DNA of 34,996 nucleotides from an uncultured Mediterraneibacter sp. (GTDB lineage: Bacteria; Bacillota; Clostridia; Lachnospirales; Lachnospiraceae). The first letter of the stretch is position 1. The number at the start of each line of letters is the position of its first letter. The notes under the pieces were generated by a model. It searched no databases. It worked only from the letters and a program-made list of their open reading frames with translations, and was not told the DNA's origin. Position numbers and translations under genes: made by a program. Location: assembly GCA_944376695.1 (NCBI GenBank), contig CALWDM010000028.1, positions 1 through 34,996 of the forward strand, written 5' to 3'. This document shows, piece after piece, positions 1 through 34,996 of the stretch.

Positions 1-2
1 CT

Positions 3-2105
3 AACAGCTTAAGCAACAAGATGGGTAATTCCTTACTGGCTGTAAGGGGGATTAACCATAAATATATTGTAGTAGAGGCGCATCAGGATGTGGCGGACCG
101 GCTCCTGCTGGTAAAGCATGTCAGGTATTACGGGGATGACATTGCGGCAGTGGTGGCGGAGAATGAGGTCGCTGCCGCGCAGGCAGTGCGCGCCCTGAAA
201 GCAGAGTATGAGGAGCTGCCCTTCGTACTGGATGTGCAGAAAGCGATGGAGGACGGCGCGCCTCAGCTCCATGAAAAGTACCCGCATAATATCCTGGCCC
301 ACACATCTATACGGAACGGGGATTATGAGGCGGCGATCAGAGAGCCGGGGCTTACAAAGGTGGAAGGCTGGTATGAGACGCCCACGGTCCAGCACTGCCA
401 TATTGAGAATCCGGTCTGTTACGCCTATATGGAGCAGGGGCGGATCGTAGTCGTGACGTCCACCCAGCTTCCCCATATCTGCCGGCGGATCGTGGGGCAG
501 GCTCTCGGGATCCCCTGGGGGCAGGTAAGAGTCATAAAGCCCTATATTGGCGGCGGGTTTGGGAATAAGCAGGATATCCTTTATGAACCGCTGTGCGCCT
601 ACCTCTGTACCCAGGTGGGCGGAAGGACGGTGAAGCTGGATACTTCCCGGGAGGAGACCTTCGTATCTACAAGAGTCCGTCATGCGATCCGGTTCTATAT
701 CGTCTCCTATGTACGCCCGGACGGGACGTACGCGGCGAGGAAATTTGAGAGCTTCTCAGACCAGGGGGCGTACGCGTCTCACGGACACAGCATTGCGGCG
801 AAAGGCATGGGATGCTTCCCCCAGTTGTATCCCTGCCCGAATATCGAGGCGGATACATATACTGTTTTTACAAATAAATCGACAGCAGGCGCTATGAGAG
901 GGTATGGGATCCCACAGGCAATGTTTGCCGTGGAGAGCCATACAGAGGATGTGGCGCGCGTGATGGGGATCCCCTCTTATGAATTCCGTATGAAAAATGT
1001 CATGCCAAAGGGATATAAGGATTATTTCTCAAAGAATGTAAACTATTATGATTCTTTCAGAGAGTGCATGGAAAAAGGCAGAAAGGATTTTGACTATGAC
1101 AGAAAGCTGAGAGAATATGCTCATCAGACAGGAGATGTCCGGAAAGGCGTCGGGATGGCAGTCTTCTGGTATAACACCGGGGTATGGCCGATCTCGCTGG
1201 AAACGTCCGCATGCCGGATGGTGCTCAATCAGGACGGGAGCATCCAGGTGCAGGTCGGGGAGACGGAGATCGGGCAGGGCGCGGATACAGCGTTCGCGCA
1301 GATGGCGGCGGAGACGCTTGGGATCCCATTTGAGATGGTGCATGTGATCTCCACCCAGGATACGGATGTGACTTCTTTCGGGACAGGGGCGTATGCGTCG
1401 AGACAGACCTACATGGCGGGGTTCTCCATCCGTCAGACCGGGGAGCTGCTGAAAGAGAAGATCCTGGAGACTGCTCATGAGCTTACAAGGCAGATGAAAG
1501 AAAATCTTGATATTGTAAGCGGAAATATTGTCAGAGTGACAGACGGGGAAATCCTGATGACCCTGGGAGAGCTTGCCACAGAGAAACTGTACAGCCTTAC
1601 AGACAACGGGCATCTGACGGCGGAGAGCAGTTACCAGATCAGGAATAATGCCTATTCTTTCGGGTGCACATTTGCCGAGGTAGAGGTGGATATCCCGGGG
1701 TGCAGGGTGGAGGTCAGAGATATCCTGAATGTCCATGACTGTGGGAAGGTCATCAATCCGGCCCTCGCGGAAGCACAGGTACACGGCGGCATGAGCATGG
1801 CCATCGGATATGCGCTGTCAGAGAAACTCCTGTTTGACGAAAAGACGGGAAGACCGCTTAACAATAATCTGCTGGATTATAAGCTCTCTACGTTTATGGA
1901 TCACCCGGATCTGAGAGCAGAATTCATCGAGAATCCGGAACCCACGAGCGCGTTCGGGACAAAAGCGCTTGGCGAGCCGCCCACATGCTCGCCTGCGCCG
2001 GCGATCCGGAACGCTGTACTCCAGGCAGTGGGTGTGGCGTTCAATGAGATCCCGATGCGGCCTCATCTGCTATTTGAAGAGTTTCAGAAAGCGGGACTGA
2101 TCTGA
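3..2105 (+). CDS. xdhA: Xanthine dehydrogenase-type molybdenum-binding subunit (XdhA-like), 5' end open/atypical
   Basis: Large catalytic subunit of the xanthine oxidase family; it hydroxylates a purine-type substrate at a Mo-pterin centre in the cytoplasm. From about codon 20 the protein follows E. coli XdhA closely. Visible are the GGGFGNKQ motif, a GAMRGYG segment (the conserved Arg of the family), GQGAD near the cofactor, and ALGEPP near the C-terminus carrying the expected catalytic Glu. The frame is open to the left edge. The ATG at 21 has no ribosome-binding site, and residues before the AHQDVADR segment do not resemble the family; the usual N-terminal 50-70 residues are absent here. 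The stop is at 2103-2105. The next gene encodes its FAD/FeS partner 100 bp downstream. Product class is certain; substrate (xanthine, hypoxanthine or another purine) is inferred from context. Confidence 0.88.
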   Translation, partial: NSLSNKMGNSLLAVRGINHKYIVVEAHQDVADRLLLVKHVRYYGDDIAAVVAENEVAAAQAVRALKAEYEELPFVLDVQKAMEDGAPQLHEKYPHNILAHTSIRNGDYEAAIREPGLTKVEGWYETPTVQHCHIENPVCYAYMEQGRIVVVTSTQLPHICRRIVGQALGIPWGQVRVIKPYIGGGFGNKQDILYEPLCAYLCTQVGGRTVKLDTSREETFVSTRVRHAIRFYIVSYVRPDGTYAARKFESFSDQGAYASHGHSIAAKGMGCFPQLYPCPNIEADTYTVFTNKSTAGAMRGYGIPQAMFAVESHTEDVARVMGIPSYEFRMKNVMPKGYKDYFSKNVNYYDSFRECMEKGRKDFDYDRKLREYAHQTGDVRKGVGMAVFWYNTGVWPISLETSACRMVLNQDGSIQVQVGETEIGQGADTAFAQMAAETLGIPFEMVHVISTQDTDVTSFGTGAYASRQTYMAGFSIRQTGELLKEKILETAHELTRQMKENLDIVSGNIVRVTDGEILMTLGELATEKLYSLTDNGHLTAESSYQIRNNAYSFGCTFAEVEVDIPGCRVEVRDILNVHDCGKVINPALAEAQVHGGMSMAIGYALSEKLLFDEKTGRPLNNNLLDYKLSTFMDHPDLRAEFIENPEPTSAFGTKALGEPPTCSPAPAIRNAVLQAVGVAFNEIPMRPHLLFEEFQKAGLI

Positions 2106-2106
2106 C

Positions 2107-2176
2107 AGCGGTTTGAACGGAGCGGTTTGAACGGAGAAGTTTGAGCGGAGAAGTTTGAACAGAGAGGTTTGATCTG
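2107..2176. repeat. Five imperfect 14-bp tandem repeats between xdhA and xdhBC
   Basis: Five consecutive 14-bp units begin at 2107, 2121, 2135, 2149 and 2163. The first two are identical (AGCGGTTTGAACGG) and the rest differ by a few bases. The array starts 2 bp after the xdhA stop and ends about 17 bp before the ribosome-binding site of the next gene. It has no coding role on the plus strand; function unknown. Confidence 0.9.
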
Positions 2177-2205
2177 AGAGAGGGATCGTTCGGAGGTGAG
2201 AGAGA

Positions 2206-3675
2206 ATGTATGATATGAAAGCTTTGTATGAAGCGCGAAGCGTTGAACATGCCATCCGGCTCCTTCAGGAGCATCCGCAGGCCCAGATCATCGCCGGAGG
2301 GAGCGATGTGCTGGTACAGATGAGAGAAGGAAAACGGGCGGGAGCCGAGCTGGTGAGCATCTACGGCCTGGAGGAACTGCGCGGCGTGAGTATGGAGAAG
2401 GACGGGACGATACGGATCGGCCCCCTTACAAGCTTCTCCCATATTACAAGAGACCCGCTGATCCGGAAATACATCGGAGTCCTGGGCGAGGCGGCAGATT
2501 TGGTAGGAGGTCCCCAGATCCGCAATATCGGGACCATAGGAGGAAATATATGCAACGGCGTTACGTCCGCTGACTCTGCCTCCACGCTTTTCGCCTGGGA
2601 TGCAGTGATCGAGCTGACCGGGCCGGAAGGGGTACGCCGGATCCCGATCCGGGACTTTTACATACGGGCAGGAAAAGTGGACCTTCGCCCCGCGGAGATC
2701 CAGACCGGCATCCTGATCCGCAGGGAATCTTATGAAGGGTATCAGGGGCATTATATCAAATATGCGATGAGAAATGCCATGGATATCGCTGCGCTGGGAT
2801 GCTCTGTAAATGTAAAACTATCGGATGACAGAAAAACATTTACTGATATTCGGATCGCCTATGGAGTGGCAGGACCGGTTCCCATGAGGGCAGTGCATGC
2901 GGAGGCAGCTGGAAGAGGACTTCCTGTAACAGAAGACAGGATCGAAAAGATCAGCAGCACTGTCCTCGAAGATGTGACTCCCAGGGACAGCTGGAGGGCA
3001 AGTAAGGCGTTCAGGGAGCACATTTCAAAAGTGCTCTGTAAGCGGGCGCTCGCGGAGGCTGTGAAGCGGGCAGAGAGCGGGGCCGCGCAGGAAACGGAAC
3101 AGGAGGAGAAAGCGGGTATCCGTGATGGTAATATCAGGGGTTGTGCGGATGACAGTGGGGATAATAGCATACAGACCGGAAACAGCCGGTATAAACTGAT
3201 CCGCTGCCGGATCAACGGTGTGGACCGCGAGGCAGTGGTGGACGTGAGGGCTTCCCTGACAGAGATGCTCCGCAATGACTATTCCCTGACCAGTGTGAAA
3301 AAAGGCTGTGAGGTCGGGGAGTGCGGCGCCTGCAATGTGATCATTGACGGCGAGTGCTACAACTCCTGTATCTACCTGGCGGCGTGGGCGGATGGAAAAG
3401 AGATCCGTACACTGGAGGGACTGATGGGACCCAACGGCGAGCTGTCGGATATCCAGCAGGCGTTTATAGACGAGGCGGCAGTGCAGTGCGGGTTCTGTAC
3501 GCCGGGGGTGATCATGAGCGCGGTGGAGATCCTTGAGAGCGGGAAAGAATACACAAGAGATGAGCTGAGAAAACTGCTGTCAGGGCATCTGTGCAGGTGC
3601 ACGGGGTATGAAAATATCCTGAACGCGGTGGAAAAGACGATGCGAAAGAGGCTGGCAGCTGAAAACAGCGGCTGA
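2206..3675 (+). CDS. Fused XdhB-XdhC: FAD-binding and [2Fe-2S] subunits of a molybdenum hydroxylase
   Basis: Electron-transfer half of the xanthine dehydrogenase-type enzyme. Residues 1 to about 285 match XdhB, with the FAD motif IAGGSDVLVQM at 29-39 and a PQIRN..IGGN segment near 105-117. A charged, low-complexity linker of about 45 residues follows. The remainder matches XdhC, with a plant-type [2Fe-2S] set (C368, C373, C376) and a second cluster set (C428, C431, C463, C465). In E. coli these are two genes (xdhB, xdhC); here they are one reading frame with no internal stop. The start at 2206 has a good site (GGAGGTGAG about 8 nt upstream). It lies downstream of xdhA on the same strand and is presumably co-transcribed with it. 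Confidence 0.92.
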   Translation: MYDMKALYEARSVEHAIRLLQEHPQAQIIAGGSDVLVQMREGKRAGAELVSIYGLEELRGVSMEKDGTIRIGPLTSFSHITRDPLIRKYIGVLGEAADLVGGPQIRNIGTIGGNICNGVTSADSASTLFAWDAVIELTGPEGVRRIPIRDFYIRAGKVDLRPAEIQTGILIRRESYEGYQGHYIKYAMRNAMDIAALGCSVNVKLSDDRKTFTDIRIAYGVAGPVPMRAVHAEAAGRGLPVTEDRIEKISSTVLEDVTPRDSWRASKAFREHISKVLCKRALAEAVKRAESGAAQETEQEEKAGIRDGNIRGCADDSGDNSIQTGNSRYKLIRCRINGVDREAVVDVRASLTEMLRNDYSLTSVKKGCEVGECGACNVIIDGECYNSCIYLAAWADGKEIRTLEGLMGPNGELSDIQQAFIDEAAVQCGFCTPGVIMSAVEILESGKEYTRDELRKLLSGHLCRCTGYENILNAVEKTMRKRLAAENSG

Positions 3676-3716
3676 CATCCGGCATATGCCAGATAGATAA
3701 ATCAGAGGGAAAAATC

Positions 3717-4190
3717 ATGGACAGACGAAAAGTGCAGGCATGCCTGCCGGATAAACATATTCATCTGATCACTGAGGAGGATGATGCGGCAATCGCCGGG
3801 ATTATTCGGGAGAATCTGGAAAAATATCACCTGGATATCCCGGGAACGGCGTATTTTGACCCGGAACTGGATCATCTGAGTGGATATTATAACAGCAGGC
3901 CGGAGCAGCGAGCGTACTTTATCCTGACGGATGAAGCCGGAAGAGTGATCGGAGGTGTGGGGATCGCGGAATTTCAGGGATGCAGGCATTGTGTGGAGAT
4001 ACAGAAACTGTATCTGGAGACGCATTCCAATCTGAAAGCGGCGATACATATGTATGAGAAATACGGATTCCGGCTTATTGGGCAGCCGCAGACAGTTGTT
4101 CATGGTACGATGGACAGATTTTATGTAAAAGATATCAGTGCGGAGAAGATTAAGGGCAGATATGCGAAGAAACATGAGTTTGATGATTGA
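3717..4190 (+). CDS. GNAT-family acetyltransferase with internal deletion of the acetyl-CoA loop (probably non-functional)
   Basis: N- and C-terminal parts are recognisable as a GNAT acetyltransferase (GGVGIAEF strand, then AAIHMYEKYGF and a VVHGTMDRF tail). The family normally has about 30 residues between the strand ending in ELQKLYL and the strand ending in LYLETH, containing the R/Q-x-x-G-x-G/A loop that holds the acetyl-CoA pyrophosphate. Here EIQKLYL runs straight into ETHSNL, so that loop is missing although the frame is intact. This looks like a deletion between two similar LYL-coding stretches. The upstream site (GAGGG) is modest. It follows xdhBC by 41 bp and has no obvious link to purine breakdown. 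Confidence 0.75.
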   Translation: MDRRKVQACLPDKHIHLITEEDDAAIAGIIRENLEKYHLDIPGTAYFDPELDHLSGYYNSRPEQRAYFILTDEAGRVIGGVGIAEFQGCRHCVEIQKLYLETHSNLKAAIHMYEKYGFRLIGQPQTVVHGTMDRFYVKDISAEKIKGRYAKKHEFDD

Positions 4191-4238
4191 GCCGGATGCA
4201 GATTTTTATCCATTCAGGTAATTATTGAAGAAAGAGGG

Positions 4239-4273
4239 GAAACCGCAGACCTTATGGCAGAGTCTGCGGTTTC
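4239..4273. terminator. Hairpin between convergent genes (probable bidirectional terminator)
   Basis: A perfect 12-bp stem (4239-4250 with 4262-4273) and an 11-nt loop lie between the plus-strand acetyltransferase and the minus-strand carbamate kinase, which converge here. T-rich sequence follows on both sides but is not a pure T tract. Confidence 0.65.
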
Positions 4274-4317
4274 CTGTTATCACATTTATATAGCGTGCGA
4301 TGTATATTCTCTGAAGA

Positions 4318-5262
4318 TTAAAGATGGATCCTTGTCCCGGTCTTCCCCTGTATCCCGTCTTTTGCTTTTTCGAGCAGGGTGATCAGCGCCTGTCGCCCGG
4401 GCCCGGACTCGGCAAATTCTACGGCAGCCTGTACCTTCGGCAGCATGGATCCCGCCGCAAAGTGGCCTTCCTCAATGTATTGTTTTGCCTCGTCTACCGT
4501 AATATCCCCGAGCCATTTTTCATTGGGTTTCCCGTAATTGACGGCTGCTTTTTCCACGGCGGTCAGGATGATGAGAAAGTCTGCATCCAGCTCTTTTGCG
4601 AGCAGGCAGCTTGCGAAGTCTTTGTCAATGACCGCGCTGGCGCCTTTTAAGTGATTGCCCTGACGGGTGACCGGGATGCCGCCGCCACCGCAGGCGATGA
4701 CAACGTCTCCGGAGTCTACCATATTTCGGATCGTCCCGATCTCTACGATCTCCCGGGGCTTTGGGGAAGCGACCACGCGGCGGTAGCCGCGCCCTGCGTC
4801 TTCCTTCATGATATAGTCATATTTTTCCGCCATCACATCTGCCTGCTCCTTTGTCATAAAGCGGCCGATAGGTTTGGAGGGATGCGCAAATGCCGGATCC
4901 TCCGGATCTACCCGGACCTGTGTGATCATGGTCGCTACGGGGATATCCGTGATCCCCCGGTTTAAAAGCTCTTCCCTGAGCGCGTTCTGCAGGTCATAGC
5001 CGATGTACGCCTGACTCATGGCAACGCAGACGGACAGCGGTGTGTTCGGCTGCTGGGGATCCTCGTGGGTGAGTGCGATCATGGCATTGTTTACCATACC
5101 CACCTGAGGCCCGTTCCCGTGCGCGACAACGACTTCGCAGCCCTCCTCGATCAGGTCCACGATAGCCCGGGAAGTGATCTTCACGGCTTTCATCTGTTCG
5201 GGAAGCGTATTGCCGAGGGCGTTCCCTCCCAGGGCAATGACGATACGTTTCTTTCTTTCCAT
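4318..5262 (-). CDS. arcC: Carbamate kinase
   Basis: Catalyses carbamoyl phosphate + ADP to carbamate + ATP; the product breaks down to CO2 and ammonia. The 314-residue length and the motifs ALGGNAL (residues 10-16) and HGNGPQVG near residue 49, plus a CGGGGIPV segment, are characteristic. It is the last gene of the minus-strand group. E. coli has a carbamate kinase homologue (YqeA) in its equivalent cluster. Next to YgeW it offers the ATP-yielding end of the pathway. The gene starts 15 bp downstream of the ridA stop. Confidence 0.96.
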   Translation of the reverse strand: MERKKRIVIALGGNALGNTLPEQMKAVKITSRAIVDLIEEGCEVVVAHGNGPQVGMVNNAMIALTHEDPQQPNTPLSVCVAMSQAYIGYDLQNALREELLNRGITDIPVATMITQVRVDPEDPAFAHPSKPIGRFMTKEQADVMAEKYDYIMKEDAGRGYRRVVASPKPREIVEIGTIRNMVDSGDVVIACGGGGIPVTRQGNHLKGASAVIDKDFASCLLAKELDADFLIILTAVEKAAVNYGKPNEKWLGDITVDEAKQYIEEGHFAAGSMLPKVQAAVEFAESGPGRQALITLLEKAKDGIQGKTGTRIHL

Positions 5263-5277
5263 ATCAAGCCTCCCGCA

Positions 5278-5661
5278 TTAAGCCTCTTTTACAGCGGCGA
5301 TCGTCTCTACCTCGCAGAGGACTCCTTTCGGAAGCGTTTTTACCGCAACGCAGGAGCGAGCCGGCTTTCCTGTGAAATACTTTGCATACACTTCGTTAAA
5401 TGCCGCGAAATCACCCATATCTGCCAGGAAACATGTCGTCTTGACAACATCAGTAAACTCAGCGCCCTGGCTCTCCAGGAGCGCTTTGATATTCTTCATG
5501 ACCTGCTCTGTCTGCTCCTCGATCGTCGTGCCAACGACTTCCCCAGTCTCCGGGGAGAGCGGGATCTGTCCTGAGAAGAATGCGATCCCGTTCAGGATGA
5601 TCCCCTGTGAGTACGGTCCGATAGCTGCGGGTGCGTTTTTTGTTTCAACATATTTTAACAT
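5278..5661 (-). CDS. ridA: RidA family 2-iminopropanoate/2-aminoacrylate deaminase
   Basis: A 127-residue YjgF/YER057c/UK114 protein; the family hydrolyses reactive enamine/imine intermediates. Visible features are IGPYSQG near the N-terminus, [11 protein letters not shown], and the conserved Arg in the PARSCVAV segment. The start at 5661 is preferred because an AGGAGGT site lies 9 nt upstream (5671-5677); a longer upstream reading has neither homology nor a ribosome-binding site. Diaminopropionate ammonia-lyase, encoded in the same group, is expected to form 2-aminoacrylate, so RidA makes metabolic sense here (inference). Confidence 0.95.
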
Positions 5662-5785
5662 GATCGTGATACCTCCTAATTTCTGCTGTGCCTGGGAGCA
5701 GGATCCCGGCTGTTGATATATTTTTTTTCGGATTTTATCTGTTTTCAAGATATCTGGTCTCTGTCTGAGAAATCAGTGCTCTTAC

Positions 5786-6979
5786 TTATTTAAAGATCCT
5801 CGGCGTGCCTTTCTCTTCCAGCTTTTTGAGAATGTCAGCCGGATCGGCGAATTTTGCAAGGAAGATCATGGCCGCGATGATGTACGGCTTGTAGCTTGCT
5901 TCTTTGTACAGAGGGTCTCTGTAACGGTCAAATACGCTTGCGTCAACTTCGCCTTCCCCGCAGCTTACGCCTGTGATGTCAGCGGGCAGGCAGTGCATGT
6001 AGAGCGCTTTGCCGTCTTTTGTCGTCTTCATCAGTTCCTCTGTGCAGGCCCAGTCTTTGTGCTGCGCGTTCTGTGCCAGCAGTTCCTGCTCCAGGGCGTT
6101 GATGCCGTCGAAGTCGCCGTTTCCGTAAAGCTCGGTGCGTTTCTCCATCGCCGCGAACGGAGCCCAGCTCTTCGGGTAAACGATGTCAGCGTCTTTAAAC
6201 GCCTCTGCCATGCTGTTCGTCTTTGTGAATGTACCGCCGGATTTCTTTGCGTTTTCCGCAGCCACAGCCTCGACCTCCGGGAAGACTTCGTAGCCTTCCG
6301 GATGCGCCAGCACAACGTCCATTCCGAAACGGGTCATCAGGCCGATGATGCCCTGGGGAACGGAGAGCGGCTTGCCGTAGGAAGGAGAATAAGCCCATGT
6401 CATCGCAATCTTTTTGCCCTTTAAGTTCTCTACGCCGCCGAACTCGTGGATGATGTGCAGCATATCAGCCATTGCCTGCGTCGGGTGGTCGATGTCGCAC
6501 TGCAGGTTCACAAGCGTCGGCTTCTGCTCAAGGATGCCATCTTTGTTGCCCTGGGTTACAGCGTCAACGACTTCGTGCATATATTTATTTCCCTTGCCGA
6601 TGTACATATCGTCGCGGATCCCGATGACGTCTGCCATAAAGGAGATCATGTTCGCGGTCTCGCGTACCGTCTCACCGTGTGCAACCTGTGATTTGCCCTC
6701 GTCCAGATCCTGCACTTCAAGCCCTAACAGGTTGCAGGCAGAAGCGAAAGAGAAGCGGGTGCGCGTGGAGTTGTCGCGGAAAAGAGAAATTCCCAGACCG
6801 CTCTCAAATACCTTTGTGGAAATGTTATTCTCTCGCATAAAGCGCAGGGCGTCAGCGACTGTGAAAACCGCCTCCAGTTCGTCGTCCGTCTTCTCCCATG
6901 TCAGGAAAAAGTCCCCGTTGTACATATCCTTAAAGTTCAGGGCATTCAGCTTGTCAATGTAATCCTGTAAAGTTTTCAT
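5786..6979 (-). CDS. ygeW: YgeW, knotted carbamoyltransferase-like protein of purine/ureide catabolism
   Basis: 397 residues, very similar in length and sequence to E. coli YgeW, a member of the aspartate/ornithine carbamoyltransferase fold. The carbamoyl-phosphate site (DNSTRTRF), HPTQAMADML and HCLPADITG motifs are all visible. The expected role is phosphorolytic release of a carbamoyl group from a ureido intermediate, feeding carbamate kinase; the exact substrate is inferred. An AAGGAGG site precedes the ATG. The gene is separated from upstream ygeY by 363 bp, the largest gap in the minus-strand group. Confidence 0.94.
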   Translation of the reverse strand: MKTLQDYIDKLNALNFKDMYNGDFFLTWEKTDDELEAVFTVADALRFMRENNISTKVFESGLGISLFRDNSTRTRFSFASACNLLGLEVQDLDEGKSQVAHGETVRETANMISFMADVIGIRDDMYIGKGNKYMHEVVDAVTQGNKDGILEQKPTLVNLQCDIDHPTQAMADMLHIIHEFGGVENLKGKKIAMTWAYSPSYGKPLSVPQGIIGLMTRFGMDVVLAHPEGYEVFPEVEAVAAENAKKSGGTFTKTNSMAEAFKDADIVYPKSWAPFAAMEKRTELYGNGDFDGINALEQELLAQNAQHKDWACTEELMKTTKDGKALYMHCLPADITGVSCGEGEVDASVFDRYRDPLYKEASYKPYIIAAMIFLAKFADPADILKKLEEKGTPRIFK

Positions 6980-7342
6980 GTTGTTTATCCTCCTTGAATA
7001 TTGAAATAAAAAATTTTATAGTATGCGGACGAAAATCCGTTTCTGTGTCCTTCATTCTGAGGCTTCGCTCTACCTCGGCTGCACATGTCTTCATTTGAAA
7101 GATGCGCGCTTTTCCATTAAACTTCCGCCTGCATTTTTCCTTTACGGCGGATGAACCTAGAGAGGCGGCGTGTGTGTCCGGAGCGGAAGTCCAAGTGGAG
7201 CGGCGGAGAATCCATCCCAGAGCCGTTAGGGCGCGGGGCGGAGCCGCACTCGGCGAACGCTCCGCACCCTTACGGATCTGTGGATTAGTCGCAGCCGCGG
7301 GAACGTTGGAGCGAAGGACATACACGCTGACTCTCGGATGGT
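6980..7342. other. 363-bp structured, gene-free gap between ygeY and ygeW
   Basis: No convincing gene is present; short frames on both strands have no start site or recognisable product. The sequence is GC-rich at 7100-7340 and AT-rich next to the ygeW start. It contains an imperfect 17-bp hairpin (7224-7240 with 7258-7274, two mismatches and one wobble pair) and a small CGGA/TCCG hairpin near 7025-7040. Because it sits inside a presumed transcript it could be a processing, attenuation or leader element; nothing shows which. Confidence 0.5.
7224..7274. repeat. Imperfect 17-bp inverted repeat in ygeY-ygeW gap
   Basis: The arms at 7224-7240 and 7258-7274 pair at 15 of 17 positions (one wobble) around a 17-nt loop. 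No T tract follows on the minus strand, so it is not a classical terminator. It may be an RNA structure in the ygeYW transcript. Confidence 0.6.
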
Positions 7343-8653
7343 CTACTCGCAGTAAATCCCGGGCAGTGCCGCGTACACAGCCGCGCATGTGACGAGGTCC
7401 TGTTTCCATGTTTTTTCGTTCGGCGCGTGTGCCTGCGCTTCCGCGCCCGGTCCGAATCCGATGCAGGGGATGCCGTTTCTTCCCATGATGGATACGCCGT
7501 TTGTGGAGAAGGTCCACTTGTCAGTCAGCGGGCGGCTCTGGCGCATTTCCAGTGTCTCCTCCGCTCCGATCCTCTTGTCCCCGTAGAGAGAGGTGTATGC
7601 TTTTTCAAGAGCCTTTGTCACCTTGTGGTCCTTCGGGATCGCCCATGTCGGGAAGTAGCACTCGATCTCATAGACGCATCCAGTGTAGGACGGGCGGTCA
7701 TAGTTGTACATGGAAACCACAACGTCATCGCCGTATTTCTTCACGCTCGGGAGCGCGCGGATCTCATCCAGGCAGCTCTCCCATGTCTCGCCGAATGTCA
7801 TGCGGCGGTCAAGGGATACTGCGCAGGAATCAGCGACCGCGCATCGGCTTGGTGATGTGTAGAAGATCTGTGATACTGTGACAGTACCGCGCCCGAGGAA
7901 TCTTGCCTCCTCCCAGTCCGGGTTGTATTTCGGGTTGAGCATTTTTACGAGCCCTTTGATCTCGGTCCCGTCTGCGTCGTCGTTTTCGTTGAGCGCGCGC
8001 ACATCCTGAAGAATGTCGGCCATCTTGTAGATCGCGTTGTCCCCGCGCTCCGGGGCGGAGCCGTGGCAGGACACGCCTTTGACGTCGATGCGGATCTCCA
8101 TGCGCCCTCTCTGTCCGCGGTAGATACCGCCGTCTGTTGGCTCTGTGGACACGACGAATTCCGGGCGGATCTTATCTTCGTTTATGATGTACTGCCAGCA
8201 CAGGCCGTCGCAGTCTTCCTCCTGGACGGTTCCCACGACCATGATCTTACATCCCTCGGGGATCAGATCCATGTCCTTCATGATGCGTGCGCCGTACACA
8301 GCGGATACAATACCGCCGCACTGGTCGGACACGCCGCGCCCGCCGATCTCAGTCTCGTTCTCATATCCTTCGTATGGATCAAAGGTCCAGTTAGCGATAT
8401 TGCCGATGCCTACGGTGTCGATATGCGCATCGTATGCGAGGATCCTGTCGCCTGCGCCCATATAGCCGATCACATTCCCCTGGGGATCGATCACAACCTC
8501 ATCGAAGTCCAGCTTTTTCATCTCTGCGGCGATCGTGTCGATGTGCGCTTTTTCGTCGCAGCTCTCGCCCGGGTTTCTGACGATGGCGCGCAGGAAGGCG
8601 GTCATGTCCGCCTGATAACTCTGCGCTGCTTCTTTGATCTTGTTAAAATCCAT
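7343..8653 (-). CDS. ygeY: YgeY, M20-family metallopeptidase/amidohydrolase-like enzyme
   Basis: About 436 residues, of the M20 (ArgE/DapE) di-metal hydrolase family and the YgeY branch. Metal-ligand regions visible are [26 protein letters not shown], a STEPTDG segment and HAPNE near the C-terminus. The start at 8653 is chosen because AAAGGAG lies about 8 nt upstream; thirteen extra upstream codons are possible but unsupported. It is thought to hydrolyse a C-N bond in an open-chain ureido or carbamoyl intermediate (family context; reaction inferred). It lies 45 bp downstream of ygeX, the same neighbour as in E. coli. Confidence 0.92.
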
Positions 8654-8698
8654 AGTTTTCTCTCTCCTTTTCCGATTTGAAAATATTCTCAAAGTTTT

Positions 8699-9904
8699 TT
8701 ATCTGTCATTTCCGCCCCAGACGATGGATTCATATCTCTCCGGGTCCGTGTCGCCTTCTGTGGAGAAGAGCAGGACTCTGGAGTTTTTATCCAGACCCAG
8801 GTGATCCCTGAGCGGTTCATACTCGTCCATTGTCATGATGCACGCAAGCGTTCCAAAGGGAGCGGCTCCGGATTCGCCGGAAGTGACCGGCTGGTCGCCT
8901 TTGACCGGGGCTGCCAGCATACGCATTCCCAACGCTGCCACCCAGTCAGGGGATGCGATAAATGTATCGGCGTGGTTTTTCAGGATATCCCAGGAGATCG
9001 TGTTGGGCTCTCCGCAGGCAAGCCCTGCCATGATGGTGACCATGTCGCCGTCCACGATGCGGATATTACCGTCTCCCGCGCAGGCTCCTTTGTACAGACA
9101 GGCCGCGGCCGCTGCCTCTACGACTACGACCTTCGGCGGGTTCGCGGGATACCGGTTTGCGAAATATCCCTGGACAGCGCCTGCAAGAGAACCGACGCCT
9201 GCCTGTATGAATACATGGGTCGGACGTTCGCATCCGTAATCGTGGAGCTGTTCGTCCGCTTCCATTGCCATAGTGCCGTACCCCTGCATGATCCAGGACG
9301 GGATCTCTTCGTAGCCGTCCCATGCGGTATCCTGCACCATGACGCCGTTCTCTGTCTTTTCTGCCATGGCGTTCGCCATGCGTACGCATTCATCGTAATT
9401 GTAATCCTCGATCGTTGCCTGAGCCCCTTCGGCAAGAATGTTGTTCAGCCTTGTCTGCGTGGTGCCCTTCGGCATGAGGACAACCGCCTTCTGTCCCAGC
9501 TTGTTTGCCGCCCAGGCGACCCCGCGCCCGTGGTTGCCGTCTGTCGCGGTGAAAAAGGTTGCCTGGCCGAATTCCTTTCTGAGCTCTTCAGAAGTGAGCA
9601 CATTATATGGAAGCTCCGACACGTCTTTCCCGGTCTGTTTTGCTATGTACCGCGCCATGGCAAAAGAACCGCCCAGCACTTTGAAGGCATTGAGCCCGAA
9701 ACGGTAGGACTCATCCTTGACGTAAACTTCCTTCAGGCCGAGACGGGATGCTATCCGGTCCAGTTTCGCCAGGGGAGTGACGCTGTACTGGGGAAAACTC
9801 TCGTGAAAGGCGCGCGCCTTCCTGACCTCGTCCAGCCCCATGAGGGGGAGATTGGAATCTTCGGTTTTCGGCATTTTGTTGACTGCCCATTTGATCGTAT
9901 CCAT
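8699..9904 (-). CDS. ygeX: 2,3-Diaminopropionate ammonia-lyase (YgeX/DpaL)
   Basis: A PLP enzyme converting 2,3-diaminopropionate to pyruvate and two ammonia. The 401-residue length fits the family. The PLP lysine is expected at K75 in RFGLNAFKVLGG; the TATDGNHGRGVAWAA loop and a glycine-rich QAGVGSLAGA segment are also present. An AAGGAGG site precedes the ATG. Its product feeds central metabolism and its 2-aminoacrylate intermediate is the expected substrate of RidA downstream. It is first of the catabolic genes after the regulator, with a 36-bp gap. Confidence 0.96.
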   Translation of the reverse strand: MDTIKWAVNKMPKTEDSNLPLMGLDEVRKARAFHESFPQYSVTPLAKLDRIASRLGLKEVYVKDESYRFGLNAFKVLGGSFAMARYIAKQTGKDVSELPYNVLTSEELRKEFGQATFFTATDGNHGRGVAWAANKLGQKAVVLMPKGTTQTRLNNILAEGAQATIEDYNYDECVRMANAMAEKTENGVMVQDTAWDGYEEIPSWIMQGYGTMAMEADEQLHDYGCERPTHVFIQAGVGSLAGAVQGYFANRYPANPPKVVVVEAAAAACLYKGACAGDGNIRIVDGDMVTIMAGLACGEPNTISWDILKNHADTFIASPDWVAALGMRMLAAPVKGDQPVTSGESGAAPFGTLACIMTMDEYEPLRDHLGLDKNSRVLLFSTEGDTDPERYESIVWGGNDR

Positions 9905-9940
9905 TGAGGAACCTCCTTAAAAATGATTGCTTTGTCATGT

Positions 9941-10588
9941 TCATCCTTTGTCCATGTAGCTGTACAATGTAAATTTTGATATTCCCAGCAGGGAGGATAC
10001 TTTGTCGCCGGATTTGGTGATGAGGAATGCCCCGGCGTTGTTCAGGTACTGCACCACAGCCGTTTTGTCATCCTTATTCATAAGCGCCACCGGCTTCCCT
10101 ACTTTCGCGATGGCCTGCTCGATGAGCAGATCCAAAAGCTCGGTCACATTATGGGTGATCGTCTGGGGCGCGTCTGTCGGGCCGTTTTCTGCGCTGCTCT
10201 CAGGCTCTGTCTGCACCAGGCTGTGGACCGCGTTTTCTGCGGCGAGCAGGGCGGTGATGTCGTAATTGATGGAAAAGATATAAGCCACCTTTCCATTGTC
10301 ATCCCGGATGTAGAGCGTGCTGGATTTTAAGATCCGCCCGTCCTCTGTCCTGGTGAGATAGGCGAGCCTGTCTTTGACCTTCGCGGGATCTGAGCGGAGC
10401 GTCTCCAGTACGATCCCTGACGGCCCGTCGCCGGCGTGACGGTTGGATACGTGCCCGTTCTCAATATATACGATGGATTTATCCAGGTTTTTCTTTGTCA
10501 GATCGTGGATGACCACTTCGCAGGAACTGCCGAACTGGGCTGTGAGCCCGTGCGCGAGCTGTTTTAAAAATCCGAGTTTCTGAACCAT
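9941..10588 (-). CDS. YheO-like PAS-domain transcriptional regulator
   Basis: A regulator with an N-terminal YheO-type PAS-like sensor (CEVVIHDL, DKSIVYIENG, GRILKSSTLYIRDDNGKVAYIFSINYDIT) and a C-terminal helix-turn-helix (KTAVVQYLNNAGAFLITKSGDKVSSLLGISKFTLYSYM), the usual order of the family. Two starts are possible. The ATG at 10588 has GGCAGGTG about 5 nt upstream; the ATG at 10609 adds seven residues but has no clear site. It is transcribed away from ssnA and is the obvious candidate to bind the dyad at 10691-10729. A purine or pathway-intermediate ligand is an inference from location. Confidence 0.88.
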   Translation of the reverse strand: MVQKLGFLKQLAHGLTAQFGSSCEVVIHDLTKKNLDKSIVYIENGHVSNRHAGDGPSGIVLETLRSDPAKVKDRLAYLTRTEDGRILKSSTLYIRDDNGKVAYIFSINYDITALLAAENAVHSLVQTEPESSAENGPTDAPQTITHNVTELLDLLIEQAIAKVGKPVALMNKDDKTAVVQYLNNAGAFLITKSGDKVSSLLGISKFTLYSYMDKG

Positions 10589-10656
10589 GTTTTCACCTGC
10601 CTTTTTCATTGTGTGAACCAGCGGGAAAATGTGTTTTGATGTGTGTTTCTAAACCC

Positions 10657-10684
10657 ATCATAGCATAAAAAAAATGAGAGTCAA
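10657..10684 (-). promoter_or_regulatory. Sigma-A promoter for the regulator-ygeXYW direction
   Basis: Reading the minus strand, TTGACT (10684-10679), a 16-nt spacer and TATGAT (10662-10657) give a near-consensus promoter about 60-70 nt upstream of the regulator start. Confidence 0.75.
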
Positions 10685-10690
10685 TAGTTT

Positions 10691-10729
10691 TTCTAAAAAA
10701 TTTTTAGGTAACCTAAAAAATAATTAGAA
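10691..10729. promoter_or_regulatory. 39-bp dyad operator centred at 10710 between divergent promoters
   Basis: The inner 19 bp (10701-10719, TTTTTAGGTAACCTAAAAA) is a perfect inverted repeat around one central base. The outer TTCTAA/TTAGAA pair shares the same centre; 16 of 19 positions per arm match. The -35 boxes of the two divergent promoters each end 26 bp from the centre. This places the dyad near -60/-61 of both predicted transcription starts, the classic class I activator position. The binding protein is probably the adjacent YheO-like regulator (inference). Confidence 0.75.
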
Positions 10730-10735
10730 TTTTTG

Positions 10736-10764
10736 TTGCAATTATATATATTTGATGGTATTCT
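10736..10764 (+). promoter_or_regulatory. Sigma-A promoter for ssnA and the plus-strand catabolic genes
   Basis: TTGCAA (10736-10741), a 17-nt AT-rich spacer and TATTCT (10759-10764). Predicted start near 10771, leaving a leader of about 90 nt before ssnA. The imperfect boxes fit a promoter that needs an activator. Confidence 0.6.
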
Positions 10765-10859
10765 ATAAGAGGAAAAGCATATTTATATGCGAAGTGCACA
10801 GAAATTTGGGAGAGCGTGCCTTTGAAGATGTGTGTAAAATAAATAAAAAAGGAGAAGAA

Positions 10860-12197
10860 ATGATGCTGGTTTTAGGTAATGGAAGAGTGGTTACAAGAGA
10901 CGCCTCATGTCCGTTCATCGAAGACGGCGCGGTCGCGGTCGAGGGCACGAAGATCCGCCGGGTCGGGAAGACGCAGGATATCAGAACGGCATTTCCTGAC
11001 GCGGAGTATATCGATGCAGAAGGCGGTCTGATCATGCCTGCTTTTATCAACGTACATGAGCATATCTACAGTTCGTTTGCAAGAGGGCTTTCCATAAAGG
11101 GATACGATCCCAAGGGATTCCTTGATATCCTGGACGGAATGTGGTGGACCATCGACCGGAATCTCACGCTTCACGATACATACTTAAGCGCCATGGCGAC
11201 TTATGTGGACTGTATCAAAAACGGGGTGACCACCGTCTTTGACCATCACGCAAGTTTCGGCTCGGTCGGCGGCTCCCTGTTTGAGATCGAAAAGGCGGCG
11301 AAGGAGACGGGAGTCAGATCCTGCCTCTGCTACGAGATTTCAGACCGGGACGGCAGGGACAAGGCGCGGGCGTCCGTGATGGAGAACGCGGAGTTCCTCC
11401 GGCACGTCCTCAAAGATGAGAGCGGGATGATAGCGGGCATGATGGGTATGCACGCGCAGTTTACGATCTCGGACGAGACCTTTGAACTGGCGGCCGCGAA
11501 CAAGCCCGATGAAGTGGGATACCACATCCATGTGGCAGAGGGGATCGAGGATCTCCACCACTGTCTGAAGCATTACGGGAAGCGGATCGCGGACCGTCTG
11601 ATGGATCACGGGATCCTGGGAGAGAAGACGCTGCTCGGGCACTGCATCTACATCAATCCCCACGAGATGGACCTGATCAAAGAGACAGACACCATGGTCG
11701 TACATAACCCGGAGTCCAATATGGGCAATGCGTGCGGCTGCCCGCCCACTATGGAGCTGGTGCACAGAGGGATCCTGACCGGGCTTGGGACAGACGGATA
11801 TACCCATGACATGATGGAGTCCTTTAAGGCGGCGAACGTACTGCACAAACACCATCTCTGCGATCCCAGCGCGGCATGGTCGGAGGTCCCGCAGATGCTC
11901 TTTGAGAATAATGCAAAGATCGCGGGCAGGTACTTTGAGCCGGAACTGGGCGTGCTGAAAGAGGGCGCGGCAGGAGACGTGATCATCGTGGCGTACGATC
12001 CGCTGACCCCGATAAATGAGAGCAATATCAACGGTCATCTCGTGTTCGGGGTGACTGGGCATGACGTAGTGACGACCGTCGCCAACGGCAGGGTCCTGAT
12101 GAAAGACCGGAGACTGACGCAGATCGATGAGGCAAAGGTCATGGCAGACTGCCGTCAGGCAGCGGCGGAGCTGGCGTCCAGGATCAACAGCAGATAA
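10860..12197 (+). CDS. ssnA: SsnA-type amidohydrolase (putative aminohydrolase of purine catabolism)
   Basis: Metal-dependent amidohydrolase of the cytosine/guanine deaminase-like superfamily, about 445 residues, close in length to E. coli SsnA (442). Metal-ligand motifs are NVHEHIYS (HxH), HIHVAEG, GHCIYIN and GTDGYTHDMME, in the expected order. The start is placed at 10860 (or the adjacent ATG at 10863) because GGAG lies 5-8 nt upstream. A longer frame beginning at 10752 would start upstream of the predicted transcription start and adds a tail with no family match. It likely deaminates or opens a ring intermediate; the substrate is inferred from the cluster. Confidence 0.93.
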   Translation: MMLVLGNGRVVTRDASCPFIEDGAVAVEGTKIRRVGKTQDIRTAFPDAEYIDAEGGLIMPAFINVHEHIYSSFARGLSIKGYDPKGFLDILDGMWWTIDRNLTLHDTYLSAMATYVDCIKNGVTTVFDHHASFGSVGGSLFEIEKAAKETGVRSCLCYEISDRDGRDKARASVMENAEFLRHVLKDESGMIAGMMGMHAQFTISDETFELAAANKPDEVGYHIHVAEGIEDLHHCLKHYGKRIADRLMDHGILGEKTLLGHCIYINPHEMDLIKETDTMVVHNPESNMGNACGCPPTMELVHRGILTGLGTDGYTHDMMESFKAANVLHKHHLCDPSAAWSEVPQMLFENNAKIAGRYFEPELGVLKEGAAGDVIIVAYDPLTPINESNINGHLVFGVTGHDVVTTVANGRVLMKDRRLTQIDEAKVMADCRQAAAELASRINSR

Positions 12198-12281
12198 GGC
12201 CGGGAAGAAAGGTCAAGGCCAGGAAGAAGGGCCAGGGGTCAAGGTCTGGATCAAAGACACAAATAATAATGAAAGGAAGGG

Positions 12282-12302
12282 CCCGGCATTGTATCTGCCG
12301 GG
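12282..12302. repeat. Short hairpin upstream of the permease gene
   Basis: A 7-bp GC-rich stem (CCCGGCA with TGCCGGG) and 7-nt loop end about 21 nt before the permease ATG, within the ssnA-permease gap. It may affect translation or mRNA processing; no T tract follows. Confidence 0.5.
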
Positions 12303-12323
12303 GGCAATATTGGGTGAATAAAA

Positions 12324-13757
12324 ATGAGTGATACAAAACTGAAACGTGATAATTCACAGTTATTTAAATGGGACGGGAAACCGTCGATGGGACAGGTGCT
12401 CCCCCTGGCGGCGCAGCATGTGCTGGCCGCGGTCGTGGGATGCGTGACGCCGGCGATCCTGGTCGCCAACGCGGCGAACAATGCGGGAGGCAATGTGGAT
12501 ATGGGGCTGCTGATCCAGGTGTCCCTTGTGTTTGCGGCGCTCTCCACACTTTTACAGCTGTATGCGCAGAAGATCAAACTGGGAAGCGGCCTGCCGGTCA
12601 TCATCGGCGTCAGCTTTGCATATGTGCCGACCATGACAGCCATCGCCGCCCAGGCGAAAGACGTCAATACCATATTCGGCGCTATGATCATCGGCGGCGT
12701 TGTGGCGGTCCTTGTGGGGCTGTTTATCCGTCAGATCAGGAAGGTATTCCCGCCCCTTGTAATCGGGACTGTGATCCTGGCCATCGGGCTTTCGCTTTAC
12801 AGCACCGCAGTCAACTACATGGCAGGAAACTCTTCCAATACATACGAACTGATCGTGGAGCAGCAGGGGAAAACAGCGGCTCTCGTATACGGCTCCTGGC
12901 AGAACTGGCTGGTGGCGTTCATCACGCTGGGTATTGTAGTCCTTCTGAACCATTACGGCAAAGGGCTCTTTAAGCTGGCGTCGATCCTGATCGGTCTCCT
13001 CTGCGGGTATGTGGTGGCGCTCTGCTTCGGGATGGTAGACTTCTCCGCCCTCTCCTCCGCGGGATGGTTTCAGGTGCCGATGCCGCTGGCATTCGGGCTG
13101 AAATTCGACATCTCGGCGATTCTGCCTCTGGCGATCCTGTTCCTTGTCAACTCGATCCAGGCCATGGGCGATTTCTCCGCCACGACCACAGGCGGCATGG
13201 ACCGTCTCCCCACGGACGATGAGCTGAACGGCGGTATCATCGGGTACGGAGTCAGCAATATGGCGGGCGCGCTGTTCGGATGCCCGCCGACGGCGACATA
13301 CAGCCAGAATGTTGGTATCGTAGGCTCTACAAGAGTTGTGGCAAGAAGAGTCTTTGCCGTGGCGGCGGCGATCCTTCTCGTAGCCGGGCTGATCCCGAAG
13401 TTTTCCGCCCTGCTGCGGACGATCCCGCAGTGCGTGCTCGGCGGCGCGGTTGCCTCCGTATTCGCGTCCATCGCCATGACCGGCATCAAGCTGCTCGTCA
13501 CAGAGAAGCTGACTTACCGCAATACGACAGTGGCAGGGCTTTCCATTGCCATCGGCATGGGCGTATCCTTAAGCGACGGATGCTTAAACCAGATGACACA
13601 GAGCATCCACAGCGCTCTGAACATGAGCATGAGTCTGGAGAGCTTCCAGTCGATTATCAACAACACCTTTGCCTCCTCTCCGGTAGTGCTGGCCACCATC
13701 TTCGCTGTGCTCCTGAACCTGATCCTGCCAAAGGACAAACCGGACGCAGCGGCATAA
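12324..13757 (+). CDS. NCS2-family nucleobase (purine/uric acid-type) permease
   Basis: Inner-membrane nucleobase:cation symporter-2 of 477 residues with 12-14 hydrophobic segments. The family signature is seen as TYSQNVGIVGSTR (QN retained) and a QAMGDFSATT helix. Two acidic residues important in E. coli XanQ appear replaced (Glu272 position by Gln in IQAMGD, Asp304 position by Tyr in IIGYGVSN) while the Asp276 position is kept; this is my manual alignment. Placement between ssnA and ygfK makes it the likely uptake system for the purine degraded here. The ribosome-binding site is weak (GGGTG). Confidence 0.9.
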   Translation: MSDTKLKRDNSQLFKWDGKPSMGQVLPLAAQHVLAAVVGCVTPAILVANAANNAGGNVDMGLLIQVSLVFAALSTLLQLYAQKIKLGSGLPVIIGVSFAYVPTMTAIAAQAKDVNTIFGAMIIGGVVAVLVGLFIRQIRKVFPPLVIGTVILAIGLSLYSTAVNYMAGNSSNTYELIVEQQGKTAALVYGSWQNWLVAFITLGIVVLLNHYGKGLFKLASILIGLLCGYVVALCFGMVDFSALSSAGWFQVPMPLAFGLKFDISAILPLAILFLVNSIQAMGDFSATTTGGMDRLPTDDELNGGIIGYGVSNMAGALFGCPPTATYSQNVGIVGSTRVVARRVFAVAAAILLVAGLIPKFSALLRTIPQCVLGGAVASVFASIAMTGIKLLVTEKLTYRNTTVAGLSIAIGMGVSLSDGCLNQMTQSIHSALNMSMSLESFQSIINNTFASSPVVLATIFAVLLNLILPKDKPDAAA

Positions 13758-13785
13758 CCTGATTTTCTGATACAGGAGGAACGAT

Positions 13786-16782
13786 ATGAGTGATATGATG
13801 AGACCAATGTCATTTGCCCGGCTCCTTGACTGGACACTGACAGAACATAAAAAATACGGGACTGTCTTCGGAGCCCGCCACGCGTACCGCGCAGATGAGA
13901 AATACGCAAGGTCGATCTTCGGGCGGAGGCTGGAGACGCCCATCGGTCCCGCGGCGGGACCCCACACCCAGCTTGCCCAGAATCTCGTGGCGGCATATTA
14001 CACGGGCAGCCGTTTCTTTGAGCTGAAGACCGTACAGGTCATGGACGGGGCGGAGCTGTCCGCCTGCGTGAACAAGCCGTGCATCAAGGCGGACGACGAG
14101 TGCTATAACTGCGAGTGGTCCACCGAGCTGTATGTGCCTCAGGCAATGGAAGAGTACATCAAGGCATGGTTCCTTTGCAAGATCGCGGCAAAGGAATTCG
14201 GACTCGGGAGTATGGACGGATTCCAGTTTAACATCAGCGTGGGCTACGATCTGGCAGGCATCCAGTCCGAAAAGATCGACAACTTCTTAAATACGATGAA
14301 GCACGCTCAGGATTCGGAGATATTTAAATCCTGCCGGGCATATCTTCTGGAGCATGCGGATCTGTTTGAGCGTGTGACAAAAGAGGATATCGAAAGTATT
14401 TCCGGCGGCATCTGCAATTCCGTGACCATCTCCACGCTCCACGGATGTCCGCCCCAGGAGATCGAGCGGATCGCCATGTACCTGATCACGGAGAAAGGAT
14501 TCCACACGTTTATCAAGTGCAATCCGACCCTTCTGGGATATGAGTTCGCGAGAAAGACCATGAACGAAATGGGATACGACTATGTGGCGTTCGGAGATTT
14601 CCACTTTAAGGACGACCTGCAGTGGGAGGACGCTGTCCCCATGCTGGACCGGCTGAGGAAAGTCTGTCAGGAGAGGGAGCTGGAGTTCGGCGTAAAGATC
14701 ACGAACACCTTCCCCGTAGATGTGAAGCAGAACGAGCTCCCAAGCCAGGAAATGTATATGTCAGGGAAGTCCCTGTATCCGCTTTCCATCTCTCTTGCGG
14801 CAAAGCTGGCCAAGGAATTTGACGGAAAACTGCGGATCTCCTACTCAGGCGGCGCGGATTACCACAATATCAAAGGAATCGTGGACGCCGGGATCTGGCC
14901 GGTCACCGTGGCTACCACACTGCTCAAACCCGGCGGATATGACCGGACCGCACAGATGGCGGCGCTCCTGGAGAAAGAGAACGATGTGTTTACAGGGGTC
15001 AGCGCGGAAAAGACGGCGCAGCTGGCGGCGGACGCGAAGGTAAGCCCCTATCATGTAAAGGCGGTGAAGCCGCTGCCGTCGAGAAAGATGAAGAAACAGG
15101 TGCCGCTCCTGGACTGCTTTACCGCTCCGTGCAAAGAGGGATGCCCTATCCACCAGGATATCCCGGCGTACCTTCAGCTTGTAAAGGCAGGAAAATACGA
15201 AGAGGCGCTGACAGTGATCACGGAGAAGAACCCGCTCCCGTTCATCACGGGAACCATCTGCGCCCATCCGTGTATGGGAAAATGTACCCGCAATTTCTAT
15301 GAGGATTCTGTACATATCCGTGAGATGAAAAAAATCGCGGCTGAGAACGGCTATGACGCTCTGATCGGAAAAATCACAGCTCCGGCTGTGACAAGACCCG
15401 GAAAGGCAGCGGTAGTCGGAGGAGGGCCAGCAGGAATGGCGGCTGCTTATTTCCTGAGAAGAGCGGGAATGGAAGTGACGCTGTTTGAGAAGAGCGGCGC
15501 CCTGGGCGGCGTGGCGCGTCATGTGATCCCGGGCTTCCGTATCCCGGAGAGCGCCATTGACAAGGACGCGGCGCTCCTTGAGAAGCTGGGCGTGAACATT
15601 TATCTGAATTCAGAGATCACAGAGATTAAGATGCTGAAAAATGCAGGGTACACGGCAGTGATTCTTGCAGTGGGTGCTTCTGAGCCGGGCAGGCTGAAGC
15701 TGGAAAAAGGCGATCCGGTCAATGCGCTTGAGTTCCTGGCCGACTTTAAGGCAAAAGACGGGAACCTGGATATCGGGAAAAATGTGGTAGTCATCGGCGG
15801 AGGGAACACTGCCATGGATACCGCAAGGGCAGCGAAACGCACGAAAGGCGTGGAGCATGTGTACCTTGTATACAGAAGGACCAAAAGGTACATGCCGGCG
15901 GACGAGGAAGAACTGGAGATGGCGGTGGAAGACGGCGTAGAGTTCATGGAACTGCTTGCCCCGGTGAAAGCAGAAAACGGCAGGCTCCTCTGCAAAGTGA
16001 TGAAGCTGGGCGATTATGACGCGTCCGGCCGGAGAGGCGTCGTTGAGACAGAAGAAGAAAAAGAGATCCCGGCGGACACGGTCATCGCTGCAGTGGGAGA
16101 GAAAGTTCCCACAGAGTTCTATGAGGCGAACGGCATCCATGTAAATGATAGAGGCCGCGCCCTTGTGAATGAAGAGACGTGCGAGACGAATCTTGAAGGC
16201 GTCTATGCAGTGGGCGACGGGCTCGGCGGCCCGGCCACTGTCGTGGAAGGGATCCGGGACGGGTGCAAAGCGGCGGAGGCAGTCATCGGAGAAAGCCTGG
16301 CAGAGGAGATTGTTTCACAGACAGACGAAGAAACCGTGTATAATAGAAGAGGAAACCTTGCCGACGCTGTCGAGGACAGAGAGGAGAGCGGACGGTGCCT
16401 CGGCTGTGAGGGTATCTGCGAGAACTGCGTGGAAGTATGCCCCAACCGGGCGAACATCTCCATCCGTGTCCCGGGCATGGAGGAGCACCAGATCATCCAC
16501 GTGGACTACATGTGCAATGAGTGTGGAAACTGTAAGAGCTTCTGTCCGTACGACAGCGCTCCGTACCTGGATAAATTTACCCTGTTCGCTGATGAAAGGG
16601 ACATGGAAGACAGCAAAAACCAGGGCTTCACGGTGCTTGACCGGGAAGCGGTGAAGTGTAAGGTAAGGTTCTTCGGAGATACTTATATGTGGACAAAAGG
16701 GGAAGAGACGAGGATCCCGGAAGGGCTGCAGAGACTGATGGAGGCAGTGTGCAGGGATTACGGATATCTCCTGAGAGACTAG
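13786..16782 (+). CDS. ygfK: YgfK, iron-sulfur flavoprotein oxidoreductase (DHOD-like + GltD-like + ferredoxin)
   Basis: 998-residue multidomain reductase, cytoplasmic. Residues 1 to about 420 form a dihydroorotate dehydrogenase-like barrel. An N-terminal GltD-type cysteine module follows (CKEGCPIH near 449; CAHPCMGKC near 500), then a FAD Rossmann motif (VGGGPAGMAAAY near 545) and a second NAD(P)H motif (VVIGGGNTAMD near 666). The C-terminus has two cysteine clusters (CLGCEGICENCVEVC near 873; CNECGNCKSFC near 912) for FeS centres. E. coli YgfK is annotated as a putative selenate reductase subunit, but cluster membership suggests reduction of a purine-derived intermediate (inference). An AGGAGG site precedes the ATG. 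Confidence 0.94.
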   Translation: MSDMMRPMSFARLLDWTLTEHKKYGTVFGARHAYRADEKYARSIFGRRLETPIGPAAGPHTQLAQNLVAAYYTGSRFFELKTVQVMDGAELSACVNKPCIKADDECYNCEWSTELYVPQAMEEYIKAWFLCKIAAKEFGLGSMDGFQFNISVGYDLAGIQSEKIDNFLNTMKHAQDSEIFKSCRAYLLEHADLFERVTKEDIESISGGICNSVTISTLHGCPPQEIERIAMYLITEKGFHTFIKCNPTLLGYEFARKTMNEMGYDYVAFGDFHFKDDLQWEDAVPMLDRLRKVCQERELEFGVKITNTFPVDVKQNELPSQEMYMSGKSLYPLSISLAAKLAKEFDGKLRISYSGGADYHNIKGIVDAGIWPVTVATTLLKPGGYDRTAQMAALLEKENDVFTGVSAEKTAQLAADAKVSPYHVKAVKPLPSRKMKKQVPLLDCFTAPCKEGCPIHQDIPAYLQLVKAGKYEEALTVITEKNPLPFITGTICAHPCMGKCTRNFYEDSVHIREMKKIAAENGYDALIGKITAPAVTRPGKAAVVGGGPAGMAAAYFLRRAGMEVTLFEKSGALGGVARHVIPGFRIPESAIDKDAALLEKLGVNIYLNSEITEIKMLKNAGYTAVILAVGASEPGRLKLEKGDPVNALEFLADFKAKDGNLDIGKNVVVIGGGNTAMDTARAAKRTKGVEHVYLVYRRTKRYMPADEEELEMAVEDGVEFMELLAPVKAENGRLLCKVMKLGDYDASGRRGVVETEEEKEIPADTVIAAVGEKVPTEFYEANGIHVNDRGRALVNEETCETNLEGVYAVGDGLGGPATVVEGIRDGCKAAEAVIGESLAEEIVSQTDEETVYNRRGNLADAVEDREESGRCLGCEGICENCVEVCPNRANISIRVPGMEEHQIIHVDYMCNECGNCKSFCPYDSAPYLDKFTLFADERDMEDSKNQGFTVLDREAVKCKVRFFGDTYMWTKGEETRIPEGLQRLMEAVCRDYGYLLRD

Positions 16783-16860
16783 AAACAAATGCCGGTCTGG
16801 CGGCGCCATCTTTCCCGGGGCGCAGCCGGGCCGGGAACTTACAGAAAGAAGGGGTCAGTG

Positions 16861-18228
16861 ATGAAACGGTTATTCAAGGGCGGTACAGTTGTCAGCGGAG
16901 ATGGGATGAGAAAGGTGGATCTTCTTGTAAAAGGGGAAAAGATCCTCGCAGTGGGCGAGAATCTGGAGTTCAGTGACGCAGAGGTCGTGGATGTGAGCGG
17001 GAAGCTCCTTTTCCCGGGATTTATCGACGCCCATACGCATATGGCGCTGGAAGTGAGCAATACAGTGACCGCAGATAAGTTTGACACAGGGACAAAGGCG
17101 GAGCTGGCGGGGGGAACGACCTGCATCATTGACTATGCCACCCAGTATCCGGGGGAGAGCCTGCGGCAGGCGCTTAACAACTGGCACGAAAAAGCGGACG
17201 GGGAGTCTTCCTGCGATTATGCCTTCCATCTGGCGCTCACGGACTGGAATGAAGAGGTCAGCCGGGAGCTGGAAGAGATCGTGGCAAAGGAGACCATGTC
17301 CTTTAAGCTGTATATGACTTATGACACTATGGTGGACGATGAGACGATGTATGAGATCCTGTCCCGGTTAAAGGAACTGGGCGGGATCGCGGGAGTCCAC
17401 TGTGAGAATGACGGGATCATCAGGGCAAGGATGAAAGAAGTGGAGAAGAAAAAAGGGGACAGAAAGGACGTCTCCGATTATCCGTGGACCCGCCCCAAAG
17501 AGGCGGAGGCAGAAGCGGTCTCCCGGCTGTTAAAGATCGCGAAATGCGTGGATACCCCTGTCATCGTGGTGCACTTAAGTACAGCCGCAGGGTACCGGGA
17601 GATCTTAAAAGCCAGGGAAGCGGGGCAGACCGTCTATGTGGAGACATGTCCTCAGTATCTTGTGATGGATGATGAGAAATATTCCCTTCCCGCGGAAGAG
17701 GCAAGGCGCTATATGATCGCGCCTCCGCTGAGGAAGAAAAAGAACCAGGAGACGCTCTGGCAGGCGCTGAAGGAAGGCAGGATCCAGACCATCGCCACAG
17801 ATCACTGCAGCTTTACAAAAGAGCAGAAGGCGGCAGGGGCAGAGGATTTTGCGAAGACACCCTGCGGAATGCCCGGGGCGGAGGAGCGCCCGGCGCTGAT
17901 CTGGCAGTTCGGGGTCAATGAGAAGAGGATCACACCGGAGCAGATGTGCATCTGCCTGTCGGAAAATCCGGCGAAGCTCTACCATCTCTATCCGTGGAAA
18001 GGCGCGCTCATCCCTGGAGCGGACGCGGATATCGTCGTGTGGGACCCGGATACAGAGTGGACGCTGAGCGCGGAAGACCAGCAGTCAGCCTGTGATTACT
18101 GCCCCATGGAAGGGACAGCGATCCGGGGCAGGGCAGAGCAGGTATATCTGAGAGGAACGCTGGCGGCGGAGAACGGGAAGATCCTTGCGGAAAAGACCGG
18201 AACATATGTCCGCCACGGTGCAGAATAA
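16861..18228 (+). CDS. hyuA: HyuA, dihydropyrimidinase/D-hydantoinase-family amidohydrolase
   Basis: 455-residue cyclic amidohydrolase opening hydantoin- or dihydropyrimidine-type rings. The di-metal site is visible: HxH in GFIDAHTHM (about 52-60), the carboxylated Lys in SFKLYMTYD (about 148), His in GVHCEND (about 180), His in VVHLSTAAG (about 237) and Asp in ATDHCSF (about 312). The start at 16861 is chosen from AAGGGG 8-10 nt upstream and family length; the frame is open upstream to 16789 without support. Located between ygfK and yqeC as in related clusters. Confidence 0.94.
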   Translation: MKRLFKGGTVVSGDGMRKVDLLVKGEKILAVGENLEFSDAEVVDVSGKLLFPGFIDAHTHMALEVSNTVTADKFDTGTKAELAGGTTCIIDYATQYPGESLRQALNNWHEKADGESSCDYAFHLALTDWNEEVSRELEEIVAKETMSFKLYMTYDTMVDDETMYEILSRLKELGGIAGVHCENDGIIRARMKEVEKKKGDRKDVSDYPWTRPKEAEAEAVSRLLKIAKCVDTPVIVVHLSTAAGYREILKAREAGQTVYVETCPQYLVMDDEKYSLPAEEARRYMIAPPLRKKKNQETLWQALKEGRIQTIATDHCSFTKEQKAAGAEDFAKTPCGMPGAEERPALIWQFGVNEKRITPEQMCICLSENPAKLYHLYPWKGALIPGADADIVVWDPDTEWTLSAEDQQSACDYCPMEGTAIRGRAEQVYLRGTLAAENGKILAEKTGTYVRHGAE

Positions 18229-18229
18229 T

Positions 18230-19099
18230 ATGATATGGATTTACAGAGAAAACCGATTGTGTGAAATTCCCTCTCTGGCAGATGCGCTGGGGATTTCGGG
18301 CGCGCAGAAGGGATGTCCTGCGGCTTCTGCCGCGGGAGCGTCGGGATCCCCTGGATGCCGATGCTCTGCCCGATGTCCGGTGGTCTGCGTCGTGGGCGCG
18401 GGTGGAAAGACGACGACTCTGCACAGGCTGGCAGCGGAATTTGTCCGGCAGGGGCAGCAGGCTGTGGTCACGACCAGCACTCATATTCTGGAGGAAGACG
18501 AGCCGTATTTTCTGAGGGCAGCGGCCGGAGAGAGTCTGACAGACCAGCAGCTGCGGGAAGCTGCCAGGGCTTTTGCGGATCAGGTCAGGGAAAAGTTAGA
18601 CCGTTTCGGACAGGTGTGGACGGGCTCGCCCGCTCCGGGCGGGAAGCTCTGCGGCCTGCCGGGAGCGTTTCTGGAACAGCTCCGGGGACTGGGCGTCCCG
18701 GTATTGATCGAGGCGGACGGAGCCCGGAAAATGCCGCTGAAAGTTCCGGCGGGACACGAGCCTGTGATCCATCCCCGGACGACCCATGTGCTGAGCGTGT
18801 ACGGGCTGGACGCAGTAGGAGAAAAGCTGGAAACCGTCTGCTTTCGAAAAGAGCAGGCAGAGAAGATCCTGAAAAAAAACGGGACAGAGCCCGTCACTGC
18901 AGAGGATATCGCTCTTCTCGCCGCATCCCCGGAGGCAGGGAGAAAAGGCTGCCCGGAACAGGCGGGATACACGGTTGTTTTAAATAAGGCGGACAGCGCC
19001 GGGAAAAGGGAAACAGCGCTGAATATATGCAGGCTGCTGAATGACAGGGGGATCGGCAGGGTGGTCGTCACCTCGCATATGGACGTCAGGAAGAAATAA
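18230..19099 (+). CDS. yqeC: YqeC, selenium-dependent Mo-hydroxylase cofactor protein
   Basis: Putative nucleotide-binding protein of the selenium-dependent molybdenum hydroxylase system. It has a P-loop-like VVGAGGKTTTLHRL, TTSTHI, LIEADGARKMPLK and VLNKAD motifs in family order. The start is ambiguous: ATG at 18230, 1 bp after the hyuA stop (translational coupling), gives 289 residues; ATG 18206 or TTG 18185 would overlap hyuA. A Cys/Ala/Gly-rich stretch lies between the first 22 residues and the P-loop. yqeC, yqeB and mocA homologues together are a known marker for labile-selenium hydroxylases. Confidence 0.88.
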   Translation: MIWIYRENRLCEIPSLADALGISGAQKGCPAASAAGASGSPGCRCSARCPVVCVVGAGGKTTTLHRLAAEFVRQGQQAVVTTSTHILEEDEPYFLRAAAGESLTDQQLREAARAFADQVREKLDRFGQVWTGSPAPGGKLCGLPGAFLEQLRGLGVPVLIEADGARKMPLKVPAGHEPVIHPRTTHVLSVYGLDAVGEKLETVCFRKEQAEKILKKNGTEPVTAEDIALLAASPEAGRKGCPEQAGYTVVLNKADSAGKRETALNICRLLNDRGIGRVVVTSHMDVRKK

Positions 19100-19174
19100 A
19101 TAAAACAAGCAATAAATGAATCAAGCAGGAAATGAAGATCAACGGATAATTTCACGGAAGGCAGGACAGACAGC

Positions 19175-20554
19175 ATGAAGATACTGATCAAAGGAGCCGG
19201 CGACCTTGCCACGGGGATCGCTTCCCGGCTTTACGGAGCGGGGCACCGGATCCTGATGGCGGAAATCGCAGAACCTCTTACAGTCCGGCGGACAGTGGCC
19301 CTGTCAAGGGCGGTCTATGAGGGATGCGCGGAAGTGGAGGAGATGAGAGCATTCCGGGCGGATTCGCAGGAAGAAGCCGCTGAGGTTTTATGCCGGGGGG
19401 ATATCCCGGTGATAGTGGATCCAGAGGCCAAGTGCCGGAGATGGTACGAGCCGGATGTGATCGTGGACGCGATCCTGGCAAAGAAAAATCTCGGGACAGA
19501 GATCACGGACGCTCCCTTTGTCATTGGAGTGGGACCGGGCTTTACTGCCGGAAATGACTGCCACTGTGTGGTGGAGACGAAGAGGGGGCATACACTGGGA
19601 AATGTGATCTGGCAGGGCAGCGCGATCCCAAACACCGGAGTGCCGGGCAATGTGGGCGGCTATACCATTGAGCGGCTGATCCGGGCGTCAGCAGCGGGAA
19701 AGATCGAGCCCAGGGTCAAAATAGGCGACTTTGTGGAAGCCGGACAGGTCGTCGCAGTCACAGGCGGGGAGCCGGTATACGCGCAGATGAGCGGGATCGT
19801 CAGAGGCATGCTTCAGGAAGGCGCGGCTGTCACAGAAAATCTGAAGATCGGCGATATTGACGCAAGGGCAGAGATTTCCCACTGCTATACGATCTCCGAT
19901 AAGGCGAGAGCCATCGGCGGCGGAGTGCTGGAGGCGGTGGACAGATTCGCATTGATGCAGGGCAGATATGCCATCGTCATACTCGCTGCGGGAGCAGGGA
20001 CGAGGTTCGGAGGAGATAAGCTCCGCGCGCTGGTCCGGGGGAAGCCTCTCTATGAACATATGCTGGAAAAGGCGGAGGCATTTTCCTCTTTTCCATCGTT
20101 TATCGTGACCGGTGATGAACAGATCGCCAAAGCTGCGGAAAAAAGAGGAATCACAGCCGTGCAGAACAGCGCTCCGGAGAAGGGGATCTCCCTGTCGCTC
20201 CGCCTGGGACTGGAGGCGGCGCGGGAAGCGTTTGCCGGTCAGGGAAGAGAAGACCGCCTGCAGGGCATCCTGTTTTCGGTCTGCGACCAGCCGGGGATCG
20301 GGACTGCCACCATGCAGAGGATCTTTAACACAGCGGCCCTGCACCCGGGAAGCATCATATGCGCGGGACGGTCCGGGAAAACAGGAAATCCGGTCCTGTG
20401 GGACAGGAGATACTTCCCCGGGCTGGCGGAGCTTACAGGAGATGTGGGCGGCCGGCAGATCATGGACAGCCACAGAGAGCAGATCAGGATCGTGGAGGCA
20501 GAGGCGGAAGAGTTGATCGATGTGGACCGGCGGGAAGATTTAAGGAGTCTATGA
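19175..20554 (+). CDS. Fused YqeB (EF2563-type) and MocA-like nucleotidyltransferase
   Basis: 459 residues with two fused parts. Residues 1 to about 265 match YqeB/EF2563-family selenium-dependent hydroxylase proteins (IKGAGDLATGIASRL at the start, PNTGVPGNVGGYT, AIGGGVLEAVD). The remainder is a MobA/MocA-like nucleotidyltransferase (VILAAGAGTRFGGDKL near 270, SVCDQPG near 367, GNPVLW, GDVGGRQIM). MocA proteins attach CMP to molybdopterin; YqeB is linked to selenium incorporation. In many genomes these are separate genes. The stop overlaps an ATG of the next frame (ATGA at 20551-20554), suggesting coupled translation. Confidence 0.9.
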   Translation: MKILIKGAGDLATGIASRLYGAGHRILMAEIAEPLTVRRTVALSRAVYEGCAEVEEMRAFRADSQEEAAEVLCRGDIPVIVDPEAKCRRWYEPDVIVDAILAKKNLGTEITDAPFVIGVGPGFTAGNDCHCVVETKRGHTLGNVIWQGSAIPNTGVPGNVGGYTIERLIRASAAGKIEPRVKIGDFVEAGQVVAVTGGEPVYAQMSGIVRGMLQEGAAVTENLKIGDIDARAEISHCYTISDKARAIGGGVLEAVDRFALMQGRYAIVILAAGAGTRFGGDKLRALVRGKPLYEHMLEKAEAFSSFPSFIVTGDEQIAKAAEKRGITAVQNSAPEKGISLSLRLGLEAAREAFAGQGREDRLQGILFSVCDQPGIGTATMQRIFNTAALHPGSIICAGRSGKTGNPVLWDRRYFPGLAELTGDVGGRQIMDSHREQIRIVEAEAEELIDVDRREDLRSL

Positions 20555-20568
20555 AAGGAAGAAGACTT

Positions 20569-23136
20569 ATGATCAAGGTTCTGGTAAATGGAAAAACATA
20601 CGAGGCGGAAAAAGATAAAAAACTGATGCGGTTCCTCCGGGACGACCTGCACCTGACCTCTGTAAAAGACGGATGCAGCCAGGGCGCCTGCGGAACCTGC
20701 ACCGTGCTGGCGGACGGGAAGGCGACCCGCGCCTGCATCCCCATGCTCTCAAAGGTCGAGGGAAAAGAGATCGTCACGGTAGAAGGATTAAGTGAGCGGG
20801 AGAAAGAAGTCTATTCTTACGCTTTTGCCACGGCAGGGGCAGTGCAGTGCGGATTCTGCATCCCGGGCATGGTCATGTGCGCGAAAGGGCTGATCGATAA
20901 AAATCCCGACCCCACCCGGCTGGAAGTGGTGGCTGCGATCCGGAATAATATCTGCCGGTGCACAGGGTATAAAAAGATCATAGAAGGGATCCTTTTAAGC
21001 GCAAAGATCTTCCGCGAGGATCTCCCGGTGCATGAGGAGAGCGGGCAGGTCAGTGTAGGTCAGGCGATCCAGAGGATCGACGCGAAGGAAAAGGTGCTGG
21101 GTACCGGCGAATATCCCGATGATATTTATCTCGACGGCATGGTCTACGGGAGCGCGGTGCGCTCTGAATACCCACGGGCAAAGGTGCTGGCCATCCATCC
21201 GGAAGAAGCGCTTGCCCTGGACGGGGTCATCGGCGTGTACACAGCGGACGATATCCCGGGAGAGGTCAAGGTGGGACATCTGAAACATGACTGGGATACT
21301 ATGATCCCGGTGGGGAAGGTGACCCATTATCTGGGCGATGCGATCTGCCTTGTCGTGGCAGAAAATCAGGACATCCTGGAGCAGGCAAAGCTGAAAGTAA
21401 AAGTGGATTATGAAGTGCTGGACCCGGTGCTGGATCCCTTTGAGGCGATGAAGCCGGACGCGCCCCTTGTCCATGCGGACGGGAATATCCTTGCGCACGA
21501 ACATCTTGTGCGGGGGGATGCGGACAAAGTGATCGCGGAGTCAAAATATAAAGTGACCACGCATTATGAGACGCCCTGGACAGAGCATGCGTTCCTGGAG
21601 CCGGAGTGCGCGGTGGCAATGCCCTTTGACGACGGTGTGTTTATCTATTCTTCGGATCAGGGTACTTACGATACCCAGCACGAGTGCTGCATCATGCTGG
21701 GACTGCCGCCGGAGAAGGTGATCGTGGAAAACAAGCTGGTGGGCGGCGGATTCGGAGGAAAGGAAGACGTGTCCGTGCAGCACCACGCGGCGCTGCTCGC
21801 CTATCTGACAAAGCGGATCGTGAAGGTGAAGCTGTCCCGCCAAGAGAGTATCGTCGTGCATCCGAAACGCCATCCCATGTGGATGGACATTACCACGGCA
21901 TGCGATGAGAACGGCTATCTGACTGCCATGAAGGCAGTGGTCGTATCCGACACAGGGGCATATGCTTCCCTGGGCGGGCCGGTTCTCCAGAGGGCCTGCA
22001 CCCATGCCGCGGGACCGTATAATTTCCAGGTCATTGACATTGACGGCAAGGCAGTGTATACAAACAACCCGCCTGCGGGGGCCTTCCGGGGCTTCGGGGT
22101 GACACAGACCTGTTTCGGATCAGAGCGGAACCTGGATCTTCTGGCGGAAAAAGTCGGCATCTCGCCGTGGGAGATCCGCTACCGCAATGCCATACGTCCG
22201 GGGCAGGTACTCCCCAACGGGCAGATCGCAGACGCGTCCACCGGGGTGGCGGAGACGCTGGAGGCGGTGAAAGAAGTCTATGAGAGCGAGCCTTACGCGG
22301 GCATTGCATGCGCCATGAAAAACGCAGGCGTGGGCGTGGGACTTCCCGACTGGGGGCGCTGCAGGCTTCTTGTGAAAGACGGAAAAGTAGAGATCCATGC
22401 GGGGGCGTCCTGCATCGGGCAGGGACTTGGGACCGTGCTGACCCAGGTCGTGTCCGAGACGACCGGGTTCGGCATTGACAGGATCGTGTACTGCCGTCCC
22501 AACACGGCGAACTCCCCGGACTCGGGGACCACGTCCGGTTCCAGGCAGACGCTGATCACAGGCGAGGCGGCAAAGCGCGCCTGCGAGAAACTCATGGAAG
22601 ACTTAAAAGACAGCAGCCTGGAGGAACTGGAAGGCAGAGATTATGTGGGAGAATACCTCGCTAAGACAGACAAGATGGGAAGCGATGTGCCGAATCCGGT
22701 ATCCCATGTGGCTTACGGATACGCGACACAGGTCTGTGTGTTGAACGAAGACGGAACCATTAAAAAAGTGGTTGCGGCGCATGACGTCGGAAAAGCGGTA
22801 AACCCCGTCAGCGTGGAAGGGCAGATCGAGGGCGGCGTGGTCATGAGTTTGGGGTATGCCCTCACAGAGCAGTATGAGATCAAAGACGGGTATCCGGTAT
22901 CGCGCTACGGTACGCTTGGGCTTTTCAAGGCAGATAAGACGCCGGATGTGGAGCCGATCATCGTAGAGAAGCCCGGCGTGGATGTGGGATACGGCGCCAT
23001 CGGTATCGGGGAGATCACATCTATCCCAACTGCGCCCGCAGTGGCAGGGGCATATTACAAATGGAACGGGAAATTCCAGACAAAGCTCCCTCTGACAGAT
23101 ACGCCCTATGAGAGAAAGAAGAAAGCGGTGAAATAG
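20569..23136 (+). CDS. xdhD: XdhD-like selenium-dependent molybdenum hydroxylase (fused [2Fe-2S] + Mo subunit)
   Basis: About 855 residues. The N-terminal [2Fe-2S] domain has C36, C41, C44 and the second set C94, C97, C129, C131. The molybdenum domain follows, with GGGFGGKED, PAGAFRGFG (conserved Arg), GQGLG and GIGEIT near the C-terminus containing the expected catalytic Glu. No FAD domain is present, so electrons must pass to another partner. The start at 20569 has AAGGAAG 7 nt upstream; ATG 20551, overlapping the previous stop, is an alternative adding six residues. Genes for selenium cofactor maturation lie directly upstream, and no in-frame UGA is needed, consistent with a labile-Se rather than selenocysteine enzyme (inference). 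Confidence 0.93.
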   Translation: MIKVLVNGKTYEAEKDKKLMRFLRDDLHLTSVKDGCSQGACGTCTVLADGKATRACIPMLSKVEGKEIVTVEGLSEREKEVYSYAFATAGAVQCGFCIPGMVMCAKGLIDKNPDPTRLEVVAAIRNNICRCTGYKKIIEGILLSAKIFREDLPVHEESGQVSVGQAIQRIDAKEKVLGTGEYPDDIYLDGMVYGSAVRSEYPRAKVLAIHPEEALALDGVIGVYTADDIPGEVKVGHLKHDWDTMIPVGKVTHYLGDAICLVVAENQDILEQAKLKVKVDYEVLDPVLDPFEAMKPDAPLVHADGNILAHEHLVRGDADKVIAESKYKVTTHYETPWTEHAFLEPECAVAMPFDDGVFIYSSDQGTYDTQHECCIMLGLPPEKVIVENKLVGGGFGGKEDVSVQHHAALLAYLTKRIVKVKLSRQESIVVHPKRHPMWMDITTACDENGYLTAMKAVVVSDTGAYASLGGPVLQRACTHAAGPYNFQVIDIDGKAVYTNNPPAGAFRGFGVTQTCFGSERNLDLLAEKVGISPWEIRYRNAIRPGQVLPNGQIADASTGVAETLEAVKEVYESEPYAGIACAMKNAGVGVGLPDWGRCRLLVKDGKVEIHAGASCIGQGLGTVLTQVVSETTGFGIDRIVYCRPNTANSPDSGTTSGSRQTLITGEAAKRACEKLMEDLKDSSLEELEGRDYVGEYLAKTDKMGSDVPNPVSHVAYGYATQVCVLNEDGTIKKVVAAHDVGKAVNPVSVEGQIEGGVVMSLGYALTEQYEIKDGYPVSRYGTLGLFKADKTPDVEPIIVEKPGVDVGYGAIGIGEITSIPTAPAVAGAYYKWNGKFQTKLPLTDTPYERKKKAVK

Positions 23137-23139
23137 CCC

Positions 23140-23496
23140 ATGGCAGGACAGAACGGGACAGAAAAGAACATCCGCCCCAGACTTAAGGTACAGCTTGTGG
23201 GCACAGAGCCTTTCTTCGGGCCGGGGGTCAAGACGCTCCTGGAGTGTATCCGCGGGGAAGGATCAGTCCGCGATGCCTGTGAGAAGATGGGGCTCTCTTA
23301 CAGCAAAGGCAGGAAGATGCTGGAGCGGGCGGAAAGAGAGCTGGGATATACCATCGTTGAGCGCAGCCCCGGGGGAAAGAACGGGGGCAGCGCCAGAGTC
23401 AGCGAGGAGGGCATGAGGCTGCTCTCCAGGTATGAACGATTTGAGAAAGAACTGACCGAACTGGCAGAGGAAAAGTACAGAGAAATCTTTCTCTAG
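23140..23496 (+). CDS. ModE-like winged-helix DNA-binding protein lacking the molybdate-binding domain
   Basis: 118-residue protein matching the N-terminal LysR-type helix-turn-helix of ModE (LLECIRGEGSVRDACEKMGLSYSKGRKMLERAERELG, then a wing ending ARVSEEGMRLL). The C-terminal MOP/TOBE domains that bind molybdate in E. coli ModE are absent. The start is 3 bp after the xdhD stop and has a weak site, suggesting coupling. It is immediately upstream of modABC and of the 34-bp palindrome, so it is the best candidate for control of molybdate uptake (inference). Confidence 0.88.
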   Translation: MAGQNGTEKNIRPRLKVQLVGTEPFFGPGVKTLLECIRGEGSVRDACEKMGLSYSKGRKMLERAERELGYTIVERSPGGKNGGSARVSEEGMRLLSRYERFEKELTELAEEKYREIFL

Positions 23497-23571
23497 TACA
23501 TTGTCCGGCAGAGGACCGGATGATAAACCGGCTGGCTGACCGGATTGGGCGGCGCAGTAAGATACAGATCC

Positions 23572-23621
23572 AAAGGACGGCTGTTATTGCACACAGAAGC
23601 AGGCGAAAACAGCCGTCTTTT
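23572..23621 (+). terminator. Probable intrinsic terminator after the modE-like gene
   Basis: The arms 23572-23585 and 23608-23621 form a 14-bp stem with one wobble pair around a 22-nt loop; the right arm ends in TTTT. It separates the catabolic operon from modABC. Confidence 0.65.
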
Positions 23622-23625
23622 CAGG

Positions 23626-23659
23626 ATATTCGATTGCTTTTTAAAAAGCAATCGAATAT
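23626..23659. promoter_or_regulatory. Perfect 34-bp palindrome overlapping the modABC promoter (candidate operator)
   Basis: The left arm ATATTCGATTGCTTTTT (23626-23642) is followed with no spacer by its exact reverse complement (23643-23659). It covers the -35 box and spacer of the predicted modA promoter and touches the -10 box, a typical repressor position. Confidence 0.8.
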
Positions 23660-23662
23660 AAT
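23634..23662 (+). promoter_or_regulatory. modABC promoter
   Basis: TTGCTT (23634-23639), 17-nt spacer and a consensus TATAAT (23657-23662), about 30 bp upstream of the modA start codon. Confidence 0.7.
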
Positions 23663-23691
23663 TGATGTAAAGAATGGAAGGAGGAAGCGGA

Positions 23692-24579
23692 ATGAAAAAG
23701 AAGTTTCTGGCAGCGCTGACAGCATCGGCTGTGATAGTTTCCATGGCAGGATGCGGGGCCGGCGAAGACAGGGCGGACGCTGACGGCGGCGGAGGCGCGC
23801 AGGTGGAAGGCGGAGCCGGGGAAGAGGACACGGAGATCCAGGTATTTATCGCGGCGAGCCTGGATATAGTCATGACAGAACTGGCGGATCTGTACCACGA
23901 GGAACACCCGGAGGTAAAGATCACATTTAACGCGGACAGCTCAGGCGCTCTCCTGACACAGATCCGGGAGGGGTATGAGTGCGATATTTTCTTTTCCGCG
24001 GCACAGAAGCAGATGGACGACCTGGAGGCGGACGGCCTGATGGTCGAAGGGACGCGGGCAAATGTCGTGAATAATCAGGTTGTCGTCGTCACCTTGAAAG
24101 ACAGCGGGACTCAGGTCACAGGGCTGGAAGACATGGGAAAAGCGGAGAGCATCGCCCTGGCAGGCGGAAGCGTACCGGTTGGCAGGTATACAAGACAGGC
24201 GCTGATCAATCTGGGAATGCTCCCTGCGACGGACGATCCGGCGTCCATTACCACACAGGAGATCTCAGAGGCACTGGGCGGCGTGGAGATCAGCGAGCAG
24301 GATAATGTGAGCAAGGTGCTCACTGCGGTCGCGGAAGGATCCTGCGAGGTGGGAACGACGTATTATTCCGATACATACGGATATGAGGAGGACCTGGAGA
24401 TCATCCAGACAGTGAGCTATGACCTGACCGGAGATGTGATCTATCCGATCGCCCGCGTGGTAAATGAGGAAGCGGATGAGGCACAGACAAAAGCGGCAGA
24501 AGATTTTCTCGCTTTTGTTCTCTCGGATGAGGCGGCAGAAGTGTTTGAGTCTTACTATTTTGACACGGATGTAGAATAG
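23692..24579 (+). CDS. modA: Molybdate ABC transporter substrate-binding lipoprotein ModA
   Basis: Extracytoplasmic molybdate-binding protein, 295 residues. It has a lipoprotein signal (KKK start, hydrophobic core, SMAGC with C21 as the lipidated residue) and then a ModA domain (IQVFIAASL, NADSSGALLTQI, CDIFFSAAQKQMDDL, GSVPVGRYTRQAL). The start at 23692 has a strong GGAGG about 8 nt upstream; an ATG six codons earlier lies within the ribosome-binding region and is rejected. First gene of modABC. Confidence 0.95.
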   Translation: MKKKFLAALTASAVIVSMAGCGAGEDRADADGGGGAQVEGGAGEEDTEIQVFIAASLDIVMTELADLYHEEHPEVKITFNADSSGALLTQIREGYECDIFFSAAQKQMDDLEADGLMVEGTRANVVNNQVVVVTLKDSGTQVTGLEDMGKAESIALAGGSVPVGRYTRQALINLGMLPATDDPASITTQEISEALGGVEISEQDNVSKVLTAVAEGSCEVGTTYYSDTYGYEEDLEIIQTVSYDLTGDVIYPIARVVNEEADEAQTKAAEDFLAFVLSDEAAEVFESYYFDTDVE

Positions 24580-24652
24580 AGTCAGCGGAGACAGGAACAG
24601 TGAATGCAGGAGCGGCAAGAAAGAAAAACAGCAGGCGGAGGATCGGAATACG

Positions 24653-25357
24653 ATGGAAGAGATCATGGAGATTTTAAAAGAGCTGGACTGGAGTCCTTTG
24701 TTTATATCTGTAAAGACCGGGATCGTGGCAACGGTGATCTCGTTCTTCCTGGGGATATTTGCAGCGCGCAAGGCTGTGAAGGCGTCGCCTGGGAAAAAGG
24801 CGGTCATTGACGGGATCCTGACCCTTCCCATGGTGCTGCCGCCGACTGTGGCGGGCTTCTTTCTCCTGCTCTTATTCAGCAGGAGAAGGCCTTTCGGGGA
24901 ATTCCTGTTCGATGAGTTTGGGTTCAAAGTAGTCCAGACCTGGCTCGGATGTGTCCTCGCGGCGACAGTGATCGCTTTTCCCCTCATGTACAGGAACTCA
25001 AGGGCAGCCATGGAGCAGATCGATGTGAATCTCGTGTATGCGGGAAGGACCCTCGGAATGTCTGAAATAAAAATATTCTGGGAGATCATCATCCCCACAG
25101 CAGGACCGGGGATCGCCTCAGGGACGGTCCTGACATTTGCAAGGGCGCTGGGAGAGTACGGCGCAACGTCCATGCTGGCAGGCAATATCCCGGGAAAGAC
25201 AGGGACCATTTCCCAGAAGATCGCAATGGTCATACAGGATGGGGATTATCTGACCGCCGGGATCTGGGTGGCGGTGGTTATGGTCATCGCGTTCGCTGTG
25301 ATTTTTCTCATGAATCTGATCTCCGGCAGGAAAATGAAGAATATCAGGAGGTGGTAA
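24653..25357 (+). CDS. modB: Molybdate ABC transporter permease ModB
   Basis: 234-residue membrane permease with about five hydrophobic helices. The binding-protein-dependent transport loop is seen as MYRNSRAAMEQID...AGRTLGMSEIKIFWEIIIP, including the conserved EAA-type Gly segment. It forms the channel for molybdate with ModC. A GGAGG lies about 11 nt upstream of the chosen ATG. It ends 3 bp before the modC start. Confidence 0.95.
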   Translation: MEEIMEILKELDWSPLFISVKTGIVATVISFFLGIFAARKAVKASPGKKAVIDGILTLPMVLPPTVAGFFLLLLFSRRRPFGEFLFDEFGFKVVQTWLGCVLAATVIAFPLMYRNSRAAMEQIDVNLVYAGRTLGMSEIKIFWEIIIPTAGPGIASGTVLTFARALGEYGATSMLAGNIPGKTGTISQKIAMVIQDGDYLTAGIWVAVVMVIAFAVIFLMNLISGRKMKNIRRW

Positions 25358-25360
25358 GGC

Positions 25361-26494
25361 ATGCCGGTCAGGGTAAAGATCCGGAAAAAGCTGGACAGCT
25401 TCCTGCTGGACATGGAGTTCCAGAGTGAGTCCCGGCGCATTGGCATTCTGGGAGCCTCCGGCTGCGGCAAGAGCATGACGCTGAAATGCATCGCCGGGAT
25501 CGAGACGCCGGATGAAGGGCGCATTGAGGCGGGGGGCAGGCTGCTGTTTGATAAGGAAGAAAAGGTCAACCTCAGGCCCCAGAAACGAAATGTGGGATAC
25601 CTGTTCCAGAATTATGCCCTGTTCCCCACAATGACAGTGGAGAAAAATATCGCGGCAGGGCTGAAAGGGACCAGACGGGAAAAAGAGGCGCGTGTGCGTG
25701 AGATGATGAGAAAATTTCAGCTCAAAGGGCTGGGAAAGCGTCTGCCCGGCCAGCTCTCAGGAGGGCAGCAGCAGAGAGTGGCGCTGGCGAGGATCATGGC
25801 GTATGAGCCGGATGTGATCCTGCTGGACGAGCCGTTCTCCGCGCTGGATATGCATCTGAGAGACCGGCTGCAGCAGGAACTGATGGAAATGCTGGCGGAT
25901 TATACAGGGACAGTGGTCATGGTGTCGCACAACCGGGATGAGCTCTATCGGTTCAGTGAAGAGATGGTCGTGATAGACGAAGGGCATGTGGCGGCAGCGG
26001 GGGAGACAAAGGAGCTCTTCCAAAATCCGGTCAGCCGGGAGGCGGCGCGCCTGACCGGGTGCAAGAATTTCTCGCGGATCCGCCGGGTGGACGCTCATAC
26101 GGCGGAAGCGGCAGACTGGGGAGTGACCCTGCATACAGAGAGGGAGATCCCGGAGGACGTACAGTGGTTCGGGTACCGTGCACATGACTTTGTGCCTGTC
26201 TGGGGAGAGCGGGGAGAGAATATGCTCCGGTTTGACCTGGAGAGCACCGCGCTTCTTCCGTTTGAGAGAAACTACTATCTCCGGCCGGAGAGACACGGAG
26301 ATAACGAGGAATGCGAAGGGGTCCAGCCCATCTGCTGGTTTGTCCAGAGGGGAAAAATCGAAGAGCTGGACAGCAGAGGAATGCCGGATTATGTGATGTT
26401 CCGGGAAGAGAAACTCCTGTTCCTGAAAGATCAGTGTGAACAGGACAGCAGCCCTGGAATGCTCCGGCAGGACCGGAATGAAATAGAGGAATGA
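25361..26494 (+). CDS. modC: Molybdate ABC transporter ATPase ModC
   Basis: 377-residue ATP-binding subunit: Walker A GASGCGKS (31-38), signature LSGGQQQR, Walker B VILLDEPFSALD and the switch His in MVSHNRDE. The C-terminal 140 residues form an accessory domain that I do not recognise as a clear MOP/TOBE domain. The AGGAGG site lies inside the last codons of modB, so translation is coupled. Confidence 0.94.
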   Translation: MPVRVKIRKKLDSFLLDMEFQSESRRIGILGASGCGKSMTLKCIAGIETPDEGRIEAGGRLLFDKEEKVNLRPQKRNVGYLFQNYALFPTMTVEKNIAAGLKGTRREKEARVREMMRKFQLKGLGKRLPGQLSGGQQQRVALARIMAYEPDVILLDEPFSALDMHLRDRLQQELMEMLADYTGTVVMVSHNRDELYRFSEEMVVIDEGHVAAAGETKELFQNPVSREAARLTGCKNFSRIRRVDAHTAEAADWGVTLHTEREIPEDVQWFGYRAHDFVPVWGERGENMLRFDLESTALLPFERNYYLRPERHGDNEECEGVQPICWFVQRGKIEELDSRGMPDYVMFREEKLLFLKDQCEQDSSPGMLRQDRNEIEE

Positions 26495-26524
26495 AATAAA
26501 GAGTTGATTCATAAAAGAATAGTG

Positions 26525-26553
26525 TTTACAATTGAGGAGTCCTGTTTTATAAT
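26525..26553 (+). promoter_or_regulatory. Strong sigma-A promoter for the MATE gene
   Basis: TTTACA (26525-26530), 17-nt spacer, TATAAT (26548-26553). It gives a predicted leader of about 95 nt. Confidence 0.8.
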
Positions 26554-26575
26554 AACCACTTGTGAAACCAATGGA

Positions 26576-26605
26576 GGGGATATGTCAGAGGCGAGGCATA
26601 TCCCC
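26576..26605 (+). promoter_or_regulatory. Leader hairpin enclosing a Shine-Dalgarno-like GGAGGGG and an ATG
   Basis: A perfect 9-bp stem (GGGGATATG 26576-26584 with 26597-26605) lies in the 5' leader of the MATE gene. It encloses an upstream in-frame ATG at 26582 and part of a GGAGGGG. It may modulate translation or be a small leader element. Confidence 0.5.
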
Positions 26606-26656
26606 TTGTACGGGGCGGAAACAGACAGTATAACAGAGCGTGAGAGGTATGGACAG

Positions 26657-28045
26657 ATGAAAGCAGTGCAGCAGGACATGACGTCGGGGAGCCCGATGAA
26701 GATTATTTTGAACTTTACATTTCCCATCTTTCTGGGAAATGTTTTTCAGCAGTTTTACAATATGGCGGACGCGGTGATCGTGGGAAAGTTTGTAGGCACG
26801 GGAGCGCTTGCCGCCGTGGGCAGCACCGGGACGATCATGTTTCTGATCTATGGGTTTGTCGTGGGGATGACAGCAGGATTTACGGTTCTTACAGCACAGA
26901 AGTTCGGTGCGGGGGATATGGACGCAATGCGAAAGACAGTAGCAGGGGCGTCTATACTGTCCCTGGTTATAGGCGCGGTCCTCACGGCGGCATTCATGCT
27001 CCTCATGAAACCGTGGCTGGAACTGATGAACACGCCGGAGGATATCTTCAGGGACGCCTACTCTTATATCATGATCATCAGCGCGGGCATCCTTGCGCAG
27101 ATGCTTTATAACCTGCTGGCAAGTGTATTAAGAGCGCTTGGGAACAGCCGGGTGCCCCTGTACTTCCTGATCCTTTCCGCCCTGCTCAATATCGTGCTGG
27201 ATCTGGTCCTCATCATTTTCTTCCACATGGGGACAGCAGGGGCGGCAGTGGCTACGGTCATCTCCCAGGGGGTGTCAGGGCTCCTCTGCCTTGTATACAT
27301 AGTAAAAGCAGTGCCGGCCCTCCGCCTGCACAGGGAGGACTGGCGTCTGTCCGGCTCGCTCCTGGGGATCCAGCTCAGGATCGGGATCCCGATGGCGCTC
27401 CAGTATTCCATTACAGCGATCGGCACGATGATGGTCCAGTCGTCTCTCAACATCCTGGGCTCCACCCTTGTGGCGGCGTTTACCGCTGCCAGCAAGATCG
27501 AGCAGGTAGTCACCCAGGCATACGTGGCCATGGGGACAACGATGGCCACGTACGGAGCCCAGAACATGGGAGCGGGGAATGTGGAGCGCATCCGCAGCGG
27601 CTTCAAGTCCTGCACAGTCATTGGCGTAATCTATTCCTGCGCCGCCGCGGCTCTGGTGATGACTGTGGGGAAATATATGACATACCTTTTTGTGTCACAA
27701 GATGTGAAATCGATCATGGATTCTGTAGATATTTATCTGAAGTGCGTGGGCGCGTTCTTCATCCCGCTTGCCATTGTCAATATATACCGGAACGGGATCC
27801 AGGGGCTTGGGTATGGCATCCTGCCCATGATGGCAGGCGTGGCGGAACTGGCGGGAAGAGGCATCGCGGCAAAGATCGCCGCGGCCCTGAAGAGTTATAC
27901 CGGGGTCTGCCTGGCAAGCCCGGCAGCATGGGTGCTGGCGTCCGCGCTGCTGATCGGAATGTATTATTATATTGTAAAGATCGATATCAAAAAAATATTC
28001 CGGGACAAAAGCCCGGAACCGAATGCTTTAGGCGAAGTCCAATGA
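26657..28045 (+). CDS. MATE family efflux transporter
   Basis: Multidrug/toxin extrusion transporter, 462 residues with 12 predicted membrane helices in two repeats. The family start MTSGSP..FPIFLGNVFQQFYNMADAVIVGKFVG and the second-half GTTMATYGAQNMGAG are clear. The start at 26657 has GAGAGG 9 nt upstream and fits family length; upstream in-frame starts (26504, 26582) lie before or inside the leader hairpin and add unrelated residues. It has its own promoter after modC. Substrate unknown; export of a purine product is only a guess. Confidence 0.92.
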   Translation: MKAVQQDMTSGSPMKIILNFTFPIFLGNVFQQFYNMADAVIVGKFVGTGALAAVGSTGTIMFLIYGFVVGMTAGFTVLTAQKFGAGDMDAMRKTVAGASILSLVIGAVLTAAFMLLMKPWLELMNTPEDIFRDAYSYIMIISAGILAQMLYNLLASVLRALGNSRVPLYFLILSALLNIVLDLVLIIFFHMGTAGAAVATVISQGVSGLLCLVYIVKAVPALRLHREDWRLSGSLLGIQLRIGIPMALQYSITAIGTMMVQSSLNILGSTLVAAFTAASKIEQVVTQAYVAMGTTMATYGAQNMGAGNVERIRSGFKSCTVIGVIYSCAAAALVMTVGKYMTYLFVSQDVKSIMDSVDIYLKCVGAFFIPLAIVNIYRNGIQGLGYGILPMMAGVAELAGRGIAAKIAAALKSYTGVCLASPAAWVLASALLIGMYYYIVKIDIKKIFRDKSPEPNALGEVQ

Positions 28046-28185
28046 CCATGCATACCGACTGCATACACAGTCATTGTCTTCTTGAACTTATGTCTGTATC
28101 TTAGCAGGGAATTGTGAAGCGGCTGTGACAAGATATGGAAATAATTTTAAAGATTCTAAAAATTAGATAAAGAGAAAGGAAGGAT

Positions 28186-28255
28186 AAATCATAAGCGGCG
28201 CACATTCTGCCCGGTCCTGCCGGGGCCGGTCCCGGATGTGCGCCGCTTATGATTT
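28186..28255. terminator. Long hairpin with 20-bp perfect stem (bidirectional terminator or RNA element)
   Basis: The arms 28186-28205 and 28236-28255 are exact reverse complements; the 30-nt loop has further GC-rich pairing (CCCGG/CCGGG). The arms end in AAATC/GATTT, so a short T run closes the stem in either direction. It lies between convergent genes. Confidence 0.7.
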
Positions 28256-28268
28256 TGAGCGCGGCCTC

Positions 28269-28332
28269 TGTCGTGAGAAGTTTCTGTTATGAGGAGTTTC
28301 TGTCGTGAGGAGTTTCTGTTGTGAGAAGTTTT
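28269..28332. repeat. Four imperfect 16-bp tandem repeats
   Basis: Units start at 28269, 28285, 28301 and 28317, consensus TGTYRTGAGRAGTTTC. They lie just beyond the stop of the minus-strand small gene. Function unknown. Confidence 0.85.
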
Positions 28333-28366
28333 TCCGAGTTTCTACTGGAGTGGATGAATGAGCGGG

Positions 28367-28705
28367 TCAGGTGGAGTGCCCTTCGCCCGTATCGTAAGGC
28401 GTCTGCCGGACAGTGTGCATCATCTCTTTTGAAGATGTCGTCCAGCGCTCCTTTTCAGACTCAAACCGTTCGAAAAGCCATGCCACTGCCTGGTCCATCC
28501 CTTCCTCTGACAGAGGAAAGGAGCAGCTCTCTTTTTCATCTTCCGGAGTATCTTCAAAACACCATGGCTCCGGATAGATAAAGACAGTGAATGTGGTGCT
28601 GTTTTTACCGTCATCACCCCGGAAAAGATAGCGCATGCCATTATGGCTCCCGGAGAAGGGTTCTTTCTTCAGTCCCCCGCAGGGGATCAGCCGTTTATCG
28701 ATCAT
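28367..28705 (-). CDS. Small hypothetical protein (112 aa)
   Basis: I do not recognise a named domain. It begins MIDKRLIPCGGLKKEPF, has an IYPEPWCFEDTPEDEKESCSF central segment and an acidic/aromatic helix (EEGMDQAVAWLFERFESEKERW). Soluble and acidic, with no signal peptide. The start at 28705 is supported by AGAGGT about 6 nt upstream; longer reading upstream would enter the preceding gene's 3' region. It lies 52 bp downstream of the lipoprotein gene on the same strand and may be co-transcribed. Confidence 0.7.
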   Translation of the reverse strand: MIDKRLIPCGGLKKEPFSGSHNGMRYLFRGDDGKNSTTFTVFIYPEPWCFEDTPEDEKESCSFPLSEEGMDQAVAWLFERFESEKERWTTSSKEMMHTVRQTPYDTGEGHST

Positions 28706-28757
28706 AGCGGTACCTCTCTTTACTTTCTCTGGAACACAGAGTTCATAGTACAGTATA

Positions 28758-29804
28758 TCACTGTGCAGCGATCGCTGCAAACTTTGTTGTCACCAGGTCG
28801 TCATACGGAACTCTTTCCTCCAGCTCTCCTGCGCTCTCCAGGATATCCTGGAGCAGGTCAAAGCTGCTCTCCTCGAAAATGAGGTTGCTCTTCCATGTAT
28901 CCTGGTCATAATAGCGCGCCACAATCGTTGTGATCGTTTCCAGGTCTGTCTCCGGGAACTGCGGCTCGATCACAGCGGCGATCTCTTCCGGGGTGTGGTC
29001 CTGGACATAGTCCATCCCTTTCTGAAGCGCATTGGTGAAGCCCTGGATCACGTCCGGATTCTCATCGATATAGCTCTGCTTCGCGCTGAACGCCGTGTAT
29101 GGGACATAGCCGCTGTCCTCCCCGAGAGAAGCGACAACATAGCCTTTGTCCCCGGATTCCAGAGTGGTCGCGCCCGGCTCAAATTCCACAGTGAAATCGC
29201 CCTGACCTTCTGAGAACGCGGCGGCCGTGGAACCAAAATCAATGTTCTGGTTGATCTCCAGATCAGTCTCGGGATCGATCCCGTTCTGCTTCAAGATATA
29301 CTCGAAGACCATCTCCGGCATCCCGCCTTTGCGCCCGCCGAGGACAAGGTGTCCCTTTAAATCTTCCCAGGTGAAATCCGGCATCTCTTCCCGTGCCACG
29401 AGGAAATTGCCCGCGCGCTGTGTAAGCTGGGCAAAGTTAATCACATGGTCCGTGGCGCCCTCGGCGTAAGTGTAGATGGATGCCTCGGAGCCCATGAAGC
29501 CGATGTCCGCTTCGCCGGAGATGACGGCGGTCATCGTCTTGTCTGCACCAAATCCGCACACAAGAGTCAGGTCGATCCCCTCCTCCTCAAAATACCCTTC
29601 TTCGATCGCTGCATACATCGGCGCGTAGAAGATCGAATGTGCGACCTCATTCAATGTGACCTTCGCAAGTTCCTTTTGCCCCGTTTCTTCAGAGGGAGTA
29701 CTCTCCGTGCCTGCTGTCTTTTCATCCGTCTCCTGCGCGCATCCGGCGAGGAGAGACACTGACAGGACAGCAGCGCCCAGAAGAGATAAAATACGCTTTT
29801 TCAT
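28758..29804 (-). CDS. NMT1/SsuA-like ABC transporter substrate-binding lipoprotein (orphan)
   Basis: Extracytoplasmic binding protein, 348 residues. It has a lipoprotein signal (LSLLGAAVLSVSLLAGC, C22) and a Ser/Thr/Glu-rich linker, then an NMT1/THI5-like domain (NEVAHSIFYAPMYAAIEEGYFEEEGIDL; GEADIGFMGSEAS; DLKGHLVLGGRKGG). The family carries nitrate, taurine/sulfonates, thiamine pyrimidine precursors or riboflavin-type ligands; the ligand cannot be told. No permease or ATPase gene is adjacent, which is unusual. A GGAGGT site precedes the ATG. Confidence 0.9.
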   Translation of the reverse strand: MKKRILSLLGAAVLSVSLLAGCAQETDEKTAGTESTPSEETGQKELAKVTLNEVAHSIFYAPMYAAIEEGYFEEEGIDLTLVCGFGADKTMTAVISGEADIGFMGSEASIYTYAEGATDHVINFAQLTQRAGNFLVAREEMPDFTWEDLKGHLVLGGRKGGMPEMVFEYILKQNGIDPETDLEINQNIDFGSTAAAFSEGQGDFTVEFEPGATTLESGDKGYVVASLGEDSGYVPYTAFSAKQSYIDENPDVIQGFTNALQKGMDYVQDHTPEEIAAVIEPQFPETDLETITTIVARYYDQDTWKSNLIFEESSFDLLQDILESAGELEERVPYDDLVTTKFAAIAAQ

Positions 29805-29842
29805 AATACCTCCATATCGCTGCCTCGTATTGATTCCCTAAT

Positions 29843-29871
29843 AGTATATGAGCAGAAAAACAGAAGGTTCA
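29843..29871 (-). promoter_or_regulatory. Possible promoter of the lipoprotein gene
   Basis: On the minus strand, TGAACC (29871-29866), 17-nt spacer, TATACT (29848-29843). The -10 is good, the -35 weak. Confidence 0.4.
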
Positions 29872-29876
29872 TATAG

Positions 29877-29950
29877 AAAAACTTGCGGAAACAGCGCTCC
29901 CGTCTCCGGCATCAGAGCGTCCGCACCGGAGAAAGACTGTTTCCGCAGGT
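29877..29950 (-). terminator. Intrinsic terminator after the zinc-ribbon membrane protein gene
   Basis: A 14-bp stem (29881-29894 with 29937-29950, one wobble), a loop with an inner CTCCGG/CCGGAG pair, and a run of five T on the minus strand (29881-29877). Confidence 0.8.
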
Positions 29951-29979
29951 TTCTGACAAAGGGGGATTCCTGTTCTTTA

Positions 29980-30921
29980 TCAGTCATCATATTCATCTGC
30001 GTAATCATCTTCAAAGTCGTCGTCATAATCCTCCCCGTCCCTTGACGTGATCGCAAGGATCAGTGAGATTACAGCCAGTACTGCGGCAGAGACGGCAGCG
30101 ATGAAAAGCTGCAGGTCCTCCCCCCTTTTAAGGAACGCAAATACGGCGCTGCCAAGATAGAAGATCATGGGGAGAAGAAAAGCGAAAATACTGTTCGTCC
30201 TTATTGTAACAAAATACAGCAGAGCAGATACAAGCAGGCAGAGTGCAAGTATCGCGAATGTCATACCCGTAACCCCGCTGTCTGTCGATGACGAAAATCC
30301 TGTCGTAAATCCCATGTATAAAAAGTATCCAAATCCAAGAAGAGAGAGGATGCCGAGAATCACGCGCATCGCGCGGAATGCCGGTTCGTACTCATAATCA
30401 TTATCGTCATCATAGTCGTCATATTCCGGTTCAGCCGGCTTTGACGCCGGTTTCGCGGCTTTTTTTCTGTCTGCTGATGCGAAGGAATCGTTGGCTTCTC
30501 TGTGAATTTCTTCACCCGTCTGGCTTTTTTTCCTCCTGACCGGTTTGCCGATCGCCCCGGTGGCAAGCATATCTTCATAGCTTTTTCGGGCCGCAGTTTC
30601 ATGTCTGGCACGAACTTTTTCCGGAGGGATATTACTGTAACGCTTTTGCTCAGGCTCTTCCGAATGAGGACTCTGCACCGGACGTTTTTTTACCGGATCT
30701 TCAGGGGAAAAAACCGCTTTTTTATCTGAATCTGACGGAACTTCCGACTTCTTAGCCGCTTCTCTGGCAGCGGCTTTTTTCGCGCGCTGTCTGTCAAGGT
30801 TCCACTGCTTGCGGCAGTCCCGGCAGATCGCATATTCGTTAAAGACCGGCTCGCCGTTTTCACCGATGCCAATCTGTTTATTCTTTAACTCAAGCTCTTT
30901 TCCACATATCGGACACTTCAT
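29980..30921 (-). CDS. Zinc-ribbon membrane protein with acidic tail
   Basis: 313 residues. An N-terminal zinc ribbon (C3, C6, C33, C36) is followed by a long charged, Lys/Glu/Pro-rich cytoplasmic linker to about residue 175 and an Asp/Tyr-rich patch. Four hydrophobic helices (about 180-295) and an Asp/Glu-rich C-terminus follow. No enzymatic motif is seen; function unknown. Similar zinc-ribbon plus membrane proteins are common in Lachnospiraceae. GGAG lies about 12 nt upstream, and a strong promoter is located just before the gene. Confidence 0.8.
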   Translation of the reverse strand: MKCPICGKELELKNKQIGIGENGEPVFNEYAICRDCRKQWNLDRQRAKKAAAREAAKKSEVPSDSDKKAVFSPEDPVKKRPVQSPHSEEPEQKRYSNIPPEKVRARHETAARKSYEDMLATGAIGKPVRRKKSQTGEEIHREANDSFASADRKKAAKPASKPAEPEYDDYDDDNDYEYEPAFRAMRVILGILSLLGFGYFLYMGFTTGFSSSTDSGVTGMTFAILALCLLVSALLYFVTIRTNSIFAFLLPMIFYLGSAVFAFLKRGEDLQLFIAAVSAAVLAVISLILAITSRDGEDYDDDFEDDYADEYDD

Positions 30922-30964
30922 AAGATCTATACTCCTCTCTGGCTGGCAAATTTACAACACCAGT

Positions 30965-30993
30965 ATTATAACATTTTGAGGACACAAGAACAA
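30965..30993 (-). promoter_or_regulatory. Promoter of the zinc-ribbon membrane protein gene
   Basis: Minus strand TTGTTC (30993-30988), 17-nt spacer, consensus TATAAT (30970-30965); leader about 35-40 nt. Confidence 0.75.
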
Positions 30994-31038
30994 TGAAAAA
31001 ATGTAATCTCCGCTCGAAAGGTGCAGGATATACGCGAA

Positions 31039-31275
31039 TTATGACGAAGCGCCGTGTCTGGAAGAACGGTGCTTTTCATCAGGACGGACAGCCTGTTCCA
31101 CAGCTTCACTGCTCTTAGCCGCAGGAGACATATACTGGACAATTTCATTATAAGAGTCCAGTTCATCTTCATTTTGGGGAAGCGACGGGATCAGTCCCGT
31201 ACAGTCTGTCGTAGACGCGGCATTTGCCAGATAGTCAAAGTTATCGGTCAGTTTTGTTTGATCCTTTTCTTTCAA
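31039..31275 (-). CDS. Small conserved-looking protein with TTG start (78 aa)
   Basis: Starts at a TTG codon (31275-31273) with GAGGTGG 6-7 nt upstream, a good initiation context. The N-terminal 50 residues (FDYLANAASTTDCTGLIPSLPQNEDELDSYNEIVQYM) look like a compact conserved motif, with a single Cys in DCTGLIP, and I believe similar small proteins occur in related Clostridia. The C-terminal part is low-complexity and charged. No membrane segment or signal. Function unknown. Confidence 0.65.
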   Translation of the reverse strand: MKEKDQTKLTDNFDYLANAASTTDCTGLIPSLPQNEDELDSYNEIVQYMSPAAKSSEAVEQAVRPDEKHRSSRHGASS

Positions 31276-31327
31276 GATAATCCACCTCGGTTTTGCATTT
31301 TTCGGTTAGTATCCCCGGGAGAGGAAA

Positions 31328-31355
31328 TTGTATTCCCGCAAAAATGTGATATACT
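31328..31355 (+). promoter_or_regulatory. Extended -10 promoter for the PHP gene
   Basis: TTGTAT (31328-31333), 16-nt spacer, TGA-TATACT (31350-31355). Start near 31362 leaves a 150-nt leader made largely of the 15-bp repeats. Confidence 0.7.
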
Positions 31356-31383
31356 GTTTTATGGCGCATGAGTGCGGCATACC

Positions 31384-31473
31384 GGAGCCGGTTTTACCGG
31401 AACTGGTTTTACTGGAGCTGGTTTGACTGGAACTGGTTTGACTGGAGCTGGTTTGACTGGAGCCGGTTTTGGC
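31384..31473. repeat. Six imperfect 15-bp tandem repeats in the PHP gene leader
   Basis: Units start at 31384, 31399, 31414, 31429, 31444 and 31459, consensus GGARCTGGTTTKACT. Being a multiple of three, the repeat is open in all frames. It would read as aromatic WSWFD-type pentapeptides on the plus strand and KPxPV on the minus strand. Confidence 0.92.
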
Positions 31474-31511
31474 CGGCGGATATAGATAAATGCAGTGGAA
31501 GGAGAACAGAA

Positions 31512-32228
31512 ATGAAGATCATCGCAGATACACACGCGCATACTCTGGCAAGCGGACATGCATACAGCACGATCAGGGAAATGGCGGCGGCAGCCAGGAA
31601 ACGGGGGCTCAAAGCGCTTGCCCTCACAGAACATGCCCCGGAAATGCCGGGCACATGTGGATTGTTTTATTTTCAAAATCTGGACGTAGTCCCAAGAGAA
31701 GCGGATGGAGTGCGGCTCCTGATGGGAGCGGAAGTCAATATCATGGATCCGGACGGGACGGTCGACCTTCCCGAAAAGACCTGCCGGAGTCTGGACATTG
31801 TAGTGGCAAGCATCCATCCGCCGTGCTATGGACTGGATCATACGCGGGAGGAAAACACCCGCGCCTATGTGGAGGTAATGAAAAAGCCTTATGTCAATAT
31901 CATCGGGCACCCGGACGACGGCAGATTTCCTTTTGACTGTGAAACGATCGTCCGCACAGCAAAAGAGACGGGAACGCTCCTCGAGATCAATAATTCCTCC
32001 ATGCGTCCCCAGAGCAGCAGGAAAGGGACAAGAGAAAATATCCTGGCCATGCTCGACCTGTGCAGGCAGTATGAAGTGCCGGTGACGACCGGAAGCGACG
32101 CCCATGTAGATGTGGATGCGGGAAATTTCGCGAATGTCAGAGAAGTACTGGATTATTGCAATTTTCCTGAAGAGCTGGTCATAACGACCGATTGGGACCG
32201 GCTGAAGGAATTTCTGGATATCCGCTGA
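31512..32228 (+). CDS. PHP-domain phosphoesterase (YcdX-like)
   Basis: 238-residue polymerase-and-histidinol-phosphatase domain hydrolase, cytoplasmic. Metal-binding motifs in order are DTHAHT (H8, H10), TEHAPE, an E in MGAEVNI, ASIHPP, GHPDD and GSDAH. This order matches YcdX-type phosphatases. The start at 31512 has AAGGAG about 7 nt upstream. The frame stays open upstream through the 15-bp repeats, but that extension (WFD-rich) is not expected to be translated. Physiological substrate unknown. Confidence 0.93.
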   Translation: MKIIADTHAHTLASGHAYSTIREMAAAARKRGLKALALTEHAPEMPGTCGLFYFQNLDVVPREADGVRLLMGAEVNIMDPDGTVDLPEKTCRSLDIVVASIHPPCYGLDHTREENTRAYVEVMKKPYVNIIGHPDDGRFPFDCETIVRTAKETGTLLEINNSSMRPQSSRKGTRENILAMLDLCRQYEVPVTTGSDAHVDVDAGNFANVREVLDYCNFPEELVITTDWDRLKEFLDIR

Positions 32229-32241
32229 ACGAGAAGAGAAG

Positions 32242-32345
32242 GCTGGCAGAGGAGGGATGCCGACAGAGAAGTGAAAGCTGGCAGAGGGGGACGCCGACAG
32301 AGAAGAGGAGGCTGGCAGGGGGGAAGGGAGGCTGACAGAGTGAAG
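32242..32345. repeat. Imperfect direct repeats of about 34-35 bp
   Basis: The unit beginning GCTGGCAGAGG occurs at 32242 (35 bp) and 32277 (34 bp), with partial copies at 32311 and 32331. It is a purine-rich array between the PHP gene and the YerC-like gene. No gene is present. Confidence 0.7.
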
Positions 32346-32387
32346 AAGGCGCCGCGGAGAAGCGGGACAGAGTCAGAAATAAAATGG

Positions 32388-32416
32388 TGGACTTTAAAAG
32401 TTTAGTGTGCTAAAAT
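32388..32416 (+). promoter_or_regulatory. Extended -10 promoter of the YerC-like gene
   Basis: TGGACT (32388-32393), 17-nt spacer, TGC-TAAAAT (32411-32416). The leader of about 92 nt contains a small GATATG/CATATC hairpin (32442-32458). Confidence 0.65.
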
Positions 32417-32514
32417 ATAGGAGCGACTTGGAGAAACAGGGGATATGCCATACATATCAGTTGCCTGCGACCCGGTCAGATTTTTGCCGCGGGGCTTATA
32501 AAGGAGACGTATCT

Positions 32515-32823
32515 ATGAGTAAGAAGATAAGGACAGAGGCAGTCGACTATCTTTTTCAAGCCATCCTCAGTCTGAAAAATAAAGAGGAATGCTATATATT
32601 TTTTGAGGACATCTGTACGATCAACGAGCTGCTCTCGCTGTCCCAGAGATTTGAGGTTGCAAAAATGCTGAGAGAGCAGAAGACTTATCTGGAGATCGCG
32701 GAGCAGACCGGCGCTTCGACAGCAACGATCAGCCGCGTGAACCGTTCCCTGAACTACGGAAACGACGGCTATGATATGGTATTTGAGCGCATAGATAACG
32801 GAGAAAAGAAAAAAGACGATTGA
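32515..32823 (+). CDS. YerC/YecD family TrpR-like transcriptional regulator
   Basis: 102-residue all-helical DNA-binding protein of the TrpR superfamily (YerC/YecD branch). It shows LFQAILSLKNKEECYIFFEDICTINEL, then LSQRFEVAKMLREQKTYLEIAEQTGASTATISRVNRSL as the helix-turn-helix. Start at 32515 with AAAGGAG about 8 nt upstream; an upstream GTG start would add residues encoded within the promoter. In Firmicutes this family is usually a small stand-alone repressor of unknown regulon. Confidence 0.93.
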   Translation: MSKKIRTEAVDYLFQAILSLKNKEECYIFFEDICTINELLSLSQRFEVAKMLREQKTYLEIAEQTGASTATISRVNRSLNYGNDGYDMVFERIDNGEKKKDD

Positions 32824-32858
32824 GTCTTGAAGACGATTCGGATACTGAAAGAGAAACA

Positions 32859-32900
32859 CCGGAAACCGGCACGGGTGAATGTGCGGCTTCCGGTTTTCTT
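32859..32900 (+). terminator. Intrinsic terminator after the YerC-like gene
   Basis: CCGGAA (32859-32864) pairs with TTCCGG (32888-32893), with further inner CCG/CGG and CAC/GTG pairs, followed by TTTTCTT. Confidence 0.75.
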
Positions 32901-32924
32901 ATGCCAAAATAAAAATGTAAAAAA

Positions 32925-32952
32925 TGAACCGATCCGGAACTGGCGGCGTATA
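32925..32952 (+). promoter_or_regulatory. Possible ECF-type (autoregulated) promoter of the sigma factor gene
   Basis: TGAACC (32925-32930), 16-nt spacer, CGTATA (32947-32952), close to the Bacillus ECF consensus TGAAAC-N16/17-CGTA. An overlapping sigma-A reading with TATATA as -10 is also possible. Confidence 0.5.
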
Positions 32953-32990
32953 TAAGGTGAAAAGAGAGCAAAGGAAGTGGAGGTGAGGCT

Positions 32991-33524
32991 TTGGAGGCGA
33001 GGGAAATCGAGAGATGCATAGATGAATTCGGCGCAGACGTCTACAGGTTCTGCCTGAAACTCTGCATGAACAGGGAGGATGCGGAAGACCTGTACCAGCA
33101 GACATTCCTGCGGGCGCTGGAGAGAGAAGTAACCCTGGAATGGGAGAAAAATCCCCGGGCTTTTTTCTTTGCCGTGGCGCACAGCCAGTGGAAGAGCAGC
33201 AGAAGAAAAGCAGCGAGGCGCAGCGGGATCGCGCAGTGTACGAACATGGAAGAAGGGCAGGAACATACGGTCTGCTCAGGAGAAGACATAGAAGCAGATT
33301 ATTTCCGCAGAGAGATGATATCAGAGATCAGCCGTATCATCCAGGACCTCCCCGATAAATTTCGGGTCCCGCTGATCTTGTTTTACCTCTTCGAGTTCAA
33401 AGTCGAACAGATTGCAGAGATGACGGGGAAGCCGCCGGGGACAGTGAAAAGCCGCCTGTTTAAAGGCAGAAAGATAGTCAAAAAGAGATTGGAGGAAGCT
33501 GGTTATGGCGAAGAAAGATTTTGA
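32991..33524 (+). CDS. Sigma-70 family (ECF-type) RNA polymerase sigma factor
   Basis: 177 residues with region 2 (FGADVYRFCLKLCMNREDAEDLYQQTFLRAL, then NPRAFFFAVAHSQWKSSRRK) and region 4 (RIIQDLPDKFRVPLILFYLFEFKVEQIAEMTGKPPGTVKSRLFKGRKIVKKRL), the two-domain ECF layout. It starts at TTG 32991 with GGAGGTGAG 8 nt upstream. The stop overlaps the next gene by 20 bp, as expected for a sigma/anti-sigma pair. Confidence 0.94.
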   Translation: MEAREIERCIDEFGADVYRFCLKLCMNREDAEDLYQQTFLRALEREVTLEWEKNPRAFFFAVAHSQWKSSRRKAARRSGIAQCTNMEEGQEHTVCSGEDIEADYFRREMISEISRIIQDLPDKFRVPLILFYLFEFKVEQIAEMTGKPPGTVKSRLFKGRKIVKKRLEEAGYGEERF

Positions 33525-33891
33525 TACAGAGTTTGACAGATTGATCCGCGAAGCGCTTAAAACCACGGATAAGCCGGATGTCAGGCTGGATAACGGACTG
33601 AAAGCAGAGCTCTATGAGCGGGAACGCCTCCTGAGACAGGGCAGGGCGGGCAGGAGTATCTCCCTCTGGTACCTGCCTATGGTATTGAATCTCATCCTGT
33701 TTCTTTTGCTGGGAGCAGCCCTTGTCCTGCTGATCGACAGTCTGTATCTGTCGGTACTGGCTGCTGCGGCCTGTGCCTACATGGGGATCGCGGGAGTGGT
33801 GATCACTCTGGTCGGAATAAAAAGAACGGACCTCAGAGAGGAAATCTCGATCCATATAAAAAAGGGGGAACAGAGATATGAAAAGGCATAG
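33505..33891 (+). CDS. Probable membrane anti-sigma factor (128 aa)
   Basis: An N-terminal soluble segment of about 50 residues (FDTEFDRLIREAL..PDVRLDNGLKAEL) is followed by two hydrophobic helices (about 53-105) and a charged tail. No zinc-binding HxxxCxxC motif is seen. It overlaps the sigma gene by 20 bp and has its ribosome-binding site (GGAGG) inside that gene. The role as anti-sigma factor is inferred from layout and topology only. Confidence 0.75.
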   Translation: MAKKDFDTEFDRLIREALKTTDKPDVRLDNGLKAELYERERLLRQGRAGRSISLWYLPMVLNLILFLLLGAALVLLIDSLYLSVLAAAACAYMGIAGVVITLVGIKRTDLREEISIHIKKGEQRYEKA

Positions 33892-34783
33892 TGACGTAAA
33901 AAACCGAAAAAACCGCGGCTTGATCTTAGCTGCCGCGATCCTCGTTTTGTTTATCCTTGTGAGATTTGGGGTATTCTTTGCCGTGAGCGGAGGATTCAGC
34001 GGAATTGCAATGGCGATCCCTCTGTTTCTCCTGGGGGCTGTCTTCTTCTGGCTGCTCATGTCTGCGTTCTTTGGGGCGTGGGCCTACCAGGACTGCCGGA
34101 AGCGGGGGGATGATCCTGTCCTTTGGGTCATCATTATATTTCTCGCCACGCCTGTGATCGGGCTTCTGATCTATTTCCTGAGGCGGCGGGAGATCAGGAG
34201 ACCCTGCCCTGCCTGCGGGCATCCTGTACCGCTGCGGGCAAAATACTGTGAGGAATGCGGGTCATATATTCAAAACAGGGAGGAAATGGAAAGAATGGAA
34301 AACAAAAAAGTACATCACAAAAAATATATTGCCGGGGGCCTGGTCAGCCTGGCACTTCTGATCGTATGCCTGACCGGAGTTATCGTGAGCGCGTCCGGAG
34401 CCGGGAATGTGAATACCGCTCCCTCGTCCGATGAGAGAGTGTGGAATCTGGGCGTGATCCAGATGAGCGTGAGCAATTACTGGGATGGCGTCTGGAATTT
34501 CAGCTTCAAGCGGGCCAGCGACGGATTTGTGGAAGAAAGGAATATGAAGATCGAAGATGCAGAGACACAAAAGCTGCATGCAGACATATCCTGTGGCACC
34601 GTGCCTGACGGGGCAAGCCTCATCCTCTGGCTCGTGCAGGGGGACAGGGCAGAATCCGTGGATGTGACGGATCTTTCAAAACCGCTGGAATATCCTCTGG
34701 ACGGATTCGAGGACGGGAAGATCCATGTCAGACTCCAGATCAATGGGGTGGAGGACGTTACATCGGAGATCACGATAGAGTAA
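33878..34783 (+). CDS. Membrane protein with zinc ribbon and extracytoplasmic domain (third gene of sigma operon)
   Basis: 301 residues. The N-terminus has two to three hydrophobic helices (about 14-100, with a PLDc_N-like segment AWAYQDCRKRGDDPVLWVIIIFLATPVIGLLIYFL). A zinc ribbon (C110, C113, C124, C127), another helix (about 150-170) and an outer-face domain of about 125 residues follow. It overlaps the previous gene by 14 bp. It could sense or respond to envelope stress with the sigma factor; the outer domain is not recognised. Confidence 0.8.
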   Translation: MKRHSDVKNRKNRGLILAAAILVLFILVRFGVFFAVSGGFSGIAMAIPLFLLGAVFFWLLMSAFFGAWAYQDCRKRGDDPVLWVIIIFLATPVIGLLIYFLRRREIRRPCPACGHPVPLRAKYCEECGSYIQNREEMERMENKKVHHKKYIAGGLVSLALLIVCLTGVIVSASGAGNVNTAPSSDERVWNLGVIQMSVSNYWDGVWNFSFKRASDGFVEERNMKIEDAETQKLHADISCGTVPDGASLILWLVQGDRAESVDVTDLSKPLEYPLDGFEDGKIHVRLQINGVEDVTSEITIE

Positions 34784-34818
34784 ATCTGGATTTGTGGGGG
34801 AGCCTTCCTTGTAGATAT

Positions 34819-34856
34819 AACGTCCGAAAACCGTTGATGTGATGCGGGACGTTTTC
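34819..34856 (+). terminator. Weak terminator-like hairpin after the sigma operon
   Basis: A 7-bp stem (AACGTCC 34819-34825 with GGACGTT 34847-34853), 21-nt loop, short T run. Confidence 0.4.
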
Positions 34857-34923
34857 GCGGCGGACGGGGATATGGCTCAGGTTCCGGTTCCGTAATCTGG
34901 GAAAGACGTAAAAGGGAGAAAGC

Positions 34924-34996
34924 ATGGCTAAAAGCAATTGTCCGGCGGAAGATTCGGCTCCGCCTCAGGCATCCGCCGGACAATTAACGCCACGCT
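34924..34996 (+). CDS. Start of an unidentified gene running off the right edge
   Basis: ATG at 34924 with AAAAGGGAG about 6 nt upstream opens a frame (MAKSNCPAEDSAPPQASAGQLTPR...) to the window end. Too short to identify. A perfect 14-bp inverted repeat lies inside its first codons, so it may instead be a non-coding structured element. Confidence 0.4.
   Translation, partial: MAKSNCPAEDSAPPQASAGQLTPR
34936..34985. repeat. Perfect 14-bp inverted repeat at the right edge
   Basis: AATTGTCCGGCGGA (34936-34949) and its exact reverse complement (34972-34985), 22-nt loop; an inner GGCGGA/TCCGCC alternative pairing exists. No T tract follows. Confidence 0.75.

Follow-up and report, generated by a model that had tools for sequence, protein, structure and literature searches.

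The intergenic region between two divergent purine-degradation operons holds a conserved element made up of two tandem 15-bp palindromes (CTAAA-W5-TTTAG, 20 bp from start to start), and comparison with related sequences indicates that this feature is genuine and is probably the shared tandem operator of the regulator encoded beside it. As a transcription-factor operator that sits within a divergent promoter, it belongs to a familiar kind. The reading that we favor, and hold to be somewhat probable, is that two dimers of the adjacent PAS_6-HTH_22 regulator bind this tandem operator and likely activate both operons in response to a purine-catabolism signal.

The window, by which we mean the whole 34,996-nt stretch of DNA that was analyzed, carries a purine/uric-acid degradation cluster arranged as two divergent gene runs. 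The plus-strand run is headed by ssnA (putative aminohydrolase, 10860..12197, with its ATG at 10860) and continues with a xanthine/nucleobase permease of the NCS2 family (12324..13757), ygfK (13786..16782), hydA (dihydropyrimidinase/hydantoinase-type, 16789..18228), yqeC, yqeB, and a Se-dependent xanthine dehydrogenase. The minus-strand run is headed by the gene for the PAS_6 + HTH_22 (YheO-like) regulator (9941..10609), the likely binder of the element, followed by ygeX (diaminopropionate ammonia-lyase, 8699..9904), ygeY (YgeY family hydrolase, 7343..8692), ygeW (knotted carbamoyltransferase, 5786..6979), and arcC (carbamate kinase, 4318..5262). The element lies in the 250-bp intergenic region between the regulator start at 10609 and the ssnA start at 10860. 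A search of positions 10560-10900 against Rfam gave no match at threshold and a single match below it (E 0.22), and PHROGs gave zero matches.

The regulator-proximal unit, CTAAAAAATTTTTAG, occupies positions 10693..10707 and the ssnA-proximal unit, CTAAAAAATAATTAG, positions 10713..10727, with a 5-bp linker (10708..10712) between them; when scored with a matrix built from relatives and the window, these were the best and second-best 15-mers in the window, respectively. The sequence-only reading had described the same stretch, here taken as the putative common operator region, as a 39-bp dyad (10691..10729) centered on 10710, and this symmetry was confirmed in that the inner 19 bp (10701-10719) form a perfect inverted repeat and the dyad pairs at 16/19 positions (84%). 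In dinucleotide-shuffled versions of the 250 bp between the two genes, 0/500 reached a 39-bp dyad of equal quality and 0/500 the tandem pattern with 1 mismatch, while a perfect 9-bp arm, allowing gaps of at most 9 and taken alone, was just mildly unusual because 4/300 shuffles reached it. Tandem copies of a palindrome automatically build a larger dyad, and this accounts for the 39-bp symmetry. Across 45 single-pair regions, information content was 1.6-2.0 bits per position in the arms, 1.5-1.6 in the cores, and 1.0 in the linker, the least conserved part; A/T content was 99-100% in the cores and 61% in the linker, and the C and G at the unit ends were fixed at 98-100%. The GTNAC linker that perfects the inner repeat was found in 7 of these 45 regions. 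Since the linker is variable and the arms are conserved, the center at 10710 is the spacer between two sites. The possibility that TTTAGGTAACCTAAA is a DtxR/MntR-like site was considered but dropped, because its central GGTNACC is not conserved.

Predicted promoters flank the element on both sides. For the regulator operon, a consensus scan placed a -35 box (TTGACT, 10679..10684, minus strand) 16 bp from a -10 box (TATGAT, 10657..10662, minus strand) that is preceded by TG and is also supported by relatives. For the ssnA operon, the predicted -35 box (TTGCAA, 10736..10741, plus strand; TTGCAT in most relatives) is separated by 17 bp from a -10 box (TATTCT, 10759..10764, plus strand) predicted from conservation in relatives; this plus-strand promoter was unreported by the consensus scan and fits the consensus at 8/12 positions. 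In 52/53 regions the best regulator-side promoter starts 8 bp off the unit, 51 of them having a 16-bp spacer, and TTGAC(T/A) together with TATGAT occurs in 49/53. The ssnA side has TTGCAT or TTGCAA precisely 8 bp from its unit in 48/53 regions, with TATTCT 17 bp beyond the -35 box in 46/53. A best-score search on that side mostly picked a different pair, TTTATA-17-TATAxx, 5 bp further on, which is less conserved and variable in its final -10 bases; the ssnA promoter is therefore a prediction from conservation.

The mirror geometry proposed in the sequence-only reading is exact to the base, the upstream edges of both -35 boxes lying 26 bp from 10710, and all of its coordinates were correct when the sequence was re-read. 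With transcription starts assumed ~7 bp past the -10 boxes (near 10650 on the minus strand and 10771 on the plus strand) and with each palindrome 8 bp from a -35 box, the units center near -50 and -70 for both promoters: the regulator-proximal unit at about -50 for the regulator and -71 for ssnA, and the ssnA-proximal unit at about -51 for ssnA and -70 for the regulator. The further proposal of one binding site at -60/-61 found no support, as that point falls in the variable linker with the conserved units to either side of it. Two other features were observed in this region. The stretch 10686-10707, read on the minus strand, is a full match to the UP-element consensus (-59 to -38 with 14 specified positions) and is kept across the genus. 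An imperfect palindrome, TRTGC-GANNT-GCACA, at 10786-10800, just 3' of the predicted ssnA start, is conserved, and in most regions of the genus its distance from the operator is nearly constant; it may be a hairpin of the 5' leader or else a second operator.

The tandem pattern, at up to 3 mismatches, was found in 53 of 58 Mediterraneibacter genomes compared with 0 for the reversed control, and in this genus scan it occurred about once per genome, at the regulator/ssnA locus. Conservation of the dyad in relatives had been set beforehand as one point on which the sequence-only reading could fail, and it withstood that check; its claim of a conserved, probably protein-binding element common to two divergent operons was likewise supported. 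When loci were chosen by the regulator, 53 of 54 with orthologs at least 66% identical had tandem CTAAA-N5-TTTAG upstream at up to 3 mismatches; in genome G001, the one exception, the units are unchanged but the linker is 4 bp long. Genomes G006, G028, G035, and G052 are without the element, a detected regulator, or a complete ssnA, and the regulator was detected in 60 of 99 genomes searched, including 53 of the 58 genus genomes. Because element, regulator, and pathway co-vary within the genus, their co-occurrence cannot single out the binder. Tandem matches at G050:C96 and G014:C249 (3 mismatches) were rejected as chance occurrences: they fall where a long reading frame ends, and the stretches taken around them yielded neither a regulator nor an ssnA match. 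In the window's own genome, two further places lie within 1 mismatch of a single unit, and the single-unit scan gave 4 places versus 6 for the control.

A weakened element was also found in other Lachnospiraceae and in a few Flavonifractor-type genomes. Among 71 regulator loci at most 76% identical, 51 had an element reached by no more than 1/100 local shuffles and 20 had no significant element; the loci with an element include Hungatella, Lacrimispora, Anaerocolumna, Faecalicatena, Flavonifractor, and Pseudoflavonifractor. Across 48 of these distant elements, the inner half-sites showed at most 1 mismatch in 40 and 39 cases; for the outer half-sites the corresponding counts were 32 on the regulator side and 25 on the ssnA side. 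The regulator-side outer half-site was exact in 25/48 versus 18 for the ssnA-side inner half-site. The outer half-sites drift, and the one on the ssnA side is often TACAA; inspection by eye for covariation between the recognition helix and TACAA-type outer half-sites revealed no clean pattern. In the order-wide scan of 392 genomes, the real pattern occurred in 16 genomes and the control pattern in 17, so weight was placed on positions alone, 9 of the 16 being at a regulator or ssnA promoter.

Eight regions carry an insert between the two promoters, and each promoter there retains its own pair of units at 8 bp. The regulator-side pair is 8 bp from the -35 box in 8/8 of these regions, and the ssnA-side pair is 8 bp from the conserved -35 box, with one mismatch in 3/8 pairs; in genome G024, one pair lies beside ssnA and another beside the regulator, on different contigs. 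That the separated promoters each keep a pair argues that a whole pair is needed per promoter and that a single pair can serve both promoters where they share it. The eight insert regions occupy three places in the regulator tree, the deeper forks of which are weakly supported. Loci L036 (G044, one pair) and L037 (G002, two pairs), from close relatives, encode regulators that are identical over the aligned part, and the single pair of G044 is flanked on the left as the first pair of G002 is and on the right as its second is, as if the one-pair state had arisen by a deletion between the two pairs.

We also asked whether the element follows the regulator to other loci, counting an element as significant at no more than 1/200 local shuffles for both paralogs and unlinked ssnA promoters. 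Ten paralogous regulators, 54-62% identical and located elsewhere in genomes of the same genus, had a significant tandem element in 7/10 cases, the element not being significant at L071 (3/200), L072 (10/200), and L073 (137/200). One unit at up to 2 mismatches was present in 9/10 paralog loci and both units in L072 only, the partner units at the other loci being degenerate. Five paralog neighbors were annotated: three dihydropyrimidinases, one NCS1 permease followed by a dihydropyrimidinase, and one, beside L073, with no family assigned. At L072, L074, L078, and similar loci, a second PAS_6-HTH_22 regulator stands divergent to dihydropyrimidinase or NCS1 permease genes. Loci of this type, mostly with the tandem element, likely represent a pyrimidine-degradation regulon. 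Among more distant family members (30-39% identical), the element was found in 0/6.

Of the 392 order-level genomes, 40 have ssnA; in 14 of these the regulator lies elsewhere or on another contig, and in 9 none was detected. The tandem element was present at 7/14 ssnA promoters away from the regulator (G423, G429, G427, G388, G434, G401, and G255) versus 1/9 in genomes without a detected regulator, the one being a weak but passing element in G345, an 83% complete genome. Unlinked ssnA promoters that did not pass were those of G390 (5/200), G221 (10/200), G121, G213, G082, G095, and G309, and promoters without a detected regulator that did not pass included G269 (5/200) and G109 (8/200). Within the window's own family alone, the counts were 6/7 and 0/1, respectively. 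The clearest trans case is G423:C17 (L288, L299, L310), in which the element lies between divergent ssnA and ygeX genes and the regulator gene is 36 kb off, beside a hydA-like gene, with a second tandem element there. The association with paralogs and in trans modestly favors the adjacent regulator as the binder, in keeping with the earlier suggestion that the YheO-like (PAS_6-HTH_22) protein is the likely binder.

The regulator consists of an N-terminal PAS_6 domain (PF08348, E 2.3e-36) and a C-terminal HTH_22 domain (PF13309, E 3.3e-20), the latter being the sole Pfam match above cut-off for the DNA-binding domain. The PAS domain of the AlphaFold2 model matches LOV and other PAS structures. 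The HTH domain was predicted as a four-helix fold (pLDDT 93, AlphaFold2), for which a Foldseek search gave no match at E <= 0.001, with Fis absent among the matches listed, also in a second look by VIA over Foldseek's own list; a sequence search of the PDB gave a best E of 0.93. Because the neighbors of this regulator family are of two kinds, purine and pyrimidine, our guess is that the ligand would be a ureido intermediate common to both.

Taken together, the element may function as a two-way operator as follows. Two 15-bp palindromes (CTAAA-W5-TTTAG) separated by a 5-bp spacer give four half-sites that repeat at 10-bp intervals along one face of the DNA, to which the neighboring PAS_6-HTH_22 regulator would bind as two side-by-side dimers. 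Since the outer edges of the palindromes are 8 bp from each -35 box, the same complex would stand at approximately -43 to -77 of both promoters. The PAS domain would sense a purine-catabolism signal, and the bound complex would then activate together the ssnA-permease-ygfK-hydA and regulator-ygeX-ygeY-ygeW-arcC sets, the latter with autoregulation. Activation is the sign we favor, given the weakness of the ssnA promoter and a position of the units upstream of both -35 boxes that overlaps neither; the near-consensus regulator promoter may need no activator. This last feature suits a different sign of control, in which the same operator and binder serve mainly for repression or autorepression by blocking polymerase or its alpha C-terminal domain until induction: the regulator promoter (TTGACT-16-TATGAT, with TG before the -10 box) could fire unaided, and deletion of the YheO-like gene cj1387c in C. 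jejuni raised the level of the adjacent Cj1388 protein, according to the available part of PMC4519771. Repression is nevertheless unlikely in our estimation, given that both core promoters are left clear by the units, which lie upstream of each -35 box, and that the predicted ssnA promoter has the weakness typical of activator-dependent promoters.

Two accounts dispense with the paired sites or with a dedicated protein. Back-to-back UP elements, A/T-rich units that dock the alpha C-terminal domain of RNA polymerase with no dedicated regulator, are favored by the regulator-side stretch next to the -35 box, which fits the UP consensus at 13-14/14 positions in 51/53 regions, but the ssnA side fits at just 9-12/14 in all 53. 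This account also leaves unexplained the fixed C/G unit ends (98-100%), the 20-bp tandem spacing, and the keeping of two units at each separated promoter, the last of which argues that single back-to-back UP elements are insufficient alone. As a full explanation we regard it as quite improbable, while a UP contribution to the regulator promoter, combined with an operator role, is quite possible. A single dimer on the central TTTAG-N5-CTAAA (center 10710), at the class I position of -60/-61 for both promoters, draws on the perfect inner repeat in the window itself and on the better preservation of the inner half-sites among the distant elements (at most 1 mismatch in 40 and 39 of 48, against 32 and 25 for the outer ones). 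The central 5 bp, however, are the least conserved and contain G/C, the repeat is perfect in 7/45 regions, the regulator-side outer half-site is as strict within the genus as the inner ones (98-100%), and in distant elements it is more often exact than the ssnA-side inner one (25/48 versus 18); we accordingly give the single dimer little credence. Least probable of all, in our view, is an unlinked binder such as a global nitrogen or carbon regulator. The weak element at ssnA in G345, which has no detected regulator, and the half of unlinked ssnA promoters without an element are compatible with such a protein, yet the element occurs about once per genus genome, at the regulator/ssnA locus, and accompanies the regulator paralogs to pyrimidine loci. 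Binding of the tandem operator by two dimers of the adjacent regulator is thus the reading that we retain.

Several known systems resemble this arrangement in part. The P. aeruginosa regulators DguR and DauR, the latter a D-arginine regulator, are presumably members of the same YheO-like PAS_6-HTH_22 family, and such regulators resemble the one described here in having the same two domains and a gene that usually adjoins the genes affected. Divergent promoters that share a single activator site form a general class, with which the window shares one operator region between two catabolic operons and from which it differs in its exact 8-bp mirror spacing and in the separate pair per promoter of some lineages. 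UP elements sit upstream of strong sigma-70 promoters; the regulator-side position and A/T pattern of the window fit the consensus, whereas its paired palindromes, fixed G/C ends, and poor ssnA-side fit set it apart. Fis sites have a 15-bp core, rich in A/T, with G/C and C/G pairs at its ends (available part of PMC4784862). The units in the window are likewise 15-mers with C and G at the ends and an all-A/T center, but they are strict in sequence and tandem spacing, whereas Fis sites are degenerate. The available part of PMC4519771 indicates that C. jejuni Cj1387c affects its adjacent gene, apparently lowering its expression, and reports no operator. Compared with Cj1387c and DguR, the window is distinguished by a conserved tandem site and by its purine pathway, with pyrimidine pathways beside the paralogs.

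The sequence-only reading knew of no described operator for this regulator in this pathway, and our literature search, which covered few subscription journals, likewise returned none. Neither the operator, nor its link to the regulator, nor the one-pair/two-pair variation was found in the literature searched, which contained no description of the control of the purine pathway in gut Clostridia; in the available main text of PMC12507026, the words "regulator" and "operon" occur 0 times.

Anaerobic breakdown of uric acid and purines by gut bacteria is relevant to urate in the host, and a defined operator, a candidate regulator, and strains with one or two pairs make its control directly testable. 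The tandem motif can, moreover, be searched for in related regulons, pyrimidine loci included. A bolder reading, which we put forward only tentatively, is that the element constitutes a single ~39-bp platform of four in-phase half-sites whose mirror placement would let one complex, two dimers of a purine-sensing PAS_6 regulator, drive both operons equally, and that it would be the founding operator code for a group of regulators serving purine and pyrimidine degradation in gut Clostridia. If this is true, the natural one-pair and two-pair versions of the element would amount to a built-in experiment.
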